From NCBI RefSeq assembly GCF_025244825.1, contig NZ_CP104263.1:1240001-1304000 (forward strand): a stretch of DNA of 64,000 nt. Reading direction: 5' to 3'. The notes beneath the pieces were generated by a model. The model was not told the origin of the DNA. It searched no databases and saw only the letters and a program-made list of their open reading frames with translations. The DNA is from Arthrobacter jinronghuae. Lineage in GTDB: Bacteria; Actinomycetota; Actinomycetes; Actinomycetales; Micrococcaceae. This document shows positions 1 to 64,000 of this stretch, one piece after another (position 1 is the first letter of the stretch; every line of letters starts with the position of its first letter). The translations under genes and the position numbers were made by a program.

Positions 1-177
1 GCAGGCTTCGCACGGGTCCTCGTCTCGCGCCCGGTGCCGGACGTATGCGGCGTTCGTGCCGCACGGTTGGAGCGGCTTCGGCTCCCGGACCAGTTTCGGT
101 TCTTCCTGGCGGGGCTTCGGTGACTGCTGCCACGGGTCCGCGGCGCCTTTGAGCTTTCCCCGGTACTGGTAGGCCAT
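1..177 (-). CDS. Phage-type small Cys-motif protein, 3' end outside window
   Basis: This reading frame starts at ATG 177 and stays open for 59 codons to the window edge, so only its N-terminal part is visible. The start codon overlaps the TAA of the preceding gene (TAATG), as in the rest of this operon. The visible protein is basic and proline-rich, then shows CGTNAAYVRH, followed about 15 residues later by a CEAC pair of cysteines. A Cys-Gly-Thr...Tyr-x-Arg-His followed by Cys-x-x-Cys is a recurrent layout in small actinophage proteins that often continue into a helix-turn-helix. That family link is from memory and its function is not established. The low complexity of the first 35 residues gives little more to go on. 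Confidence 0.65.
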   Translation of the reverse strand, partial: MAYQYRGKLKGAADPWQQSPKPRQEEPKLVREPKPLQPCGTNAAYVRHRARDEDPCEAC

Positions 178-314
178 TAGTCACTGCACCCCTGGCACTC
201 CCCGGTGACCGTGAGGATGTGGCCGCAGCTGGTGCAGGCGTTGGCCGCCGCCGGGCGTTCCCGCTTCGGCGGCATGACGACGGGCGGGCGAAGGGCGATG
301 GTGGGAACAGACAT
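177..314 (-). CDS. 45-aa zinc-ribbon-like phage protein
   Basis: A 45-residue protein starts at ATG 314, preceded by a good ribosome binding site (AGGAGAT at about 326-320) that selects this start over longer in-frame extensions. The C-terminal half reads CTSCGHILTVTGECQGC, two Cys-x-x-Cys knuckles typical of a minimal zinc ribbon. The N-terminal half is basic and proline-rich. Its stop codon overlaps the start of the next leftward gene. Function is unknown. Tiny zinc-ribbon proteins are common in phage early operons, where they may bind nucleic acid or partner proteins. Confidence 0.7.
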   Translation of the reverse strand: MSVPTIALRPPVVMPPKRERPAAANACTSCGHILTVTGECQGCSD

Positions 315-387
315 GAATATCTCCTGGTAGGTGTGATGGTGCCGCCCGTCGCGAGGGACGGGCGGCACGCTAAAGGTGGGTGGCGGG

Positions 388-864
388 CTAGAAGACCGGG
401 TCCTCACTGGTGGAGGGGGAGCCCCAGCCGCCGGCGTCGGCGGAACCCCAGCTGTCCGGACTGGGCTGCGACTGGCCGTACCCGCCGCCCGTGGCTTGGT
501 GCGGACTGTTCCCCTGGTGCCAGGTGAGGTCCTTGCCGATGCTGATGACACGCAGCTGGTCGGCGGATCGTTTGTTGCCGTCACGGTCCTCCCATGTCCG
601 GGTTTCCAGCTCGCCGTAGACGACAACGGAGTCTCCCTTGCGGAGGACTTCGACCACGTTGTCTGCGAGGGTCTGCTTCCCGGCGTTCCATGCGCCGCAG
701 TCCCAGAACTTGGTGGGTTTCTTCTCCCACTCGTTCGTCTGCTTGTTGAACTTCCGGGCGTTCACGGCGACGCCGAACTCCGCGACCGCCGAGTTGCCCA
801 GGAACTTCAGGTCCGGATCTTTGGTCAGTCGACCGATGATCGTTACGTAGGTCTCGCCGCTCAT
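388..864 (-). CDS. ssb: Single-stranded DNA-binding protein (SSB)
   Basis: A 158-aa SSB. The N-terminal ~110 residues form a typical OB-fold: the opening MSGETYVTIIGRLTKDPD is followed by the conserved FGVAVN, W-x-C and VVVYGELETRTWEDRDG segments. The rest is a Gly/Ser/Gln-rich linker ending in EDPVF, an acidic tail with a terminal Phe like the SSB interaction tip. Its ATG (864) overlaps the recT TGA (ATGA), so the two are translationally coupled. In this operon it protects and presents ssDNA for RecT-mediated annealing. The host will have its own copy elsewhere, and the phage context suggests this is an element-borne paralogue. Confidence 0.93.
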   Translation of the reverse strand: MSGETYVTIIGRLTKDPDLKFLGNSAVAEFGVAVNARKFNKQTNEWEKKPTKFWDCGAWNAGKQTLADNVVEVLRKGDSVVVYGELETRTWEDRDGNKRSADQLRVISIGKDLTWHQGNSPHQATGGGYGQSQPSPDSWGSADAGGWGSPSTSEDPVF

Positions 865-1844
865 TCCTGGCCTGCTTCCGATTCGAGGGATCCGAGGATC
901 TCATTGGTGAGGTCGCGTGCCTCGGTGACGGTGAGCTCCTTGGACGCGGTGATTTCGCGGCCTGCCCAGCTGCTGACGAGCAGCATCATCGCGTCCTTGG
1001 TGGTGTGCCCGGCCTTCTTGAGGGCTTCACCGAGCGCTTTCTGCTGGGCCATGCTGCAGCCCGGTTCCTGCAGCTGTTCGGCCGCCTCGGGCAGCGGCTC
1101 GACCTCGACCGGCTCCGCGGTCGGTTCGGGTTCGGCCTCGTCCCGCGGGGCTTCATGCACGACGTCGGGAACCGCCGGCACCGGAGCCTGCTGGCGCCGG
1201 ACCGTCCGCTTGGCTGCTGACGCCGGGGCAGGAGCAGGCTGGGACGGGTTCTCCCCGAGGTCTTCAAGCTCGACGTCTTCCACCGAGTAGGCGGCGACAC
1301 CGGTCAGCACGTCAGGGGCGATGGTGCGGCACGCTTCAGCCTGAGCCTTTGCCGTCAGCATGGCGATGGGGTCGGAGGCGTACTTCTTATTGCTGAGGTA
1401 GCCGGCCTGCCGGGCCCGGTCGATCGACCAGGTGAACTCCTGCCACTCGGACTGCCCCTTCCGGCGCCCCATGATCGTGACAGCTTCCGGGGTAGCTGCT
1501 GTGCGGCGGACGTCGTGCCCGGCCGACAGCACAAGGGCCACCATCGTCCGGGCATACATAGCCGGTCGGCCCTGCACCACGAAGATGTTCGACAGTGCGT
1601 TCATCGGGTCAAGCCCAAGGGACTTTCCGGCCAGGATCGCCGCGGCCGCCGCCTCCGGCTTGCCCCGGAATGAGGCCGGCACGAACTCCGTCCCGCACAG
1701 AGCGGTTCCGAGACGGTGCGCGGCTTCCAGCTCCTGCGCCCATTCGAGCAGGGACACGGTGGTCGCGGTCAGGTTCAGCGCTGGGGCGCCGGCGGCCGGG
1801 ACGGAGAGGCTGCCAGCCTGGGGGAGGGTTGCTACTTCGGTCAT
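861..1844 (-). CDS. recT: RecT-family ssDNA annealing recombinase
   Basis: A 327-aa protein with the RecT-family core in about residues 35-200. Recognisable segments are the AAAAILAGKSLGLDPMNAL and IFVVQGRPAMYARTM region, the W-Q-E-F-T-W strand and the SNKKYASDPIAMLTAKAQAEACR helix. The C-terminal third is a Pro/Glu-rich linker plus a small helical domain. RecT promotes annealing and strand exchange of ssDNA in phage recombination. The adjacent genes supply the usual partners: a PD-(D/E)XK exonuclease upstream (4-bp overlap) and SSB downstream (4-bp overlap). The initiator ATG lies within the end of the exonuclease gene, indicating tight coupling. Confidence 0.92.
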   Translation of the reverse strand: MTEVATLPQAGSLSVPAAGAPALNLTATTVSLLEWAQELEAAHRLGTALCGTEFVPASFRGKPEAAAAAILAGKSLGLDPMNALSNIFVVQGRPAMYARTMVALVLSAGHDVRRTAATPEAVTIMGRRKGQSEWQEFTWSIDRARQAGYLSNKKYASDPIAMLTAKAQAEACRTIAPDVLTGVAAYSVEDVELEDLGENPSQPAPAPASAAKRTVRRQQAPVPAVPDVVHEAPRDEAEPEPTAEPVEVEPLPEAAEQLQEPGCSMAQQKALGEALKKAGHTTKDAMMLLVSSWAGREITASKELTVTEARDLTNEILGSLESEAGQE

Positions 1845-2713
1845 GCTGCTGCGCTCATTTCTGTATTGACGGTCAGCGGTTCGCCGATGATGGCGTCCCG
1901 CTCCTTGGTGGTCTTGTGCGTGAAGGCCGCGGCGAGGAACAGCGCGTAGTGGCGGTCGATGGCAGCCCGGTCAGGGGCCAGCGCATAGAGCTTCGTCCCG
2001 TCCTCCCGGACGTGTGCCACATAGGTTGCGTGAACCTCGGGCATGGGCTGCTCGTACCCGTCCGCGTCGATAAAGAACTCGGCCTTGGAATAGGCGCCGG
2101 TCTGCAGTGCGGTCTCCCCGTAGACGCCCTTCGACGTCTTGAGGTCGATCTGCACGAGCTTCCCGCCAGCCAGGAGAGGTGAGGTGCAGAGGAGGTCGAA
2201 CGTGCCCGCCCACCAGTCCTTCCGGTTCCCGCAAGGTCGTTCCATCAGCACGGGAGTGATCTGGAAGTCATCCAGGAACTGGACGTAGCCTTCGACAAAG
2301 CCCAGCAGTTCCTCGGGGACGTCCGGCGCTTCCCCGGTGCGGTGCAGTTCTTCGGCCAAAGCGTGAACAGCCGTGCCGCGCACCCCTGCTTCGTCGCGGG
2401 CCTTCGCCGGCAGCTCCTTGAGCTCCCGCACGGCGGCGTCCGGATCCCCGGCCAGCAGGGTGTCCAGCTGCTCACGGTTCTCCGGGTTAGCAACCCACTC
2501 GGCGACAACCTTCGGAGCCCAGCGGACAAGTGCCGGCTTCGGCACCCCGCCGTTGAGGAGGGTAGTCACACCGGTGACAGGAGCGAACTTATTGTCCGCG
2601 CCAATGGGGCCGGGCTTCTGAGACATCTTGTACCGGTGGCCGTTGTGCGTGAAGACCAGGCCAGCAGGGACGGGAGCGGGCCGCGGTTTCGGGCCGGGGA
2701 GTTCGGTGCTCAT
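1841..2713 (-). CDS. PD-(D/E)XK exonuclease, RecT partner
   Basis: The start is taken at ATG 2713, with GGTGGA seven bases upstream, rather than the in-frame TTG at 2728, giving 290 aa. A Cas4/RecB-like nuclease core is visible. RGTAVHALAEE (about 112-122) supplies the His/Glu of the N-terminal helix, GTFD (about 170-173) the first metal-binding Asp, and QIDLKTSKG (about 188-196) the D-x-K catalytic pair. Such nucleases resect dsDNA ends to give the ssDNA tails used by RecT. The gene overlaps recT by 4 bp. Whether it digests 5'-3' is inferred from its RecT partner, not seen in the sequence. Confidence 0.85.
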   Translation of the reverse strand: MSTELPGPKPRPAPVPAGLVFTHNGHRYKMSQKPGPIGADNKFAPVTGVTTLLNGGVPKPALVRWAPKVVAEWVANPENREQLDTLLAGDPDAAVRELKELPAKARDEAGVRGTAVHALAEELHRTGEAPDVPEELLGFVEGYVQFLDDFQITPVLMERPCGNRKDWWAGTFDLLCTSPLLAGGKLVQIDLKTSKGVYGETALQTGAYSKAEFFIDADGYEQPMPEVHATYVAHVREDGTKLYALAPDRAAIDRHYALFLAAAFTHKTTKERDAIIGEPLTVNTEMSAAA

Positions 2714-2715
2714 AA

Positions 2716-2853
2716 TCAGTTCCACCAATCTGTCTTGGGTTCCGGCGTGTAGAAGAACCCACCGGTGTTGTTGTGTACGCCGCAGAACGCGCCGTCTTTC
2801 TCTGCCTGCTCGGTGATGACCTTGCAGTCACACCGGTACGGGTCCGGGCTCAT
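2716..2853 (-). CDS. 45-aa Cys-containing phage protein
   Basis: A 45-residue protein beginning MSPDPYRCDCKVITEQ, starting at ATG 2853 inside the stop of the ATPase gene (ATGA overlap) and ending two bases before the exonuclease start. It has three cysteines (C-x-C near the N terminus, plus one in AFCGVHN) and a His, which could bind a metal, and a Trp-Trp-Asn C terminus. No family is recognised. The coupling at both ends and sense-strand coding bias argue that it is real. Confidence 0.65.
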   Translation of the reverse strand: MSPDPYRCDCKVITEQAEKDGAFCGVHNNTGGFFYTPEPKTDWWN

Positions 2854-4103
2854 GCCGCTACCTCGCCGTCTTCGATGACGATTCCGAAGTCGCCGGACTC
2901 GTTCACCATTTCGATCCACACCTGGTAGTCGTGGGCGACGGCCATGTCTTCGATGAGCTGCAGGTTGGTTGAGTCGAGCAAGGATCCGTCAGCGATGCGG
3001 ATGACGCGCAGGCCGGGGTTGAGTGCGATAGCCATTGCGAGTGAGACGCGCAGCTGCTCGGCACCGGATGCCTGCTTGAACGGGATGCCCTGGTAGGTCA
3101 CGCCGTCGGCGTCGAAGCCGAGGCCGTCCACAGGGAAGGTGGCGGCGGCGAGGCCGTCAGCCTTCCGCTTGTCGATAGCTTCGAGCTGTTCGGTGAGTTC
3201 CTTGGCGTCGGACTGCAGCGCGGTGAGGCGGGCCGCCACCTGCCCGGCCTGCTTCTTCTCGCGCACCGCGGCGTTCACCTGCTCCGCCGTGTCGATCTGC
3301 GACTGGATTGCCTCGAGGTCGGGAGCCGAAGTCAGCCGCACCTGCTCGATGGCTTCTTGGATCTGAAGGTGCTCCTGCTGAGCGTCATCCTGCTCGGCGT
3401 CCACACGGCGCAGCTCCGCGAGCAATTCCTCCTTACGGTCCTGCAGCCGGTGGACCTTCTCCGCTACTGCGTCGCGCTCCTGTTCCATCCGCGCACGGCG
3501 GGCGTGCTCCTGCTGAGCCTCCCGGTATTCGCTTAGCAGTGCGGAGACGCTGACTTCCTCGTCGGGTGTACTGGCGGGGATGCTGTAGCCGGCGGCCTGC
3601 CCCTGCAGTTCCTTGACCCAGCGGTTCACGTCGGTGCGCTCGGCGAAGACCTTGGCTCGCTCAGCTTCGATGTCGGCAGGCTTGAACGGCAGGTCAACGA
3701 GGTCGAGCAGCGTCTTCAACTGGTCCTTCTCCGACAGCTGCGTGAACGCCAGCGGGTCCAGCGACAGGCGGCCGAGCAGCTGGTCCAGCTTGGCTTGGCC
3801 CTTGGAGAAGGTTGCGCCGTCCTTGCTCTTGACCGTGAGCTTGCTCGTGCCGCCGGAGAACGTGCGGGTCACGATCAGTTCTTCCGTCTCCAGCACGATG
3901 GACGCCTTATCCTCGCCGTCGCGAATGGGGCGGGGGAGTGCCTTGGAACTGTTGCCGCCGAGCGCCGCGGTAATGGCATCCAGGACGGAAGTCTTGCCCT
4001 GCCCGTTGCGGCCGGCGATGACGACGAGGTTGCCGTCCGGGCTTATTTCCACGGCGCGCAGACGCTTGAAGTTGTTGGCCTCAAGCTTGATGATCTTGCT
4101 CAT
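2850..4103 (-). CDS. SMC/RecF-like AAA ATPase
   Basis: A 417-aa ATPase with an ABC/SMC head split by a coiled coil. Walker A is GRNGQGKTS at residues 31-39. Residues ~150-300 are Glu/Arg/Gln-rich with heptad character, without a zinc-hook CxxC. The signature-like SGAEQLRVSLAMAI lies at ~346, and RVIRIADGSLLD at ~366 takes the Walker B place, with Asp but without the usual adjacent Glu. This is much shorter than Rad50 or SMC and fits the mini-SMC proteins of actinophage recombination modules. It sits next to the exonuclease, RecT and SSB genes. A role in end processing with the exonuclease is inferred, by analogy with Rad50/SbcC. Confidence 0.85.
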   Translation of the reverse strand: MSKIIKLEANNFKRLRAVEISPDGNLVVIAGRNGQGKTSVLDAITAALGGNSSKALPRPIRDGEDKASIVLETEELIVTRTFSGGTSKLTVKSKDGATFSKGQAKLDQLLGRLSLDPLAFTQLSEKDQLKTLLDLVDLPFKPADIEAERAKVFAERTDVNRWVKELQGQAAGYSIPASTPDEEVSVSALLSEYREAQQEHARRARMEQERDAVAEKVHRLQDRKEELLAELRRVDAEQDDAQQEHLQIQEAIEQVRLTSAPDLEAIQSQIDTAEQVNAAVREKKQAGQVAARLTALQSDAKELTEQLEAIDKRKADGLAAATFPVDGLGFDADGVTYQGIPFKQASGAEQLRVSLAMAIALNPGLRVIRIADGSLLDSTNLQLIEDMAVAHDYQVWIEMVNESGDFGIVIEDGEVAA

Positions 4104-4222
4104 TGCGTATCCTCTTTCGTTGCGGTTTCGGTGGGTGATGAAGTCTTGTGTTTGCCCCAGGTGAGGCAGGAGGCCATCCAGAAGCCGACGGCCAGGAGGA
4201 GGGCGATGGAGTCAGGCAGCAC
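4100..4222 (-). CDS. 40-aa single-pass membrane mini-protein
   Basis: This GTG-initiated frame (4222) codes for about 40 residues beginning MLPDSIALLLAVGF. A ~19-residue hydrophobic segment is followed by a charged Lys/Glu/Thr tail, giving a single transmembrane protein. The start overlaps the end of the preceding 67-aa gene by 11 bp, and its stop overlaps the ATPase start codon as ATGA. This chain of overlaps suggests translational coupling and is the main evidence that it is a gene. Function is unknown. Confidence 0.5.
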   Translation of the reverse strand: MLPDSIALLLAVGFWMASCLTWGKHKTSSPTETATKEDTQ

Positions 4223-4415
4223 GGGTGCCCCCGAACATCTGAGCGGCGAGGGCATCGAAGCGAGGCTGGTGAATAACCCCGCCGCGGCTCATCGGCACCC
4301 ATTCGGGTCCCAACTGCGCATCCCAGATCGGGTGGTGCTTCCCGGGTCGTTCCCGGCCAATGAACCGGTCGGCGAGCCTGCGGGCCGGGGTCCATCCGGC
4401 AGCATGTGCGCTCAT
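4212..4415 (-). CDS. 67-aa hypothetical phage protein
   Basis: A 67-residue basic protein starting MSAHAAGWTPARRLADRF. The ATG at 4415 overlaps the stop of the upstream 126-aa gene (ATGA). The middle reads GKHHPIWDAQLGPEWVPMSRGGV, rich in His, Trp and Pro. No recognisable domain. Reality is supported by operon position and overlapping start and stop codons. Very short phage proteins like this often sit between regulatory and recombination genes. Confidence 0.6.
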   Translation of the reverse strand: MSAHAAGWTPARRLADRFIGRERPGKHHPIWDAQLGPEWVPMSRGGVIHQPRFDALAAQMFGGTRAA

Positions 4416-4792
4416 GCCGCGACCGGCAGGGCTACGGGCAGCTGCTCACCGGAGCGGAGGATCATGCCGGCCGGGAAGCCCGCCGCGTCCAAAGCGCCAT
4501 TCACCGCGATGTTGAGGTCGGACTCGTACTGGTCCCGGAGGTCGTGCGGCTGATCGCCCCAGTAAATGTCCATGAGGCCTTCGAAGGCCCGGAGTGCGTC
4601 CACGAGGTAATCGCGGAAGCTCCGGGTGTTGTCCCCGCCGATCTGCCAGGACAGCTTCGCGGCGAAGTACTCCAGGCGGCCCGAGTTATCGACGCCGTGC
4701 CGGTTGTGGTACTCGCCGGTCAGGTGGCGGACGACAATGTCCGCCTCCGTGCGGTCCAGTCGGACAAGTTCGGTATCGTTGGTGCTGGTCAT
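4412..4792 (-). CDS. 126-aa hypothetical phage protein
   Basis: Two ATGs stand in tandem (4795 and 4792). AGGAG is spaced five bases from the second, so 4792 is chosen. The 126-aa product opens MTSTNDTELVRLDRTEADI and looks like a soluble, mixed alpha-helical acidic protein, with a hydrophobic helix around VDALRAFEGLMDIYWG. No family recognised. The 70-base gap between it and the HTH gene upstream is the largest in this operon, so translation is initiated independently here. Confidence 0.65.
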   Translation of the reverse strand: MTSTNDTELVRLDRTEADIVVRHLTGEYHNRHGVDNSGRLEYFAAKLSWQIGGDNTRSFRDYLVDALRAFEGLMDIYWGDQPHDLRDQYESDLNIAVNGALDAAGFPAGMILRSGEQLPVALPVAA

Positions 4793-4863
4793 CATTACTC
4801 CTAGGTGTGTGATGGCTGCGAAGTCCTCGGGGTGCCACCCGGGGGCTTCCTTTTGTTTGGGGG

Positions 4864-5052
4864 TTATGCGGCGGTGGGCAGGGAATCCAGGTAGGCCACG
4901 ACTGCGGACTCGCGGTAACGGACCGGGCTGGATCGTTTCGTGCCGAGCTTCACGTACTCCGGGCCCTCCTGCTTGTACCGCCAGTTCTCGACGGTCCCGG
5001 GTGCGACGCCCAGTGTTTCTGCGACGCCTTCCGTGGTCAGGAACTTCTCCAT
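4864..5052 (-). CDS. Excisionase-like HTH_17 (MerR-type) protein
   Basis: A 62-aa protein with a winged HTH of the excisionase/AlpA type: FLTTEGVAETLGVAPGTVENWR is the helix-turn-helix (residues ~4-25), followed by a wing (GPEYVKLGTKRSSPVRYRES) and a final helix. Proteins of this size either bend DNA as recombination directionality factors or act as regulators. Given the tyrosine integrase about 2 kb away in the same element, an Xis role is a reasonable inference. The ATG overlaps the upstream stop as TGATG. Confidence 0.8.
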   Translation of the reverse strand: MEKFLTTEGVAETLGVAPGTVENWRYKQEGPEYVKLGTKRSSPVRYRESAVVAYLDSLPTAA

Positions 5053-5342
5053 CAAGCAGCCGCCATCCGGTAGGTGCCATTGGGGAGGCCCCGCCATATC
5101 CGGCAGACTCCGCCAGCACGGCCCGGCCGCTGTGACTGGTGGAAGCCAATCGGTGTGATGATCTGTGCGGAGTAAGCGGATCGGAACAGCGCGCCCCACA
5201 TGTTCGGGTGAGGCGGCTGCCGGAGTCCGTGTTCCTCCTGCAGGGTGTAGGCGTCGAAGTCCTGTCCGGACTCGGCAACCTTGGCGATGAGGTCCAGTGC
5301 GTCCGACTTCCAGGACGTGTCCTCCAGAACGGCGGCGGTCAT
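5052..5342 (-). CDS. 96-aa winged-helix-like phage protein
   Basis: Start at ATG 5342, two bases after the stop of the 51-aa gene. The protein opens MTAAVLEDTSWKSDALDLIA and contains HPNMWGALFRSAYSAQIITP followed by a basic segment (QSQRPGRAGGVCRIWRG). This pattern recurs in small proteins near repressors in actinobacterial phages and resembles a truncated winged helix, with a recognition helix around WGALFRSA. Function unknown; DNA binding is plausible. Position between a regulator and an excisionase-like gene fits an early regulatory role. Confidence 0.7.
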   Translation of the reverse strand: MTAAVLEDTSWKSDALDLIAKVAESGQDFDAYTLQEEHGLRQPPHPNMWGALFRSAYSAQIITPIGFHQSQRPGRAGGVCRIWRGLPNGTYRMAAA

Positions 5343-5343
5343 A

Positions 5344-5499
5344 TCAGTCTTCTTCCGGTTCGGTGAGCGGAAGCTTCTGCTCCCGTTCGAGTTCGAGTAG
5401 TTCGTTGTGCAGGTCGTCGGCGTCGACCAAGCCGAAGCGGACACCTTCGATCAGGTTCCGGAGCTTCTGCGTGGGAGACGCCTTTGTCTTCGTCGGCAT
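5344..5499 (-). CDS. 51-aa coiled-coil mini-protein
   Basis: ATG 5499 directly follows the TAG of the repressor gene. The 51 residues (starting MPTKTKASPTQKLRNLIEGV) form a basic N terminus and a long amphipathic helix rich in Leu/Glu (VDADDLHNELLELEREQ), ending in an acidic tail. It has no recognised family. Exact abutment with its neighbours and good codon structure support it as a gene. A helix this size could be a small antirepressor or a dimerisation partner, but nothing in the sequence decides this. Confidence 0.6.
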   Translation of the reverse strand: MPTKTKASPTQKLRNLIEGVRFGLVDADDLHNELLELEREQKLPLTEPEED

Positions 5500-5814
5500 C
5501 TACGCCGCTATCGGCTGCTGTGTATTGCGCTGCTGGGTAGAAACTCCACTGACAGTTGAGATTTCGGGGTCAAAAAGGGCACGCACCGGGATTTCAAGAG
5601 CCTCCGCGATGCGTTCCGCCACCTCGGGTGTGCAGCTCTTGCGCCGCCCGCTCGTCAGGTGGTTGATGAAGCCGGAGGTGACGCCGGCCTTCTCGGCCAG
5701 GAGTCGCTGGCTGATCTTCCGCCCGTCGACCCTGTCGGCCCGGCCTGAGTTGATCAGATCCATGTCGTCCTTCGTCAGTACGTAGGCCCGCAGCCTGTCC
5801 TGGCTAACTCGCAT
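5500..5814 (-). CDS. XRE-family HTH regulator (Cro/CI-like)
   Basis: The start at ATG 5814 is chosen because AAGGGG lies seven bases upstream; longer in-frame starts (to 5901) run into the promoter. The 104-aa protein has an XRE helix-turn-helix: ISQRLLAEKAGVTSGFINHLTSGRRK, then TPEVAERIAEALEIPVRALF. The N-terminal ~35 residues precede the HTH. It is the first gene of the leftward early operon and lies downstream of two predicted promoters that each carry a GGTAGGC motif. It could be a Cro-type repressor that silences its own operon and the opposing repressor gene. Confidence 0.85.
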   Translation of the reverse strand: MRVSQDRLRAYVLTKDDMDLINSGRADRVDGRKISQRLLAEKAGVTSGFINHLTSGRRKSCTPEVAERIAEALEIPVRALFDPEISTVSGVSTQQRNTQQPIAA

Positions 5815-6104
5815 GTATGTCCCCTTCGGCCATGATGGTCGGCGTTTTCGCATGATCACTTCGTGGTTCCTATTCTCTCGTGGTAGGCGACTATCTGTCA
5901 AGCAACAACGTGGTTTGAGTATGCCTACCGCTAGGCGGCTCTGTCAAGCGCTAGTTACAAAAGTCCCTAGAAACCATGCGGCTGTAGGTCAAGTGCTTGG
6001 TTCATTAGTAGGCACTAACGCTAGAATCTGAGGGAAAACGCTGGTAGGCACATTCATCAACTACCCGCTTGCCACCCCGCGCCATAACAGTGAGGCTCTA
6101 CCCC
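5815..6104. promoter_or_regulatory. Divergent phage control region with GGTAGGC operators
   Basis: No gene lies in this 290-bp stretch. Leftward promoter P1 has TTGACA at 5901-5896 and GAGAAT at 5877-5872. Leftward P2 has TTGACA at 5947-5942, an 18-bp spacer and CATACT at 5923-5918. A weaker rightward promoter has TTGGTT at 5997-6002 and TAGAAT at 6022-6027, with a 19-bp spacer. The 7-bp motif GGTAGGC (or one mismatch) occurs at 5882-5888, 5923-5929 (reverse), 6007-6013 and 6043-6049. The first three lie in or at the edge of a promoter spacer and the fourth just downstream of the rightward start. This is the expected architecture of an immunity/lysogeny switch. Confidence 0.65.
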
Positions 6105-6566
6105 ATGACAACGAAACACGTCTCCGGAGGCATCGAACGCCTCATCCTGGACCGCAAAGGAGCCCGCTCCTACGAACGCCTATCCCGTGACTGCGGGGGC
6201 GTCCCGTCTGACAAGCGGCTGCATCAAATGGTCACCCGCCCGATCAAGTCCTTCCCGGACCCGCCCACCATCCAAGGCCTCTCCCAAGGCCTCAACGTCT
6301 CCGTGATGACCGTCCTCGCCGCCCTGGCGAAGTCCCTCGGTATCAACGTGACCTCCACCGACGACCCAGACTCCCTCCTCATCGTCGGCGCCGGCCGCCT
6401 GCCCCAGTCCGCCCAGGACCTACTCCTGAGCATGGCCCGGGAAATGCTCTACCTGCAGGACGAATCCGACCACAGCACTGAGGAAACCGCCCCCGCGCAG
6501 GACGAGCTGGACCTCGCCGCATTCAAGGGCGAGCCCGGCGTTGACCCGTACCAACTACCTGAGTAG
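6105..6566 (+). CDS. Repressor-like HTH protein (putative immunity repressor)
   Basis: Start placed at ATG 6105, with GAGG about nine bases upstream; a TTG at 6069 is an alternative. The 153-aa product has an HTH-like N-terminal half (IERLILDRKGARSYERLSRD, then VPSDKRLHQMVTRPIKSFPD and PPTIQGLSQGLNVSVMTVLA). The C-terminal half is acidic and proline-containing. The layout resembles repressors of actinobacterial temperate phages with a divergent HTH and a degradable tail. It is the first gene of the rightward transcript and is followed by an ImmA-type protease, a pairing known from ICEBs1 (ImmR/ImmA). The repressor role is inferred from this context. Confidence 0.65.
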   Translation: MTTKHVSGGIERLILDRKGARSYERLSRDCGGVPSDKRLHQMVTRPIKSFPDPPTIQGLSQGLNVSVMTVLAALAKSLGINVTSTDDPDSLLIVGAGRLPQSAQDLLLSMAREMLYLQDESDHSTEETAPAQDELDLAAFKGEPGVDPYQLPE

Positions 6567-6601
6567 GAAAACTGTCAGTCTCGGCCAGTAGCGTGCACTG
6601 C

Positions 6602-7006
6602 ATGCACCTCGATCTAATCGCCGCTGACTTGGGGGTCGGCATCCGCGAAGGCATCCTGCCTGGCGGATGGTGGGGCGCATATTCGCACCAGCACCACAGC
6701 ATCACGCTCCTCCCAGGTCTGCCGCCCATCCAATACCGTTCCACGCTCGCCCACGAACTCGGACACGCCCACTACAGGCACCGGGGGAGTATCCCGAAAT
6801 ACGAGTGGCAGGCATCCGTCTGGGCCGCCCGCCAACTCATCGACCACGACCGCTTCATGGCAGCAGTACTCGAAGCGGACCGGGTCGCCGGCGTCGCCTC
6901 CATCCTGGAAGTCATGCCGACCGACGTCGACACCTACGTCCGGGCACTCTCCGGCAAGGACCGGCGCCACCTGCAGAAGCAACTGTCCATGGCGAAAGCC
7001 ATATAA
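6602..7006 (+). CDS. ImmA/IrrE-family metallopeptidase
   Basis: A small zinc protease with HELGH at residues 51-55 (STLAHELGHAHYRH) in the ImmA/IrrE fold. The start is taken at ATG 6602, since TAGCGT (6589-6594), a TANNNT -10-like element, ends seven bases before it and no Shine-Dalgarno is present. That gives 134 aa; GTG 6593 would add three residues. ImmA proteases cleave the partner repressor to release element genes, and the upstream gene encodes the likely substrate. In the IrrE branch of this family the protease senses DNA damage or other stress. It is separated from the integrase gene by only 10 bp. Confidence 0.82.
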   Translation: MHLDLIAADLGVGIREGILPGGWWGAYSHQHHSITLLPGLPPIQYRSTLAHELGHAHYRHRGSIPKYEWQASVWAARQLIDHDRFMAAVLEADRVAGVASILEVMPTDVDTYVRALSGKDRRHLQKQLSMAKAI

Positions 7007-7016
7007 AGGGGAAACG

Positions 7017-8252
7017 ATGCCGCGCACTGGACGCCCGGTGATGTCCATCGGGGAACACGGCAACATCTCGGCACGGAAACTGAAAGAGCGCACAGACACG
7101 ACACCCGAGGTTTGGCGGGCGCAGGCATGGGTGCGGGGCCGGGACGGGAAGTCGAAGGTCGTCACCGCGCAGGGCCGGACGGAGACACTGGCGAAGCGCG
7201 CCCTGCAGGCGAAGCTCAAGCAGAAGCAGGGCGGGGACGTCGCGCTCAACGCCAACTCCCGGGTCGAAGACCTCGCCGAACGCTGGTACGCCACCCTCGA
7301 CAGGGCTCCCGGCACGATGGACAACTACCGGCAGCAGATCGACGCGCACATCAAGCCGATGCTCGGGCAGGTCCGCCTGGCCGAGATAACGACCGGCAGG
7401 GTGGAGGACTTCCTGACCGAGGTAATGAAGCCGCGGCAGGTGAAGATGGTCCGCACGAACGGCCGGCCCATGACCGTGCAGCGCGGCGGCCCTCACGCCG
7501 CCAAGGCCTGCCGGGTCGTCCTGTCACTCATGTTCGGGATGGCCGTCCGGCACGACGCCATCGACACGAACCCTGTCCGGGAATCCGAGCGCCCTGCCCT
7601 GCCGAAGACCACGATCCGGGCACTCACCCTGGACGAGGTGAACCGGCTCCGGGAGAACGTCGCCCAGTGGCAGGACTCCGACGGGCACAAGTCGCAGGAC
7701 CTCTCCGACAAGGTTGATCTGTTCGTTGCGACCGGGCTGCGGCCGGGGGAGCTGCTGGCGCTCCGGTGGGAAGACCTCGACCTGCACGCGACGCCGCCGA
7801 CCGCGACCGTGACCGGGACCGTGCGCCGGACCAGCAGCACCGGCCTTTACCGGCAGCCGTTCCCGAAGTCCGAGCATGGGCTCCGCGAGCTGCCCTTGCC
7901 CGGGTTCGCTGTCGCTGTGCTGGCGAAGCGGAAGCTGGCGGATGATCCGGCGGCGAATCCGCTGGGCCTGGTCTTCCCGTCCCGGCGGGGCACGGTCGTG
8001 GATCCGGCGAACTTCCGCCGGCAGTGGCGTTCGGCCCGCGGCGAGGAGTTCGACTGGGTGAAGCCGTCGAGCTTCCGGAAGGCGGTCGCGACCCTGTTGG
8101 ACCGGGAGCTTGGGTCTTTGGTGGCGTCCCGCCAGCTGGGCCATTCATCGGATGCGATCACGCGCCGCTACTACATTGAGCGGGACCGTATGGCGCCGGA
8201 TTCCACGCACATCCTGGATATGTTCGCACCCCGCAAAGACGTGTCCGGCTAG
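7017..8252 (+). CDS. int: Tyrosine site-specific integrase
   Basis: A 411-aa phage integrase preceded by AAAGGGG. An N-terminal arm-binding domain (VWRAQAWVRGRDGKSK, residues ~32-46) is followed by a SAM-like core-binding domain (~80-180) and the catalytic domain. Catalytic residues seen are Arg242 in ATGLRPGELLALRWED, Arg354 in SSFRK, His376 in RQLGHSS and nucleophile Tyr385 in TRRYY. The H-x-x-R box has Ser351 where His is usual. Immediately downstream lie six 11-bp repeats and the tRNA-derived attachment site, so this enzyme integrated the element. It probably acts with the excisionase-like protein at 4864-5052 for excision. Confidence 0.95.
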   Translation: MPRTGRPVMSIGEHGNISARKLKERTDTTPEVWRAQAWVRGRDGKSKVVTAQGRTETLAKRALQAKLKQKQGGDVALNANSRVEDLAERWYATLDRAPGTMDNYRQQIDAHIKPMLGQVRLAEITTGRVEDFLTEVMKPRQVKMVRTNGRPMTVQRGGPHAAKACRVVLSLMFGMAVRHDAIDTNPVRESERPALPKTTIRALTLDEVNRLRENVAQWQDSDGHKSQDLSDKVDLFVATGLRPGELLALRWEDLDLHATPPTATVTGTVRRTSSTGLYRQPFPKSEHGLRELPLPGFAVAVLAKRKLADDPAANPLGLVFPSRRGTVVDPANFRRQWRSARGEEFDWVKPSSFRKAVATLLDRELGSLVASRQLGHSSDAITRRYYIERDRMAPDSTHILDMFAPRKDVSG

Positions 8253-8317
8253 TCATCGGAAAGTCATCGGAAAGTCATCGGAAAGTCATCGGAAAGTCAT
8301 CGGTTAGTCATCGAAAA
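8252..8317 (+). repeat. Six tandem 11-bp repeats next to int (putative arm sites)
   Basis: GTCATCGGAAA is repeated head-to-tail at 8252, 8263, 8274 and 8285 without change, then as GTCATCGGTTA (8296) and GTCATCGAAAA (8307). The array begins at the last base of the integrase stop codon and ends about 70 bp before the tRNA-like structure. Tyrosine integrases bind short direct repeats as arm-type sites flanking the core, and the 11-bp period places each on nearly the same DNA face. Assignment as integrase arm sites is inference; no spacer structure exists, so it is not a CRISPR. Confidence 0.7.
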
Positions 8318-8388
8318 GTCCGTGGAGCGACCTCTTATATAGGGGGTTCTCGTGGATAGGAATCGGTCGAACGCGGCCCGCCGAATGT

Positions 8389-8470
8389 AGGGCTATGGGG
8401 TGGTGTGGATGCGGGTGGAAACCACACCCCTAATCCGTGGGTCGTGGGTTCAAGCCCCACCAGCCCTACC
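8389..8470 (+). other. attR: tRNA 3' end fused to element DNA
   Basis: Bases 8431-8470 are a tRNA 3' portion: the 3' anticodon strand, a variable loop, a T-arm (GTGGG, TTCAAGC, CCCAC) and an acceptor strand (CAGCCCT) with discriminator A and CC. The 5' part (8389-8430) is not a normal tRNA: it has a pairing AGGGCT acceptor strand, but the D and anticodon arms are replaced by a GGTGTGG/CCACACC hairpin (8402-8408, 8422-8428). A host tRNA terminator follows. This is the expected product of integration at a tRNA 3' end. The intact tRNA would lie to the left, outside the window. TAATCC before the variable loop suggests tRNA-Lys, but this is not certain. Confidence 0.75.
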
Positions 8471-8512
8471 CTGTGATGAGTCGAGACATCGTTCCGTCGC
8501 GACATGAGTAAC

Positions 8513-8544
8513 GCCCCGGTCTTCGGACCGGGGTGTTTTCTTTT
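8513..8544 (+). terminator. Rho-independent terminator of the tRNA locus
   Basis: CCCCGGTC, a TTCG tetraloop, GACCGGGG and then a T-rich tract (TGTTTTCTTTT) form a textbook intrinsic terminator about 45 bp after the tRNA 3' end. It marks the chromosome side of the insertion. Confidence 0.9.
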
Positions 8545-8591
8545 GCCTGGCAATACCGGCGGAGCGCTTCAGCCGCCGGCTGGGCATTGGT

Positions 8592-8680
8592 TGTACAGCT
8601 AACGGGGCTTCGGGGGCCGCATAAGCCCGTTAGCTGTACATCGAAGCGCATGCGGCACCCGAAAAGCCCGTTATCTGTAC
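8592..8680. repeat. Inverted and direct repeat of TGTACAGCTAACGGG
   Basis: TGTACAGCTAACGGGGCTT (8592-8610) is mirrored by AAGCCCGTTAGCTGTACA (8623-8640), separated by 12 bp, giving a near-perfect 18-bp stem. A third copy, AAGCCCGTTATCTGTAC, follows in direct orientation at 8664-8680. There is no gene in 8545-8828; reading frames here on both strands merely translate the repeat. The element lies between the tRNA terminator and the acyl-CoA dehydrogenase promoter. It may be a REP-type sequence or a regulator site; the sequence does not decide. Confidence 0.7.
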
Positions 8681-8732
8681 TACGAGTGGGCTCAAGCCGC
8701 AGCACGCCGTCGGAGACAATTTTCCGCAGACG

Positions 8733-8761
8733 TTGTGATCGTTGTTACTGGTGGGTAACAT
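8733..8761 (+). promoter_or_regulatory. Promoter with imperfect Crp/GlxR-type site before acyl-CoA dehydrogenase
   Basis: TTGTGA (8733-8738), a 17-bp spacer and TAACAT (8756-8761) form a plausible sigma-A promoter 68 bp before the acyl-CoA dehydrogenase ATG. TGTGA-TCGTTG-TTACT (8734-8749) overlaps the -35 and differs by one base in the second half site from the Crp/GlxR palindrome. Confidence 0.45.
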
Positions 8762-8828
8762 GGGCTCAGCCGGTTCCCGGATGGGCACCAGCGGATCACC
8801 GATGATCAGCAGCTAAGGACATTTTTCC

Positions 8829-10013
8829 ATGGGAATTATCGACGTCGACAACCTTCCGTACCCGGACGGCGACTTCTACGCATTCGAGGACCTGCTCACC
8901 GACAAGGAGCGCGACCGCCTGCACGAGATCCGTGCCTGGCTTGCCGCCGAGGTCAAGCCGCATGCCGCTGATTGGTGGAACGCCGGGGAATTCCCGCACC
9001 ACATGATCCCCAAGATTGCCGAACTGGACGTTATGAGCCCGGTTTACCGACAGGGCTACTCCAACCTTTTCGCCGGCCTCTGCCATGCAGAGATGACGCG
9101 CGCGGACACGTCCTTCGCCACCTTCATGGGTGTCCACGACGGTCTCTTCACCGGATCCATCGAGGCCCTGGCCTCCGAGGAGCAGAAGGCAGCCTGGCTG
9201 CCGGACATCTACGCCATGAAGAAGATCGGCGCCTTCGGCCTGACGGAACCGCTGGGCGGATCCGACGTTGCCGGCGGCACCCGCACTACCGCCCGCCGCG
9301 AGGGGGACAACTGGATCCTCAACGGTGAAAAGCGCTGGATCGGCAACGCGACCTTCTCCGACTGGGTGGTTATCTACGCCCGCGACCTCGAGGACAACCA
9401 GGTCAAGGGTTTCCTGGTCGACACCAAGACCCCCGGCTACACGGCGACGAAGATTGAAAACAAGATCGCCCTGCGCACGGTCCAGAACGCTGACATTGTC
9501 CTCGACAACGTAGTGGTGAGCGACGACTTCCACCTCAAGGGCGCAAACAGCTTCCGCGACACCAACAAGGTCCTGAAGGTCACCCGCCTGGCCGTGGCCT
9601 GGCAGGCTGTGGGCCAGCAGATGGCTGCGTTCGACGTCGCCCGCAAGTACGCGGTCGAGCGCAAGCAGTTCGGCAAGCCGCTGGCATCCTTCCAGCTGGT
9701 GCAGGAACAGCTGGTGAAGATCCTGGGCAACACCGTCGCCTCGCTGGGCATGATGGTCCGCCTGGCGCAGCTCGAAGACCTCGGGCAGGCCAAGGACGAA
9801 CAGTCCGCCCTCGCCAAGGCCTTCACCACGGCCCGCATGCGCGAGTCCGTTGCCCTGGGCCGCAGCATCCTGGGCGGAAACGGCATTGTCACCGACTACG
9901 GCATGGCCAAGATCTTCGCTGACGCGGAGGCCATCTACTCGTACGAAGGCACGTACGAGATCAATACCCTGGTCACCGGACGGGCGATCACCGGCGTGGC
10001 TGCATTCGTGTAG
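8829..10013 (+). CDS. Acyl-CoA dehydrogenase (glutaryl-CoA dehydrogenase-like)
   Basis: A 394-aa FAD enzyme. The FAD-binding and substrate signature FGLTEPLGGSDVAGG lies near residue 140. RKQFGKPLASFQLVQ precedes the C-terminal helices, and catalytic Glu lies in YSYEGTYEIN (about residue 373), the position used by glutaryl-CoA and short-chain dehydrogenases. The C terminus TLVTGRAITG resembles glutaryl-CoA dehydrogenase more than butyryl-CoA dehydrogenase, but decarboxylase activity cannot be shown from sequence alone. It stands alone, with a promoter upstream and a strong terminator downstream. AAGGAC gives a modest ribosome binding site. Confidence 0.88.
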   Translation: MGIIDVDNLPYPDGDFYAFEDLLTDKERDRLHEIRAWLAAEVKPHAADWWNAGEFPHHMIPKIAELDVMSPVYRQGYSNLFAGLCHAEMTRADTSFATFMGVHDGLFTGSIEALASEEQKAAWLPDIYAMKKIGAFGLTEPLGGSDVAGGTRTTARREGDNWILNGEKRWIGNATFSDWVVIYARDLEDNQVKGFLVDTKTPGYTATKIENKIALRTVQNADIVLDNVVVSDDFHLKGANSFRDTNKVLKVTRLAVAWQAVGQQMAAFDVARKYAVERKQFGKPLASFQLVQEQLVKILGNTVASLGMMVRLAQLEDLGQAKDEQSALAKAFTTARMRESVALGRSILGGNGIVTDYGMAKIFADAEAIYSYEGTYEINTLVTGRAITGVAAFV

Positions 10014-10051
10014 CCAGGCAAGGAATCAACGTCCGCTAGACCAGCAAAGAA

Positions 10052-10103
10052 CCCCGGCCGGATCCTGCAAAGGGTCCGGCCGGGACGTTTAACCGGGACG
10101 TTT
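10052..10103 (+). terminator. Terminator with duplicated flank
   Basis: CCCGGCCGGA (10053-10062) and TCCGGCCGGG (10074-10083) form a 10-bp GC stem, followed by GACGTTT. The stem ends the acyl-CoA dehydrogenase transcript. The 13-bp segment CCGGGACGTTTAA is then repeated in tandem just after the stem, overlapping the end of the convergent peptidase gene. Confidence 0.75.
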
Positions 10104-10769
10104 AACCGGCCGTGCCGACGGCGGTACGGGACGGCGGTGCGGCCGGGTCGACGGCGGTGCTCGACGGCGGAGGATGCCGTGCGGGGTCGGTGCCGGGACA
10201 TCGGCGGTATCGGAAGGCACCTGGCCTGACATCTGCTGAGTAGATCGCCCCACCGGAAGGAGTACCGAGGGCCGCCGGTCGGACACATAAGCGAGCGGAT
10301 CCATGTACTCCCCGTTCAGTCGGACGCCCCAATGCATGCATCCCGGACCGCAGTGCGATCCCGCCCGGACGGACCCCACCGCCGTTCCCTTGGACACGAC
10401 GGTGCCCACCGGCACGGAAGCCTCGACCGGTTCGAAACTGCTCTTCAAGCCACCCCCGTGGTCAATAGTCAGGACCGGCCGGTCCACCACCCGGCGGGCA
10501 AAAATGACGCGCCCGTCCGCAGGAGCCAGGACGGCGGAGCCCTCGGCGGCGGCGACGTCGATACCGCGGTGCCCCGCCAGCCATGGCTGGGCCGGGGGAT
10601 CGAAGGGTCGGAGGAGGGCAGGCACCGGATCCAGTGGCCAGGTCCAGGGCGGGGAATAGGCAGTGGCACTGGCAGTGGCAGTGGCAGCAGAGTGCGGGCC
10701 GGCTGCCGCAGCCCCGGGGACAAAGACGGCCAATACCGCTGCGAGCAGCAGGGCATGTGTTCGCTTCAT
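10089..10769 (-). CDS. Secreted M23-family metallopeptidase (LytM-like)
   Basis: Start chosen at ATG 10769, because MKRTHALLLAAVLAVFVPGA is a classical signal peptide (n-region KR, hydrophobic core, AAA-AG cleavage). Total is 226 aa. The M23 zinc site is visible as HRGID (about 67-71) and CMHWG (about 144-148), where His146 is the catalytic ligand. The first His of H-x-H is Cys, as often seen in actinobacterial homologues. These enzymes cut peptidoglycan cross-bridges or act as murein hydrolase regulators. The Pro/Arg-rich C terminus is low complexity, and a GGCAGT microsatellite encodes the Ala/Thr/Ser linker after the signal. Convergent with the dehydrogenase upstream. Confidence 0.85.
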   Translation of the reverse strand: MKRTHALLLAAVLAVFVPGAAAAGPHSAATATASATAYSPPWTWPLDPVPALLRPFDPPAQPWLAGHRGIDVAAAEGSAVLAPADGRVIFARRVVDRPVLTIDHGGGLKSSFEPVEASVPVGTVVSKGTAVGSVRAGSHCGPGCMHWGVRLNGEYMDPLAYVSDRRPSVLLPVGRSTQQMSGQVPSDTADVPAPTPHGILRRRAPPSTRPHRRPVPPSARPVKRPG

Positions 10770-11224
10770 GGAGCAACAGTGCATCCACGCAGGCTTCCGT
10801 CGTGGATTCCCCGGAGCGCCCTGTGGGATTGCGGGGACCGGAAGCCGGGTGGGGAGGAAAGGACGACGCCGGATGGCAGGGGTCCGGCGCTGTAGTACAC
10901 TTGACGGAGCAGCTTGCTGTGCCATGGGACCTGCCCGGACGTTTTAGTTCAGGACCGGTCCCGGGTTTCTCCGGCCGGATTCAGTCCACCGGGTTCAGCC
11001 CACAGGCACGGAAGCTGACTACGCGTATCCCAATTATCCCCGTCACCGGGGGTGCGTCTCCAACGGTCCGGCAAACGCCGGCAGGGGAAGCGCGCCGCAG
11101 CTCCTACGGGGCAGCGGCTGATGGATACCAGGAGCTTCGCCCGCCCGGGCGTACAGCTAAAACCGTCAATAGGCAGTAGGACCAGTGCGCCGTGCGCACG
11201 GCTGCTGCCGGAAGGAGTGACGAC
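10770..11224. other. Intergenic region and long rpsB leader
   Basis: This 455-bp region separates the divergent peptidase gene and rpsB. I see no gene. TACACT (10896-10901) is a good -10 with a weak -35, and would give an rpsB leader of about 300 nt. Several GC-rich hairpins are possible in 11040-11120 but none is clearly a known rpsB autoregulatory leader. AAGGAG lies just before the rpsB ATG. Confidence 0.4.
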
Positions 11225-12115
11225 ATGCCCGTCGTTACAATGCGCCAGCTGCTCGACAGCGGCGTTCACTTTGGTCACCAGACCCGCCGTTGGAACCCGA
11301 AGATGAAGCGTTTCATCTTCACCGAGCGCAACGGCATCTACATCATTGACCTGCAGCAGTCGCTGTCCTACATCGACCGTGCGTTCGAGTTCGTCAAGGC
11401 CACTGTGGCCCACGGCGGAACCGTCCTGTTCGTCGGTACTAAGAAGCAGGCACAGGAAGCTATCGCAGAGCAGGCCACCCGTGTTGGCCAGCCCTACGTC
11501 AACCAGCGCTGGCTCGGTGGCATGCTCACCAACTTCCAGACTGTCGCCAAGCGGATCCAGCGCATGAAGGAACTCGAAGAGATCAACTTCGAGGACGTCG
11601 CCGCTTCCGGTCACACCAAGAAGGAGCTGCTGCTCCTTCGTCGTGAACTGACGAAGCTGGAAACCAACCTCGGCGGTATCCGCAACCTGACCAAGGCTCC
11701 GTCCCTGCTCTGGATTGTTGACACGCAGAAGGAACACCTCGCCATTGACGAGGCCAAGAAGCTGAACATCCCCGTTGTTGCCATCCTCGACAGCAACTGC
11801 GACCCGGACGACGTCGACTTCCCGATCCCGGGCAACGACGACGCCATCCGCTCCGTGAACCTGCTGACGCGCGTCATTGCCGACGCCGTGGCCGAGGGCC
11901 TGATCGTCCGCCACAACAAGTCCGGCAACACGGAAGCCCCGGCCGAGCCGCTGGCCGAGTGGGAGCGCGAGCTCCTCGAAGGTGCTGCTGAGACCCCGGC
12001 CGCTGACGCCGCTGCTGAAGCTCCCGCTGCCGAAGCTGCTCCGGCCGCCGAAGCTCCCGCCGCTGACGTTGACGCCATCGTCGACGCCCCGGCAGCTGAA
12101 GTAACCGAGAAGTAA
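11225..12115 (+). CDS. rpsB: 30S ribosomal protein S2
   Basis: A 296-aa S2 protein. ATG 11225 is preceded by GGAAGGAG; the opening [19 protein letters not shown] is characteristic. Further signatures are [12 protein letters not shown], the [13 protein letters not shown] segment and the [27 protein letters not shown] motif. The last ~45 residues are an Ala/Pro/Glu-rich extension common in actinobacteria. It begins the rpsB-tsf operon and is required for the S1/S2 region of the 30S platform. A 128-bp spacer with a 14-bp hairpin separates it from tsf. Confidence 0.98.
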
Positions 12116-12166
12116 AGAACGTATTTCCTTAGTCCGGGGGAATTCATCCCCTGGACATGGGTTGTG

Positions 12167-12198
12167 GTGCGGCTGGCCGGTTTACCGGCCAGCCGCAC
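12167..12198 (+). terminator. Perfect 14-bp hairpin between rpsB and tsf
   Basis: GTGCGGCTGGCCGG, loop TTTA and CCGGCCAGCCGCAC form a perfect 14-bp stem at 12167-12198. There is no T-tract, so it may be an attenuator or an mRNA processing/stability element that sets the S2 to EF-Ts ratio rather than a full terminator. Confidence 0.75.
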
Positions 12199-12243
12199 TG
12201 GCAGAACCGCACCAATACTTATTACGGGAGGACTGGAGTCCAA

Positions 12244-13083
12244 ATGGCGAACTACACTGCTGCTGATATCAAGGCACTGCGCGAGCGCACCGGCGCAGGC
12301 ATGATGGATGTGAAGAAGGCTCTGGACGAGGCTAACGGCGATGCCGACAAGGCCATGGAGCTTATCCGCATCAAGGGCCTGAAGGGCGCGACCAAGCGTG
12401 AAGGCCGTTCCACCGCTGAAGGCCTGGTTGCCGCCAAGGTCATCGACGGCACGGTTGGCGTCATGATCGAACTCAACTGCGAGACCGACTTCGTTGCCAA
12501 GTCCCCGAAGTTCATCGAACTGGCGGACAAGGTCCTGGCCACGGCAGTTGAATCTGCTGCTGCCGACGCCGAAACCCTCCTCGCCTACAACGTCGACGGC
12601 AAGCCGCTGTCCGAGGTCGTAGTCGAAGAAGGCGCCATCCTGGGCGAGAAGGTTGTTGTCCGCCGCGTGGCACGCATCGAAGGCAAGACCGTTGATGCGT
12701 ACCTGCACAAGACCTCCAAGGATCTTCCGGCGCAGGTCGGCGTGCTGTTCGCCGTTGACGGCGAAGGTGCAGAAGCCGCTACCGCCGCCCACGACGTGGC
12801 CGTGCACACCGCTGCATACGCTCCGACCTACCTGACCCGCGACGAAGTTCCGGCTGAAACGGTTGAGAACGAACGCCGCATCGCTGACGAGACGGCACGC
12901 GCCGAGGGCAAGCCCGAGGGCGCACTGCCGAAGATCGTTGAAGGCCGCCTGACCGGTTTCTTCAAGGAAATCGTCCTGGTGGACCAGCCGTTCGCCAAGG
13001 ACGCCAAGAAGACCGTGGGCAAGGTTCTCGAAGAAGCCGGTGTTGCACCGGCCGGCTTCGCCCGCTTCCGTGTAGGCGCCTAA
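12244..13083 (+). CDS. tsf: Elongation factor Ts
   Basis: A 279-aa EF-Ts, the nucleotide exchange factor for EF-Tu. The N-terminal UBA-like domain reads YTAADIKALRERTGAGMMDV-KKAL. The core contains the conserved IELNCETDFVAK motif and the C-terminal LVDQPFAKDAKKTVG and FARFRVG segments. The start is ATG 12244, with GGAG six bases upstream. A strong terminator follows, so tsf ends the rpsB-tsf operon. Confidence 0.98.
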   Translation: MANYTAADIKALRERTGAGMMDVKKALDEANGDADKAMELIRIKGLKGATKREGRSTAEGLVAAKVIDGTVGVMIELNCETDFVAKSPKFIELADKVLATAVESAAADAETLLAYNVDGKPLSEVVVEEGAILGEKVVVRRVARIEGKTVDAYLHKTSKDLPAQVGVLFAVDGEGAEAATAAHDVAVHTAAYAPTYLTRDEVPAETVENERRIADETARAEGKPEGALPKIVEGRLTGFFKEIVLVDQPFAKDAKKTVGKVLEEAGVAPAGFARFRVGA

Positions 13084-13123
13084 TTAGTTAGGTAACAACG
13101 GTTTCGACGGAAACCTCATCATG

Positions 13124-13160
13124 ACAAAGGGGGTGGTCACCACGGGTGACCACCCCTTTT
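13124..13160 (+). terminator. tsf terminator
   Basis: AAAGGGGGTGGTCACC and GTGACCACCCCTTTT form a long stem with an ACGG-type loop, ending in a T run. This is a strong intrinsic terminator between tsf and pyrH. Confidence 0.9.
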
Positions 13161-13221
13161 GCCTGTCCAGAACAGCTCACTAGTCTTAAAGCAGCACCAG
13201 CACCTATGCCCGGGAGGCACA

Positions 13222-13953
13222 ATGGCCCACGTATTGAAAGAAACCGATTCCCCGCGACGACGCGTCCTGCTGAAGCTCTCGGGAGAGGTGTTCGGCGGCG
13301 GCAAGCTCGGTGTGGATCCGGATACCGTGCGGGCAGTGGCCAAGCAGATCGCTGCAACCGTCGGCGAGGTTGAGGTGGCTATCGTCGTCGGCGGCGGCAA
13401 CTTTTTCCGCGGTGCGGAGCTGTCCACCAGCGGCATGGACCGCTCCCGTGCGGACTACATGGGCATGCTCGGCACCGTGATGAACTGCCTCGCGCTGCAG
13501 GACTTCCTGGAGCAGGCCGGCGTCGAAACCCGTGTGCAGAGCGCCATCACCATGGGACAGGTGGCCGAGGCCTACATTCCGCGGCGCGCCATCCGGCACC
13601 TGGAAAAGGGCCGTGTGGTCATCTTCGGTGCCGGCGCAGGCCTGCCGTACTTCTCCACTGACACGGTGGCCGCCCAGCGTGCGCTGGAAGTCCACGCAGA
13701 CGAGGTGCTGATGGCCAAGAGCGGAGTGGACGGTGTCTACACTGCCGATCCGAACAAGGATTCCACCGCAGTGCGGCTGGAGACCCTGACGTACGACGAC
13801 GCCCTGCGCCAGGACATCCGCGTTATGGACCAGACGGCCATGACCATGTGCAAGGACAATGACCTGAACATGGTTGTCTTCGGCATGGAGGGTGAAGGGA
13901 ACGTAACCCGCGCCCTCCGCGGCGAGAAGATCGGCACTATCGTTTCGAACTAG
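13222..13953 (+). CDS. pyrH: UMP kinase
   Basis: A 243-aa UMP kinase of the amino-acid kinase fold, making UDP from UMP and ATP. Conserved parts are [15 protein letters not shown], the [11 protein letters not shown] phosphate loop, [16 protein letters not shown] and [27 protein letters not shown] precedes ATG 13222. In most bacteria pyrH and frr are close neighbours; here nearly 400 bp of repeats separate them. It has its own transcription unit after the tsf terminator. Confidence 0.97.
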
Positions 13954-14131
13954 CGTTGGGCAGGTGGTCCCTGCGGGACCTGGAACGGCGGCAACGAAAT
14001 CCCCTCGGCCGCAGGCGGCCTCCGGAATTTAAAGCCGCCTTCCTCCAGGTCCCTCCGGGACCGGACTGCACGCGCACCGGAAACGGCCCGGGCATTCCCG
14101 CTCCGCGGCCGGGGTCCGGACCGGGAGTGCG
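13954..14131. repeat. Dispersed structured repeat, copy A1, with flanking spacer
   Basis: The core at 13974-14053 shares a 22-bp identical block (13982-14003) and a matching 3' part with 39966-40043. GGCGGC (13988-13993) pairs with GCCGCC (14034-14039), and the outer strand GGGACCTGG pairs with CCAGGTCCC. The second copy uses different bases in the outer stem but keeps pairing. No open frame with coding character is present in the rest of the region. Confidence 0.7.
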
Positions 14132-14279
14132 AGGCTCGGTGCAGGGAACCCGCACCCTTTTGCGCCGAAAGGGTTTCCCTACACCTCGCAGGCTCGGTGC
14201 AGGGAACCCGCACCCTTTTGCGCCGAAAGGGTTTCCCTACACCTCGCAGGCTCGGTGCAGGGAACCCGCACCCTTTTGG
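14132..14279 (+). repeat. 58-bp tandem repeat, 2.5 copies, upstream of frr
   Basis: A 58-bp unit starting AGGCTCGGTGCAGGGAACCC begins at 14132, 14190 and 14248; the third copy stops after about 31 bp. Each full unit contains AGGGAACCC and GGGTTTCCCT as an imperfect inverted pair with CGCACCCTTTTGCG between them, so each could fold. Copies are nearly identical, which suggests recent expansion. There are no spacers, so it is not a CRISPR. The frr promoter probably lies just after it (14280-14340). Confidence 0.85.
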
Positions 14280-14350
14280 CTTAGGATGATATTAGAGTCC
14301 GGCCACTAAGCCGACAGCGCTTGGTGGACACTGTTTTATGAGGAGAGACC

Positions 14351-14908
14351 GTGATCGAAGACACCTTGAAAGAGGCCGCCGACAAGATGGACAAGGCGGT
14401 GGAAGTTGCTAAGGAGGACTTCGCCTCCGTCCGCACAGGCCGCGCCAACCCGGCACTGTTCAACCGGGTGCTGGTGGACTACTACGGTTCCCCGACGCAG
14501 CTGCAGCAGCTGGCATCCTTCGCCACTCCCGACGCCCGCACACTGCTCATCACCCCCTACGATGTCAGCGCCCTGCGTGCCATCGAACGGGCGCTGAGCG
14601 ATTCCGAGGTCGGCGCCAACCCGTCCAACGACGGCAAGGTCATCCGGGTCATCATGCCGGAGCTGACGCAGGACCGCCGCAAGGAATACGTCAAGATCGT
14701 CCGCGGCAAGGCTGAGGACGCAAAGGTTTCCGTCCGCAACATCCGCCGCAAGGCCAAGGACGGCATCGACCGCCTGGTCAAGGACAGCGAGGTGGGCGAG
14801 GACGACGGCGCTCGTGCCGAAAAGGATCTCGATGCACTGACGAAGGCGCACACGGATTCCATCGACGAGCTCCTCAAGCGCAAGGAAGCCGAGCTTCTCG
14901 AGGTCTGA
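14351..14908 (+). CDS. frr: Ribosome recycling factor
   Basis: A 185-aa RRF starting at GTG 14351 behind AGGAGAG. Signatures are [26 protein letters not shown]-type [19 protein letters not shown], and [21 protein letters not shown]. It splits post-termination ribosomes with EF-G. Its TGA overlaps the cdsA ATG (TGATG), so both are translated from one mRNA. Confidence 0.98.
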
Positions 14909-15876
14909 TGAGTGACGCCCAGCCTCCAACCCAGGCTGGCGGTTCACCGTCCGTCGAGACAGTTCCGGCAGCAGCAAAGGCCAAGGACATGAGCGCAGCT
15001 GATCCAGGACAGGTCGGCGGACGCGCCGCCCGGGGCCGGCGCACTGCCGAGAAACCCGTAAAGGTCTCGCGTGCGGGACGTAACCTGCCTGCTGCCATCG
15101 CTGTCGGAGTGATCCTGCTCGGCTCACTGCTTAGCGGGCTGCTCTTTTTCCCGTTCGCCATCGTGATCATTGCAGTCGGTTTCGCTGCTGTCGGTGTCTG
15201 GGAAGTCAACCGTGCACTCGAAGTGCGCGGCATGAAAGTTCCGCAGGTGCCGGTGCTGGTCGGTTCCGTTGCGCTGCCGTTCGCGGCGTTCTTCGGCGGC
15301 ACGGAAGCATTGGCGTTCGCGATGGTCGCCACGGCGGTGGCCATCCTCCTGTGGCGGAGCATCGACACCGCTGCCGAAGCGATCCAGAGCATTCTCGCGG
15401 GAATCTTCGTGGTTCTCTGGGTGCCGTTCCTGTTGAGCTTTGCGCTCTTGCTGCTGCGCGAGCCCGACGGGCAGGTCCGCGTTGCCGTGCTGCTCCTGCT
15501 CGTGGTCTCCAACGACACCTTCGGCTACCTCGTAGGTGCCTTCTTCGGCAAGCACCCGATGGCGCCCAAGATCAGCCCGAAGAAGTCGTGGGAAGGCTTT
15601 GCCGGCTCTGCCGTCGGCGCGGCCATCGTGGGCGTCGGCGCCGCAGTCCTGTTCCTGGACCAGCCCTGGTGGTTCGGCGTGGTGCTCGCTGTGGCGACAG
15701 TTGCCGCGGCCACCGCGGGCGACTTCTCCGAGTCGATGGTCAAGCGGGAACTCGGTGTGAAGGATATGTCCAACCTCCTGCCGGGACACGGCGGAGTAAT
15801 GGACCGGCTGGACTCCGTGGTCTTCGCCTCCCCGGTGGTGTTCCTGCTGTCGGTGCTGCTCTCGACGGCTTCCTAG
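14908..15876 (+). CDS. cdsA: Phosphatidate cytidylyltransferase
   Basis: A 322-aa integral membrane enzyme converting phosphatidic acid plus CTP to CDP-diacylglycerol. The first ~60 residues are a hydrophilic, low-complexity extension typical of actinobacteria; about eight membrane segments follow. The family signature lies near the C terminus: KISPKKSWEGFAGSAVG and then GDFSESMVKRELGVKDMSNLLPGHGGVMDRLDS. It is translationally coupled to frr. No convincing terminator is seen in the 173 bp after it. Confidence 0.95.
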   Translation: MSDAQPPTQAGGSPSVETVPAAAKAKDMSAADPGQVGGRAARGRRTAEKPVKVSRAGRNLPAAIAVGVILLGSLLSGLLFFPFAIVIIAVGFAAVGVWEVNRALEVRGMKVPQVPVLVGSVALPFAAFFGGTEALAFAMVATAVAILLWRSIDTAAEAIQSILAGIFVVLWVPFLLSFALLLLREPDGQVRVAVLLLLVVSNDTFGYLVGAFFGKHPMAPKISPKKSWEGFAGSAVGAAIVGVGAAVLFLDQPWWFGVVLAVATVAAATAGDFSESMVKRELGVKDMSNLLPGHGGVMDRLDSVVFASPVVFLLSVLLSTAS

Positions 15877-16049
15877 CAGGAGCAACCGTAACGGTCCGGC
15901 AACGGACGGTGTGCCGGATCACGTCCGAGGTACTGGCATCGTAAGATGTTTCAGAGTTTTCAGACGATGCCCGGCAGGAGCCCTGTAGGGCCAACCGGTT
16001 CCAGCGGCAATCACTGCGCGGGGAAAAACCACAGAGGAACAATGTATTC

Positions 16050-16628
16050 ATGGACGATGTGCGGCAGGCCAGTGCCCCTTTCGAACGCGTGGGACGACGG
16101 GACTACGGCTACAACATCCGCCAGGTCGATGAGTTCCTGACCAAGGCCAGGAACTACTACAACTCGGATTCCACCTCGGCTAATCCGGTGACCAGTGCGG
16201 ACGTCCGGTCCATGGCCTTCGACCCGGCGAAGGGCGGTTACGAACCGCAGGCGGTGGACGCCGCACTGGACCGGCTGGAGGACGTTTTCGCCCAGCGGGA
16301 ACGGGACCGCCTGATCGCCGACCGCGGCGAAGAAGCCTGGCTGCTGCAGATCGGGCGGATGTCCGCGGTCCTGAGGGCACGCCTGCACCGCAAGCCGGGG
16401 GAGCGGTTCCGCCGTCCCGGCAAGAAACGCGTCACCAGCTACAACGTCGAGGACGTTGACGCGCTGTGCAACGAACTGCTCGGATACTTCGAACATGACC
16501 GGCCCCTCAGCGTGGACGTGGTGCGCCGCGCCGTCTTCCGTGAGGCCAAGGGCGAGCAGGGCTACGAGGAAAGCCAGGTGGATGCCTTCCTCGACCGCGT
16601 GGTCGAACTGATGGCGTCCATAGACTAG
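16050..16628 (+). CDS. DivIVA-domain protein
   Basis: A 192-aa soluble protein with two or three repeats of a DivIVA N-terminal-type motif. RRDYGYNIRQVDEFLTKAR is at the N terminus, with related GGYEPQAVDAALDRLED in the middle and GYEESQVDAFLDRVVELM at the C terminus. These short repeats are common in actinobacterial cell-pole or division-associated proteins, but here the long coiled coil is missing. The ATG lies 12 bases after GAGG, a loose spacing. It ends six bases before the convergent symporter gene. Specific role unknown. Confidence 0.75.
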   Translation: MDDVRQASAPFERVGRRDYGYNIRQVDEFLTKARNYYNSDSTSANPVTSADVRSMAFDPAKGGYEPQAVDAALDRLEDVFAQRERDRLIADRGEEAWLLQIGRMSAVLRARLHRKPGERFRRPGKKRVTSYNVEDVDALCNELLGYFEHDRPLSVDVVRRAVFREAKGEQGYEESQVDAFLDRVVELMASID

Positions 16629-16634
16629 GCAGGC

Positions 16635-18161
16635 CTAGCGCGCCCCTGTGCCGGTTCCCGGACGGGGCCGGTCCAGAGGTTCCGGCGTGTGCAGCTGCGC
16701 CATGAACTTCGCCGCCCCGTGCGGCGCTGATCCGGCGGTCAGCCGGGACACGACCACCATCACGGCAAACGCTGCGGGAACCGTCCAGGCTGCGGGCTGT
16801 TCAATCCAGGCGGGAACGCCGGCACCTGCCCGCGGCAGGATGGCCGCGGCGGCCATTGCCCCGCCGCACAGCAGCCCGCCGGTCAACATCCCGGCTCCGG
16901 CTCCGGCGGCCGTCAACCGCCGCCACCAGATTCCCAGCACCAACAGCGGACACAGCGTGGACGCGGTGAACGCGAACACCATTCCAATGCTCCCGGCCAG
17001 GGCGGAGGATTCGGTGAGCAGGGCAACGGCCAGCGGTACGACGGCGGCCAGCACCGCGGAGACGCGGAACCCGGACACACTCCCGCGGAAGAATTCCTGG
17101 CTGATCACGCCCGCCAGCGAGACCGTCAATCCGCTGCTGGTGGAGAGGAAGGCCGCGAAGGCGCCGGCCGTTACCAGCGCCGCCAGGAGATCCCCGGAGA
17201 CGCCGTCGAACACCCGGCCCGGAAGTAGCAGCACCATCGAGTCTGCTGCTCCGCCGCCCGCCAGGTCCGGAGCATAGATCCTGCCCAGCACCCCGTAAGT
17301 GATCGGAAAGATGTAGAACAGGGACAGCAGGCCCAGGACAATCAGCGTGGTCCGCCGGGCCGAAGGTCCGTCGGGGTTGGTATAGAAGCGGACCAGCACG
17401 TGCGGCAGGCCCAGCGTGCCGCAGAGCAGCGCGATGCTCAGCGAAATGTTGCGGTACAGCGGGGCGTGGGTCTCCGGATTCAGTGCCTCCGCCAGGAGCT
17501 GGGTGCCGCCGTCGCCGGGCGGGCCGTCACCCGCGAGGCGGAAGAGGATAAACAGCACCGGTACGGCTATCGCCACCAGCTTCAGCCAGTACTGGAAAGC
17601 CTGGACAAAGGTGATGGAACGCATCCCTCCGGTTACCACGCTCAGGCAGACGACGCCGGTCACCACCAGGCAGCCGAGCCATGCAGGCAGCCCGGTGGTG
17701 ATGCGCATGGTGAGGGCAGCGCCGTGCAGCTGCGGGACGATGTAGAGCCAGCCGATGGCGATCACCAACAGGCTGGTCAGGCGCCGCATCGGAAGGGATT
17801 CCAACCGGGCGGAGGCGAAGTCCGGAACGGTGTAGGCACCGGACCGGCGCAGCGGAGCCGCCACGAAGAGCAGGAGCATCAGGTAGCCGCCGGTATAGCC
17901 GATGGGGAACCAGAGCGCGTCCACGCCGGATGCGACAATCAGTCCGGCCACGCCCAGGAAACTCGCCGCGGAGAGGTATTCGCCTCCAATCGCCGAGGCA
18001 TTCCACCAGGGTTTCACCGTCCGGGAGGCCACATAGAAGTCACTCGTGGTCCGCGAGACCCGCAGCCCGTAGAAACCGATCAGCAGAGTCGCTGCGGACA
18101 CCAATGCCAGTGCCGTGTAGCCGATGCCCGGGCTCATGCCCGCGGCTACATCCCAGTCCAC
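16635..18161 (-). CDS. Sodium:solute symporter family transporter
   Basis: A 508-aa SSS-family permease with about 13 membrane segments. Family signs are SDFYVASRTVKPWWNASAIGG near the N terminus, EYLSAASFLG, the GLPHVLVRFYT motif and the conserved AAFLSTSSGLTVSLAG. It resembles acetate/monocarboxylate (ActP/MctC) permeases and shares the LPHVL-RFYT motif with the ActP protein at 21109-22737. GTG 18161 is used as start, three bases after the stop of the upstream DUF485-like gene. It is the last gene of the operon kinase-regulator-DUF485-symporter, which suggests the two-component system controls its uptake substrate. Confidence 0.88.
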   Translation of the reverse strand: MDWDVAAGMSPGIGYTALALVSAATLLIGFYGLRVSRTTSDFYVASRTVKPWWNASAIGGEYLSAASFLGVAGLIVASGVDALWFPIGYTGGYLMLLLFVAAPLRRSGAYTVPDFASARLESLPMRRLTSLLVIAIGWLYIVPQLHGAALTMRITTGLPAWLGCLVVTGVVCLSVVTGGMRSITFVQAFQYWLKLVAIAVPVLFILFRLAGDGPPGDGGTQLLAEALNPETHAPLYRNISLSIALLCGTLGLPHVLVRFYTNPDGPSARRTTLIVLGLLSLFYIFPITYGVLGRIYAPDLAGGGAADSMVLLLPGRVFDGVSGDLLAALVTAGAFAAFLSTSSGLTVSLAGVISQEFFRGSVSGFRVSAVLAAVVPLAVALLTESSALAGSIGMVFAFTASTLCPLLVLGIWWRRLTAAGAGAGMLTGGLLCGGAMAAAAILPRAGAGVPAWIEQPAAWTVPAAFAVMVVVSRLTAGSAPHGAAKFMAQLHTPEPLDRPRPGTGTGAR

Positions 18162-18164
18162 CGG

Positions 18165-18551
18165 CTACCGCCCGTCCACCAGGTCGCGGTAGCGGGTTTC
18201 GTTCCGCTGGGCACTGAGCACGTAAAGCAGTCCACAGCCGATCACCAGCGGGTAGACTCCGACGCCGAGCAGGATCCACGGCGCGGGCACCCCGAGGATC
18301 GACAGCTCGGCTATCACCGGCAGAAAGGCCAGCAGCACCGGCACGCTGAGCAGGATCAGCAGGAATCCGCCGCCCACCACCAGCGCCAGCCGGAGCTGGC
18401 TGCGGATCAGCGAGCCGATGATCAACTCGCCCACCTCGGACTGTTCGTCCAGTTCGCGCGAGACGGGGAACGGTGCTGCCCCCGTGCCGGGAGCGGTCAC
18501 CCGGACCCGCTGGGGGACCGGGGCCGAACCGGGCATGGCGTCCCCGCTCAT
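18165..18551 (-). CDS. DUF485-like small membrane protein
   Basis: A 128-aa protein with a Pro/Ala-rich cytoplasmic N terminus and two membrane helices (about residues 52-75 and 88-112), ending in a charged tail NETRYRDLVDGR. This is the size and layout of DUF485 partners of acetate symporters, although similarity to the clear DUF485 protein at 20741 is low. Its ATG overlaps the regulator stop (ATGA), and the symporter follows after three bases. ATG 18536 is an alternative start. Confidence 0.7.
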   Translation of the reverse strand: MSGDAMPGSAPVPQRVRVTAPGTGAAPFPVSRELDEQSEVGELIIGSLIRSQLRLALVVGGGFLLILLSVPVLLAFLPVIAELSILGVPAPWILLGVGVYPLVIGCGLLYVLSAQRNETRYRDLVDGR

Positions 18552-19288
18552 GGCGTGGGCCGAACCCGGCCGGCGTCAAGCGTGTTGCGCACGGCAGGCA
18601 GATGCCGGCGGCTGACCGGAAGGTCCACCTCGCCCAGCTGCACGCTTGCCCGACCTCCGCTCAGCCGCACCTGGCGGATATGGTTCCGGGACACCAGATA
18701 GGACCGGTGGATGCGGACAAACCCGGCGCCTGCCCACTGCTCTTCCAGATCCGCGAGGGGGACCCGGATCAGGTAGCTGGCCTCGGCCGTATGCAGCCGG
18801 GCATAGTCGCCCTGCGCCTGGACATAGCGGATGTCGCCGCGCGGGATGATCCTCGTCGTCGCGCCCTGGACCACGGTGACGACGTCGGCGTCCTCCGTCT
18901 CGGTATCGGCTGCGAGTTCGCAGATCCGGCGCACCGACTCGGACAAGCGCTCCGGCCGCACCGGCTTCAGCAGGTAGTCCAGGGCCGCAAGGTCAAAGGC
19001 CCGCAGCGCCTGGTCCTCGTCCGCGGTCACGAAGACGACGGCGGGCGGGCGCTGCCTGCGGCTCAGGGCCTTGGCGATCTCCAGCCCGGAGAGAGCCGGC
19101 ATATGGATGTCGAGGAAGACGGCGTCGACGTCGCGGGCCTCGATCTCCTGCAGCGCCTGGGCGCCGCTGGAGGCCCGGTACACCGTACCGATCCGGGCAT
19201 CCTGTCCCAGGAGATAGGCGAGTTCCTCGACGGCGGGGGCTTCGTCGTCGGCAACTACGACGGTGAGCGGCCGGAGGGGTTTGCGCAT
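18548..19288 (-). CDS. LytTR-family response regulator
   Basis: A 246-aa regulator. The receiver domain covers ~8-125, with phospho-acceptor Asp60 in DAVFLDIHMPALSG, acidic pair DDE at 14-16, Thr in VTADED and Lys in YLLKPVRPERL. A LytTR DNA-binding domain fills the C terminus (IRYVQAQGDYARLHT, FVRIHRSYLVSRNHI). LytTR proteins bind direct repeats near CCGTT or ACNGTT. Start ATG 19288 lies 11 bases below the kinase stop; an upstream in-frame start would overlap the kinase. Together with the kinase it forms one operon with two transport genes. Confidence 0.92.
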   Translation of the reverse strand: MRKPLRPLTVVVADDEAPAVEELAYLLGQDARIGTVYRASSGAQALQEIEARDVDAVFLDIHMPALSGLEIAKALSRRQRPPAVVFVTADEDQALRAFDLAALDYLLKPVRPERLSESVRRICELAADTETEDADVVTVVQGATTRIIPRGDIRYVQAQGDYARLHTAEASYLIRVPLADLEEQWAGAGFVRIHRSYLVSRNHIRQVRLSGGRASVQLGEVDLPVSRRHLPAVRNTLDAGRVRPTP

Positions 19289-19298
19289 GGACAACAGA

Positions 19299-20510
19299 TT
19301 ACGCGTTCGTCGGGCGGTTCTCCGGCTGCGACTTGGGCACACGCATGGTGATCAGGGTGCCGGCGCCGGGAGCGGTGTCAATCACGAGGCCGTGGCTGTC
19401 GCCGTACACCTGCCGCAGCCGCACATCGACGTTGCGCAGGCCCACGTGGTCCCCGTCCGCATGCCCGGCCAACACGGAGCGCAGGTACTCGGGGTCCATT
19501 CCCACCCCGTTGTCCTCGATGGTGATCACCGCGTCCGCTCCGGCGTCGACGGCTGCAATGCTGATCCGCCCCTGTCCGTCCTTGGCTTCCAGGCCGTGGC
19601 GGACGGAGTTCTCCACCAGCGGCTGCAGGGACAGGAAGGGGATGACGGTTCCCAGCACTTCCGGGGCGATCTGCAGGGCCACCTTGAGCCGTTCCCCGAA
19701 GCGCGCACTTTCGAGCAGCAGATACCGGTCCACTGATTCCAGTTCCTGGGCGATGGTGGTGAAGTTGCCGTGCCGGCGGAAGGAATACCGGGTGAAATCG
19801 GCGAACTCGACCACCAGCTCCCGGGCGCGGGCCGGATCCGTATTGATGTAGGAAGCGATGGCGTTCAGGGAGTTGTAGATGAAGTGCGGACTGATCTGCG
19901 CGCGAAGCGCCCGCACTTCGGCCTCCATCAACTGCGCCCGTGAGGCATCCAGTTCCGCCAGCTCCACCTGTGTGGCGAGCCAGGCTGCCACTTCATTGGC
20001 TGCCCGGACCAGCCCGGCCCGGACCGTCGGGGCGAACACCGCCACCGTGCCCACCGTCTGGCCGTTGACCGGAAGCGGGGAGACCAGCAGTTCGCAGCCA
20101 CTGTCCTGCAGGCCCAAGGCCCGCAGTGCTGCACCCCGGAAGACCCGCGTCCTGCCCGATTCCAGGACCAGTGCGGCGGCGGATAACAGCCGCTGGCGCC
20201 GGAACGGCGTGTCGTTCACGGAACCGTCCCATGCGAGTACCGCCGAGGCGTCGGTGATCACCAGGGTGTCGCAGTCCAGCAGGTCGCGCAGGTGCCGGCT
20301 GGCCTTGCGGGCCCCGGCCGGGGTCAGGCCCGCACGAAGATGAGCCGAGGCGAGCGACGCCGTATGCAGGGTCGCGTAGGTGGCCTGCTCGGCGTCGGAC
20401 CCGAGGTCCCGCTGCGAGCGGCTGAGGCGGAAGCCAAGCGCGCCCACGGCCGCGATGGTCAGGACGGCGACGGCGCAGACCAGGGCTATATCGACGGCGG
20501 GACTGAGCAT
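19299..20510 (-). CDS. LytS/YehU-type sensor histidine kinase
   Basis: A 403-aa kinase. One N-terminal membrane helix (~5-28) is followed by a GAF-like domain (~50-165) and a His_kinase domain with ISPHFIYNSLNAI, phosphorylated His at ~209. The ATP-binding lid and N-box read SLQPLVENSVRHGLE, and the G box VITIEDNGVGMD. TAGGGT ends six bases before ATG 20510, so translation may be leaderless. The phased CCGTT sites begin where the -35 would be, which suggests activation by its own regulator. The single helix and GAF domain suggest a cytoplasmic ligand or a signal passed by the symporter. Confidence 0.92.
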   Translation of the reverse strand: MLSPAVDIALVCAVAVLTIAAVGALGFRLSRSQRDLGSDAEQATYATLHTASLASAHLRAGLTPAGARKASRHLRDLLDCDTLVITDASAVLAWDGSVNDTPFRRQRLLSAAALVLESGRTRVFRGAALRALGLQDSGCELLVSPLPVNGQTVGTVAVFAPTVRAGLVRAANEVAAWLATQVELAELDASRAQLMEAEVRALRAQISPHFIYNSLNAIASYINTDPARARELVVEFADFTRYSFRRHGNFTTIAQELESVDRYLLLESARFGERLKVALQIAPEVLGTVIPFLSLQPLVENSVRHGLEAKDGQGRISIAAVDAGADAVITIEDNGVGMDPEYLRSVLAGHADGDHVGLRNVDVRLRQVYGDSHGLVIDTAPGAGTLITMRVPKSQPENRPTNA

Positions 20511-20543
20511 GCACCAACCCTAGCGGCCCGGCGGTCGTCCCGG

Positions 20544-20610
20544 CCGTTCAACACCGTTCGGCGCCGTCGAGCGCCGTTCACCGCACGGAACCAACCGTTC
20601 ACCGACGGTT
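20544..20610. promoter_or_regulatory. Phased CCGTT array, probable LytTR binding sites
   Basis: CCGTT(C) starts at 20544, 20554, 20574 and 20595, with CCGTCGA at 20564. The first four are exactly 10 bp apart and the last is 21 bp further. The last copy is also half of a dyad, AACCGT-N6-ACGGTT (20593-20610). AlgR/LytTR regulators recognise CCGTT-like direct repeats, and a LytTR regulator is encoded in the adjacent operon. The array abuts the predicted kinase promoter on the minus strand and lies about 140 bp above the DUF485 gene on the plus strand. Confidence 0.65.
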
Positions 20611-20649
20611 TGGCGCGGCAGGCAGACACCCGCGCGGGGACTGTAGGAA

Positions 20650-20665
20650 AGTGATGAGCGTCACA
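20650..20665 (+). promoter_or_regulatory. Crp/GlxR-type palindrome upstream of DUF485-actP
   Basis: AGTGA-TGAGCG-TCACA matches the TGTGA-N6-TCACA consensus in nine of ten half-site bases. It is 76 bp upstream of the DUF485 start. Crp/GlxR proteins respond to cAMP and control acetate and carbon uptake genes in actinobacteria. A weak promoter (TTGCAC 20668, ATAGGT 20694) follows. Confidence 0.6.
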
Positions 20666-20740
20666 GCTTGCACAGCGTCGTGTCCTGACCTCCATAGGTG
20701 GATGCAGCGCGCGGAGCGGGCTCCCAACAGAGGAGGAACA

Positions 20741-21112
20741 ATGGCTGAAGAGCAGCCGGTTTCACACGCTGCGCACCCGGAACAGGTGGATTTCCGGGAG
20801 GTCCAGAGCTCGCCTGAGTTCCAGGAACTGCGCAAGCGCCAGCGAAGCTTTATTTTCCCCATGGCCGTGGTTTTCCTGGTCTGGTATTTCGCGTACGTCC
20901 TTCTGGCGGACTACGCCCACGAATTCATGTCCACCCCGGTGATCGGCAACATCAACGTCGGCCTGATCCTGGGCCTGCTGCAGTTCGTCAGCACATTCGG
21001 TATCACCATGGCGTACGTCAGTTACGCCAACCGCAAGATGGATCCCATTGCGGCGGATCTCCGGCGCGACCTTGAGGCCCATGGAGTAAGCCGTCCGGAG
21101 GAGACCAAGTGA
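20741..21112 (+). CDS. DUF485 membrane protein, ActP partner
   Basis: A 123-aa protein starting at ATG 20741 after AGAGGAGGA. DUF485 is recognised by SPEFQELRKRQRSFIFP and two membrane helices (VVFLVWYFAYVLLADYA and GLILGLLQFVSTFGITMAYV), followed by a short cytoplasmic tail. DUF485 proteins are almost always encoded directly before acetate symporters and may assist their assembly or activity. Its TGA overlaps the actP GTG by four bases. Confidence 0.9.
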   Translation: MAEEQPVSHAAHPEQVDFREVQSSPEFQELRKRQRSFIFPMAVVFLVWYFAYVLLADYAHEFMSTPVIGNINVGLILGLLQFVSTFGITMAYVSYANRKMDPIAADLRRDLEAHGVSRPEETK

Positions 21113-22737
21113 ACACCCTGCACATTTCCGCCGCCACTGAGGTCACGGCCGAGTCCATTAAGGACACCGGCCTGCTGAACATGATCATCTTCGGCGTCTT
21201 CGTGGCCGTCACCCTCGTGGTGGTGCTGCGCGCGAGCCGCAACAATAAGACAGCGGCCGACTACTACGCCGCCGGCCGGTCCTTTACCGGGCCGCAGAAC
21301 GGCACCGCCATTGCCGGCGATTACCTGTCCGCGGCCTCGTTCCTCGGCATCGTCGGGGCCATTGCAGTCAACGGCTATGACGGCTTCCTGTACTCCATCG
21401 GCTTCCTTGTCGCCTGGCTGGTGGCCCTGCTGCTGGTTGCTGAAATGCTCCGCAATACCGGCAAGTTCACCATGGCCGATGTGCTCTCCTTCCGGCTCAA
21501 GCAGCGCCCGGTCCGGATTGCGGCAGCCATCACCACCCTGGCCGTCTGCTTCTTCTACCTCCTGGCGCAGATGGCCGGCGCAGGCGGACTGGTCTCCCTG
21601 CTGATGGGCATCGACAGCAAGATCGGGCAGTCCCTGGTGATTACCGTCGTCGGCGCCCTGATGATCATTTACGTATTGATCGGCGGCATGAAGGGCACCA
21701 CCTGGGTGCAGATCATCAAGGCCTTCCTGCTGATTGCCGGCGCGGCCATCATGACCGTCTGGGTCCTGGCCATGCACAACTTCAATCTCTCCGACCTGCT
21801 GGGGGCAGCGGTCGAAACCACCGGCAACCCCGCCATCCTGGATCCGGGGCTGCAGTACGGCAAGTCGGATACCTCCAAGCTGGACTTCGTCTCCCTCGGA
21901 CTGGCACTGGTACTGGGCACCGCCGCCCTGCCGCACGTGCTGATGCGCTTCTACACGGTGCCCACCGCCAAGGAAGCCCGGCGCTCCGTTGTATGGGCCA
22001 TCTGGCTGATCGGCATCTTCTACCTGTTCACCCTGGTCCTGGGCTACGGCGCTGCGGCGCTGATCGGCTCGGAGGCCATCAAGGGCGCTCCCGGCGGCGT
22101 GAACTCGGCAGCACCCCTGCTGGCGTTTGCGCTGGGCGGACCGGTGCTGCTGGGACTCATCTCCGCCGTCGCCTTCGCCACCATCCTGGCGGTGGTTGCT
22201 GGCCTGACCATCACCGCAGCGGCCTCCTTCGCCCACGACATCTACGCCAATGTCATCCGCAAGGGACAGGTGGACGCAGACGGAGAGGTCAAGGTAGCCC
22301 GAACCACTGTGGTGGTAATCGGCATCATCTCGATCCTGGGCGGTATCGGCGCGCAGGGGCAGAACGTAGCCTTCCTGGTGGCCCTGGCCTTCGCAGTGGC
22401 GGCCAGCGCCAACCTGCCGACCATCGTCTACTCGCTCTACTGGCGGAAGTTCTCCACCCAGGGTGCGCTGTGGAGCATGTACGGCGGCCTCGGATCCGCG
22501 ATTGTGCTCATTGCGTTCTCGCCGGTTGTCTCCGGTGCGGAAACTTCAATGATCGCCGGCGCGGACTTCGACTGGTTCCCGCTGAACAACCCGGGAATCG
22601 TGTCCATCCCGCTGGCCTTCTTCCTGGGCTGGCTGGGTACCGTGCTGGATAAGAACACCGAATCCGCCATCAAGCAGGCGGAGATGGAAGTCCGGTCCCT
22701 GACCGGCGTCGGCGCCGAGAAGGCCGTCGACCACTAA
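21109..22737 (+). CDS. actP: Cation/acetate symporter ActP
   Basis: A 542-aa SSS transporter with about 13 membrane helices. Features are ADYYAAGRSFTGPQNGTAIAG near residue 50, DYLSAASFLGIVGAIAVNGYDG, the GLALVLGTAALPHVLMRFYT motif and AGLTITAAASFAHDIYANV. This pattern matches ActP/MctC, which import acetate or other short monocarboxylates with Na+ or H+. GTG 21109 overlaps the DUF485 stop. The GlxR-type site upstream fits acetate-linked control. The protein shares several motifs with the symporter at 16635 but is clearly divergent. Confidence 0.93.
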   Translation: MNTLHISAATEVTAESIKDTGLLNMIIFGVFVAVTLVVVLRASRNNKTAADYYAAGRSFTGPQNGTAIAGDYLSAASFLGIVGAIAVNGYDGFLYSIGFLVAWLVALLLVAEMLRNTGKFTMADVLSFRLKQRPVRIAAAITTLAVCFFYLLAQMAGAGGLVSLLMGIDSKIGQSLVITVVGALMIIYVLIGGMKGTTWVQIIKAFLLIAGAAIMTVWVLAMHNFNLSDLLGAAVETTGNPAILDPGLQYGKSDTSKLDFVSLGLALVLGTAALPHVLMRFYTVPTAKEARRSVVWAIWLIGIFYLFTLVLGYGAAALIGSEAIKGAPGGVNSAAPLLAFALGGPVLLGLISAVAFATILAVVAGLTITAAASFAHDIYANVIRKGQVDADGEVKVARTTVVVIGIISILGGIGAQGQNVAFLVALAFAVAASANLPTIVYSLYWRKFSTQGALWSMYGGLGSAIVLIAFSPVVSGAETSMIAGADFDWFPLNNPGIVSIPLAFFLGWLGTVLDKNTESAIKQAEMEVRSLTGVGAEKAVDH

Positions 22738-22754
22738 GGGGCAACGGCCTCAGC

Positions 22755-22792
22755 AAAGGCAGGTTCCGCTCAGGCGGGGCCTGCCTTTGCCG
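22755..22792. terminator. Bidirectional terminator between actP and lrp-type gene
   Basis: CAAAGGCAGG and CCTGCCTTTG form a stem around a GC-rich loop. It overlaps the last codons of the convergent Lrp-family gene and probably serves both transcripts. Confidence 0.6.
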
Positions 22793-23309
22793 TTGCCGGG
22801 GCCTGCTCCCGCCGTTCGGAGCCCGACGACGGCGGCTGCGGCAGTTGAGCGCCGCGGCGCAGCAGGGGAGCGGCGCGCAGGGGAATGAGTTCACCCATCG
22901 CCAGGTTGGTGTCGCAGCGCTGGACGCCTTCAACGGCGAGGATCTGCTTGTTGATGCGGAAAAGGTCTTCAGCGTCCGCCGCTACGACGCGCAGCAGGAT
23001 GTCGGCGTCTCCGGTGAGGCCGTGGGCTTCGACAACTTCGGGCAGCCCGGCCAGGTCCTCGGTGATCCGCGCCAGGCTCGGCTGGTGGACATGGACATGC
23101 ACAAACGCCATCAGGGGGTAACCGAGTGCGGCCGTGCTGATCCGGCGCTCAAACGGCAGGAACGCTCCCTTGCGTTCCAATCCTGCCAGCCGGGCCTGGA
23201 CCGTATTGCGGGAGAGGCCGAGGACTGCAGCCAGGGCCACGGCCGTACGGGTTGAATCCTCCGCCAGGGCAAGGAGGAGGCGTAGGTCGGTGGTGTCGAG
23301 GGGCTGCAT
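22770..23309 (-). CDS. Lrp/AsnC-family regulator (BkdR-like)
   Basis: About 179 aa from ATG 23309; an in-frame start at 23327 is possible. The N-terminal winged HTH reads LDTTDLRLLLALAEDSTRT and VLGLSRNTVQARLAGLERKG. A RAM effector domain follows (AFVHVHVHQPSLARI, EAHGLTGDADILLRVVA). The C-terminal 30 residues are disordered. It is divergent from the E1alpha-E1beta-E2 operon. In many bacteria an Lrp-type BkdR controls the branched-chain 2-oxoacid dehydrogenase and responds to branched-chain amino acids. The 166-bp intergenic region would hold its sites. Confidence 0.88.
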   Translation of the reverse strand: MQPLDTTDLRLLLALAEDSTRTAVALAAVLGLSRNTVQARLAGLERKGAFLPFERRISTAALGYPLMAFVHVHVHQPSLARITEDLAGLPEVVEAHGLTGDADILLRVVAADAEDLFRINKQILAVEGVQRCDTNLAMGELIPLRAAPLLRRGAQLPQPPSSGSERREQAPATAKAGPA

Positions 23310-23393
23310 AGTGCGCAACGCTAGCACGGCGTTTTAGTCGTTTATAGGGCAGGATGCTCGGTCTTTGCGGGAATGGTTGTGCCGGGTGCTGAG

Positions 23394-23409
23394 TGTGAGT
23401 AGGGTCACA
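23394..23409 (+). promoter_or_regulatory. Perfect Crp/GlxR palindrome upstream of the bkd operon
   Basis: TGTGA-GTAGGG-TCACA is a perfect dyad with the classical Crp/GlxR half sites, 66 bp upstream of the E1alpha ATG. TTGTGC (23377) and TAGGGT (23400) could form the promoter, in which case the site overlaps the -10 and would repress. Confidence 0.7.
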
Positions 23410-23475
23410 TCTACCCGGGCAACGGAGCCCGGGGTCGGTTTGGCCCCGCCACCCCAGAGGCCCAAACACGGAAGG

Positions 23476-24618
23476 ATGCGTATCCAAGTGTCCCTGCATA
23501 CCCCGGTGCGGCACCCGGAAAACTCCGGCAGCTCACCCATCGACCCGTACGTACAGCTCGTCAGCCCTGACGGCGTCCGCACCCCAGACCCCCTGTATGA
23601 CCGCTGGATCGAGGATATCGACGGCGCCCGGCTGCAGGAGCTCTACATCGACATGGCGGTCATCCGCCGGATAGACACCGAAGCCACCGCCCTGCAGCGG
23701 CAGGGCGAGCTGGGGCTGTGGCCTCCGCTGCTCGGCCAGGAAGCCGCCCAGATCGGTTCTGTGCGGTCCCTGCGCTCCTCCGACTTCGTTTTCCCCAGCT
23801 ACCGGGAGAACGGTGTGGCGTACTGCCGCGGCGTGAAGGTACGTGACCTGATGCGGGTCTGGCGCGGGAATGCCGGCGCCGGCTGGGATCCGTATCAAGT
23901 GAACATGGCGCCCACGCAGGTCATCATCGGCGCCCAGGCACTGCACGCTGCCGGTTACGCCATGGGGATCACCCGCGACGGTACCGACGACGCCGTGATC
24001 AGCTACTTCGGCGACGGCGCCACCAGCCAGGGGGACGTCAGCGAGGCAATGGTCTTTGCCGCAAGCTTCAACTCCCCGGTGGTTTTCTTCTGCTCAAACA
24101 ACCAGTGGGCCATCTCCGAACCGGTGGCGCTGCAGGCACAGGTACCCATAGCCAACCGGGCCCCGGGCTTCGGCATCCCGTCGATCCGGGTGGACGGCAA
24201 CGACGTACTTGCTGTGATGGCCGCAACCCGCGAGGCACTGGACCGGGCCCGCTCCGGCAACGGACCCACCTTCATTGAAGCGGTCACCTACCGGATGGGG
24301 CCGCACACCACGGCCGACGATCCCACGCGCTACCGGGACTCCGCCGAACTGGACCAGTGGCGGCGAAAGGATCCGCTGTCCCGGCTGCAGGCACTGCTGG
24401 CTTCCATGGGTCTGTTCAGCGACGAGTTTGCCGCCGAAGCGGGCCGCCGGGCCGACGATGTGGCCGCCGAACTGCGTGCCGCGTGCCTCGGGATGCCGGA
24501 TCCGCTGCCCGCGGATGTTTTTGCCCATGTCTATTCCGAGCCCCACTCCTGGCTGGACCGCCAGCAGGAGCAGTACTCGCGCTATCTCAGCGGTTTCGCT
24601 GGCGAGGAGAACCGCTAA
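23476..24618 (+). CDS. bkdA: 2-oxoacid dehydrogenase E1 alpha subunit (branched-chain type)
   Basis: A thiamine-diphosphate dependent dehydrogenase alpha chain of about 380 aa. The TPP motif is GDGATSQGDVSEAM, continuing to SNNQWAIS, and YRMGPHTTADDPTRYR is the phosphorylation-loop region. GGAAGG lies directly against ATG 23476, so GTG 23488, with ideal spacing, may be the true start. Separate alpha and beta chains plus an E2 with a single lipoyl domain, and the divergent Lrp gene, point to the branched-chain 2-oxoacid complex. A pyruvate substrate cannot be excluded. The stop overlaps the beta-chain start (TAATG). Confidence 0.9.
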   Translation: MRIQVSLHTPVRHPENSGSSPIDPYVQLVSPDGVRTPDPLYDRWIEDIDGARLQELYIDMAVIRRIDTEATALQRQGELGLWPPLLGQEAAQIGSVRSLRSSDFVFPSYRENGVAYCRGVKVRDLMRVWRGNAGAGWDPYQVNMAPTQVIIGAQALHAAGYAMGITRDGTDDAVISYFGDGATSQGDVSEAMVFAASFNSPVVFFCSNNQWAISEPVALQAQVPIANRAPGFGIPSIRVDGNDVLAVMAATREALDRARSGNGPTFIEAVTYRMGPHTTADDPTRYRDSAELDQWRRKDPLSRLQALLASMGLFSDEFAAEAGRRADDVAAELRAACLGMPDPLPADVFAHVYSEPHSWLDRQQEQYSRYLSGFAGEENR

Positions 24619-25637
24619 TGACCAGCATGACTTTCGGGCGGGCCATCAACGCCGGCCTGCGCCGGGCAATGGAACAGGACCCCCGCGTCCTTATTATGGG
24701 CGAGGACGTCGGCAAACTCGGCGGTGTCTTCCGGATCACGGACGGCCTGCAGAAGGACTTCGGTCCGCTGCGGGTAGTGGACACCCCGCTCGCCGAATCC
24801 GGGATCATGGGCACGGCCGTGGGGCTGGCGTTCCGCGGCTACCGCCCCGTGGTGGAGATCCAGTTCGACGGCTTCATCTACCCGGCGTTCGACCAGATTG
24901 TTTCCCAGGTGGCGAAGATGCACTACCGGACCCGCGGAGCAGTGAAGCTGCCGCTGACCATCCGGGTGCCGTTCGGCGGCGGCATCGGATCACCCGAACA
25001 CCATTCCGAATCACCGGAGGCGTATTTCACCCATACCTCCGGACTGCGCGTCATCAGCGTGTCCAACCCGCAGGACGCCTACACGATGATCCAGCAGGCC
25101 ATCGCTTCCGACGACCCGGTGCTCTACTTCGAGCCGAAACGGCGTTACCACGTCAAGGGTGAGGTGGACGAAGCAGCGGCGCCGCAGCTGCCCATGGGCA
25201 CCGCGCGGGTCCTGAACGAGGGCAGCGACGTGACACTGGTGGCCTACGGACCGCTTGTCCCCACCGCACGTGACGCCGCCGTGGCGGCCTCGGACGAGGG
25301 CGTCTCCGTGGAAGTCATCGACCTGCGTTCGCTCGCGCCGATCGACTTCGCCACAGTGGAGGCCTCCGTGCGCAAGACCGGGCGGTTGGTGATCACGCAT
25401 GAGGCCGCCCAGTCCGGCGGCCTGGGCGCGGAAATCGCGGCAAGCATCACCGAGCGGTGCTTCGACTACCTCGAGCATGCGCCCGTGCGGGTCACCGGCT
25501 TTGACATCCCCTACCCTGCCTCCCGACTCGAGTCCCACCACCTGCCGGACCTCGACCGCATCCTCGACGGAGTGGACTGCGCCATGGACCGGCCCAGTTC
25601 CCTGGCCGGCGTCGTTTCCGGATCGGCGGCGAGCTGA
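24618..25637 (+). CDS. bkdB: 2-oxoacid dehydrogenase E1 beta subunit
   Basis: A 339-aa beta chain. MTFGRAINAGLRRAMEQDP, then GEDVGKLGGVFRIT and DTPLAESGIMGTAVGLA form the pyrimidine-binding domain. GGGIGSPEHHSESPEAYF and YFEPKRRY follow. A transketolase C-terminal domain (VEVIDLRSLAPIDFATVEASV) closes it. It forms the alpha2beta2 E1 with the preceding gene. Start and stop overlap both neighbours (TAATG, TGATG), so the three genes are one coupled unit. Confidence 0.93.
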   Translation: MTSMTFGRAINAGLRRAMEQDPRVLIMGEDVGKLGGVFRITDGLQKDFGPLRVVDTPLAESGIMGTAVGLAFRGYRPVVEIQFDGFIYPAFDQIVSQVAKMHYRTRGAVKLPLTIRVPFGGGIGSPEHHSESPEAYFTHTSGLRVISVSNPQDAYTMIQQAIASDDPVLYFEPKRRYHVKGEVDEAAAPQLPMGTARVLNEGSDVTLVAYGPLVPTARDAAVAASDEGVSVEVIDLRSLAPIDFATVEASVRKTGRLVITHEAAQSGGLGAEIAASITERCFDYLEHAPVRVTGFDIPYPASRLESHHLPDLDRILDGVDCAMDRPSSLAGVVSGSAAS

Positions 25638-27004
25638 TGCTGCGCGAATTCCGCCTCCCGGATCTGGGGGAGGGGCTTACCGAGTCCGAGATCCTGAACT
25701 GGCACGTCAGTGTGGGCGACACCGTACAGCTGAACCAGGTGATTGCCGATGTGGAGACCGCCAAGGCAGTGGTTGAGCTGCCGTCCCCGTATGCCGGGAT
25801 AGTGGCGCACCTGCACGAGCAGGCCGGAACGGTGGTCGAGGTCGGATCCCCGATCGTCTCATTCGAGGTGGCGGTGCCGGCGGGTGCCGACGCCGGTGAG
25901 GCCGGCGAGCCGGTGCAGGCCAAGCGGGAGCCGAACCTGGTGGGGTACGGTGCGGTGCCGGACGCCGCCGGGCGCCCCGCCCGACGACGCCGCGGACAGG
26001 CTCCTGCCCCGGGTCCCGTCGCTGCCGCGGCCCCTGCTGTTGTGCCTGCAGATTCCCCACCTGCACCTGCACCTGTACCTGTGCCTGCAGCTGCTCCGGT
26101 CCGGGAGCGTCCGCGGTCCACCCCGCCGGTCCGCAAGCTGGCACGGGATATGGGAGTGGACCTCACCCAGGTGCAGGGATCGGGTCCGGGCGGGCTCGTG
26201 GTGCGTACCGACGTCGTCCGTGCTGCTTCACCGGACGCCGAAACGATGCAAGTGTCCGCACCCGGCGCCGCCGCTGCCGTGCCTGCCCTGCCGGCACCTG
26301 CGGGACGGGAGGAACGGACGGCGATCTCCGGCATGCGGAAGCATACTGCGGCGGCCATGGTGGCCAGCGCCTTCACTGCTCCCCACGCCACGGTCTTCCT
26401 GACGGTGGATGTCACTCCCACCATGGAGCTGCTGGAACGGCTCCGGCAGCAGCCGGCCTTCAACGGCTTGAAGCTGTCGCCGCTGACCCTGGCGGCCAAG
26501 GCGGTCTGCCTGGGGCTGAAGCGCTTCCCGTCGCTGAATTCGCGGTGGGATGAGTCCACGAGGGAGATCGTCCGCTACAACTACGTGAACCTGGGTATTG
26601 CCGCGGCCACGCCGCGCGGGCTGATGGTTCCCAATATCAAGGACGCCCAGACGCTGAGCCTGCATGGACTGGCAGCCGCGGTGACCTCCCTGGCGCAGAC
26701 CGCACGGGACGGCAGGACGCAGCCGGCGGACCTGGCGGGCGGGACCATCTCCATCTCCAACGTGGGGGTGTTCGGCGTCGACACCGGGACTCCCATCCTG
26801 AATCCGGGCGAGGCAGGCATCCTGGCGCTGGGGGCGGTCCGCCGGCAGCCGTGGGAGTACAACGGAGAGATTGCCCTGCGCTCGGTGATGACGCTGAGTC
26901 TTTCGTTTGACCACCGGCTTGTCGACGGGGAGCAGGGCGCCGGGTTCCTGAGCGAAGTGGGAGCCGTTCTGGCCGAACCCGCACTGGCACTGGCCATGGC
27001 CTAG
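25637..27004 (+). CDS. bkdC: 2-oxoacid dehydrogenase E2, dihydrolipoyl acyltransferase
   Basis: A 455-aa E2 core protein. One lipoyl domain with lipoyl-lysine ~43 in ADVETAKAVVELPS is followed by a Pro/Ala/Arg linker, a peripheral-subunit-binding domain (PPVRKLARDMGVDLTQVQGS), a second Ala/Pro linker and the catalytic domain with SFDHRLVDG, active His ~426 and Asp ~430. It transfers the acyl group to CoA. No E3 gene is found in this operon, so dihydrolipoamide dehydrogenase must be encoded elsewhere. A strong terminator follows at 27012. Confidence 0.93.
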   Translation: MLREFRLPDLGEGLTESEILNWHVSVGDTVQLNQVIADVETAKAVVELPSPYAGIVAHLHEQAGTVVEVGSPIVSFEVAVPAGADAGEAGEPVQAKREPNLVGYGAVPDAAGRPARRRRGQAPAPGPVAAAAPAVVPADSPPAPAPVPVPAAAPVRERPRSTPPVRKLARDMGVDLTQVQGSGPGGLVVRTDVVRAASPDAETMQVSAPGAAAAVPALPAPAGREERTAISGMRKHTAAAMVASAFTAPHATVFLTVDVTPTMELLERLRQQPAFNGLKLSPLTLAAKAVCLGLKRFPSLNSRWDESTREIVRYNYVNLGIAAATPRGLMVPNIKDAQTLSLHGLAAAVTSLAQTARDGRTQPADLAGGTISISNVGVFGVDTGTPILNPGEAGILALGAVRRQPWEYNGEIALRSVMTLSLSFDHRLVDGEQGAGFLSEVGAVLAEPALALAMA

Positions 27005-27011
27005 AAGCATC

Positions 27012-27046
27012 AAGGGCTGCCCCGGAGACATCCGGGGCAGCCCTTT
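27012..27046 (+). terminator. bkd operon terminator
   Basis: AAGGGCTGCCCCGGA, loop GACA and TCCGGGGCAGCCCTTT give a 15-bp stem ending in a short T run. Confidence 0.9.
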
Positions 27047-27365
27047 AGCGTGCCGCTGCCGGGACCGGCTCCAGCGACGGTGCGGTGCCGCTTTTCCTGC
27101 GCTTTGTCCGGATCCCTGCGTATTGTCCGGATCCCTGCGCTGCGCGGCGCAGGGATTGCCACAAACCGTAGGGATTCCGACAAACCGAAGGGAATCCGGG
27201 CCAGACAGGAACAACCCGACCAGGTTCCGCACTGCACGCCAGGCTGGTACCGGCTCATCGTTGGCCTGCTCGGTTTGCTGCTGCAGTTAGTCGTGGCCGG
27301 GCGCGGCCGGGTGGAGCCTGATGGTCTGGGTGGGGAGTTAACCCGCCGGAGGGCAGTATGCAGCC
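27047..27365. repeat. Intergenic palindromic repeat, copy B1, with spacer
   Basis: No gene is seen. Between 27099 and 27197 the motif TTGTCCGGATCCCTGC occurs twice, then a GCGCTGCGCGGCGC centre, then the mirrored GCAGGGATT...ACAAAC and GTAGGGATTCCGACAAA. The whole forms an imperfect palindrome of about 90 bp. A close copy lies at 40131-40229. The remaining sequence to 27365 shows no feature I can name. Confidence 0.7.
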
Positions 27366-27833
27366 CTAGCGAAGTTCGAGTTCGAGTTCCTTGACCACGG
27401 CGCCGCGGGCATTGGCGAAGCCCTGCGTTTCACCGATGACGGTGAAGCCGTATTTCTCCAGGATACGGATGGAGCTGACATTGTCCGCAACAGCACGTGC
27501 CCGGATCGGGCGGTCGGTGAATTCCTCCAGGAACAGTCCCACGGCTGCGGTGGTAAGGCCCTGCCCCCAGTGCGCCTTGTCGATCCAGTAACTGATCTCG
27601 GGGATGTCGCCGTCCCGGTAGGCGAGGATGCTGCCCACCACTTCGCCGTCGGCCACGATGGTGCGCACGGTAACGGTCGGATCATTCAGGATGCTCTGCC
27701 AATGGTGGTCAAAGACGCCGCGGTCCGCCGGGTTCTTGGCGCTGAACGCGGCCATATGGTTGGCACTCGGGTCCAGCTGGTGGGAGAAAAACTCCTCCAG
27801 GTCGGCGGGAACTACGGCACGAAGCTCAATCAC
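27366..27833 (-). CDS. GNAT-family N-acetyltransferase
   Basis: A 155-aa acetyltransferase starting at GTG 27833. The acetyl-CoA loop is HWGQGLTTAAVGLFLEEF (Q/R-x-x-G-x-A-like), preceded by EISYWIDKAHWG and followed by VADNVSSIRILEKYGFTVIGE, all typical of the RimJ/RimL-like branch. The substrate is unknown; protein N-termini or small amines are possible. It stands alone between a repeat region and a TetR gene. Confidence 0.85.
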   Translation of the reverse strand: MIELRAVVPADLEEFFSHQLDPSANHMAAFSAKNPADRGVFDHHWQSILNDPTVTVRTIVADGEVVGSILAYRDGDIPEISYWIDKAHWGQGLTTAAVGLFLEEFTDRPIRARAVADNVSSIRILEKYGFTVIGETQGFANARGAVVKELELELR

Positions 27834-27863
27834 GGCAGGTCTTTCTGCTCGGGGGTGGAGTTC

Positions 27864-27889
27864 TGCCTGCCGGGAGAGCCGGCAGGCCT
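27864..27889 (-). terminator. Hairpin after the TetR gene
   Basis: CCTGCCGG, loop GAGA and GCCGGCAGG form an 8-9 bp stem just below the TetR stop codon, without a clear T-tract. Likely terminates the TetR transcript. Confidence 0.6.
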
Positions 27890-27894
27890 GACAG

Positions 27895-28521
27895 CTACTG
27901 GGCGTTCAAGGCCGCCCACGCCATTCTATCGAGCAGCGTACGCAGCCTTGCCGTCTCGCGGGCACTGATCCGGCCGCGGACGGTATGGGAGGTGGAATTG
28001 ATCAGGCCGAAAACGCCCTGCGCCCGGTGCCGCAGCAACGGGAGATCGGAGCCGGGGTGCAGTGCGGAAAGCGCATCCACCCAGACCTCGACGTATTGGC
28101 GCTGCAGGGAGCGTACGCGCCGCTCGTCGCTTTCCGGCAGGCTGCCCAGATCCCGGTCCTGGACCCGGATGACATCCGCCTGGCGCAGCGCGAAATCCAC
28201 CTGGAATTCCACCAGGCCGCGCAGGGCGATTTCGGGGGTCGCAGACTCGGCGACCACCGCCTTCCCGCCCTCCAGCAGGTCTTCGCTGACGCCGATCAAC
28301 AGGGCGGAGAGCACCGCGGGTTTGCCGCTGAAATGCCGGTATACCGCCGGCCCGCTGACCCCTGCGGCGGCGCCGAGCTCCTCAATGGAGACCCCGTTGT
28401 AGCCGCGTTCGGCAAACAGGGATGCGGCGGCGTCGAGCATTACTGCCCGACGGGAGGCCTTTGCCTGACTACGCCCGGTCATCCGGGCCTCTGCGGCTGC
28501 TTCGTCTTTTGCTACGTCCAT
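27895..28521 (-). CDS. TetR-family regulator of the leucine-catabolic operon
   Basis: About 208 aa from ATG 28521, which has GGGGTGGGA directly before it; longer starts intrude into the operator. The HTH is AASLFAERGYNGVSIEELGAAAGVSGPAVYRHF, the standard TetR N-terminal domain. The C-terminal ligand domain contains VEFQVDFALRQADVIRVQDRD. It is divergent from the methylcrotonyl-CoA carboxylase operon, and a large inverted repeat lies between them. An acyl-CoA intermediate of leucine breakdown is the probable ligand, by analogy with other TetR regulators of such operons; this is inference. Confidence 0.88.
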   Translation of the reverse strand: MDVAKDEAAAEARMTGRSQAKASRRAVMLDAAASLFAERGYNGVSIEELGAAAGVSGPAVYRHFSGKPAVLSALLIGVSEDLLEGGKAVVAESATPEIALRGLVEFQVDFALRQADVIRVQDRDLGSLPESDERRVRSLQRQYVEVWVDALSALHPGSDLPLLRHRAQGVFGLINSTSHTVRGRISARETARLRTLLDRMAWAALNAQ

Positions 28522-28573
28522 TCCCACCCCTTCTGATTGGACTGCGCATATATTCCTATTGTGGTGGACAGGT

Positions 28574-28618
28574 GAGTTAATAACCAATAACCTGACTTGG
28601 GTTAGGGGTTATTAACTC
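28574..28618. promoter_or_regulatory. Inverted-repeat operator for the TetR regulator
   Basis: GAGTTAATAACC (28574-28585) and GGTTATTAACTC (28607-28618) are perfect 12-bp mirror images around 21 bp. Inside lie AATAACC and GGGTTAG, a shorter inner pair. The AT-rich sequence stands out from its GC-rich surroundings and lies 47 bp before the carboxylase ATG. This fits a TetR operator regulating both divergent genes. Confidence 0.75.
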
Positions 28619-28664
28619 AGCTTCCTGCCGGGTTTTTGCTCGCAACTGTTGCAGAAAGACGTCA

Positions 28665-30269
28665 ATGGAGACCCTGAAATCCGGACTGGATACGGCTTCG
28701 GCCGCGTTTGCCGCCAATGCCGCGGCGCAGCAGGCGCTGGTACGTGAGCTGCGCGGACGGCTGGCGGACGCCGCCGCCGGCGGACCCCTGCGGTCCCGCG
28801 AGCGGCATACTGCACGCGGAAAGCTGTTGCCCCGCGAGCGGGTCATCCGCCTCCTGGACGAGGGCAGCCCTTTCCTTGAGGTGGCGCCGCTGGCCGCCGC
28901 GGACATGTACGACGGCGAGTGCCCCGGTGCGGGACTGATTGCCGGCATCGGCCTGGTGCAGGGCCGGCAGGTGATGGTCCTGTCCAATGACGCCACGGTC
29001 AAGGGCGGAACGTACTATCCGATGACGGTCAAAAAGCACCTGCGGGCACAGGAAATCGCCCTGGAAAACCGGCTGCCGTGTATTTACCTGGTGGACTCCG
29101 GCGGAGCTTTCCTTCCCCGGCAGGACGAGGTTTTTCCCGACCGGGAGCATTTCGGCCGGATTTTTTTCAACCAGGCGCAGATGTCCGCGCGGAAAATTCC
29201 GCAGATCGCCGCCGTCCTGGGCTCCTGCACCGCCGGCGGCGCCTATGTGCCGGCAATGAGCGATGAAACCGTGATTGTGCGCAACCAGGGGACGATTTTC
29301 CTGGGCGGTCCGCCGCTGGTGAAGGCCGCCATCGGCGAGATCGTCACCGCGGAAGAACTGGGCGGCGGAGACGTGCACTCCCGCACCAGCGGCGTCACCG
29401 ACCATCTGGCCGAGAATGACGCACACGCCCTGGAGATAGTGCGCAGCATCGTGGAGACCTTCCCGCAGCAGGAACCGGTGTGGGACATCGCCGAGTCCCG
29501 GCTGCCCGCCGAGGACCCCGCGGAAATCTACGGCACCGTTCCCACCGACCTGCAGACCCCCTATGACGTTCGCGAACTGATCGCCCGCCTGGTGGACGCC
29601 AGCGAGTTCCACGAGTTCAAGAAGGAGTACGGCACCACCCTCGTCACCGGGTTCGCGCGGCTGCACGGCCACCGGATCGGCATTGTCGCCAACGACGGCG
29701 TGCTCTTCAGCGAATCCGCGCTCAAGGGAGCCCACTTCATTGAGCTGTGCGACCAGCGCGGCATCCCCCTGGTGTTCCTGCAGAACATCTCCGGGTTCAT
29801 GGTCGGCCGGGATTACGAAGCCGGCGGAATCGCTAAGAACGGCGCCAAAATGGTCACCGCGGTGGCCACCTGCCGGGTCCCCAAACTGACGGTCGTGGTG
29901 GGCGGTTCCTTCGGCGCCGGCAACTACTCCATGTGCGGCCGGGCGTACTCGCCGCGCTTTATGTGGATGTGGCCGGCGGCCCGGATTTCCGTCATGGGCG
30001 GAGCCCAGGCTTCGTCGGTGCTGGCCACCGTCAAGCGGGACCAGCTCGAGGGCCGCGGCGAGGAATGGCCGGCGGAGGACGAGGAAGCCTTCAAGGCACC
30101 GATCCGCGAAACCTACGAAACCCAGGGCAGCCCGTATTACTCCACGGCCCGGCTGTGGGACGACGGCATTATTGACCCACTCGACACCCGCACCGTCCTG
30201 GGCCTGGCCCTGGACGTCTGCGCCAACGCGCCCCTGCCGGAGACCTCCTTCGGCCTGTTCCGGATGTGA
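28665..30269 (+). CDS. accD1: Methylcrotonyl-CoA carboxylase beta subunit (AccD1-type)
   Basis: A 534-aa carboxyltransferase. The N-terminal CT half contains [40 protein letters not shown] and the [18 protein letters not shown] motif specific to 3-methylcrotonyl-CoA carboxylases. The C-terminal half has [19 protein letters not shown] and [16 protein letters not shown]. It moves CO2 from biotin to 3-methylcrotonyl-CoA to give 3-methylglutaconyl-CoA in leucine breakdown. The biotin-carrying alpha chain follows six bases later. A GAAAGA ribosome binding site precedes ATG 28665. Confidence 0.94.
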
Positions 30270-30275
30270 GCGACT

Positions 30276-32438
30276 ATGACCCCGCAGCCCTATAACGCCG
30301 CACCGCTTTTCGACACCGTCCTGGTTGCCAACCGCGGCGAAATCGCCTGCCGTGTGATCCGCACCCTGAAGATCCTGGGGATCCGTTCGGTGGCGGTCTA
30401 CAGCGACGACGACGCCGGGGCCCGCCATGTGCGCGAAGCCGACCTCGCGGTCCGGCTCGGTCCGGCACCGGCCCGGCAGAGCTACCTGTCCGTGGACGCC
30501 GTGCTCGCCGCCTGCCGCAGCACCGGTGCGCAGGCCGTGCATCCCGGCTACGGTTTCCTGAGCGAAAACGCGGACTTCGCCTCTGCCCTGGCCGACGCCG
30601 GAATCACCTTCATCGGTCCGCCGGTCCGGTCCCTCGAGTTGATGGGCGACAAGATCCGCGCCAAGAACCATGTGCAGGGGCACGGCGTGCCGGTGGTGCC
30701 CGGAATCGCCGAACCGGGCCTGGACGATGCCCGGCTGCTGGCGGCCGCGGCCGACGTCGGCTATCCCATCCTGATCAAGCCCTCCGCCGGGGGCGGCGGT
30801 AAAGGCATGCAGGCCGTACTGAATCCCGGGGATCTGCCGGCGGCACTGCAGACGGCCCGGCGGGTGGCAGCATCGGCCTTCGGCGACGACACCCTGTTCC
30901 TGGAACGGCTGGTCTCTTCACCGCGTCATATCGAGGTGCAGATCCTCGCGGACACGCACGGGAACGTCGTCCATCTGGGGGAGCGGGAATGCTCCCTGCA
31001 GCGGCGGCACCAGAAAGTCATCGAGGAAGCACCCTCCGTGCTGCTGGACGCGGCCACCCGGGAACGCATCGGCGAGGCGGCGTGCAATGCCGCCCGCTCC
31101 GTGGACTACACCGGCGCGGGAACCGTGGAGTTCCTGGTTTCCGACGCCGCTCCGGACGAGTTCTTCTTTATGGAAATGAACACCCGCCTGCAGGTGGAAC
31201 ATCCGGTGACCGAAATGGTCACCGGCGTGGACCTGGTGGCCGAGCAGGTGCGCATCGCCGCCGGGCATCCGCTGTCCCTCAAGCAGGAAGACGTCACCCT
31301 GACCGGGCATGCGGTGGAAGCCCGGATCTACGCGGAGGACCCGGAACGGGACTTCCTGCCGACGTCGGGCTCGGTGCAGTGGCTGCGCGAACCCGTGGGC
31401 GACGGCGTCCGGGTGGATTCCTCCCTGCTGCCCGGACTGGCCGTTTCCTCCAGCTATGACCCGATGCTGGCCAAGGTCATCGCCTGGGGACCGGACCGTG
31501 CCGCCGCACTGGCCCGCCTGGACACGGCGCTCGCAGGTACTGCGGTGCTGGGCATCGGCACCAACGTGGAATACCTCCGCCTGCTGCTGGCCGATCCCGA
31601 TGTCCGCGCCGGGCGGCTGGACACCACCCTGATCGAGCGGCGGCTTCCCGGACTGAAGTTCCGGACCCCGCAGCTCCCCGAGCTCGCCGCTGCAGCCCTG
31701 CTGTACGCGCAGGACCTGGCGGACACGGCGTCGGGTTCACCGTGGCGGCAGGCGGACGGCTGGCGGATCGCCGGAAGCGGTGCGGGCAGCGGTGGTGGGA
31801 ACGGAAACCCCGGGGGTACGCCCCTGCACCTGGTCTTTGCCGCCCCCGTACCCGGCGGCGACGACGTCGAAGTGGGCGTTACCGGCACCGCACGGGACGC
31901 AACGGTGCGGATCGGCGGGACCACGCACACCGCCGGCCTGCTGGCCGGCAGCGAGACCCGGGAAGGGGGACGCGTGAGCGTTTCCCTGGACGGGGTCCTG
32001 CACACCTTCACCGCCGCCGCCGAACCGGAAACCGGGGCGTTCTGGCTGGCCGGAGGAACGGCCGGAGAGCTGTTCACGGTCCGGCTGCGTCTGCGCAGCC
32101 GGCGCGAGCAGCTGGACCGGCACCTGGCGGCGGCCGGACGCGTTGCCGGCGAAGCGGACCCGGTGGTGCGCTCCCCGATGCCGGGCACCGTCGTCGCGGT
32201 GGCCGTGGCGGACGGTGACCGGGTGCCCGCCGGGGCGCCGCTGCTCAGCGTCGAAGCCATGAAGATGGAACACCAGCTGCGGGCACCCATGGCCGGCGTC
32301 GTCTCCCTCAGCTTGAAACCCGGAGACCTGGTGAAGGCCGACCAGGTCCTGGCCACACTTACGCCGGAAACAGATTCCGACACCGACGCCGCAACAGACC
32401 CGCACAACGAACAAGGAGCAGACCATGCCCGACTTTGA
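30276..32438 (+). CDS. accA1: Acyl-CoA carboxylase alpha subunit (biotin carboxylase + BCCP)
   Basis: A 720-aa protein. Biotin carboxylase fills the first ~450 residues: [30 protein letters not shown], the ATP-grasp [12 protein letters not shown], and [17 protein letters not shown] middle BT-like domain contains a Gly/Ser-rich insert. The C-terminal biotinyl domain has [10 protein letters not shown], biotin-Lys ~663. It partners the preceding beta chain. The last 14 bases overlap the acyl-CoA dehydrogenase start, so it is coupled to it. A '[10 protein letters not shown]' segment before the biotin domain is typical. Confidence 0.94.
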
Positions 32439-33588
32439 ACTCAGCGAGGAATACCAGGATCTCTCCGACACGGTGCGCGACTTCGCTGACGAAGTCATCG
32501 CCCCGGTGTCCGCCCAGCACGACGCGGAGCACAGCTTCCCGTACAAGGTCATCTCCCAGATGGGGGAGATGGGACTGTTCGGACTGCCCTTCCCGGAGGA
32601 ATACGGCGGCATGGGCGGGGACTACTTCGCCCTGGCCCTCGCGCTGGAGCAGATCGCCCGGGTGGACCAGTCCGTGGCCATCACGCTGGAAGCCGGGGTC
32701 TCGCTCGGTGCCATGCCCGTGTACCGGTTCGGCAATGAAGAGCAGAAGCAGCAGTGGCTGCCCCTGCTCGCCAGCGGGGAGGCGCTCGCAGGGTTCGGCC
32801 TCACCGAACGCGAGGCAGGCTCCGACGCCGGCGGCACCAAGACCACTGCCCGGCTCGAGGACGGGCAGTGGGTCATCAACGGCAGCAAGGAGTTCATCAC
32901 CAACTCCGGCACCGACATCACCCGCCTGGTGACTGTCACGGCCGTGACGGACACCGTCACCGAACCGGACGGTTCCATCCGGAAGCTCATTTCCACCATC
33001 CTCGTGCCGACCGAAACCCCCGGCTTCACAGCCGAAAAGCCGTACAACAAGGTGGGCTGGAATGCCTCGGACACGCATCCGCTGACCCTCACCGACGTCC
33101 GGGTGCCGGAGGCGAACCTGCTGGGAGCCCGGGGGCGGGGCTTCGCCAACTTCCTGCAGATCCTGGACGAGGGCCGCATCGCCATCGCGGCGCTTGCCAC
33201 CGGTGCCGCACAGGGGTGCGTGGACGAATCCCTGCGGTACGCCAAGGAACGCGAGGCGTTCGGTGCAGCCATCGGCACCTACCAGTCCATTTCCTTCAAG
33301 ATCGCGCGCATGCAGGCCCGGGCGCACACGGCCCGCCTGGCCTATTACGACGCCGCCGCGCGCATGCTCGCCGGACGTCCGTTCAAGACGCAGGCCGCGA
33401 TCGCCAAGATGGTGGCCGGAGAAGCCGCCATGGACAACGCCCGCGACGCCACCCAGATCTTCGGCGGCTACGGTTTCATCAACGAATTCCCGGTGGCGCG
33501 GCATTACCGAGATTCCAAGATCCTGGAAATCGGGGAGGGAACTACTGAGGTGCAGTTGATGCTGATTGCCCGCAGTATGGGCCTGTAA
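32425..33588 (+). CDS. Acyl-CoA dehydrogenase (isovaleryl-CoA type, FadE19-like)
   Basis: A 387-aa flavoprotein starting at ATG 32425 with AAGGAG seven bases upstream, inside the end of the carboxylase gene. Signatures are [20 protein letters not shown] (FAD/substrate), [19 protein letters not shown] and [20 protein letters not shown], ending in [20 protein letters not shown]. The Glu in GEGTTE is the catalytic base of short-chain enzymes. In this operon the expected substrate is isovaleryl-CoA, giving 3-methylcrotonyl-CoA for the carboxylase. Confidence 0.9.
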
Positions 33589-33632
33589 CAACCGACGGTG
33601 ACTTTGCCAACTGAGAACGAACGGACACTGCC

Positions 33633-34415
<783 letters not shown>

Positions 34416-34416
34416 G

Positions 34417-35058
34417 ATGGCACTGACCCGGCAGGAACTGGCCGCCCGGGTAGCCCGCGAGCTGCACGACGGCGAATATGTGAACCTCGGCATCGGCATG
34501 CCTACGCTGATACCGAACTACATCCCCGAAGGCGTGGAAGTGGTGCTGCACTCCGAGAACGGAATCCTCGGCGTCGGCCCGTACCCCACCGAAGAGACGC
34601 TGGACCCGGACCTGATCAATGCCGGGAAGGAAACCGTCACCGTGAACAGCGGCGCGTCCTTCTTTGATTCCGGCGCCTCGTTCGGGATGGTGCGCGGCGG
34701 CCACGTGGACGTCGCCGTCCTGGGCGCCATGGAAGTGGCCGCAAACGGCGACCTGGCCAACTGGATGGTGCCCGGAAAGATGGTCAAGGGCATGGGCGGG
34801 GCAATGGACCTGGTGTTCGGCGCCAAGCGCGTGATCGTCATGATGGAGCACCTGGACCGGGCGGGACGGCCCAAGATCGTGCGCGAATGCTCCCTGCCGC
34901 TGACCGGAAAGGGCTGCGTGGACCTGATCGTCACCGACCTGGCCGTGATCGAGGTGGGACCGGAGGGGCTGATCCTGCGCGAGACCGCCCCCGGCGTCAG
35001 CGTCGAGGAAGTGGTCGCGGGCACGGATGCTCCGTTGGAGGTTTCCGTTGACGTATGA
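34417..35058 (+). CDS. scoB: 3-oxoacid CoA-transferase subunit B
   Basis: A 213-aa beta subunit starting at ATG 34417 with AAGGAG upstream, one base after the scoA stop. [31 protein letters not shown] includes the catalytic Glu of the S-E-N-G motif. [22 protein letters not shown] and [21 protein letters not shown] follow. It forms the A2B2 transferase. Confidence 0.95.
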
Positions 35059-35089
35059 GGAGCCCGACGCCGGCACCGAGGAGCTCGCG

Positions 35090-35596
35090 ATGGCACCGCG
35101 GGTCATTGAGCAGCGCGGCCTCTGGTACGAGGAGTTCGAGCCGGGGGCCGTTTACCGCCACCGGCCCGGCCGCACCGTCACCGAGGCGGACAACGTCCTG
35201 TTCACCACCCTGACCATGAACACCCAGGGCCTGCACCTGGATGCCGCCTACAGTGAGGTCCAGCCGTTTGGGCAGCGGCTGGTGAACTCCATGTTCACCC
35301 TGGCCACGATGGTGGGCCAGTCGGTGGCGCAGCTGACGCAGGGCACCCTGGTGGCGCAGCTGGGGCTGGGGGAGATCAGCTTCCCGCACCCGCTCTTCCA
35401 CGGCGACACCCTGTATACCGAAACCGAAGTCGCGGACAAGCGGCTCTCCTCTTCCCGGCCCGGCCAGGGGATCGTCACGCTGACCCACACCGGCAGGAAC
35501 CAGAACGGCGACATTGTGGGGCGGTGCACCCGGACCGCCCTGATGTGGACGGAGGAGGGCTACGCCGCGCGGGAGGCAGGCACCGGCACGCGATAG
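35090..35596 (+). CDS. MaoC-type hydratase (candidate 3-methylglutaconyl-CoA hydratase)
   Basis: A hot-dog-fold MaoC/hydratase-2 protein of about 168 aa. ATG 35090 with GAGGAG spaced by seven is preferred over a TTG at 35051 inside scoB. The substrate helix VTEADNVLFTTLTMNTQGLHLDAAYS carries the Asp and His of the hydratase-2 site. LGLGEISFPHPLFHGDTLYTETEV follows. In M. tuberculosis the equivalent gene (Rv2499c) lies in the same operon. As no crotonase is present, it probably hydrates 3-methylglutaconyl-CoA to HMG-CoA. The (R)-stereochemistry usual for MaoC enzymes is inferred. Confidence 0.82.
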   Translation: MAPRVIEQRGLWYEEFEPGAVYRHRPGRTVTEADNVLFTTLTMNTQGLHLDAAYSEVQPFGQRLVNSMFTLATMVGQSVAQLTQGTLVAQLGLGEISFPHPLFHGDTLYTETEVADKRLSSSRPGQGIVTLTHTGRNQNGDIVGRCTRTALMWTEEGYAAREAGTGTR

Positions 35597-35639
35597 GTTG
35601 GATCGGCAAGCACAACCGGAAAGACCTAGGAGTACAGCG

Positions 35640-36452
35640 ATGACCACCTTCCCCATGGGACCAGCACTGCTTTTCTGCCCGGGGGACCGGCCCGAACGCT
35701 TCGGTAAAGCTGCCGAGCGGGCGGACGCCGTCATCCTGGACCTCGAGGACGCCGTCGCTCCCCGGGATAAGGAAGCGGCCCGGAAGAACCTCATTGCCGC
35801 CGAACTGGACCCCGAACGCACCATTGTCCGGGTCAATCCCCTCGGGACGGAGGACTTTGAGCTCGATCTGGCAGCCCTGGCACAGACCCCGTACCGCACC
35901 GTGATGCTGGCCAAGACGGAGGACGGACCCGCTGTCGCCCGGGCGCTCGCCGGCTTCACCGTCGTCGCACTGCTGGAAACCGCCCTCGGCGTGGTCCGGG
36001 CCGCGGACATTGCCGCTGCCGAAAATGTGGCCGCCCTGATGTGGGGCGCCGAGGACCTGCTGGCGTCGCTCGGCGGGGAATCCAGCCGCCACCAGGACGG
36101 CACCTACCGCAGCGTCGCCGTGCAGGCCCGCTCCACGGTGCTGCTCGCCGCCGGCGCCTTCGGCAAGGGGGCCATCGACTCGATCTACGGCAACATTCCG
36201 GATACCGAGGGGCTGGAGGTCGAAGCGCGCGACGCCGTCGCTTCGGGTTTCGCCGCCAAGGCCTGCATCCATCCCGGCCAGGTGGCCGCCGTGCGCGCCG
36301 CCTACGCCCCGGATCCCGCGGACGTCACCTACGCCGAGCAGGTCCTGGCCGAGGCCGGGAACCACGGGGGAGTGTTTAACTTCCGCGGACAGATGATCGA
36401 CGGTCCGCTGCTGAAGCAGGCCGAGCAGACGCTGCGCCGGGCGCAGGGCTGA
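35640..36452 (+). CDS. CitE-like HpcH/HpaI-family lyase (candidate (R)-HMG-CoA lyase)
   Basis: A 270-aa CitE-like protein from ATG 35640, with AGGAG upstream. Family residues are Arg in CPGDRPERFGKA, LDLEDAVAPRDKEAARKNL, VALLETALGVVRAADIAA with its metal-binding Glu, and MWGAEDL with its Asp, then KACIHPGQVAAV. It lacks CitD/CitF partners, so is not citrate lyase. The M. tuberculosis homologue Rv2498c, at the same operon position, has been reported to act on (R)-HMG-CoA and related acyl-CoAs. This enzyme would complete leucine breakdown to acetyl-CoA and acetoacetate. Confidence 0.82.
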   Translation: MTTFPMGPALLFCPGDRPERFGKAAERADAVILDLEDAVAPRDKEAARKNLIAAELDPERTIVRVNPLGTEDFELDLAALAQTPYRTVMLAKTEDGPAVARALAGFTVVALLETALGVVRAADIAAAENVAALMWGAEDLLASLGGESSRHQDGTYRSVAVQARSTVLLAAGAFGKGAIDSIYGNIPDTEGLEVEARDAVASGFAAKACIHPGQVAAVRAAYAPDPADVTYAEQVLAEAGNHGGVFNFRGQMIDGPLLKQAEQTLRRAQG

Positions 36453-36516
36453 ATCCCGAACAGCGATTGTTGCGGCCGGGGAATCATCTGCCGGTGACGG
36501 CCGCTACTCTTTCTTC

Positions 36517-37194
36517 ATGCGCATAGTCATAGCGGGAGCCCACGGAAGAATCGCACGCGAACTGGGACGCCTCATGGCGGCGGACGGACACGATGTTGCC
36601 GGACTGATCCGTAACCCGGACCAGGCGGCGGACCTGGAGGCGGACGGCGTCGCGCCGGTGGTACTGGACCTGGAGAACAGCACCCTGGAGGACGTTGTGC
36701 AGGTCCTCACCGGTGCGGAGGCGGCCGTCTTTGCCGCCGGCGCCGGACCCGGAAGCGGAGCGGCCCGCAAGGACACCGTGGACCGTGCCGCCGCCGTACT
36801 GCTTGCCGACGCCGCCGAACAGGCAGGAGCCGGCCGGTTCCTCCAGGTCTCCTCCGGCGGCCTGGACGCGGTGCGGGGCGGGGCCCGCCCGGAGTCGATG
36901 GACGAGGTGATGTACGCCTACCTGGTGGCCAAGCTCGCCGCCGAAGAAGACCTGATGGCGCGCAGCCAGCTGGACTGGACGATTGTCCGGCCGGGTATCC
37001 TGACCAATGACGCACCCATCGGCCTGGTGGAACTCGCGCCCGAGGTGGACCGGGAGTCCATCCCGCGCGCCGACGTCGCCGCTGTCCTCGCCGAGCTGCT
37101 CAAGACCGGCAACGGTGTCCACCAGGCGCTGGGCCTGGTCTCCGGGACCACGCCTGTTCCCGAGGCCGTGCAGGCACTGCAGCCGGGGCGCTAG
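36517..37194 (+). CDS. NAD(P)-binding atypical SDR (NmrA/YwnB-like)
   Basis: A 225-aa Rossmann protein: [20 protein letters not shown] gives the G-x-x-G-x-x-x nucleotide loop, [29 protein letters not shown] follows, and [12 protein letters not shown] is the atypical-SDR active region with no classic YxxxK serving as catalytic (an [11 protein letters not shown] stretch is present). TACTCT lies six bases before the ATG with no Shine-Dalgarno, so it may be leaderless. Substrate unknown. It follows the leucine operon but its own promoter suggests separate control. Confidence 0.82.
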
Positions 37195-37291
37195 TCCCGG
37201 ACGCTGCGCTGCCTGGCACCGTCGGGGCACGACCTGGTTCCGTCGGCGCGCGACGATGCCGAAGATCAGCGGGCTGCGGGATACTGGAGGC

Positions 37292-38536
37292 ATGCAGCCT
37301 TCCGACTCGATCTCCTCCGACCACGACTACGTCCGTTCCCGCCGGCCCGGTTCGGACCATCTGCCCCGGCGGATAGTCCTGCTCGGCTCCACCGGGTCGA
37401 TTGGAACGCAGGCCATCGATGTGGCCGACGGTGCACCGGAGCGGTTCCGCATTGTGGCGCTGGCCGCCGGCGGATCCAACCTGGAGCTCCTGGCCCGGCA
37501 GGCCGTGCATACCCGGGCCGAAGCAGTCGGCTGCGCCGCCGTCGACCTCCCCACGTTGCACCGGCACATCTCTGATGCCGCTGCCGCCGCCGGAATCACC
37601 GGATATTCACCTGAACTGTTTGTCGGGAAGTCCGCGGCGACCGCTATCGCGGCCTGGACCGAAGCCGACGTCGTGCTCAACGGCATCACCGGGTCGATCG
37701 GGCTGGAACCCACGCTGGCGGCCCTGGCTGCCGGACACCTGCTGGCCCTGGCGAACAAGGAATCCCTGATCGTGGGCGGGGAACTGGTAAAGCGTGCCGC
37801 TGCTCCCGGGCAGCTGGTTCCGGTGGACTCCGAGCATTCGGCACTCGCACAGGCCCTGCGCTCGGGCACCCACGCCGAAGTGGACCGGCTGGTGGTCACG
37901 GCCTCGGGCGGTCCGTTCCGCGGGCGCAAACGCTCCGAACTGGCGGACGTCACTCCGGAACAGGCCCTGGCGCACCCGACCTGGAACATGGGCCGGGTGA
38001 TCACCACCAACTCGGCCAGCATGGTCAACAAGGCCCTGGAAGTCATCGAGGCGCACCTGCTCTTCGATATCCCGCTGGACCGGATCGACGTCGTCGTCCA
38101 TCCGCAGTCCATGGTGCATTCCATGGTGCAGTTCGTGGACGGCTCCACCATTGCCCAGGTATCGCCGCCGGATATGCGGCTGCCGATCGCCCTGGGCATG
38201 GGCTGGCCGCACCGGGTGCCCGGCGCCGCCCGGCCCTGCGACTGGACCCGGGCCACGGAATGGACCTTCGAACCCCTGGATGAGGAAGCCTTCCCCGCCG
38301 TCGCGCTGGCCAAGCAGGCCGCCGCTGCCGGGGGCACGCGGATGGCCGTCTACAACGCCGCCAACGAGGAAGCCGTGGACGCTTTCCACGACGGATTGAT
38401 CGGGTTTACAGACATCGTTGATACGATCGCGGCCGTACTCGAGGAAGCCCCGGATTCGGGGCCGCTCACGCTTCAGTCGCTTCTGGCGGCGGAGGAGTGG
38501 GCACGTGCCGCTGCGCGGAAGCGTTGTGGAAGATGA
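37292..38536 (+). CDS. dxr: 1-deoxy-D-xylulose 5-phosphate reductoisomerase
   Basis: A 414-aa enzyme of the MEP isoprenoid pathway, converting DXP to MEP with NADPH. The start ATG 37292 has GGAGG directly before it. [17 protein letters not shown] is the NADPH loop; [29 protein letters not shown] and [12 protein letters not shown] carry the metal and substrate residues. [18 protein letters not shown] and [11 protein letters not shown] follow. A 20-aa hydrophilic N-terminal extension is present. It is followed 31 bp later by rseP as in other actinobacteria. Confidence 0.97.
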
Positions 38537-38567
38537 CAAGACACGCAGTTGACCTGAAGGAAGCCCG

Positions 38568-39911
38568 TTGACCATTCTGCTTTTCATCCTTGGCGTGCTG
38601 TTCGTGGCGGTCGGGATTGCTGTCTCCATCGCCCTGCACGAGGTAGGCCACCTCCTGCCGGCCAAGGCCTTCAAAGTGCGGGTCACCCAGTACATGATCG
38701 GGTTCGGCCCCACCGTCTTCTCCCGGACCCGGGGCGAAACCGAATACGGCGTCAAGGCACTGCCCCTGGGCGGTTACGTTTCCATGGTCGGAATGTTCCC
38801 GCCCAACAAGGAGCACGACGGAGAGGTGCGGCGCTCCAGCACCGGCATGTTCCAGCAGCTAGCCACCGAAGCGCGCCAGGCCGAGACCGACCGCCTGGTC
38901 GAGGGCGACGAGAACCGGGTCTTCTACAAGCTTCCCGTGTACAAGCGGATCATCATCATGCTCGGCGGGCCGTTCATGAACCTGCTGATCGGCGTCGTGC
39001 TTTTTGCGGTCCTGCTGATGGGCTTCGGCACCGCCCAGACCACAACCACGCTGGCAGAGGTCAACAAGTGCGTGATCACGGCCGAGCAGCAGGCCGCCAC
39101 GGGCCAGACCGACTGCACGGAATCCGATCCTGCCGCACCCGCGTACGAGGCCGGCCTGCTTCCCGGAGACACCATCACGAAGTTCGACGGCCGGGACGTG
39201 ACGTCCTGGGCAGAGCTGACGGGCTGGATCCGCGAGGCTGCCGGCAAAACGGTTCCGCTGACCTACGAGCGGGACGGTGTCGAGGCCTCTACCAGCATCA
39301 CGCCGCTGCTCACCGAACGCCCGGTGGTGGGCGATGACGGCGCGGCTAAGACCGACGACGACGGCAACTACCTCACGGAGGAAGTGGGCTTCATTGGGGT
39401 CGGCGCGGAGCAGGAACTGGTGAACCAGCCGGCCAGCGCTGTGCTGCCTGCGGTGGGCGACAACCTGGTCAACATTGCCGGCGTGGTGGTCAACCTTCCC
39501 CAGCGACTGGTCGACGTTGCCCAGGCGGCGTTCTCCTCCGAACCCCGGGACCCGAACGGACCCATGAGCGTGGTGGGCGTCGGCCGCATTGCCGGGGAGA
39601 TTTCCTCGCAGGAAGTCATTCCGCTGTCGGACCGGGTGGCGACACTGATTGGACTGGTTGCCAGCGTGAACCTGGCGCTGTTTGTCTTCAACCTTATTCC
39701 GCTGCTGCCCCTGGACGGCGGCCATGTTGCCGGCGCACTGTGGGAGGGACTGCGGCGCCGCGTGGCGAAGCTGTTCCGCCGCCCGGATCCGGGCCCCTTC
39801 GACATGGCGAAACTGCTTCCGCTGACGTATGCCGTGGCGGTGCTGCTGATGGGGATGGGCGCCCTGCTGATCTACGCGGATATCGTGAAGCCGGTCAGCC
39901 TGTTCAACTAG
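38568..39911 (+). CDS. rseP: Site-2 protease (M50), RseP/Rip1-type
   Basis: A 447-aa intramembrane zinc protease starting at TTG 38568 with GAAGGAAG upstream. HEVGH at residues 24-28 lies in the first membrane helix. One PDZ domain (GLLPGDTITKFDGRDVTSW) is placed between the second and third helices. LIPLLPLDGGH near residue 385 holds the third zinc ligand (Asp). Rip1-like proteases release sigma factors by cutting anti-sigma factors. The conserved dxr-rseP pair is intact, but the usual next gene ispG lies 3.1 kb away. Confidence 0.94.
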   Translation: MTILLFILGVLFVAVGIAVSIALHEVGHLLPAKAFKVRVTQYMIGFGPTVFSRTRGETEYGVKALPLGGYVSMVGMFPPNKEHDGEVRRSSTGMFQQLATEARQAETDRLVEGDENRVFYKLPVYKRIIIMLGGPFMNLLIGVVLFAVLLMGFGTAQTTTTLAEVNKCVITAEQQAATGQTDCTESDPAAPAYEAGLLPGDTITKFDGRDVTSWAELTGWIREAAGKTVPLTYERDGVEASTSITPLLTERPVVGDDGAAKTDDDGNYLTEEVGFIGVGAEQELVNQPASAVLPAVGDNLVNIAGVVVNLPQRLVDVAQAAFSSEPRDPNGPMSVVGVGRIAGEISSQEVIPLSDRVATLIGLVASVNLALFVFNLIPLLPLDGGHVAGALWEGLRRRVAKLFRRPDPGPFDMAKLLPLTYAVAVLLMGMGALLIYADIVKPVSLFN

Positions 39912-40130
39912 GTTTGCTGGTTGCCGGTTGCCGGTTGCCGGTGCTCCGGTGGTGTGGTTCCGTTCCGGTGCCCGGAACGGCGGCAACGAAATCCCTTGCT
40001 CGCAGAGCTCGCCGGGATATTAAGGCCGCCTTATCCGGGCCCCTGCACGGTCATGTCACTCCGGCTACCCCGCCGCCTGCGCGGTTGTGCCCCGTTCCGG
40101 CCAGATCGGGATGCTGCGCGGCATTCCCCC
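39912..40130. repeat. Dispersed structured repeat, copy A2, and spacer
   Basis: Just after rseP, GGTTGCCGGTTGCCGGTTGCCGG is a short GGTTGCC microsatellite (about 39926-39949). The structured repeat A2 follows at 39966-40043: GTGCCCGG pairs with CCGGGC, then GGCGGC with GCCGCC. It shares 22 identical bases (39974-39995) with copy A1 at 13982-14003. No gene is seen. Confidence 0.65.
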
Positions 40131-40229
40131 GCGCTTTGTCCAGATCCCTGCAGTTTGTCCGGATCCCTGCGCTGCGCGGCGCAGGGATTGCGACAAACTG
40201 CAGGGTTTTCCCCGAGCTGCAGGGATTCG
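40131..40229. repeat. Palindromic repeat, copy B2
   Basis: This copy matches 27099-27197. It has two TTTGTCC-GATCCCTGC arms, an identical GCGCTGCGCGGCGC centre, then GCAGGGATTGCGACAAAC and a third arm that has diverged. The palindromic character is kept. It lies between repeat A2 and the small membrane protein gene. Confidence 0.7.
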
Positions 40230-40283
40230 GGCTCGGGTATCGGATCCATGTGCTTCACGAGCCGGCATGGCAGGATGGCAGGC

Positions 40284-40748
40284 ATGAGTTCCGGGGGAGA
40301 AGCAGAAACAATTACCTTCCGTACGGGTTTGCCCGCACGATACCGCCTGACCTTGGGTCTGTTGGGCCTAGTGGCTGCCGGCGGAACAGTGATTGCCACC
40401 CTCGAAGCCGGACCGATGCCGCTCGTGCTGGGCCTGCTGATAGCTGTGGTGTTCGTCGCCGTCCTGATGATGACAGCTCGGATTCGGGTAGGCCCGGAAA
40501 GCGTGCAGATCCGGGTGGTGGTGTTTGCCACCGAAATTCCGTATCGGGACATCACGCGGGCGTCGGCAGGACCGGTCACCGGACTGGCGGAGGGTATGGG
40601 TCTCCGTATCCTGCCGGGGGCCACAGGTTACCTGGTTGGCGGACCGTCAGTTCGGATCGAATGCGGGCAGAGCGCCGTGCTGGTGTCCTGCCGCGAACCG
40701 GAACGACTCCTGTCCTGCTTGGCCCGCCAGGACGTGCCTACGGCGTAG
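40284..40748 (+). CDS. Small membrane protein with PH-like domain
   Basis: About 154 aa from ATG 40284; ATG 40275 is an alternative. Two membrane helices lie at about residues 24-43 and 46-66 (LGLLGLVAAGGTVIATL; LVLGLLIAVVFVAVLMM). A compact beta-rich C-terminal domain then follows, RIRVGPESVQIRVVVFATEI, PYRDITRASAGPV and VRIECGQSAVLVSC-EPERLL. This is the layout of bacterial PH-domain membrane proteins of unknown function. It lies alone in the repeat-rich rseP-ispG gap. Confidence 0.7.
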   Translation: MSSGGEAETITFRTGLPARYRLTLGLLGLVAAGGTVIATLEAGPMPLVLGLLIAVVFVAVLMMTARIRVGPESVQIRVVVFATEIPYRDITRASAGPVTGLAEGMGLRILPGATGYLVGGPSVRIECGQSAVLVSCREPERLLSCLARQDVPTA

Positions 40749-40774
40749 GCCTTCGCGCTTTCGACCCCGGCCGT

Positions 40775-40850
40775 CGCAGAGGATCCCACCGTCTGTGACG
40801 GGTGAGTGCTCATGGGATCACATCCGTCACAGCAGCACCATCGGGTAGAG
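40775..40850 (+). repeat. Repeat C1 upstream of the VOC gene
   Basis: CGCAGAGGATCCCACCGTCTG (40775-40795, 21 bp) is repeated exactly at 41363-41383, and similarity continues (GACGG...ATCACATCCGNNACAGCAGCACCA). C1 and C2 bracket the VOC gene as direct repeats 588 bp apart. Confidence 0.75.
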
Positions 40851-40941
40851 CACCGCGCGCCCTCCACTCGGTCCAGCACGCGGAGCCCGGGCTGAAGTAG
40901 ACCCGGCACCAAGACCGCTGGCCGTCCGCTAGCATGCCCCC

Positions 40942-41322
40942 ATGGTGAACATCGTCTGGTGGGAAGTCGAGACCGAAGCCCCCGAGAAGTTCATGTCGTT
41001 CCATGGCGATCTCCAAGGTTGGACGTTCGCCTCAGCGTTCGAGGATTCAGAGCTCGACGCGAGCTACTGGATCATCAGAAGTGGCGAGTCGGGAATTGGC
41101 GGTCTTCAGCGCGCAACCGAAGGAACAGCGCCTACGACCGGAACCCGGGTCTATTTCGAAACTGATGACCTCGAAGGCTTCCTCTCACGAGTCCGTGAGC
41201 TCGGCGGCCAGGTCGAACGAAGCAGAACTGACCTCGGCGGCGATGACCGCTGGTTCGCAACGTTCCAAGATTCATGTGGGGTGTCCTTCGGCATATGGAC
41301 TGATAGAGCCCCCAACAAGTAA
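40942..41322 (+). CDS. VOC (glyoxalase/bleomycin resistance) family protein
   Basis: A 126-aa protein with the VOC fold: MVNIVWWEVETEAPEKFMSF, GLQRATEGTAPTTGTRVYFE, VRELGGQVERS and FATFQDSCGVSFGIWTDR. Two beta-alpha-beta-beta-beta modules are visible, and a possible metal Glu lies in TRVYFETDDLEG. TAGCAT ends six bases before ATG 40942, a leaderless pattern, but no good -35 is present. Base composition (more A/T, ATTCC/AATTGG codons) is lower in GC than its neighbours. The flanking direct repeats suggest it was acquired as a cassette. Confidence 0.8.
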   Translation: MVNIVWWEVETEAPEKFMSFHGDLQGWTFASAFEDSELDASYWIIRSGESGIGGLQRATEGTAPTTGTRVYFETDDLEGFLSRVRELGGQVERSRTDLGGDDRWFATFQDSCGVSFGIWTDRAPNK

Positions 41323-41541
41323 CAGCACCTCTCGACAGATGGTGCTTCGGGGGAGGGAAAACCGCAGAGGATCCCACCGTCTGGGACGGGACAGCACTGC
41401 TGAGGTCACATCCGCAACAGCAGCACCACTGTCTGGGACGGGACAGCACTCCTGGGGCCACACCGCAACACCAGCACCACCGGGTGGGATGCTGTGTTCG
41501 CGAATCTCTTCGCGAGGCCGCAACCAACTTCGGCTAACACA
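41323..41541 (+). repeat. Repeat C2, tandem pair, downstream of the VOC gene
   Basis: GTCTGGGACGGGACAGCACT occurs at 41379-41398 and again at 41431-41450, a 52-bp period. Each is followed by C-rich GGTCACATCCGCAACAGCAGCACCA-like sequence. With C1 this makes three related units. The rest of the stretch to 41541 contains no gene I can support. Confidence 0.7.
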
Positions 41542-41605
41542 GTTGCAAAAGAAAATGAGCCCAAATGTGGTTGCAATCTGATTTGCACACGCTTACGGTT
41601 GCAAG
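41542..41605 (+). promoter_or_regulatory. Leaderless satD promoter with three phased GTTGCAA motifs
   Basis: TTGCAA (41571-41576), a 17-bp spacer and TACGGT (41594-41599) form a promoter whose start point would be the A of ATG 41606, so the mRNA is probably leaderless; no Shine-Dalgarno is present. GTTGCAA occurs at 41542, 41570 and 41598, exactly 28 bp apart. The second overlaps the -35 and the third the start site, while the first lies upstream. This is the expected layout for autorepression by the HTH protein encoded next. Confidence 0.6.
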
Positions 41606-42232
41606 ATGTTCGTCCTCACGATAGACCAGCGAAACAGCCAGGGCAGCAGAGACAAGGTGCCGGAACTGCTCGCTGCCCTTGCGGACCTGCCGATGCTGCT
41701 GGCCTTCGAGCGGTCGGTCGGCGACGAAATCCAAGGCGTCTGCGACTCGGCGCAGACCGCTACCGACGCCGTTCTCCGGGTCCTGAGGGACCGGGACTGG
41801 TACGTGGGAGTCGGCGTCGGCGGGGTCCATGAACCCCTGCCGTCCAGCCCCCGTGAAGCCGGGGGACGGGCTTTCGTCGCGGCCCGGAAGGCGGTGGACC
41901 GGGCCAAGAAAAGCGGCGACCGGCCGCCCGTTGCGGTGGAGGGATCGCCGGGCGCACCCGAGGCAGAGGCGGTCCTGGTCCTGCTCGGCCGCCTGATCGC
42001 CGAACGTACAGACGCCGAATGGCGGATCCTGCAACACGTGGACCCCGCACAATGGGGTTCGCAGACTGCTGCTGCCCGTAAGCTCGGCATCAGTTCCCAA
42101 GCGGTGAGCAAGGCAGCCCGGCGGGGCGGCTGGCAGGAGGAATGGGCTGCACGGCCTGCAGCAGCGGTATTGCTGGAGCGTGCCGATGACCTCGCAGGCG
42201 GAACGGGAAACAGCTCAACTAAGGACGGGTAA
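41606..42232 (+). CDS. SatD-family protein with C-terminal HTH
   Basis: A 208-aa protein. The N-terminal ~120 residues (MFVLTIDQRNSQGSRDKVPE, LLAFERSVGDEIQGVCDSAQ and DWYVGVGVGGVHEPLPSSPREAGGRAF) match the SatD fold described in streptococcal acid-tolerance loci. The C-terminal part is an HTH (TAAARKLGISSQAVSKAARRGGW). The combination suggests a sensor-regulator. The ATG lies at the predicted transcription start. The stop abuts the next gene's ATG, so the pair with the membrane protein is an operon. Confidence 0.75.
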   Translation: MFVLTIDQRNSQGSRDKVPELLAALADLPMLLAFERSVGDEIQGVCDSAQTATDAVLRVLRDRDWYVGVGVGGVHEPLPSSPREAGGRAFVAARKAVDRAKKSGDRPPVAVEGSPGAPEAEAVLVLLGRLIAERTDAEWRILQHVDPAQWGSQTAAARKLGISSQAVSKAARRGGWQEEWAARPAAAVLLERADDLAGGTGNSSTKDG

Positions 42233-42589
42233 ATGACGATTGTGTGGGTAGTAACCGGCCTCCTGGCCGCCGCGCTGCTCGGCTGGCCCGTGACCGCCGG
42301 CGTGCTGCGCCTGGCCAGCGCGGTCCAGCCCCCACCACCGCCCCCGCCACCGAATGCCGTCCTCCGCGGCGGGCTGGCCATCGGCATGCTGGAACGCCTC
42401 GCGGTGGCCGCCGCGGTCCTGGCCGACGAGCCGGTGGCGATCGCGTACGTCGTCGCAGTGAAGGGGCTCGGACGGTACGCCGAGCTCAAGGAGACCCCGG
42501 CGGCGGCGGAGCGCTTCATCATCGGCACATTGGCCTCCATGCTGTGGGCCGTGGCAGTAGCCGTTCCCGTCCGCCTGCTCCTGCTGTAA
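42233..42589 (+). CDS. Small membrane protein, SatD partner
   Basis: A 118-aa protein with three predicted membrane helices: VWVVTGLLAAALLGWPVTAG, GLAIGMLERLAVAAAVLADE, and FIIGTLASMLWAVAVAVPVRLLLL. A Pro-rich stretch PPPPPPP separates the first and second. Function unknown. Its ATG follows the satD TAA directly, so the genes are translated together; the repeated co-occurrence of SatD-like proteins with small membrane proteins suggests a pair. Confidence 0.75.
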   Translation: MTIVWVVTGLLAAALLGWPVTAGVLRLASAVQPPPPPPPPNAVLRGGLAIGMLERLAVAAAVLADEPVAIAYVVAVKGLGRYAELKETPAAAERFIIGTLASMLWAVAVAVPVRLLLL

Positions 42590-42647
42590 CCGGTCGCTGC
42601 GGTACCGCCTTCCTGCAGCGGTCCGGGCATCACGTAGGCTTGGGGAT

Positions 42648-42938
42648 ATGAGTATTTTTGCAGTTGAGTATGTCTACGACGCCGATTCGGCCCAGCTCCG
42701 CGACCAGCACCGTCCCGCACACCGGCAGTGGCTTCAGCAGCTGGTGGACGAGGGACATGTCCTGTCTGCGGGCGCGTTCGTGGACGGCGCCGGAGCGCTG
42801 CTTTTGGTTGTTGCAGAGGATGAAGCCGGCCTGCTTGCCCTGCTGAAGCAGGATCCGTTCGCCGTCGTCGGCGCCATTTCCGGCATGAAGACCACTGCCT
42901 GGAAACCCGCACTCGGCGCGTTCTCCGACCTCGCGTAG
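42648..42938 (+). CDS. YciI-family protein
   Basis: A 96-aa YciI-like protein: FAVEYVYDADSAQLRDQHRPAHRQWL carries the conserved R..H..H-x-x-W/L residues and the C-terminal PFAVVGAISGMKTTAWKP is typical. The family forms ferredoxin-like dimers; enzymatic role is often unclear. TAGGCT stands seven bases before ATG 42648, so it may be leaderless. Confidence 0.85.
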   Translation: MSIFAVEYVYDADSAQLRDQHRPAHRQWLQQLVDEGHVLSAGAFVDGAGALLLVVAEDEAGLLALLKQDPFAVVGAISGMKTTAWKPALGAFSDLA

Positions 42939-42969
42939 CCCGGACGTTCTAAGCCCACAGTGATATTCG

Positions 42970-43000
42970 CCCGCCCCCAGCAGTCTCTGTCCGGGGCGGG
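42970..43000. terminator. GC hairpin after the YciI gene
   Basis: CCCGCCCC and GGGGCGGG form an 8-bp stem around CAGCAGTCTCTGTCC. There is no T-tract. It lies in the 138-bp gap before ispG. Confidence 0.55.
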
Positions 43001-43076
43001 GTGATAATAGGAAGGGCGCGTTTCATTAGCGCGCTTCACAGCCTAATACCTGCCGTTTCGGCACATGGAGGACGTT

Positions 43077-44243
43077 TTGACCTCGGTCAACCTTGGAATG
43101 CCAGCTGCACCGCCGCCCACGCTTGCGCCCCGCCGCAAGACCCGCCAGATCAAAGTGGGCTCCGTTGGAGTTGGCTCGGACTCGCCGATCAGCGTTCAGT
43201 CCATGACCACCACCCCCACCACGGACATCAACGCAACCCTGCAGCAGATCGCCGAACTGACGGCGTCCGGTTGCGACATTGTGCGTGTCGCCTGCCCCAG
43301 CGCCGACGATGCTGCCGCACTGCCGATCATCGCGAAGAAGTCCCAGATCCCCGTGATCGCCGACATCCACTTCCAGCCGAAGTATGTCTTCGCCGCGATC
43401 GACGCCGGCTGCGCAGCGGTGCGCGTGAACCCCGGAAACATCCGAAAGTTTGACGACCAGGTCAAGCAGATTGCCAATGCGGCGAAGGACGCCGGCGTCT
43501 CCATCCGCATCGGAGTCAACGCCGGTTCCCTGGACCCGCGGCTGCTGGCCAAGTACGGCAAGGCGACGCCGGAGGCGCTGGTTGAGTCCGCCGTCTGGGA
43601 AGCATCCCTCTTCGAGGAACACGACTTCCACGACTTCAAGATCTCCGTAAAGCACAATGACCCGGTAGTCATGGTGCGTGCCTACGAGCTGCTGGCCGAA
43701 CGCGGCGACTGGCCGCTGCACCTGGGCGTGACCGAAGCCGGTCCGGCCTTCCAGGGCACCATCAAGTCCGCCACCGCTTTCGGGGCGTTGCTGTCCAAGG
43801 GCATCGGCGACACCATCCGCGTGTCCCTCTCCGCTCCTCCGGTAGAGGAGATCAAGGTTGGAAACCAGATCCTGCAGTCGCTGAACCTGCGGCCCCGCAA
43901 GCTTGAGATTGTTTCCTGCCCGTCCTGCGGCCGCGCCCAGGTGGACGTCTACACGCTCGCCGAGCAGGTCACCGCAGGCCTTGAAGGTATGACCATCCCG
44001 CTGCGCGTTGCCGTGATGGGCTGCGTAGTAAACGGACCCGGTGAAGCGCGCGAAGCGGACCTGGGTGTAGCCTCCGGTAACGGCAAGGGCCAGATCTTTG
44101 TCAAGGGTGAGGTCATCAAGACCGTACCCGAAGACCAGATTGTGGAGACCCTCATCGAAGAAGCGATGAGGATCGCAGAAGATATGGGAGAACCCGATGG
44201 CGAGGATGCTGGGACGGGTGGCCCCATGGTTACCGTCAGCTAA
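43077..44243 (+). CDS. ispG: 4-hydroxy-3-methylbut-2-enyl diphosphate synthase (IspG/GcpE)
   Basis: A 388-aa [4Fe-4S] enzyme of the MEP pathway. GGAGG lies five bases before TTG 43077 ([15 protein letters not shown]), which is preferred over ATG 43065. The TIM-barrel part contains [37 protein letters not shown] and ADIHFQPKY. The cluster Cys residues lie in [12 protein letters not shown] and [10 protein letters not shown]. Its end overlaps the GNAT gene by 47 bp. Confidence 0.97.
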
Positions 44244-45102
44244 GCACGATATCCGCAGCGCCTCCTCGAGCGCGGCGCTGCGGATCCTGCGCGACGACGA
44301 CACCGTTGCACTGTGGGATCTGGCCGCCGCTGACCCGGTGGCCAACATCTTTATGCTTTCCCATCTGGAGACTGCCCGGACGGCAGCACCCACCTCGGCG
44401 GGCGGACGGATTGTGGGAGTGTTCGACGGCGGCACGCTGATCGGTGCCTGCTGGTCCGGTGTGAACGTGGTGCCCGTTGGTCTGGACGCCGATACCGGCC
44501 CCGAGGTCGGACAGTATCTGGCCAAGTCGCGGAACCGGTTTTCGTCCATTTTCGGTCCCTCCGAGGCCGTGCTCTCCCTCTGGTCCGAACTTCGGAACGT
44601 TTCCCCGCAGCCGTTCGACGTCCGTCCGGAGCAGCCCCTGCTGCAGATTGCCGAGTCCTCCGATGTCGTTGCGGCGCCGGGGCTGCGTCCTGCACGCCTT
44701 GACGAGCTCGATGTCCTGCTGCCCGCCTGCACGGCCATGTTCGAGGAGGAAGTGGGCTACTCGCCGGTCGCCAACGGAGACCGGCACTATCGGCAGCGGG
44801 TCAAGGGCCTGATTGAACGCCGTCAGTCGCTGGTGGACTTCGACGCCGCCGGCCGGGTGGTGTTCAAGGCCGAGCTCGGTACGGTCTCCAGACAGGCCGT
44901 ACAGGTGCAGGGTGTCTGGATGAATCCGGAATACCGTGGACAGGGGCTGAGCCGGTCCTACATGTCCGCCGTCGTTGACGCCGCACTGGAAGTTGCCCCG
45001 GTTGTCAGCCTGTACGTGAACTCCTATAACGCCCCCGCGCGGGCCACCTATGAGGCCGTCGGCTTCGACCAGGTGGGTACCTTCGCCACCATCCTGTTCT
45101 AA
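44197..45102 (+). CDS. GNAT acetyltransferase with DUF4081-type N-terminal domain
   Basis: A 301-aa protein starting at ATG 44197 inside the end of ispG, with GGGAGA five bases upstream. The N-terminal half ([21 protein letters not shown] and [20 protein letters not shown]) is the DUF4081 region. The C-terminal half is a GNAT domain: [30 protein letters not shown] holds the acetyl-CoA loop, and [21 protein letters not shown] the last helix. This ispG-GNAT pair is conserved in actinobacteria. Substrate unknown. Confidence 0.88.
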
Positions 45103-45284
45103 CCGGGCCCCTGCGCCTGGCCGGCCCGTTCGATGCGGTGTTCCGGATGCCGTAGGCTCTGGGCACGCACTCAGGCACGGGGGAGCAGGTGCAATACGCC
45201 TGGCAGCATGTCTGCCACCCGTCCCGTTGCGAAGGCGCGGGCAGGGACCCTGTCCGCCGACGACGATGTTGGGGGATCAAGAAA

Positions 45285-46139
45285 ATGGTTGCTTTCACCG
45301 CAAAGACCACGAGAGCCGCAGTCCGGAACACCGGATCCCGCTGGGCAGGAGCCGCAGGTGCCGGTCTGGCACTGGCCTTGGTCCTGACCGGCTGCGGAGG
45401 AGGCGATGAGCCTGCCGTCCGGGTCGACGGCTCGGCCGCCACCGCAAGCGAGAAGCCGTCACCGTCGCCTTCGAAACCCGCCAAGCCAGCCAAATCAGCG
45501 AAGGCGTCCCCGTCAGCCACCTCCCCTGCGTCCAAACGGGCCGACGGAAACGGTGCAGGAGCACTCAGCGGCGAGGAATTGGCCGCCGTCCTGAGCGAGC
45601 TGAACACGGACCTGGACATCGGCGGCACCGTGGTGGAAGAAGCACAGCTGAAGCAGTCCACTGCGCAGGGTATGGATGCACTGCAGGACGTCGAGTACAC
45701 ACCCTGCAACCCGACCGAGGGCACCGACCCCATGAAGGCTGTCAGCGAGGCAAGCATGGGTGCCTTGGCTATCGATGGCAACGCCCCGGGCATGCCGGAC
45801 ACGATCTCCGTCCTGAGCTGGGCCAGCGAAGCGCCCGTCGCGGAGGAAATCGAGGTAAGCAGGCGTCAGCTCGAATCCTGCCCGGAGTTCAGCCTGACCG
45901 CCAACGGGCAGACGGTTTCCTCGGTTACCGAAGCCGTGGACATGCCCGCGATCGGAGATGCATCACAGGCCTACGTCACCCGTCAGACCGCGAACGGCAC
46001 CACTCAGACGTCAGTGGTACTGACAGCCTGGTCCGGCACAAACTCGGTCCAGATCACCCTCCACGAGGCCGACCCCCAGGAAAGCGTTCGTTACGTTACT
46101 CCGATCCTCGAAGAGGTATTGGACCGTGTCGAGGGCTAG
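45285..46139 (+). CDS. Secreted lipoprotein 1, DUF/PknH-sensor-like
   Basis: A 284-aa lipoprotein. From ATG 45285 the signal peptide ends in LVLTGC, giving lipid-anchored Cys. A Ser/Pro/Lys-rich linker (~45-95) links to an extracellular domain: LSGEELAAVLSELNTDLDIGG..., VEYTPCNPTEGTDPMK, ESCPEFSLTANGQTV and VTPILEEVLDRVEG. Two Cys in the domain could form a disulfide. It resembles the sensor lipoproteins and PknH-type extracellular domains of actinobacteria. The second lipoprotein downstream shares its layout. Confidence 0.75.
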   Translation: MVAFTAKTTRAAVRNTGSRWAGAAGAGLALALVLTGCGGGDEPAVRVDGSAATASEKPSPSPSKPAKPAKSAKASPSATSPASKRADGNGAGALSGEELAAVLSELNTDLDIGGTVVEEAQLKQSTAQGMDALQDVEYTPCNPTEGTDPMKAVSEASMGALAIDGNAPGMPDTISVLSWASEAPVAEEIEVSRRQLESCPEFSLTANGQTVSSVTEAVDMPAIGDASQAYVTRQTANGTTQTSVVLTAWSGTNSVQITLHEADPQESVRYVTPILEEVLDRVEG

Positions 46140-46151
46140 CGCCGATTTAGG

Positions 46152-46176
46152 GTGAGCCGTGTCACGTGGTTAGGAT
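46152..46176 (+). promoter_or_regulatory. Crp/GlxR-type dyad and -10 before lipoprotein 2
   Basis: GTGA-GCCGTG-TCAC (46152-46165) is a symmetric Crp/GlxR-type dyad; TAGGAT (46171-46176) could be a -10. The start codon is 104 bp downstream of the -10. Confidence 0.4.
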
Positions 46177-46279
46177 TCTCAGTGGACTTCCTATCCGGAA
46201 GTCATGGCACCAATGTCGGCAGCAAAACAAAGAACTGCTGCCGGATTGCGGCCGGAGAAACATCCAAATTGGGGGAAAA

Positions 46280-47011
46280 GTGAAGAAAAGCATTAAGGCC
46301 GGCGCCCTGCTCGTGGCCGGCGTCTTTGTACTTTCGGGCTGCGGCAGCTCTGAGGGATCGTCGGATTCCGGATCGGCTGAGACCAAGTCGGCATCAGCGA
46401 AGCCCACGCCCACCACGCAGGCGGTCGGGGAGAAGCAATACACGGCGGATGAGCTGGAAAAGGCACTCGCTGCGGTCATGAAGGACAAGAATCTGGACGG
46501 CCCGCTCGGCAATGATGAGACGGTGCGCCCGGAAATGATGAACGCCGTTGATCCCCTGGAGGGCATCACCATAGCGCCGGCGTCCTGTGACGTGCTGGCC
46601 TCGACGAACATCAACAAGGTGCTGGACAACGCCTATATTGCAGTCCTGCTGCTCAACGAGACGGATTCACTGACAGTCGTCAGCCACTCCGACCCCGCTG
46701 TCCTGGAAAAGCAGGTCGAGGACAACGACTCGCTGCTGGGCGAATGCGCCCAGTACACCATGGAAGGTCCGGGAGGGCAGGCCACGGTGATCAATAAAGG
46801 CATCGAGGCTTCGACAGACGCGGATACCACCCAGGCCTTCCACTCGATCACATCCAACGGAACCGTCGAGGAAGGCATCACCCAGGTTGCAGGCGCCAGC
46901 GGCACCACGAATATCGCAGCCCGGTTCGTAAATTCTGCCGATCCCGAGGCTTCCGTAGCGGAGGCCGAGGAGCTCATCGACGCGGTGTACGCCGAGCTGG
47001 AAAAGCAGTAA
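46280..47011 (+). CDS. Secreted lipoprotein 2, paralogue of the preceding
   Basis: A 243-aa protein starting at GTG 46280 with GGGGGA upstream. The signal peptide reads [21 protein letters not shown] with lipobox LSGC. A Ser/Glu/Lys linker precedes the domain: [44 protein letters not shown] and a C-terminal [14 protein letters not shown]. Linker, two-Cys layout and start of the domain parallel lipoprotein 1, suggesting tandem duplication and divergence. Extracytoplasmic ligand binding is possible but not shown. Confidence 0.75.
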
Positions 47012-47029
47012 CCCCCGCCTCACCCGATA

Positions 47030-47069
47030 CCGGCGGGGCCGGATCTGCACTGCAGGTCCGGCCCCGCCG
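47030..47069 (+). terminator. Terminator hairpin after lipoprotein 2
   Basis: CGGCGGGGCCGGA and TCCGGCCCCGCCG form a 13-bp stem with a TCTGCACTGCAGG loop. There is no T-tract, but the position after the gene fits termination. Confidence 0.7.
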
Positions 47070-47171
47070 CCGTCGTACGCCTGTCCGGCATCGACAGCCG
47101 GGCGCGTTAGATTAGTAGGGCATACATTCTTGAGAGATGCAGCCGACTGGCTGCAGAAACGGATTCCCAGC

Positions 47172-48971
47172 GTGGTCCTTCGACTTTCCACCCTTTTTCT
47201 GCGCACCCTGCGCGAAGACCCGGCCGACGCCGACGTCGCCAGCCACCGGCTCCTGGTCCGTGCCGGCTACATCCGCCGGGCCGCGCCGGGCATCTACTCC
47301 TGGCTGCCGCTGGGCCTGCGGGTGCTGGGCAAGGTCGAGAACATCATCCGTGAGGAAATGGCCGCCATCGGCGCCCAGGAAGTGCACTTCCCCGCGCTGC
47401 TGCCGCGCGAGCCGTACGAGACCTCCAACCGCTGGACGGAATACGGCGAGAACCTGTTCCGGCTGCAGGACCGCAAGGGCGCGGACTACCTGCTGGCACC
47501 GACCCACGAGGAGATGTTCACCCTCCTGGTCAAGGACCTCTACAACTCCTACAAGGACCTCCCGGTGTCCCTGTTCCAGATCCAGACCAAGTACCGCGAC
47601 GAGGCACGGCCGCGCGCCGGTCTGCTCCGCGGCCGCGAGTTCATCATGAAGGACTCCTACTCCTTCGACATGGATGACGAGGGTCTGGACGCCAGCTACC
47701 AGGCGCACCGCGAGGCCTACCTGCGGATCTTCGAGCGCCTGGGCTTGGAAATCGTCGTCGTCTCGGCTGTCTCCGGCGCCATGGGCGGGTCCAAGAGCGA
47801 GGAGTTCCTGCACCCGATGGCCGTGGGTGAAGACACCTATGTGCGCTCGGCCGGCGGCTACGCTGCCAACGTCGAAGCCGTCACCACCGTGGTTCCCGCG
47901 GACATCGACTACACCGGCGCGCCGGAAGCCCGCGTGGTGGACACTCCGGACACCCCCACCATTGAAACCCTCGTGAACGACGTCAACGCCCGCTTCCCGA
48001 GGGAAGCAGGCGAATGGACTGCTGCAGACACCCTGAAGAACGTGGTCCTGGCCGTCACCCTGCCCACCGGTGAACGCCGCATCGTAGTTGTCGGCGTTCC
48101 GGGCGACCGCGCCGTCGACCTCAAGCGCATTGAAGCCAACATCAGCTCCCACGTGGGAATGGGCGGCGAACTGGCCGTCGACGCCGCCACGGACGAAGAC
48201 CTCAAAAAGCACCCCGGCCTGGTCAAGGGCTACATCGGTCCGGGAATCAGCACGGCCGAGCCGGTGCTGGGCACTGAATCCGCCACCGGCCTGCTGTACC
48301 TCGTGGATCCCCGCGTGGTCACCGGCACCAGCTGGATCACCGGCGCCAACGAGTCCGGCAAGCACGTCATCGGCCTGGTCGCCGGCCGCGATTTCACCTG
48401 GGACGGCACCATTGAGGCCGTTGAGGTGCGCGAAGGCGACGAGGCTCCGGACGGCTCGGGCCCGCTCGAAGCGGCCCGCGGCATCGAAATGGGCCACATC
48501 TTCCAGCTCGGCCGCAAGTATGCGGACGCCCTGGGCCTGAAGGTCCTGGACCGCAACGGCAAGCTCGCCACCGTGACCATGGGTTCCTACGGCGTCGGCG
48601 TCACCCGTGCGGTGGCCGCCCTCGCCGAATCACACCACGACGACAAGGGGATCATCTGGCCCCGCGCCGTGGCCCCGGCCGACGTCCACGTGGTTGCCAC
48701 CGGCCGCGGCACCGAGATTTTCGACGCCGCCGCCCAGCTCTCCGAAGAGCTCGAGGCTGCGGGACTGGAAGTTATCTATGACGACCGCCCCAAGGTGTCC
48801 CCGGGTGTGAAGTTCGGCGACGCCGAACTGATCGGCGTCCCGACCATCCTGGTGGTTGGCCGCGGGCTGGCGGACGGCGTCGTGGAAATCAAGGACCGTG
48901 CCACGGGCAACGCCGAGAACGTGCCTGTTGCCGAAGCGGTGGAGTACGTGCGCCGCGCAGCCGGGCTCTAA
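47172..48971 (+). CDS. proS: Prolyl-tRNA synthetase
   Basis: A 599-aa class II synthetase. GTG 47172 gives the usual [15 protein letters not shown] start; TTG 47130 would add 14 residues. Motif 1 lies at [17 protein letters not shown], motif 2 at [30 protein letters not shown], and motif 3 at [17 protein letters not shown] bacterial-type editing (INS) domain occupies ~220-400 ([20 protein letters not shown]). The anticodon-binding domain follows. TANNNT-like TACATT (47123) precedes it. Confidence 0.97.
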
Positions 48972-48976
48972 CCTCA

Positions 48977-49774
48977 GTGGTCTCCGGTCTCGAGGAGGTC
49001 ACGCTTGCCACCATTGCGCTTGTGGTGGTGGCAGGCCTGGCCGCCGGCTGGGTGGATGCAGTGGTGGGCGGCGGCGGGCTGATCCAGCTTCCGGCGCTCC
49101 TCCTCGTACCGGGGATCAGCCCGGTCCAGGCCTTGGCGACCAACAAGTTGGGCTCCATTTTCGGCACCACCACCAGTGCCGTGACCTATTACCGGCGCGC
49201 CCATCCGGACCTTCGGACGGCGCTGCCGATGGCGGGCATCGCCTTGGCCGGGAGCTTCGGCGGGGCCATCCTGGCGGCCTCGCTTCCGTCGTCGGTCTTC
49301 AAGCCCATCATCGTGGTGGCCCTTGTTGCGGTGGCCGTGTTCACCGCCACCAAGCCCACCGTGGGCGAGTTGACGAAGCTGCGCCACACCGGCCGCCGGC
49401 ACTACGGCACCGCGGCCGGCATCGGACTGGTGGTCGGCTTCTACGACGGGCTGATCGGCCCGGGGACCGGCTCATTCCTGATCATTGCCATGGTCGCCCT
49501 GCTCGGGTACAACTTCCTCGCCGCCAGCGCCAAGGCCAAGATCGTGAACATGGCCACCAACCTCGGAGCGCTGGCGTTTTTCCTGCCGAACGGATCGGTG
49601 TTGTGGGGGCTGGGACTGGTGCTCGGCTTCGCCAACATGATCGGCGGCTATCTCGGTGCGCGGATGGCGGTAAAGCAGGGCAGCAAGTTCGTCCGGATAG
49701 TTTTCCTGGTGGTCGTTGCCGCCCTGATCGTCAACCTTGGCCACGACGTCTGGGTGGAGAACATCCGCGGCTAG
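48977..49774 (+). CDS. TSUP (TauE/SafE) family permease
   Basis: A 265-aa membrane protein starting at GTG 48977, five bases after proS, with about eight helices in two repeats. The first repeat is AGLAAGWVDAVVGGGGLIQLPALLL with ALATNKLGSIFGTTTSA, and the second is GLVVGFYDGLIGPGTGSFLIIA with AKIVNMATNLGALAFF. This pattern is typical of TSUP transporters for sulfonates, sulfite or organic acids. The substrate is unknown. Its stop overlaps the convergent kinase gene stop by four bases. Confidence 0.85.
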   Translation: MVSGLEEVTLATIALVVVAGLAAGWVDAVVGGGGLIQLPALLLVPGISPVQALATNKLGSIFGTTTSAVTYYRRAHPDLRTALPMAGIALAGSFGGAILAASLPSSVFKPIIVVALVAVAVFTATKPTVGELTKLRHTGRRHYGTAAGIGLVVGFYDGLIGPGTGSFLIIAMVALLGYNFLAASAKAKIVNMATNLGALAFFLPNGSVLWGLGLVLGFANMIGGYLGARMAVKQGSKFVRIVFLVVVAALIVNLGHDVWVENIRG

Positions 49775-50757
49775 GCCGCGGGCAGCTCCTGCACCGGCGG
49801 AATGCCCGGATGCCGCCGGCCGGTCAGTGCCGATGCCACCCACACGGATCGCTGCGCGTCGCCGTGCTGCCCGTCTCGCACGTAGTCGAGCGCGTTGGTC
49901 ACCTCACGCAGGACGCTCCAGTCCAGGGCCGCATTCCGGTCCAGGCCGGCAGCGGTGCACAGCCCGTCCAGCCGTGCCAGCAGTGCGTCCTCCGGCGCCG
50001 AGGCAGCCAGGTCATGCAGGCGGTTCCACAGCATCGGAGCCACGGCGTACTCGGCCTCTCCGAACACCGCCTGCGGGTCGATGGCCGCGTAGTCCTCGGG
50101 TTGTCCGGGGCGGGCCAGGATGTTGGCATAGTGCAGGTCAGCGTGCACCAGGACGTCCCGGCCGGACCGCCGTCCCACCGCGCCGCGGGTCTGGCAGACC
50201 TCCAGCGCGGCCTCCAGCAGCCAGCGTTCAAACGGACGCCCCAGGGCGTCCCACTCGGCGGGCAGCTCGTCGGAAAGCTGCTCGGCGTGCTCGGCGAGGG
50301 AAGGCACGGCCGCCCAGTGGGGTGAATCGGATTCCGGCAGGCTCAGCCGGCGTACCAGGGAACCCCAGATCCGTACGGCAGCGTCCATGTCCACGGACAG
50401 CAGCGTGCGGTCGGGGTCCAGGCGTTCCAGGACCAGGCAGGTCCCGGCCGCGTCCCGGTCCAGCAGCCGTACGGCCCCTTTGCCGTCCCACAGGGCCAGG
50501 GCAGCAGTCTCGGTGGCTGCCTCCGGATGGGGAAACGGGAACTTCAGCACGGCGGGGCTGCCATCGGCAGAACGCACGGGAAGCACCAGCGCTCCGTGCC
50601 CGTGCCAGGGTGCGGCACCGGGTGGATCCGGAGTGAACCGGAAAGCAGCAAGGCTGGTCTCCACCAGTTCGGGCAGGCCCGCCAGCCAGGTACGGCCGTC
50701 CCTGCTGCCAAGGTAGCGTCGGCGCAGGGCCTCAGGTACGACGACGGCGGGTGCCAT
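49771..50757 (-). CDS. APH(6)/hydroxyurea-type aminoglycoside kinase
   Basis: A 328-aa phosphotransferase. GALVLPVRSADGSPAVLKFP supplies the ATP-binding Lys, VLVHADLHYANILA the catalytic HxDLHxxN loop, and AAIDPQAVFGEAEYAVAPML the metal Asp. This matches the aminoglycoside/hydroxyurea antibiotic-resistance kinase family (APH(6)-like), which phosphorylates streptomycin or hydroxyurea. Chromosomal members often have no proven resistance role. Start ATG 50757. Its convergent end overlaps the TSUP gene. Confidence 0.85.
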   Translation of the reverse strand: MAPAVVVPEALRRRYLGSRDGRTWLAGLPELVETSLAAFRFTPDPPGAAPWHGHGALVLPVRSADGSPAVLKFPFPHPEAATETAALALWDGKGAVRLLDRDAAGTCLVLERLDPDRTLLSVDMDAAVRIWGSLVRRLSLPESDSPHWAAVPSLAEHAEQLSDELPAEWDALGRPFERWLLEAALEVCQTRGAVGRRSGRDVLVHADLHYANILARPGQPEDYAAIDPQAVFGEAEYAVAPMLWNRLHDLAASAPEDALLARLDGLCTAAGLDRNAALDWSVLREVTNALDYVRDGQHGDAQRSVWVASALTGRRHPGIPPVQELPAA

Positions 50758-50835
50758 GCAGTTCTCCTAGGCGGTTGCGGCTACGGTTGCGGCGGGGACG
50801 GCGGCCGCCGGAACGGGGGACTGTGCGCCGGGCAA

Positions 50836-52056
50836 TCAGTTCCACGGCAGATCCTCCGGGACGGCGTCCAGACCGGGAGCAGCGGGGACCATTTCCGCCT
50901 GCAGATACAGTTCCTCTGAGACGGCGGCGAGCCGGCCGATCGCCCAGCCGCGGAGGTCTCCTTCGCTCAACGCCACGAGGTCAGCGTAGACCGCCGGGAA
51001 CTGCTGTTCCAGTGCGGGCAGGGCATCGGCCGGATTCCGCAGGAAACCCGGATCCAGGCGGTAGGCGGCCACCGGAGCAACCGCCGGCAGGCACAAATCG
51101 GGCAGGTAGGCCACAGCGTCCGTGCCGCGGGACTCGTGCGCGGCCATGCGCGTCTGCCACTGCTCACTGCGGGTGGCTGCGGAGGGGTCCTGAGCCAAAG
51201 CGACCTCATAGGCGTAGGCGGCCCCGAATTCCGCGTCAACGGCAGCCTTCAGGGCAGCGGCTGCACTGGGGGCCGCGGAACCGGCTGCCGCGCTGCCGGA
51301 GGGAGTTCCCGCCGCCGAGTCCGCGGTCACTTCTCCGGTGCCGGCATCCGGACAGTTGGACAACCCCTTATCCGTTGCCGGCACGCCGGTCGCTTCGCTT
51401 TCGGCAGCCGGATCTCCGGGGTGCGCGCTGTCAGTCTCCGGCAGGTCCAGTCCGTAAAGGCCGGCGGTGCGGGCGGCCCAGACCTGCTGCGCGGCCCCGG
51501 TCGCAGCCAGCAGGCGTGCCGTGCCGGCGTCCGCCCGCCATGCGGACTGCAGATTGGCCTGTGCCGACGCCGCCAGTGCCTGCACATAGGGTTCGAGGTC
51601 CTTGGCATCCGGCACTTCGGGGGCTCCGGCGGACCGTGCCCCGTCCTTTCCGGCAGTGCCGGAAACATCCAGCGGTTCCTCGAAGCCGTTCCGGGCCGCG
51701 GCCGGTTCCCGCCCGGTGCCGGTCAGCAGGGCAGCCTGATCGCGCAGTCCCTCGGCCTGGGCGAGGAGCTCGGCTGCTCCGGGGTTCTTTCCTGCAGCGG
51801 CCAGCACGCCCGCCTCGGCGGAAAGGCTCCGCGCACTGTTCCGTGCCTCGGTCAGGGCAATCTCCGAAAAGGAACGGGCGCGCTCAGGTGCGTCCCCGGT
51901 GCCGGCCACCAGGCCGAAGCTGAGCACCACGGCTCCCAGTGCGAGGAACAACACAAGACGCCGCGCGCCGGCACCCAAACGGCGGAACCGGCGGGCAGGC
52001 TCGGGCTCGGGTCCGGGGTTTTCCAAGGGCGCATCCACAACAGTCGATGATGTCAC
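50836..52056 (-). CDS. DUF4439-containing membrane-anchored protein
   Basis: A 406-aa protein starting at GTG 52056. One membrane helix (ARRLVLFLALGAVVLSFGLV) lies near residue 45, with the remainder outside. A helical N-terminal region (SARSLSAEAGVLAAAG) is followed by Ser/Ala/Gly-rich linkers. The C-terminal ~130 residues are a ferritin-like DUF4439 domain: AALKAAVDAEFGAAYAYEVA, AHESRGTDAVAYLPDL, LEQQFPAVYADLVALS. No metal-binding Glu/His ladder is evident. Divergent from rimP, where DUF4439 genes are often found in Micrococcaceae. Function unknown. Confidence 0.75.
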   Translation of the reverse strand: MTSSTVVDAPLENPGPEPEPARRFRRLGAGARRLVLFLALGAVVLSFGLVAGTGDAPERARSFSEIALTEARNSARSLSAEAGVLAAAGKNPGAAELLAQAEGLRDQAALLTGTGREPAAARNGFEEPLDVSGTAGKDGARSAGAPEVPDAKDLEPYVQALAASAQANLQSAWRADAGTARLLAATGAAQQVWAARTAGLYGLDLPETDSAHPGDPAAESEATGVPATDKGLSNCPDAGTGEVTADSAAGTPSGSAAAGSAAPSAAAALKAAVDAEFGAAYAYEVALAQDPSAATRSEQWQTRMAAHESRGTDAVAYLPDLCLPAVAPVAAYRLDPGFLRNPADALPALEQQFPAVYADLVALSEGDLRGWAIGRLAAVSEELYLQAEMVPAAPGLDAVPEDLPWN

Positions 52057-52142
52057 GAACGCGCTCTCATCTGCATCGATGCCTCAAGGGCACAGGAATG
52101 TCGGTAGTCTAGGACTACAACAACATCTAGTGGGAGGCAGCT

Positions 52143-52769
52143 ATGGCGGTTCGGCCCAACCCCAAAAAAGACACGTCGTCGGATTACCGCAGGAATGCGA
52201 TGCGTGCAGAAGTAGCCGCGGAGACGCAGCGGCTCAAGAATTACCTGGCCCCCACGGTAGAGATGCAGGATCTGTTCCTCGAGGACATCGAGATCAAACT
52301 GGCCGGTGCCCACCGCACTGTCCACGTCATCGTGGACCTTCCCGAGGACCAGCCCGGAGGCGTCAGCCTCGACAGGATTTCGTCCGCAGCTCAAGTAATT
52401 TCCGAAGCCATGGACAACGATCCGGGCGATGACGGACGTCCCTACAACCTCGAGGTTTCATCCCCGGGGGTTTCCCGTCCCCTCACCGAGCCGCGCCACT
52501 GGCGCCGCAACGTAGGCCGGATGGTGTCCGTTTCCGTTGAGCGCGGGGACGACGTGATGGGACGGCTCATCTCCGTCGAAGACGACGGCATTACGTTGAT
52601 ACCGGAACTCCCGGTTAAGAAAGGGATGAAGGCCAAACAGGGGGACCCGGTCCGCCTGGCATTCGCCGACATCCGCAAGGGGCGCGTTGAAGTTGAATTC
52701 GCCCACCTTGAAGACGACCCGGCAGGCGAGGACGCCCCGGATGATGAAACCACAGCTGAGGAGGCCTAG
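52143..52769 (+). CDS. rimP: Ribosome maturation factor RimP
   Basis: A 208-aa RimP starting at ATG 52143 behind GGGAGG. N-terminal domain EMQDLFLEDIEIKLAGAHRT, then GGVSLDRISSAAQVISEAMD and the PYNLEVSSPGVSRPL signature, then an SH3-like C-terminal domain. It assists 30S maturation. The last 25 residues are an acidic tail. Its stop (TAG) abuts the nusA ATG, as in the conserved rimP-nusA-infB cluster. A long N-terminal extension of ~20 residues is usual here. Confidence 0.95.
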   Translation: MAVRPNPKKDTSSDYRRNAMRAEVAAETQRLKNYLAPTVEMQDLFLEDIEIKLAGAHRTVHVIVDLPEDQPGGVSLDRISSAAQVISEAMDNDPGDDGRPYNLEVSSPGVSRPLTEPRHWRRNVGRMVSVSVERGDDVMGRLISVEDDGITLIPELPVKKGMKAKQGDPVRLAFADIRKGRVEVEFAHLEDDPAGEDAPDDETTAEEA

Positions 52770-53741
52770 ATGGAAATAGATATGAGTGCGCTGAGGCTGC
52801 TGGAACGCGAACGGGAGATCCCCCTGGATCTGCTGGTGCCGACCATTGAGCAGGCTCTGCTGGTTGCCTACCACAAGACCAACGGTGCGCAGGAGCAGGC
52901 GCGGGCGGAACTGGACCGGAAGACCGGTCACGTAACGATCTGGGCCGCTGAGCTCGACGACGACGGAACCGCGGTGGGGGAGTTCGACGACACCCCCGCC
53001 GGCTTCGGCCGGATCGCCGCCAGCACCGCCCGGCAGATCATCCTGCAGCGGCTGCGCGACGTCGAGGATGACAACATCCTGGGCGAGTTCAAGGGCCGTG
53101 AAGGGGAACTGGTCTCCGGCCAGATCCAGCAGGGCAACAACCCGCACATGATCCAGGTGAACCTGGGTTCGGTGGAGGCGCTGCTGCCCCCGCCCGAGCA
53201 GGTTCCGGGGGAGAAGTACCTCCACGGTTCCCGCCTGCGCGCTTTCGTTGTGGATGTGCGCCGCGGATTCAAGGGTCCGTCCATCACGCTCTCCCGCTCT
53301 CACCCCGGCCTGGTCCGCAAGCTTTTCGAACTGGAAGTTCCGGAAATTGCCGACGGAAGCGTCGAAATCGTGGCACTGGCCCGGGAAGCCGGACACCGTT
53401 CCAAGATTGCCGTCAAGGCCAATGTTCCCGGCATCAATGCCAAGGGTGCCTGCATCGGCGAGATGGGTTCCCGCGTACGTGCGGTCATGAACGAACTGCA
53501 TGACGAGAAGATCGACATTGTCGACTTCAGCGAGGACCCGGCGACGTTCATCGCCAACTCCCTCTCGCCGTCGCGCGTTAACTCCGTGACCATTACGGAC
53601 GAAGACATGCGCTCTGCACGCGTGGTGGTCCCCGACTACCAGCTGTCCCTGGCGATCGGCAAGGAAGGCCAGAATGCCCGCCTCGCGGCCAAGCTGACCG
53701 GCTGGCGGATCGATATCGTTTCCGACGCGAAGGCCTCCTAG
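52770..53741 (+). CDS. nusA: Transcription termination/antitermination factor NusA
   Basis: A 323-aa NusA. N-terminal domain ([27 protein letters not shown]), S1 domain ([13 protein letters not shown]...[15 protein letters not shown]), KH1 ([25 protein letters not shown]) and KH2 (NEKIDIV-like [12 protein letters not shown]...[27 protein letters not shown]). The length is short as normal for actinobacteria, lacking acidic C-terminal repeats. Together with YlxR and IF2 it forms the conserved operon. Confidence 0.97.
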
Positions 53742-53789
53742 GCTCCGGTGCCGGAAGCGGATGCAGCGCCGGACAAGAAAGGCGCTAGA

Positions 53790-54185
53790 ATGTATAAGGC
53801 CGGGTCACCCTCCGCGTCCCAATCATCGGCAGCCGCTTCCGGCGCTGCCGCGGGAAATCGGGTATCCAGGCACGTCCCCTTGCGGACGTGCATAGGGTGC
53901 AGGAAAAAGGATGACCAAGCTGTTCTGCTGCGGTTGGTCCGTGTCAGCATGGAAGGCGGCAACGCCGTCCGTGTCGATGAGGACCACCGAATGCCTGGAA
54001 GGGGTGCCTGGTTGCACCCCGACACGGCATGCCTGAGATTGGCAGTGAAACGTTCAGGCTTTCCGCGGGCCTTTAGGGGCTCCGTGGGAATATCGGACGT
54101 TGAACGTTGGTTCAAGGCCCTTGAGGACGTTCCGACCGGGAACGGACTCAAAACCGTCCAACCTGAAAGCGGGTCAGAAATCTGA
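53790..54185 (+). CDS. YlxR-family nucleic-acid-binding protein
   Basis: Starting at ATG 53790, with AAAGG upstream, gives 131 aa; GTG 53748 is an alternative. The YlxR signature is RHVPLRTCIGCRKKDDQAVL followed by PGRGAWLHPDTACL. An Ala/Ser-rich N terminus precedes it. YlxR is a small RNA/DNA-binding protein found between nusA and infB. It overlaps nothing but sits 48 bp after nusA. Confidence 0.9.
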   Translation: MYKAGSPSASQSSAAASGAAAGNRVSRHVPLRTCIGCRKKDDQAVLLRLVRVSMEGGNAVRVDEDHRMPGRGAWLHPDTACLRLAVKRSGFPRAFRGSVGISDVERWFKALEDVPTGNGLKTVQPESGSEI

Positions 54186-54317
54186 TGGAAACCCGATGAG
54201 TACCCAGCGATGAGTACTTTGTTGTGCTCTGTGATGGGCCCCGCTGCAACTGCAGTGGAAGCCCGCAGTAAATAGACGGTTCGTACCTGGCTCGGTGCGG
54301 ACCGAGACAGGAGAAAT
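54186..54317 (+). promoter_or_regulatory. infB leader
   Basis: This 132-bp stretch between ylxR and infB contains repeated GATGAGTAC segments (54196-54215) and a CTGCAACTGCAG palindrome-like element (54244-54255). The GGTTCGTACC dyad (54281) and CTCGGTGCGGACCGAG hairpin (54292-54307) lie just before AGGAGAA. No gene. It may set translation of infB. Confidence 0.4.
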
Positions 54318-57236
54318 GTGGCCAAGGTCCGCGTACACGAGCTTGCTAAAGAGCTCGGCATTACCTCGAAGGATGCAGTTGCAAAACTGCAGGAACTGGG
54401 CGAATTCGTCCGTTCCGCCTCATCAACTATTGAGGCCCCGGTAGTCAAGAAACTTCGAGGCGCCTTCCCGGCGTCTGAAAACAAGGCTGCTGCTTCCCCG
54501 GCAGCCCCCGCCAAGGCTGACGCCTCTGCGTCCAAGCCTTCGGCCCCGTCCCCCAAGCCCGGCTCCGCGAAGCCTGCCCCGGCAGCTCCCGCAGCAGAGC
54601 AGCCCGCCGCTCCGGCACCGGCAGCTCCCGCTGAGGCCGCTCCGGCACCGGCAGCCCCGGCTGCATCAGCTGCACCCGCAGCTGATGCACCCGCCGCAGC
54701 ACCGGCTCCGGCCGCGGAACCTGCTGCACCCGAAACCGGTAAGGACGACGCCGCCAAGGCGCCCGCCTCTTCGGCTCCCCGTCCCGGCGCACCGCGTCCG
54801 GGCGCTGGCGGACCCCGCCCCGGTAACAACCCGTTTGCACCTTCCCAGGGCATGCCGCGTCCGCGTGGCCGCGGCGACGGCGAACGGGGTGCCGGCGCAC
54901 CGCGTCCGGGCAACAACCCCTTCGCTACCTCGCAGGGTATGCCGCGTCCGGGTGGACGCCGCGATGAGGCCGAACGCTCCGGTACGCCGGGTGCCGCAGG
55001 CCCCCGTCCCGCAGCCGGTGCAGGTGGACCCCGTCCCGGCGCACCGCGTCCGGGTGCACCGCGTCCCGGTGCTCCCCGTCCCGGCGCACCGCGTCCGGGT
55101 ACTCCCCGTCCGGCAGGAGCAGGCGCCGGCGGCGCACGCCCCACACCGGGAATGATGCCTAACCGCACCGAGCGTCCGGCAGCTCCGGGACGTCCGGGTG
55201 CAGCAGGACCGCGCCGCGGACCGGGCGGAGCCCCGGGTACCGGCGGCGGCGGCGCACCTGTCGGCGGCGGCTTCGGTAAGGGCGGCCGCGGACGCGGCGG
55301 CACTGCCGGTGCTTTCGGCAAGGGCGGCGCAGGACGCGGCAAGCAGCGCAAGTCGAAGCGGGCGAAGCGGCAGGAACTGGAGCAGATGTCAGCTCCGTCG
55401 CTGGGCGGCGTTTCGGTACCCCGCGGCGACGGCAACACTGTTGTCCGGCTGCGCCGCGGCGCGTCCATCACGGACTTCGCTGACAAGATCGAGGCAAACC
55501 CGGCAGCACTGGTGACCGTACTGTTCCACCTTGGTGAAATGGCAACGGCCACGCAGTCCCTGGACGAAGAGACGTTCGGCGTCCTGGGCAGCGAGCTGGG
55601 CTACAAGATCCAGGTTGTCTCGCCCGAAGACGAAGAGCGCGAGCTGCTGAGCACGTTCGACATCGACTTCGAGGCAGAACTCGAAGCCGAAGGCGACGAA
55701 GAGCTTGAGGCACGTCCTCCGGTAGTCACCATCATGGGTCACGTTGACCACGGTAAGACCCGCCTGCTGGACGCCATCCGCAACTCGAACGTTGTGGAAG
55801 GCGAACACGGCGGCATCACGCAGCACATCGGTGCCTACCAGATTCAGTTTGACCATGAAGGCGCAACGCGTCCCATCACCTTCATCGATACTCCGGGCCA
55901 CGAGGCGTTCACCGCCATGCGTGCCCGTGGTGCCAAGGTCACCGACATTGCCGTCCTGGTTGTCGCAGCCGACGACGGCGTTATGCCGCAGACGGTTGAA
56001 GCACTCAACCACGCGCAGGCTGCCGATGTGCCGATCGTGGTCGCAGTGAACAAGATCGATAAGGAAGGCGCCAACCCGGAGAAGGTCCGCGGCCAGCTGA
56101 CCGAATACGGACTGGTTCCCGAAGAATACGGTGGCGACACCATGTTCGTGGAGGTCTCTGCCCGCCAGAACCTCAACATCGACGCCCTGCTCGAGGCCGT
56201 TCTGCTTACCGCAGATGCTGCCCTGGACATGCGCGCCAACCCGAACAAGGACGCCCGCGGTATCGCGATCGAAGCCAACCTGGACAAGGGCCGCGGTGCA
56301 GTAGCAACTGTCCTGGTCCAGTCCGGAACGCTGAAGGTCGGCGACACCATCGTGGCGGGTACGGCCCACGGCCGTGTCCGTGCCATGTTCGACGAGAACG
56401 GCGACAACGTCACCGAAGCCGGACCCTCGCGTCCGGTCCAGGTGCTCGGCCTGTCCAACGTTCCCCGCGCCGGCGACACGTTCTTCGTTACCGACGACGA
56501 GCGCACCGCCCGCCAGATCGCTGAAAAGCGTGAGGCTGCGGACCGCAACGCCGCCCTGGCCAAGCGCCGCAAGCGCATTAGCCTCGAGGACTTCGACCAG
56601 GCCGTTGCTGACGGCAAGGTCGACACCCTTAACCTCATCCTCAAGGGTGACGTTTCCGGTGCCGTCGAAGCCCTGGAAGACTCGCTGCTCAAGATCGACG
56701 TCGGCGAAGGCGTGCAGTTGCGCGTCATCCACCGCGGCGTCGGTGCCATCACGCAGAACGACGTCAACCTGGCGACGGTGGACAACGCCGTCATCATCGG
56801 CTTCAACGTCAAGCCGGCCGAGCGCGTTGCCGACCTGGCAGAGCGTGAAGGCGTGGACATGCGCTTCTACTCCGTCATCTACGCAGCAATCGATGACATT
56901 GAGCTCGCACTCAAGGGCATGCTCAAGCCCGAGTACGAGGAAGTCCAGCTCGGCACCGCCGAGGTCCGCGAAGTCTTCCGTTCCTCCAAGTTCGGAAACA
57001 TTGCCGGCTCGATCGTCCGCTCCGGTGTTATCCGGCGCAACGCCAAGGCCCGGGTCACCCGCGACGGCAAGATCATCGGTGAGAACCTCACCGTGGACTC
57101 GCTCAAGCGGTTCAAGGACGACGCCACCGAGGTCCGGACGGACTTCGAATGTGGTATCGGCCTGGGCTCGTTCAACGACCTGCGCGAAGGCGACATCATC
57201 GAGACCTTCGAGATGCGCGAGAAGCCGCGCGTCTAA
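54318..57236 (+). CDS. infB: Translation initiation factor IF-2
   Basis: A 972-aa IF2 starting at GTG 54318 with AGGAGAA. The N-terminal IF2_N motif ([20 protein letters not shown]) is followed by ~300 residues of Ala/Pro, then Gly/Arg/Pro repeats, and a second IF2_N ([20 protein letters not shown]). The G domain has G1 [13 protein letters not shown]3 [11 protein letters not shown] and G4 NKIDK. The C-terminal domains include [15 protein letters not shown]. The N-terminal low-complexity zone is long but typical of actinobacterial IF2. Confidence 0.98.
54775..55140 (+). repeat. Pro-Arg-Pro-Gly codon repeats in infB
   Basis: The coding sequence repeats APRPG-type codons, with five consecutive copies at about 55035-55109, plus [13 protein letters not shown] motif pairs at 54825-54957. 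This is an in-frame internal repeat and can vary in copy number between strains. Confidence 0.8.
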
Positions 57237-57309
57237 TCCGTGGCCGCAGGCCGCCGGGTCTCCCGGCGGCCTGCGGGTACTTGTTTTCCAGTCTTAGTAA
57301 GGAGAGGTA

Positions 57310-57783
57310 ATGGCAGATCCAGCACGCGCTGCGAAACTCGCTGACCGTATCAAGGTAGTAGTTGCCCAGGCGCTCGAGCGGCGGATCAAGGATCCCCGGC
57401 TGGGATTCGTGACCATCACCGATGCACGGGTCACCAATGATCTGCAGCACGCCACTTTGTACTACACGGTCTTCGGCGACGAAGAACAGCAGGCAGACAC
57501 CAAGGCAGCCCTGGAATCCGCACGCGGAATCCTGCGCGCCGAGGTGGGCAAGAACATCACTGTCCGGCTGACGCCGACGCTCGAATTCGTTGCCGACGAG
57601 ATCCCGGTCAACGCCGGCCACCTCGAGGAACTGATCCGGGCCGCCAAGAAGCGCGACGCCGAACTGGCCGCGCTCAAGGAAGGCGCCAGCTACGCAGGCG
57701 ACGCCGATCCGTACCGCAAGGACGAAGAGGACTTCGACGAAGACCTCGAATCCGATGCTCCGGTCGACTCGGACGCGAAGTAG
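57310..57783 (+). CDS. rbfA: Ribosome-binding factor A
   Basis: A 157-aa RbfA: ARAAKLADRIKVVVAQALERRIKDPRLGFVTITDARVTNDLQHA includes the KH-like fold, VTNDLQHATLYYTVFGDEE follows, and FVADEIPVNAGHLEELI closes the core. The C terminus is acidic. It aids 16S processing and 30S maturation. AAGGAGAGG gives a strong ribosome binding site. A terminator follows, ending the rimP-rbfA operon; truB lies 4.4 kb away beyond two opposite-strand genes. Confidence 0.96.
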   Translation: MADPARAAKLADRIKVVVAQALERRIKDPRLGFVTITDARVTNDLQHATLYYTVFGDEEQQADTKAALESARGILRAEVGKNITVRLTPTLEFVADEIPVNAGHLEELIRAAKKRDAELAALKEGASYAGDADPYRKDEEDFDEDLESDAPVDSDAK

Positions 57784-57794
57784 GTCCTAGACCC

Positions 57795-57838
57795 CGAAAA
57801 GGGAGCGGTTCCGTTTTACGGAGCCGCTCCCTTTTGGT
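57795..57838. terminator. rbfA terminator, bidirectional
   Basis: AAAAGGGAGCGG, a loop with TTCCG/CGGAG pairing and CCGCTCCCTTTT form a long stem with A and T tracts on both sides, able to stop both rbfA and the convergent GH3 gene. Confidence 0.9.
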
Positions 57839-57853
57839 TTAAGCCGGCCGGGT

Positions 57854-60793
57854 TCAGCCGAGCGGCCGGATCCGCACCTCCGTGGTCAGCGGGGTGTCCT
57901 CGACGGAGGAACCTACATAGACCGGCACAGTGCCTGCCGGAGTAACCCACTGGTCCGTGGCGATATCCCAGTAGGAGAAGGACTGGATATCCAGGGGAAG
58001 CCGGACTCGCCGGCTCTGTCCCGGGTCCAGCGTGACTTTCTCCCAGCCCGCCAGCGAACGTTCGGCGGTCGCCACCGGGGCGGGCAGCGGGCCGGCATAG
58101 GCCTGCACTACTTCACTGCCGGTTCGGTCGCCCGTGTTGGTCAGCCGCACCGACACCTCCAGCGGCCTGCCCTTGCATCGGTCCTTCCCGTGCCCGTGCC
58201 CCTGGGCGGCATCGCCGGAGAGCTGCGGCTCCGGTGCAGTGCCGGTATCCGAGCTGCCGGTATCCGAGCTGCCGGTTGCAGAGGCGTCGCAGGTGACCCT
58301 GAGATCGGAGTAGTCGAACTCCGTGTAGCTCAGTCCAAAGCCGAAGGGGTATGCCGACGGCAGGCCGAACTGCCGGTAGCCGCGGTAGCCCTCGAAGATT
58401 CCTTCGGTGAACTGCGCGTTGACGCCGTCGATACCGGGGAACTGGGCGGGCGAGGCGGTCGGAGTCAGATCAGCGCTGACGGGCATGGTGATCGGCAGGC
58501 GGCCGGACGGATTGGTGTCGCCGAAGAGCAGGCCGGCGATGGCCGTACCCTGGTTCTGGCCCGGGTACCAGGCCTGGACGAGGCCGTCCACGGCATCCTG
58601 CCAGTCGACCACCTCCACCGCCGCGCCCGTGGTCATCACCACGACCGTGTTGGGATTTGCGGCCCCCACCGCGCGGATCAGCTCCGCCTGCCGGTTCGGC
58701 AGTGCCAGGTCAGGCAGGTCCGCGCCTTCACTGGAGAAATCCCGGACCATCACGACGGCGGCATCCGCTTCAGCAGCTGCAGCGGCCGCGTTCACAGCCT
58801 GGGGGAGGGGTGTGCCTTCCGGCGGCACCCAGCCGAGCTTGATCTGGGCGGCTGACTGGTTCCATTCGGAACCCGTGTCGTACACGTACGAAAGTTCCAC
58901 CGAGTGGCTGGAGCCTGCGGTGAAGTCCAGCGGCACTGAAATGGTCTGGTTGGAAGCTTCCGTAGAGGGCGTGAAGAACCCGGTTTCGTTCACCACCTGG
59001 TTGCCGTCGACGGTGAGGGTGGTCCGCCCGTTGGTTACCACCTGCAGTTCGTAGGTGCCGGTGACCGGGGCAGTGAGCGTGCCTGTCCAGCGGGCGGACA
59101 TGTTGGTGTTTAGCGCCTGCGGCTGGGCCGGGAAATTGGGTGAGGAAGCGCCCAGCCCGGTGAAGGTCAGGAAGCCCGCGTTCAACCCGGCATAAGGGTC
59201 CACCCGGTCGAGGTAGGGGGTGCCGGAGAAATCCTGGTTCAGGAAGTACTGGGCGCTCAGCCCGGTTCCCGGCGTTCCGTCCACGGGAGTAAGGAACGAC
59301 GACGGAATCGGCTGGGCGCCGGGCAGTGCGGCCACGGAGGTCACCGGATCCGTGCCGGGTACAAAGGCCACCTCCGTGCCGGTGCCTGCCAGCCGGTTCC
59401 GGATCCCTTGCAACGCCGAAGTCTCCTCCGCGGGGTTTGCGATGTACGCGCTCCCGCCTCCTTGGACAACGACGTCGGCATCCGTACCGATGACCGCAAT
59501 TGAATCCAGCTCGTCTGCGTTGAACGGCAACAGCTCGTCGTCGTTCTTCAGCAGGACCATGCCCTCTTCGGCGAGCTCGGCGGACTCCGCGTTATGGGCG
59601 TCGAAGGCGATCGGCAGGCCCTCGTAGCTGCGGTCGAAGAGCCCCAGGGCGAACATGGGACGGAGGATGCGCCGGACGGCGTCGTTGATCCGCTCGATCG
59701 GAACGTCCCCGGCGTTGACGGCGTCGATCAGGGGTTGGCAGAACAGGCACGTGCCGGCCTCGCCCGCCACCGGGGTGAAGTTGCCCGGCTGCAGCTGGTC
59801 CAGCCCGTTGTTGATGCCCAGGGTGGTGGTCCGGGCGCCGTAATCGGTCAGCACCCAGCCCTCAAACTCCAGCTGGGTCTTGAGAATTTCGTTCAGCAGG
59901 TACCCGCTGTCGCAGGACTGTTCCCCGTTGACCTGGTTGAAGCCGCACATCACCGACCCCGGATGGGACCCTTCAATCGCGATGGCAAAGGGACGGGTGT
60001 AAATCTCCTGCAGCGTCCGTTCGTCCATCACGTTGTTCAGGCCCTGCAGGCGGTTGGTTTCCTGGGTGTACGCCGCTACATTCTGCTGGTTTGAAATCAC
60101 CCCGCCGTAGTCCTGCGTGGTCTCGGAATAGGCGGAGCCCATAATTCCCTGCAGCAGCGGATCCTCACCGAAGGACTCAAAGTTCCGACCGTTCTGCGGC
60201 ACCCGGGCAATGTTCATTGAGGGTGCCAACAGCACGTTCAGTCCGTTCCGGAAAGCTTCGTCAGTGGCCACCTGGGAATGGCGCTCCGAAACGTTCCGGT
60301 CCCAGGAGGCAGCCACGCTGATGGCGGAGGGCAGCAGCGTGGATAGCCCGTTGTTGTTGATGTTGTTGGCCTGGCGAACGCCGTTTCGGCCGTCGGTCAT
60401 GGTGAGGGCCGGAATCCCCAAGCGCTCGATCGGTGCGTTGTAAAAGCCGTAGTTGCTGTTTAGCTCGCCGTGGAGCATGTCCACTTTTTCCTCCAGCGAC
60501 ATCTGTGGCAGGAGTGCATTGGCCCGTTCGGTGGCGGACCGGTCCTCGTCCCACCAGGAACGTTCGCTGGACCTGCCCGACTGTCCGTCGGCGGCACCGG
60601 CAATCCCGGAGGGGCTAACCAGCGCGGCGGCACAGACCGCGGCGGTGAGGATTCTGCGTATGGATGCCCGCGGTCGTGCGCCGGGCGGCGGGACGTCGGA
60701 CACGGGTGCCCGGAGGCGGGAGCCGGCGCCGGGGGAGCCCCGCCGCAGGAGGGCGGTCAGGGCAGGGACAACTAAAGCGGGTGACTTTTTCAC
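57854..60793 (-). CDS. Secreted GH3-family beta-glycosidase with PA14 domain
   Basis: A 979-aa protein from GTG 60793 with AGGAG seven bases upstream. A long N-terminal region leads to a signal-like RRILTAAVCAAALVSPSG (ending AGA), which fits export, possibly by Tat as twin Arg precede the core. The GH3 N domain has ERLGIPALTMTDGRNGVRQ and GWVLTDYGARTT, whose Asp is the likely nucleophile. A PA14 insert is visible at about 560-680 (GLSAQYFLNQDFSGTPY, RWTGTLTAPVTGTYEL). The C domain has GRLPITMPVS, and an Fn3-like domain ends it. Substrate is a beta-glucoside or related glycan; this is not determined. Confidence 0.88.
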   Translation of the reverse strand: MKKSPALVVPALTALLRRGSPGAGSRLRAPVSDVPPPGARPRASIRRILTAAVCAAALVSPSGIAGAADGQSGRSSERSWWDEDRSATERANALLPQMSLEEKVDMLHGELNSNYGFYNAPIERLGIPALTMTDGRNGVRQANNINNNGLSTLLPSAISVAASWDRNVSERHSQVATDEAFRNGLNVLLAPSMNIARVPQNGRNFESFGEDPLLQGIMGSAYSETTQDYGGVISNQQNVAAYTQETNRLQGLNNVMDERTLQEIYTRPFAIAIEGSHPGSVMCGFNQVNGEQSCDSGYLLNEILKTQLEFEGWVLTDYGARTTTLGINNGLDQLQPGNFTPVAGEAGTCLFCQPLIDAVNAGDVPIERINDAVRRILRPMFALGLFDRSYEGLPIAFDAHNAESAELAEEGMVLLKNDDELLPFNADELDSIAVIGTDADVVVQGGGSAYIANPAEETSALQGIRNRLAGTGTEVAFVPGTDPVTSVAALPGAQPIPSSFLTPVDGTPGTGLSAQYFLNQDFSGTPYLDRVDPYAGLNAGFLTFTGLGASSPNFPAQPQALNTNMSARWTGTLTAPVTGTYELQVVTNGRTTLTVDGNQVVNETGFFTPSTEASNQTISVPLDFTAGSSHSVELSYVYDTGSEWNQSAAQIKLGWVPPEGTPLPQAVNAAAAAAEADAAVVMVRDFSSEGADLPDLALPNRQAELIRAVGAANPNTVVVMTTGAAVEVVDWQDAVDGLVQAWYPGQNQGTAIAGLLFGDTNPSGRLPITMPVSADLTPTASPAQFPGIDGVNAQFTEGIFEGYRGYRQFGLPSAYPFGFGLSYTEFDYSDLRVTCDASATGSSDTGSSDTGTAPEPQLSGDAAQGHGHGKDRCKGRPLEVSVRLTNTGDRTGSEVVQAYAGPLPAPVATAERSLAGWEKVTLDPGQSRRVRLPLDIQSFSYWDIATDQWVTPAGTVPVYVGSSVEDTPLTTEVRIRPLG

Positions 60794-60959
60794 GACGTTC
60801 TCCTCGGCAGGATGCGTTGCAGTGAAAGACTGCTCCAGCACGCACCCGCCCCGCGGTTCCCCCGCTGAAGGGCTCACAGCCTAGGCCCCGGGAATACCGC
60901 CGTAAACCGAGACGGCGGGTATTGGCTGCGGGGCCGCCCAGACGCGGGCCAAAGGCGGC
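60794..60959. other. Intergenic region with hairpin downstream of the aminotransferase
   Basis: AATACCGCCGT (60893-60903) and ACGGCGGGTATT (60912-60923) form an 11-bp stem with one bulged G and could terminate the aminotransferase transcript, which runs leftward. Upstream of the GH3 start, no clear promoter is seen. Confidence 0.5.
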
Positions 60960-62114
60960 CTAGGCCGCTCCCGGGCCCGGCAGCCGGCTGACGCCTTCCA
61001 GCAGCTCATCGCGGTCGCCGCACAGCGCAATCCGGATCCAGCCCTCTCCAATGGAGCCGAAAGCGGTGCCCGGGGCCACCGCCACCGACTCCTCTTCCAG
61101 GAAGCGCAGGGTCCAGTCCCGGACGTTTCCGCCGGTTGCGGCGGACAGATCGGCCCAGAGGTAGAAGGCCCCCTGTGCCTCGAGATAGGGAATGCCCTTT
61201 TCGGCAAGGACGGCGCAGGCAGCATCCCGGTTGGCCCGGTAATGCGCGGACGCCATGTCCACGTAATCCTGCGGTCCGGTGAGTGCGGCCAGGGCAGCAT
61301 ACTGCGACGGGGAGGCCACGCAGGACACGATGGATTCCATGACCGTGCTCAGCACCGGTTCCAGCCCTTCCGGCAGCACCAGTGCGCCGATGCGCAGCCC
61401 GGTCAGGCCGTAGGTCTTGGACAGGGTGAGGGAAGTGATCACGCGTTCCCCGGCGTCGCCGTCGAACGCCAGGGGGCTCACATGCGGTACATCGAACGTG
61501 AAGGCCTCGTAGCACTCGTCCGAAAGAATCCACAGGTCGTGCCGCCGTGCCAGCTCCACCAGGGAACGGGTCAGTTCGCCGCTGAACACGGCACCCAGGG
61601 GATTGGACGGGGAGTTCAGCAGCAGCACCCGGGTGCGCGGCGTCAGCAGGGCTTCGATGTCTTCGATCCTCGGCTGGAACCCGTGCTCGGGATACAGCGG
61701 GTACTCCACCGGCACCGCGTGCAGGAGTTCGGCGGTCATCGCGAACGTCGGATATCCGGGGTTCGGCACCAGGACTTCGTCTCCGGCGTCCAGGAGCAGG
61801 CTCATGGCCAGATGCAGTCCCTGCTGCGCCCCCGACGTAACGAAAACCCGCTCCGGGCTGATCTCCTTCCCGCAGGCGGCACCCGCGTGCCGGGCGAAGG
61901 CCGAGCGCAGGGGAGCGATGCCCGCGTTCGGGGTGTAACCGGTTTCGTCCCGGTCAAGCGTGGCCCGGGCGGCGTCGAGGATATGCCCGGGGGTGGGGAA
62001 ACCGGGCTCGCCGATACTCAGGACAATCGCGTCCGGCTTGGCCCAGGCGGCCTGGGTGATTTCACGGATCTGGTTGGGCGGGACTTTCCGGACGTGCGGT
62101 GAGAGCTGTGCCAT
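60960..62114 (-). CDS. Class I/II PLP-dependent aminotransferase
   Basis: A 384-aa aminotransferase starting at ATG 62114. Fold-type I signs are DAIVLSIGEPGFPTPGHI, TGYTPNAGIAPLR, VFVTSGAQQGLHLAM, NSPSNPLG, ILSDECYEAF and the PLP-lysine motif SLTLSKTYGLTGLRIG. It resembles aspartate/aromatic aminotransferases. Substrate unknown. It runs opposite truB; the two start codons are only 77 bp apart, so promoters share this region. Confidence 0.9.
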   Translation of the reverse strand: MAQLSPHVRKVPPNQIREITQAAWAKPDAIVLSIGEPGFPTPGHILDAARATLDRDETGYTPNAGIAPLRSAFARHAGAACGKEISPERVFVTSGAQQGLHLAMSLLLDAGDEVLVPNPGYPTFAMTAELLHAVPVEYPLYPEHGFQPRIEDIEALLTPRTRVLLLNSPSNPLGAVFSGELTRSLVELARRHDLWILSDECYEAFTFDVPHVSPLAFDGDAGERVITSLTLSKTYGLTGLRIGALVLPEGLEPVLSTVMESIVSCVASPSQYAALAALTGPQDYVDMASAHYRANRDAACAVLAEKGIPYLEAQGAFYLWADLSAATGGNVRDWTLRFLEEESVAVAPGTAFGSIGEGWIRIALCGDRDELLEGVSRLPGPGAA

Positions 62115-62190
62115 ATCCGAATGCTATCGCCGCCCGCGGGCGGCAGCGGTGCGGAACGGACGCCGCGTGCCGCAACATATACTGAAAGGC

Positions 62191-63099
62191 GTGAATTCAG
62201 GGCAGGTCCGTTCAGGACTGATTATTGTGGACAAGCCGCAGGGATGGACGAGCCACGACGTGGTCGGACGCCTGCGGAGGCTGGCAGGCACCCGGAAGGT
62301 CGGACACGCAGGCACCCTGGATCCGATGGCCACCGGCGTGCTGGTGGTCGGCATCAACAAGGCGACCCGCCTGCTGACCTACATTGTCGGCACCACCAAG
62401 ACCTACGAGGCCACCATCCGGCTCGGTCAGGCGACCGTCACGGACGACGCCGAGGGTGAAGTCACCGCGGAAACCATTGCCGCCGCCGTGACGGACGAGG
62501 AAATCCGGGCTGCGGTGGCGAACCTGACCGGCGACATCCAGCAGGTCCCCAGCAGCGTCAGCGCGATCAAGGTCAACGGCGAACGTTCCTACGCGAAGGT
62601 CCGCGCCGGCGGGGAAGTGAACCTGCCCGCGCGGCCGGTTACCGTCTCCCGGTTCGAGGTCCATGACATCCGGCGCGAGAACGGCGGGCGGCTGCGCGAC
62701 GTCGACGTCACCGTCGACTGCTCCTCCGGCACCTACATCCGCGCCCTGGCCCGTGACCTCGGTGCCGCACTCGGCGTCGGCGGGCACCTGACCGCCCTGC
62801 GCCGCACCTGCGTGGGACCGTTCAGCCTGGAACAGGCCTCCACCCTCGAGGAACTGGCAGAGGACCTGCGGGTCCTGGACCTCGACGACGCCGCCGCCGA
62901 CCTCTTCCCGGTCCGCAGCCTGTCCGCGTCCGAAGCCGAGGACCTCTCGCACGGCCGCCGGATCGGCGCCACCGGCAACGGCCAGCCGGGACCCGTCGCG
63001 GCCATCGATCCGGACGGCCGGGTGGTGGGACTGCTCGAGGACAAGGGCGAGCAGGCAAAGGCACTGCTGGTCTTCACACCCGGAAACGAGAAGGCGTAA
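62191..63099 (+). CDS. truB: tRNA pseudouridine(55) synthase TruB
   Basis: A 302-aa TruB starting at GTG 62191 with GAAAGG upstream. GLIIVDKPQGWTSHDVVGRLR begins the catalytic domain. GHAGTLDPMATGVLVVG has catalytic Asp ~44. KTYEATIRLG, SAIKVNGERSYAKVRAGGEV and CSSGTYIRALARDLG follow, and a C-terminal PUA-like region ends it. It makes Psi55 in tRNA. It is separated from the rest of the rimP-rbfA operon by GH3 and the aminotransferase. Confidence 0.97.
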   Translation: MNSGQVRSGLIIVDKPQGWTSHDVVGRLRRLAGTRKVGHAGTLDPMATGVLVVGINKATRLLTYIVGTTKTYEATIRLGQATVTDDAEGEVTAETIAAAVTDEEIRAAVANLTGDIQQVPSSVSAIKVNGERSYAKVRAGGEVNLPARPVTVSRFEVHDIRRENGGRLRDVDVTVDCSSGTYIRALARDLGAALGVGGHLTALRRTCVGPFSLEQASTLEELAEDLRVLDLDDAAADLFPVRSLSASEAEDLSHGRRIGATGNGQPGPVAAIDPDGRVVGLLEDKGEQAKALLVFTPGNEKA

Positions 63100-63468
63100 A
63101 TGGATCCGCTGTTCCTGGTCGGTTCCCTCGTCTGCCTGGTGTCCGTGGTGCTGTGCATCGGTGCCGCCGTCCTGAAGCAGGGACCAAACGACCTCACCAT
63201 CCTGTCCGCGGCCGCCGTCGAACTCTTCCTGCTGGTCTACGGCGCCGCTTCCCTGATCCGCCTCGCCGGCGGGGAGGGCATTGCCGGAGAAGCCTGGGAG
63301 TTCTGGGGCTATCTGCTGACCGCGCTGGTCATTCCGGTCGGTGCGGTCTGGTGGTCGCTCCTGGACCGGAGCCGCTGGAGCAACATTGTGCTTTCCGCCG
63401 TGGGAATCACCGTATTTGTCATGCTGTTCCGGATGGAACAGATCTGGGACGGAGCAACACTTCTATGA
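63100..63468 (+). CDS. Small membrane protein (three or four helices)
   Basis: A 122-aa hydrophobic protein whose ATG directly follows the truB stop (TAAATG). Helices lie at LFLVGSLVCLVSVVLCIGAA, VELFLLVYGAASLIRL, WGYLLTALVIPVGAVWW and IVLSAVGITVFVMLF. No family recognised with certainty. It overlaps the next gene by four bases (ATGA), forming a truB-linked pair. Confidence 0.75.
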   Translation: MDPLFLVGSLVCLVSVVLCIGAAVLKQGPNDLTILSAAAVELFLLVYGAASLIRLAGGEGIAGEAWEFWGYLLTALVIPVGAVWWSLLDRSRWSNIVLSAVGITVFVMLFRMEQIWDGATLL

Positions 63469-63914
63469 ACCGCAGTACTAATCCCGACGACGCCGAATCG
63501 GCGGACAGCTCCGCTCCCGCGGCCCGCAATGCAGGGCCCGGCCGGCTGCTGGTAGCCGTTTACGCGATCTTCGCGTTGGCGGCGTCGGCCCGCGCTGCGT
63601 TCCAGATCCTCACCAAGTTCGAGCACGCGCCCGTGGCTTACCTGCTTTCCGCCTTCGCCGCCGTGGTCTACATCGTGGCCACCGTCGGCCTGGCCCGCTC
63701 CGGCGCCACCGCTTACCGGATTTCCGTGGCGGCAGTGGGAGTGGAAATGGTCGGCGTGCTCGCTGTCGGAATCTTCGGCCTGATCGACCCCGCCGCGCTG
63801 CCCGACGACACGGTCTGGTCCGGCTTCGGCAGCGGGTACGGGTATGTGCCGTTGATCCTGCCGATGGTCGGGTTGTGGTGGCTTTACCGGCACCGCGCAG
63901 ACGCGCGCCGCTGA
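63465..63914 (+). CDS. Small membrane protein, four helices
   Basis: A 149-aa protein starting at ATG 63465. A hydrophilic Asp/Ser/Ala-rich N terminus is followed by four helices: LLVAVYAIFALAASARAAF, PVAYLLSAFAAVVYIVATVGL, ISVAAVGVEMVGVLAVGIF, and YVPLILPMVGLWWLY. It is linked to the preceding gene by overlap. Function unknown; such pairs are common after truB in Micrococcaceae, usually ahead of ribF. Confidence 0.75.
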   Translation: MNRSTNPDDAESADSSAPAARNAGPGRLLVAVYAIFALAASARAAFQILTKFEHAPVAYLLSAFAAVVYIVATVGLARSGATAYRISVAAVGVEMVGVLAVGIFGLIDPAALPDDTVWSGFGSGYGYVPLILPMVGLWWLYRHRADARR

Positions 63915-63997
63915 AATAAGTATGCTTACCTGTTCGGCGCGGGTGCGTGAGACGATGGCAGGAACAACTTCAGTTCCAACTCCGTCAAAGGGGAGCC

Positions 63998-64000
63998 ATG
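63998..64000 (+). CDS. Start codon of the next gene, outside window
   Basis: ATG at the last three bases follows AAAGGGGAG with ideal spacing. TANNNT-like TATGCT (63922-63927) lies 70 bp upstream. In related genomes the next gene is often the riboflavin kinase ribF, but nothing of the protein can be seen here. Confidence 0.4.

Follow-up and report, generated by a model that had tools for sequence, protein, structure and literature searches.

Genes at the locus

The window analyzed here is a stretch of 64,000 nucleotides of Arthrobacter jinronghuae (contig NZ_CP104263.1), and all coordinates refer to it. On its minus strand lie the genes for a LytS-type histidine kinase with His_kinase and HATPase_c domains (19299..20510) and for a response regulator that combines a receiver domain (PF00072, 80 bits) with a LytTR domain (PF04397, 74.2 bits), both above cut-off (18548..19288). 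These are followed in the same direction by genes for a 128-aa protein with no Pfam or NCBIfam match (18165..18551) and for a second sodium:solute symporter (16635..18161). Diverging from the kinase gene on the plus strand are genes for a DUF485 protein (20741..21112) and a transporter (21109..22737), which form the putative target operon. The transporter scored 911.6 bits against model NF058657, whose cut-off is 670, and can be assigned to MctC-type monocarboxylic acid transporters at the equivalog level. A tandem repeat with a 58 bp unit (2.5 copies, 100% matches) was also found at 14132-14278.

A scan based on the regulator, with one genome per species, returned 217 relatives, and the best 80 of these were kept as family loci. 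Named records among them belong to Arthrobacter, Paenarthrobacter, Pseudarthrobacter, Glutamicibacter, Paeniglutamicibacter and Zafaria, and the closest relative, Arthrobacter sp. zg-Y238 (L001), has an identical regulator. Relatives of the kinase, the DUF485 protein and the transporter accompany the regulator in all 80 loci. The 128-aa protein and the second symporter are each present in 79, and the locus without them (L048) lies on a sequence that ends at a contig edge. Since the second symporter is found downstream of the regulator in these 79 loci, the system is flanked by two symporters. The gap between the kinase and regulator matches is at most 135 bases; exceptions are L009 and L044, with partial kinase matches, and L018, with a gap of 1,768 bases.

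The regulator is the sole LytTR match of the genome at E values up to 0.001, so any LytTR sites at this locus would have one candidate protein. Its score against the BtsR model NF008677 is 141.3 bits, under the cut-off of 246, and the kinase gave no Pfam match to 5TMR_LYT at E values up to 0.001; by these tests the two proteins do not classify as orthologs of BtsR and BtsS.

A regular array of repeats between the divergent genes

Read directly from the sequence, CCGTT starts at 20544, 20554, 20574 and 20595 and CCGTC at 20564, with steps of 10, 10, 10 and 21 bp between successive starts. These are the positions given in the first-pass annotation of this DNA. Positions 20543-20579 were reported by TRF as a tandem repeat with a period of 10, 3.7 copies, 75% matches and 10% indels. 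Four copies of CCGTY in 10-bp steps occur once in the 3,640,817-bp genome, at the array itself, and the reversed-pattern control gave no match. In 20,000 dinucleotide-preserving shuffles of 20511-20740, the longest 10-bp CCGTY chain had three copies, in a single shuffle, and four copies never appeared. A four-copy ladder that is unique in the genome and never reproduced by shuffling indicates that the regularity of the array is not due to chance.

The units differ considerably in strength when scored with a matrix built from the conserved half-sites of the family (L001-L005 were omitted in the clade and free-spacing scans). Since this matrix comes from the conserved sites themselves, the scores are partly circular and support the regularity, but not independently. 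All units are on the plus strand. Predicted half-site 1 (CCGTTCACCG, 20574..20583) scores 13.6 and predicted half-site 2 (CCGTTCACCG, 20595..20604), 21 bp away, scores 14.4. An extra predicted half-site (CCGTTCGGCG, 20554..20563), which starts 20 bp ahead of half-site 1, scores 15.5 and is the top-scoring 11-mer of the window, rank 1 of 127,978 positions on both strands. The in-register unit at 20564..20573 (CCGTCGAGCG) scores 6.9, and its CCGTC has a C at the fifth core position, where all 160 of the 160 family sites have a T. The outermost unit (CCGTTCAACA, 20544..20553), which directly adjoins the kinase promoter's -35 region, scores 5.2. Four consecutive sites had been proposed; that the four are equivalent is not supported, because the CCGTC unit lacks the invariant T and the unit at 20544 is weak. 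An imperfect unit after the pair (CGGTTTGGCG, 20606..20615, score 8.6) starts 11 bp past 20595. It was missing from the first-pass list and is present in our own genome only, among ten clade loci.

A 120-aa open reading frame (20292-20654) overlaps the array. A coding repeat was considered and rejected because the 10-bp unit is not a multiple of three and copy changes would shift the frame. Rfam gave no match to an RNA element in 20400-20800 at E values up to 1.

A conserved pair of predicted LytTR half-sites

In the spacers of the 80 loci we looked for pairs of half-sites with 21-bp spacing, located 45-70 bp upstream of the palindrome GTGA-N6-TCAC with at most one palindrome mismatch. With the spacing imposed in this way, site 2 reads CCGYT in all 80 loci and site 1 in 78, an A replacing the G in the two exceptions (L048 and L067). 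GTGA-N6-TCAC is exact in 80 of 80 loci. Since spacing and palindrome range were both imposed in this search, the spacing was retested freely: matrix matches exactly 21 bp apart were found in 76 of the 80 loci, and other spacings were 22 bp in 11 loci, 20 bp in 10, 41 and 43 bp in nine each and 10 bp in two. The reverse strands held seven matrix matches in total and never two in one locus, and mononucleotide shuffles gave 0.066 matches per locus. The locus shows the two direct repeats, roughly 21 bp from each other and close to the probable target promoter, that characterize a LytTR operator.

A regulator match at E values up to 1e-30 was found in 34 of 149 genomes of an order-level sample. Of the 27 genomes that belong to the same order but not to the family, all but G068, G107, G134 and G149 contributed a region upstream of the regulator, 23 in total. 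Three of these 23 distant loci have adjacent DUF485 and mctC genes, and all three carry a strong 21-bp pair; exact GTGA-N6-TCAC was found in none of the three and a TANNNT-ATG signal in two. Among the other 20 distant loci, a kinase could not be detected in one, and L183 has a 21-bp pair in which one partner is weak; in the rest no 21-bp pair was found at the score used.

The repeats of the array are very probably LytTR half-sites, as had been proposed. Their core resembles that of AlgR (CCGTTCGTC), the genome has a single LytTR match, and CCGYT pairs with 21-bp spacing occur in 78 of 80 loci. The pair 20574+20595 looks like an ordinary LytTR operator. The site at 20595, placed correctly in the first-pass annotation, had been described as a fifth site added to four consecutive ones. 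It is not the addition, since 20574 and 20595 are the family-wide pair and the additions are the units from 20544 to 20564.

The pair motif alone does not stand out in the genome. The bare pattern CCGYTC-N15-CCGYTC has 11 genomic matches, versus 26 for the reversed pattern, and is not enriched. A fuller pair pattern has three matches with zero mismatch and 17 with up to one, versus 13 for its reversed pattern. The other two perfect matches lie between clpC and a GNAT gene and inside a suf gene, names which are our own interpretation of the open reading frames. The former (L185:2471-2501) is a 21-bp pair on the minus strand between clpC-like and GNAT acetyltransferase-like genes, and could be either a chance occurrence or a second target; we claim no further target from the genome-wide regulon search.

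The transporter promoter is the probable target of the pair

A CRP/FNR-type palindrome, AGTGA-N6-TCACA, is predicted at 20650..20665 on the mctC side. The distance from site 2 to this palindrome is 55 bp in seven loci, 56 bp in 36, 57 bp in 36 and 62 bp in one. The kinase start lies anywhere from 19 to 145 bp away from site 1, and 34 to 108 bp separate the palindrome from DUF485, with starts extrapolated from protein matches in the 80 loci. The first-pass annotation had placed the array upstream of the kinase gene, which is correct, and it also lies upstream of the divergent DUF485-mctC genes. The annotation had further suggested cooperative oligomer binding to the sites and strong autoregulation, which would make the kinase promoter the main target. 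The pair, however, holds its position relative to the palindrome on the mctC side (79 of 80 loci have 55-57 bp), whereas its distance to the kinase start varies widely, which suggests that the main target of the pair is probably the DUF485-mctC operon rather than the kinase gene.

On the mctC side, columns counted from the base just ahead of GTGA are conserved at -2, 0 and 2 and, weakly, from about -27 to -23. In 79 of 80 loci an A stands two bases ahead of position 0 of the palindrome. The CRP consensus does not require this A. Together with the weak conservation at -27 to -23, it suggests a -10 element (NANAGT; GAAAGT at 20647-20652) that overlaps the palindrome, and we propose CAGACA-N18-GAAAGT (20623..20652, plus strand) as the DUF485-mctC core promoter. 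If this placement is true, the LytTR pair would lie about 55-85 bp upstream of the transcription start, a usual position for an activator. The palindrome would lie over the transcription start, where a CRP/FNR protein would be more likely to repress than to activate.

In four loci (L014, L015, L048 and L067) the DUF485 start falls 34-37 bp after the first base of the palindrome by both estimates of the start, and this short distance fits a palindrome over the core promoter better than classical upstream activation by CRP. In nine further loci just one of the two estimates is less than 50 bp from the palindrome. The passage available on mctC and GlxR in C. glutamicum does not mention a GlxR site at mctC.

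A probable leaderless kinase promoter next to the array

A TANNNT element located six or seven bases upstream of the start codon is a mark of leaderless actinobacterial promoters. The kinase gene has such a -10 element, TAGGGT (20517..20522, minus strand), six bases before the ATG at 20510-20508. Across the family, TANNNT precedes an in-frame ATG in 79 of 80 loci, by six bases in 58 and by seven in 21, and the only locus without this signal is L044, with its partial kinase match. When the 40 bases before each start were shuffled in 200 rounds, the signal appeared in 7.6 of the 80 loci on average and in 17 at most; the test admitted a mean of 6.1 start codons per locus. This difference supports the leaderless kinase start proposed in the first-pass annotation, and the kinase transcript is very probably leaderless. 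A plain promoter scan of 20480-20780 found no consensus sigma-70 promoter, nor did it detect the proposed DUF485-mctC core promoter.

Numbering from 20510 as +1 puts the outermost unit of the array at -34 to -43, with the conserved pair at -64 to -94. In seven carriers, 34-35 bases separate the outermost unit from the kinase CAT if the shifted unit of L098 and the degenerate unit of L095 are counted, and the variable number of units sits between this unit and the pair. The constant distance could mean an anchored site or merely an unchanged flank. Helical phasing of the pair relative to the kinase start was also considered. It is not convincing, with p about 0.14 at 10.5 bp for 29 distinct distances; among the seven periods tried, 9 and 11 bp gave p values of 0.02-0.03, uncorrected.

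These observations bear on the possibility that the array is a cooperative autoregulatory element, in which the regulator sits on all of the consecutive 10-bp sites and acts mainly on the kinase promoter. The array does abut the -35 region of a conserved leaderless promoter, and its outermost unit keeps a constant distance from the kinase CAT in the seven carriers. However, this distance may just reflect a flank free of indels, two of the four units are weak, the phase between pair and kinase start is unconvincing, and the position of the conserved pair is constant with respect to the mctC side and not to the kinase. We consider this explanation unlikely.

Extra predicted half-sites in the family and in the Arthrobacter clade

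Matches upstream of site 1 were counted with a threshold set at the second percentile of true sites, omitting offsets seen in a single locus. A third site at -22 of site 1 was found in 11 of the 80 loci, seven named Glutamicibacter and four Arthrobacter. A third site at -20 was found in nine: L001-L003, four loci named Paeniglutamicibacter and two more named Arthrobacter. Other offsets were -29 (three loci), -10 (two) and -30 (two). This distribution shows that a third half-site about two turns upstream recurs, and that one-turn copies are restricted to the clade of the window. Among the loci with Glutamicibacter or Arthrobacter names, L034, L041, L046 and L059 have a third half-site 22 bp upstream of the pair, and L034, L046 and L059 have an additional match at -29.

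Genus-level DNA matching found the spacer in 19 of 29 genomes. Three in-register units lie upstream of site 1 in our own genome, in L097 and in L101, four in L099 and two in L100; the spacers of L096 and L093 are the same as those of L097 and our own genome. L095 has three in-register units, two of them degenerate, plus an off-register match at -46, and L098 has four plus one shifted at -62. No in-register unit was found upstream of site 1 in L102, L103 and L104. The strongest extra copy is at -20 in our own genome, L095, L099 and L100 and at -30 in L098 and L101, while the -30 and -10 copies of L097 are equally strong. A kinase tree of 14 sequences, with nine supported rows, groups L101, our own genome with L095, L096-L098, and L102 with L099 and L100. 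Extra units are carried by eight of the nine clade rows, the exception being L102, which is nested. Its lack of units is most simply explained as a loss, although separate gains are possible.

L099 and L100 differ by two whole 10-bp units. Such whole-unit copy changes, the degenerate copies and the missing units in the nested L102 are all features that would be expected if slippage at a functional half-site had produced the extra units as a neutral 10-bp minisatellite, so that only the pair matters. On the other hand, each of the seven carriers keeps at least one extra unit scoring above 10 in the 10-bp register, and two-turn upstream third sites recur in other lineages. Over 22 units, the core columns also match site 1 in more cells (137 of 154) than the non-core columns do (30 of 66), a contrast that is biased towards selection by construction because the units were recognized by their core. 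We hold the neutral explanation as a tentative alternative. It shares the pair with the explanation that we prefer, and our confidences in the two overlap. The preferred explanation takes the phased ladder as a clade-specific elaboration on an ordinary LytTR core, with a possible function.

Comparison with known systems

In E. coli, the LytS/LytTR system BtsS/BtsR controls the pyruvate transporter gene btsT (yjiY), for which CRP is also required according to the accessible text (PMC10653868). The published yjiY probe contains, in the part of the article available, three CC[GA]CT motifs with steps of 20 and 21 bp (PMC4847170). These are the same steps as in 20554-20574-20595, although the probe does not have the 10-bp ladder of the array. 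The E. coli transporter belongs to the CstA family, as stated in the available text (PMC7730263), whereas MctC is of the SSS type. With no 5TMR_LYT match in the kinase and a regulator below the BtsR cut-off, the Arthrobacter system differs from BtsS/BtsR; it may work alike, yet is not a formal member. E. coli sites score poorly on the family matrix (best forward score 5.4; a reverse-strand match scored 7.9). The BtsR motif is reportedly ACC(G/A)CT(C/T)A.

The AlgR core of P. aeruginosa (CCGTTCGTC) shares CCGTTC with the sites found here, and AlgR sites need not be repeats at a distance of 12 bp, according to the accessible text (PMC4064291). YpdB of E. coli is similar in that two direct repeats at yhjX are bound sequentially and cooperatively by monomers ('AB-BA'), but the available description gives two sites only, of another sequence (GGCATTTCAT) (PMC4847170). 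CoxC/RcoM operators have three direct repeats at about two turns. One-turn copies are not described in the accessible part of that article, and CoxC is a membrane MHYT regulator, whereas the protein encoded here is a response regulator (PMC11347149).

Several direct repeats near one helical turn apart are also known from BldC, which binds 9-bp direct repeats of varying number (PMC5859096), and RemA, which protects 7-bp regions with 3-bp intervals (PMC8481266), as given in the accessible text of these articles. Another protein of the BldC or RemA type, oligomerizing on phased direct repeats, could in principle occupy the array. However, neither is a LytTR protein, both recognize AT-rich repeats as far as the available text goes, and the units of the array are GC-rich and have the same core as the neighboring conserved pair, which makes such a protein highly improbable.

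According to the accessible part of a review, AgrA loops contact successive major grooves, which makes full occupancy of contiguous 10-bp sites by LytTR domains doubtful. Proteins on adjacent 10-bp sites would be expected to clash, and alternative two-turn pairings appear more plausible than full contiguous occupancy. Literature searches for LytTR spacing and tandem sites found no one-turn LytTR ladder, and those for MctC or Arthrobacter with LytTR found no study of the present system.

A proposed model of the operator

The explanation that we favor, with a probability of roughly 0.7, is that this stretch is the operator of the neighboring BtsR/AlgR-like LytTR regulator, in which the pair acts on DUF485-mctC and the units multiplied in the clade add a third site. 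The site pair, its spacing, the synteny, the leaderless signal and the unit-wise copy changes come from comparison of the loci. Protein binding, the sign of regulation, the ligand (a monocarboxylate, e.g. pyruvate or acetate) and whatever part the weak units may play are inferred.

In this model, 20574 and 20595 would form the basic two-site target, acting on the divergent DUF485-mctC promoter together with the CRP/FNR-type palindrome. The 10-bp unit would have been multiplied towards the kinase gene in the Arthrobacter clade. This would have placed the strong site 20554 two turns from the pair, giving a three-site operator (20+21 bp) as in other lineages, and the weaker units between and beyond (20564 and 20544) would extend as far as the -35 region of the leaderless kinase promoter. 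The kinase may sense a monocarboxylate or related signal and phosphorylate the regulator, which would then fill the pair and after that the third site, activating mctC. Outer copies may feed back on the operon of kinase, regulator and symporter.

A more speculative and rather unlikely extension is that the array is a helically phased LytTR ladder of variable number, anchored to the mctC promoter through the pair and also to the leaderless kinase promoter. Gain and loss of units would then retune the response while staying on the same DNA face, and the regulator would use overlapping alternative two-turn pairs (20544+20564, 20554+20574 and 20574+20595) rather than occupy all of them simultaneously.

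The core of this operator is of an ordinary, known type, and the novelty in detail, the one-turn extra copies, is a modest variation. For the sole LytTR regulator found in an Arthrobacter genome, the analysis indicates a likely operator as well as monocarboxylate uptake as a likely target. The related loci also represent a natural series of promoters of like layout with zero to about four extra in-register half-sites. Such a series could show whether LytTR proteins use one-turn spacing and how the number of sites sets the response.
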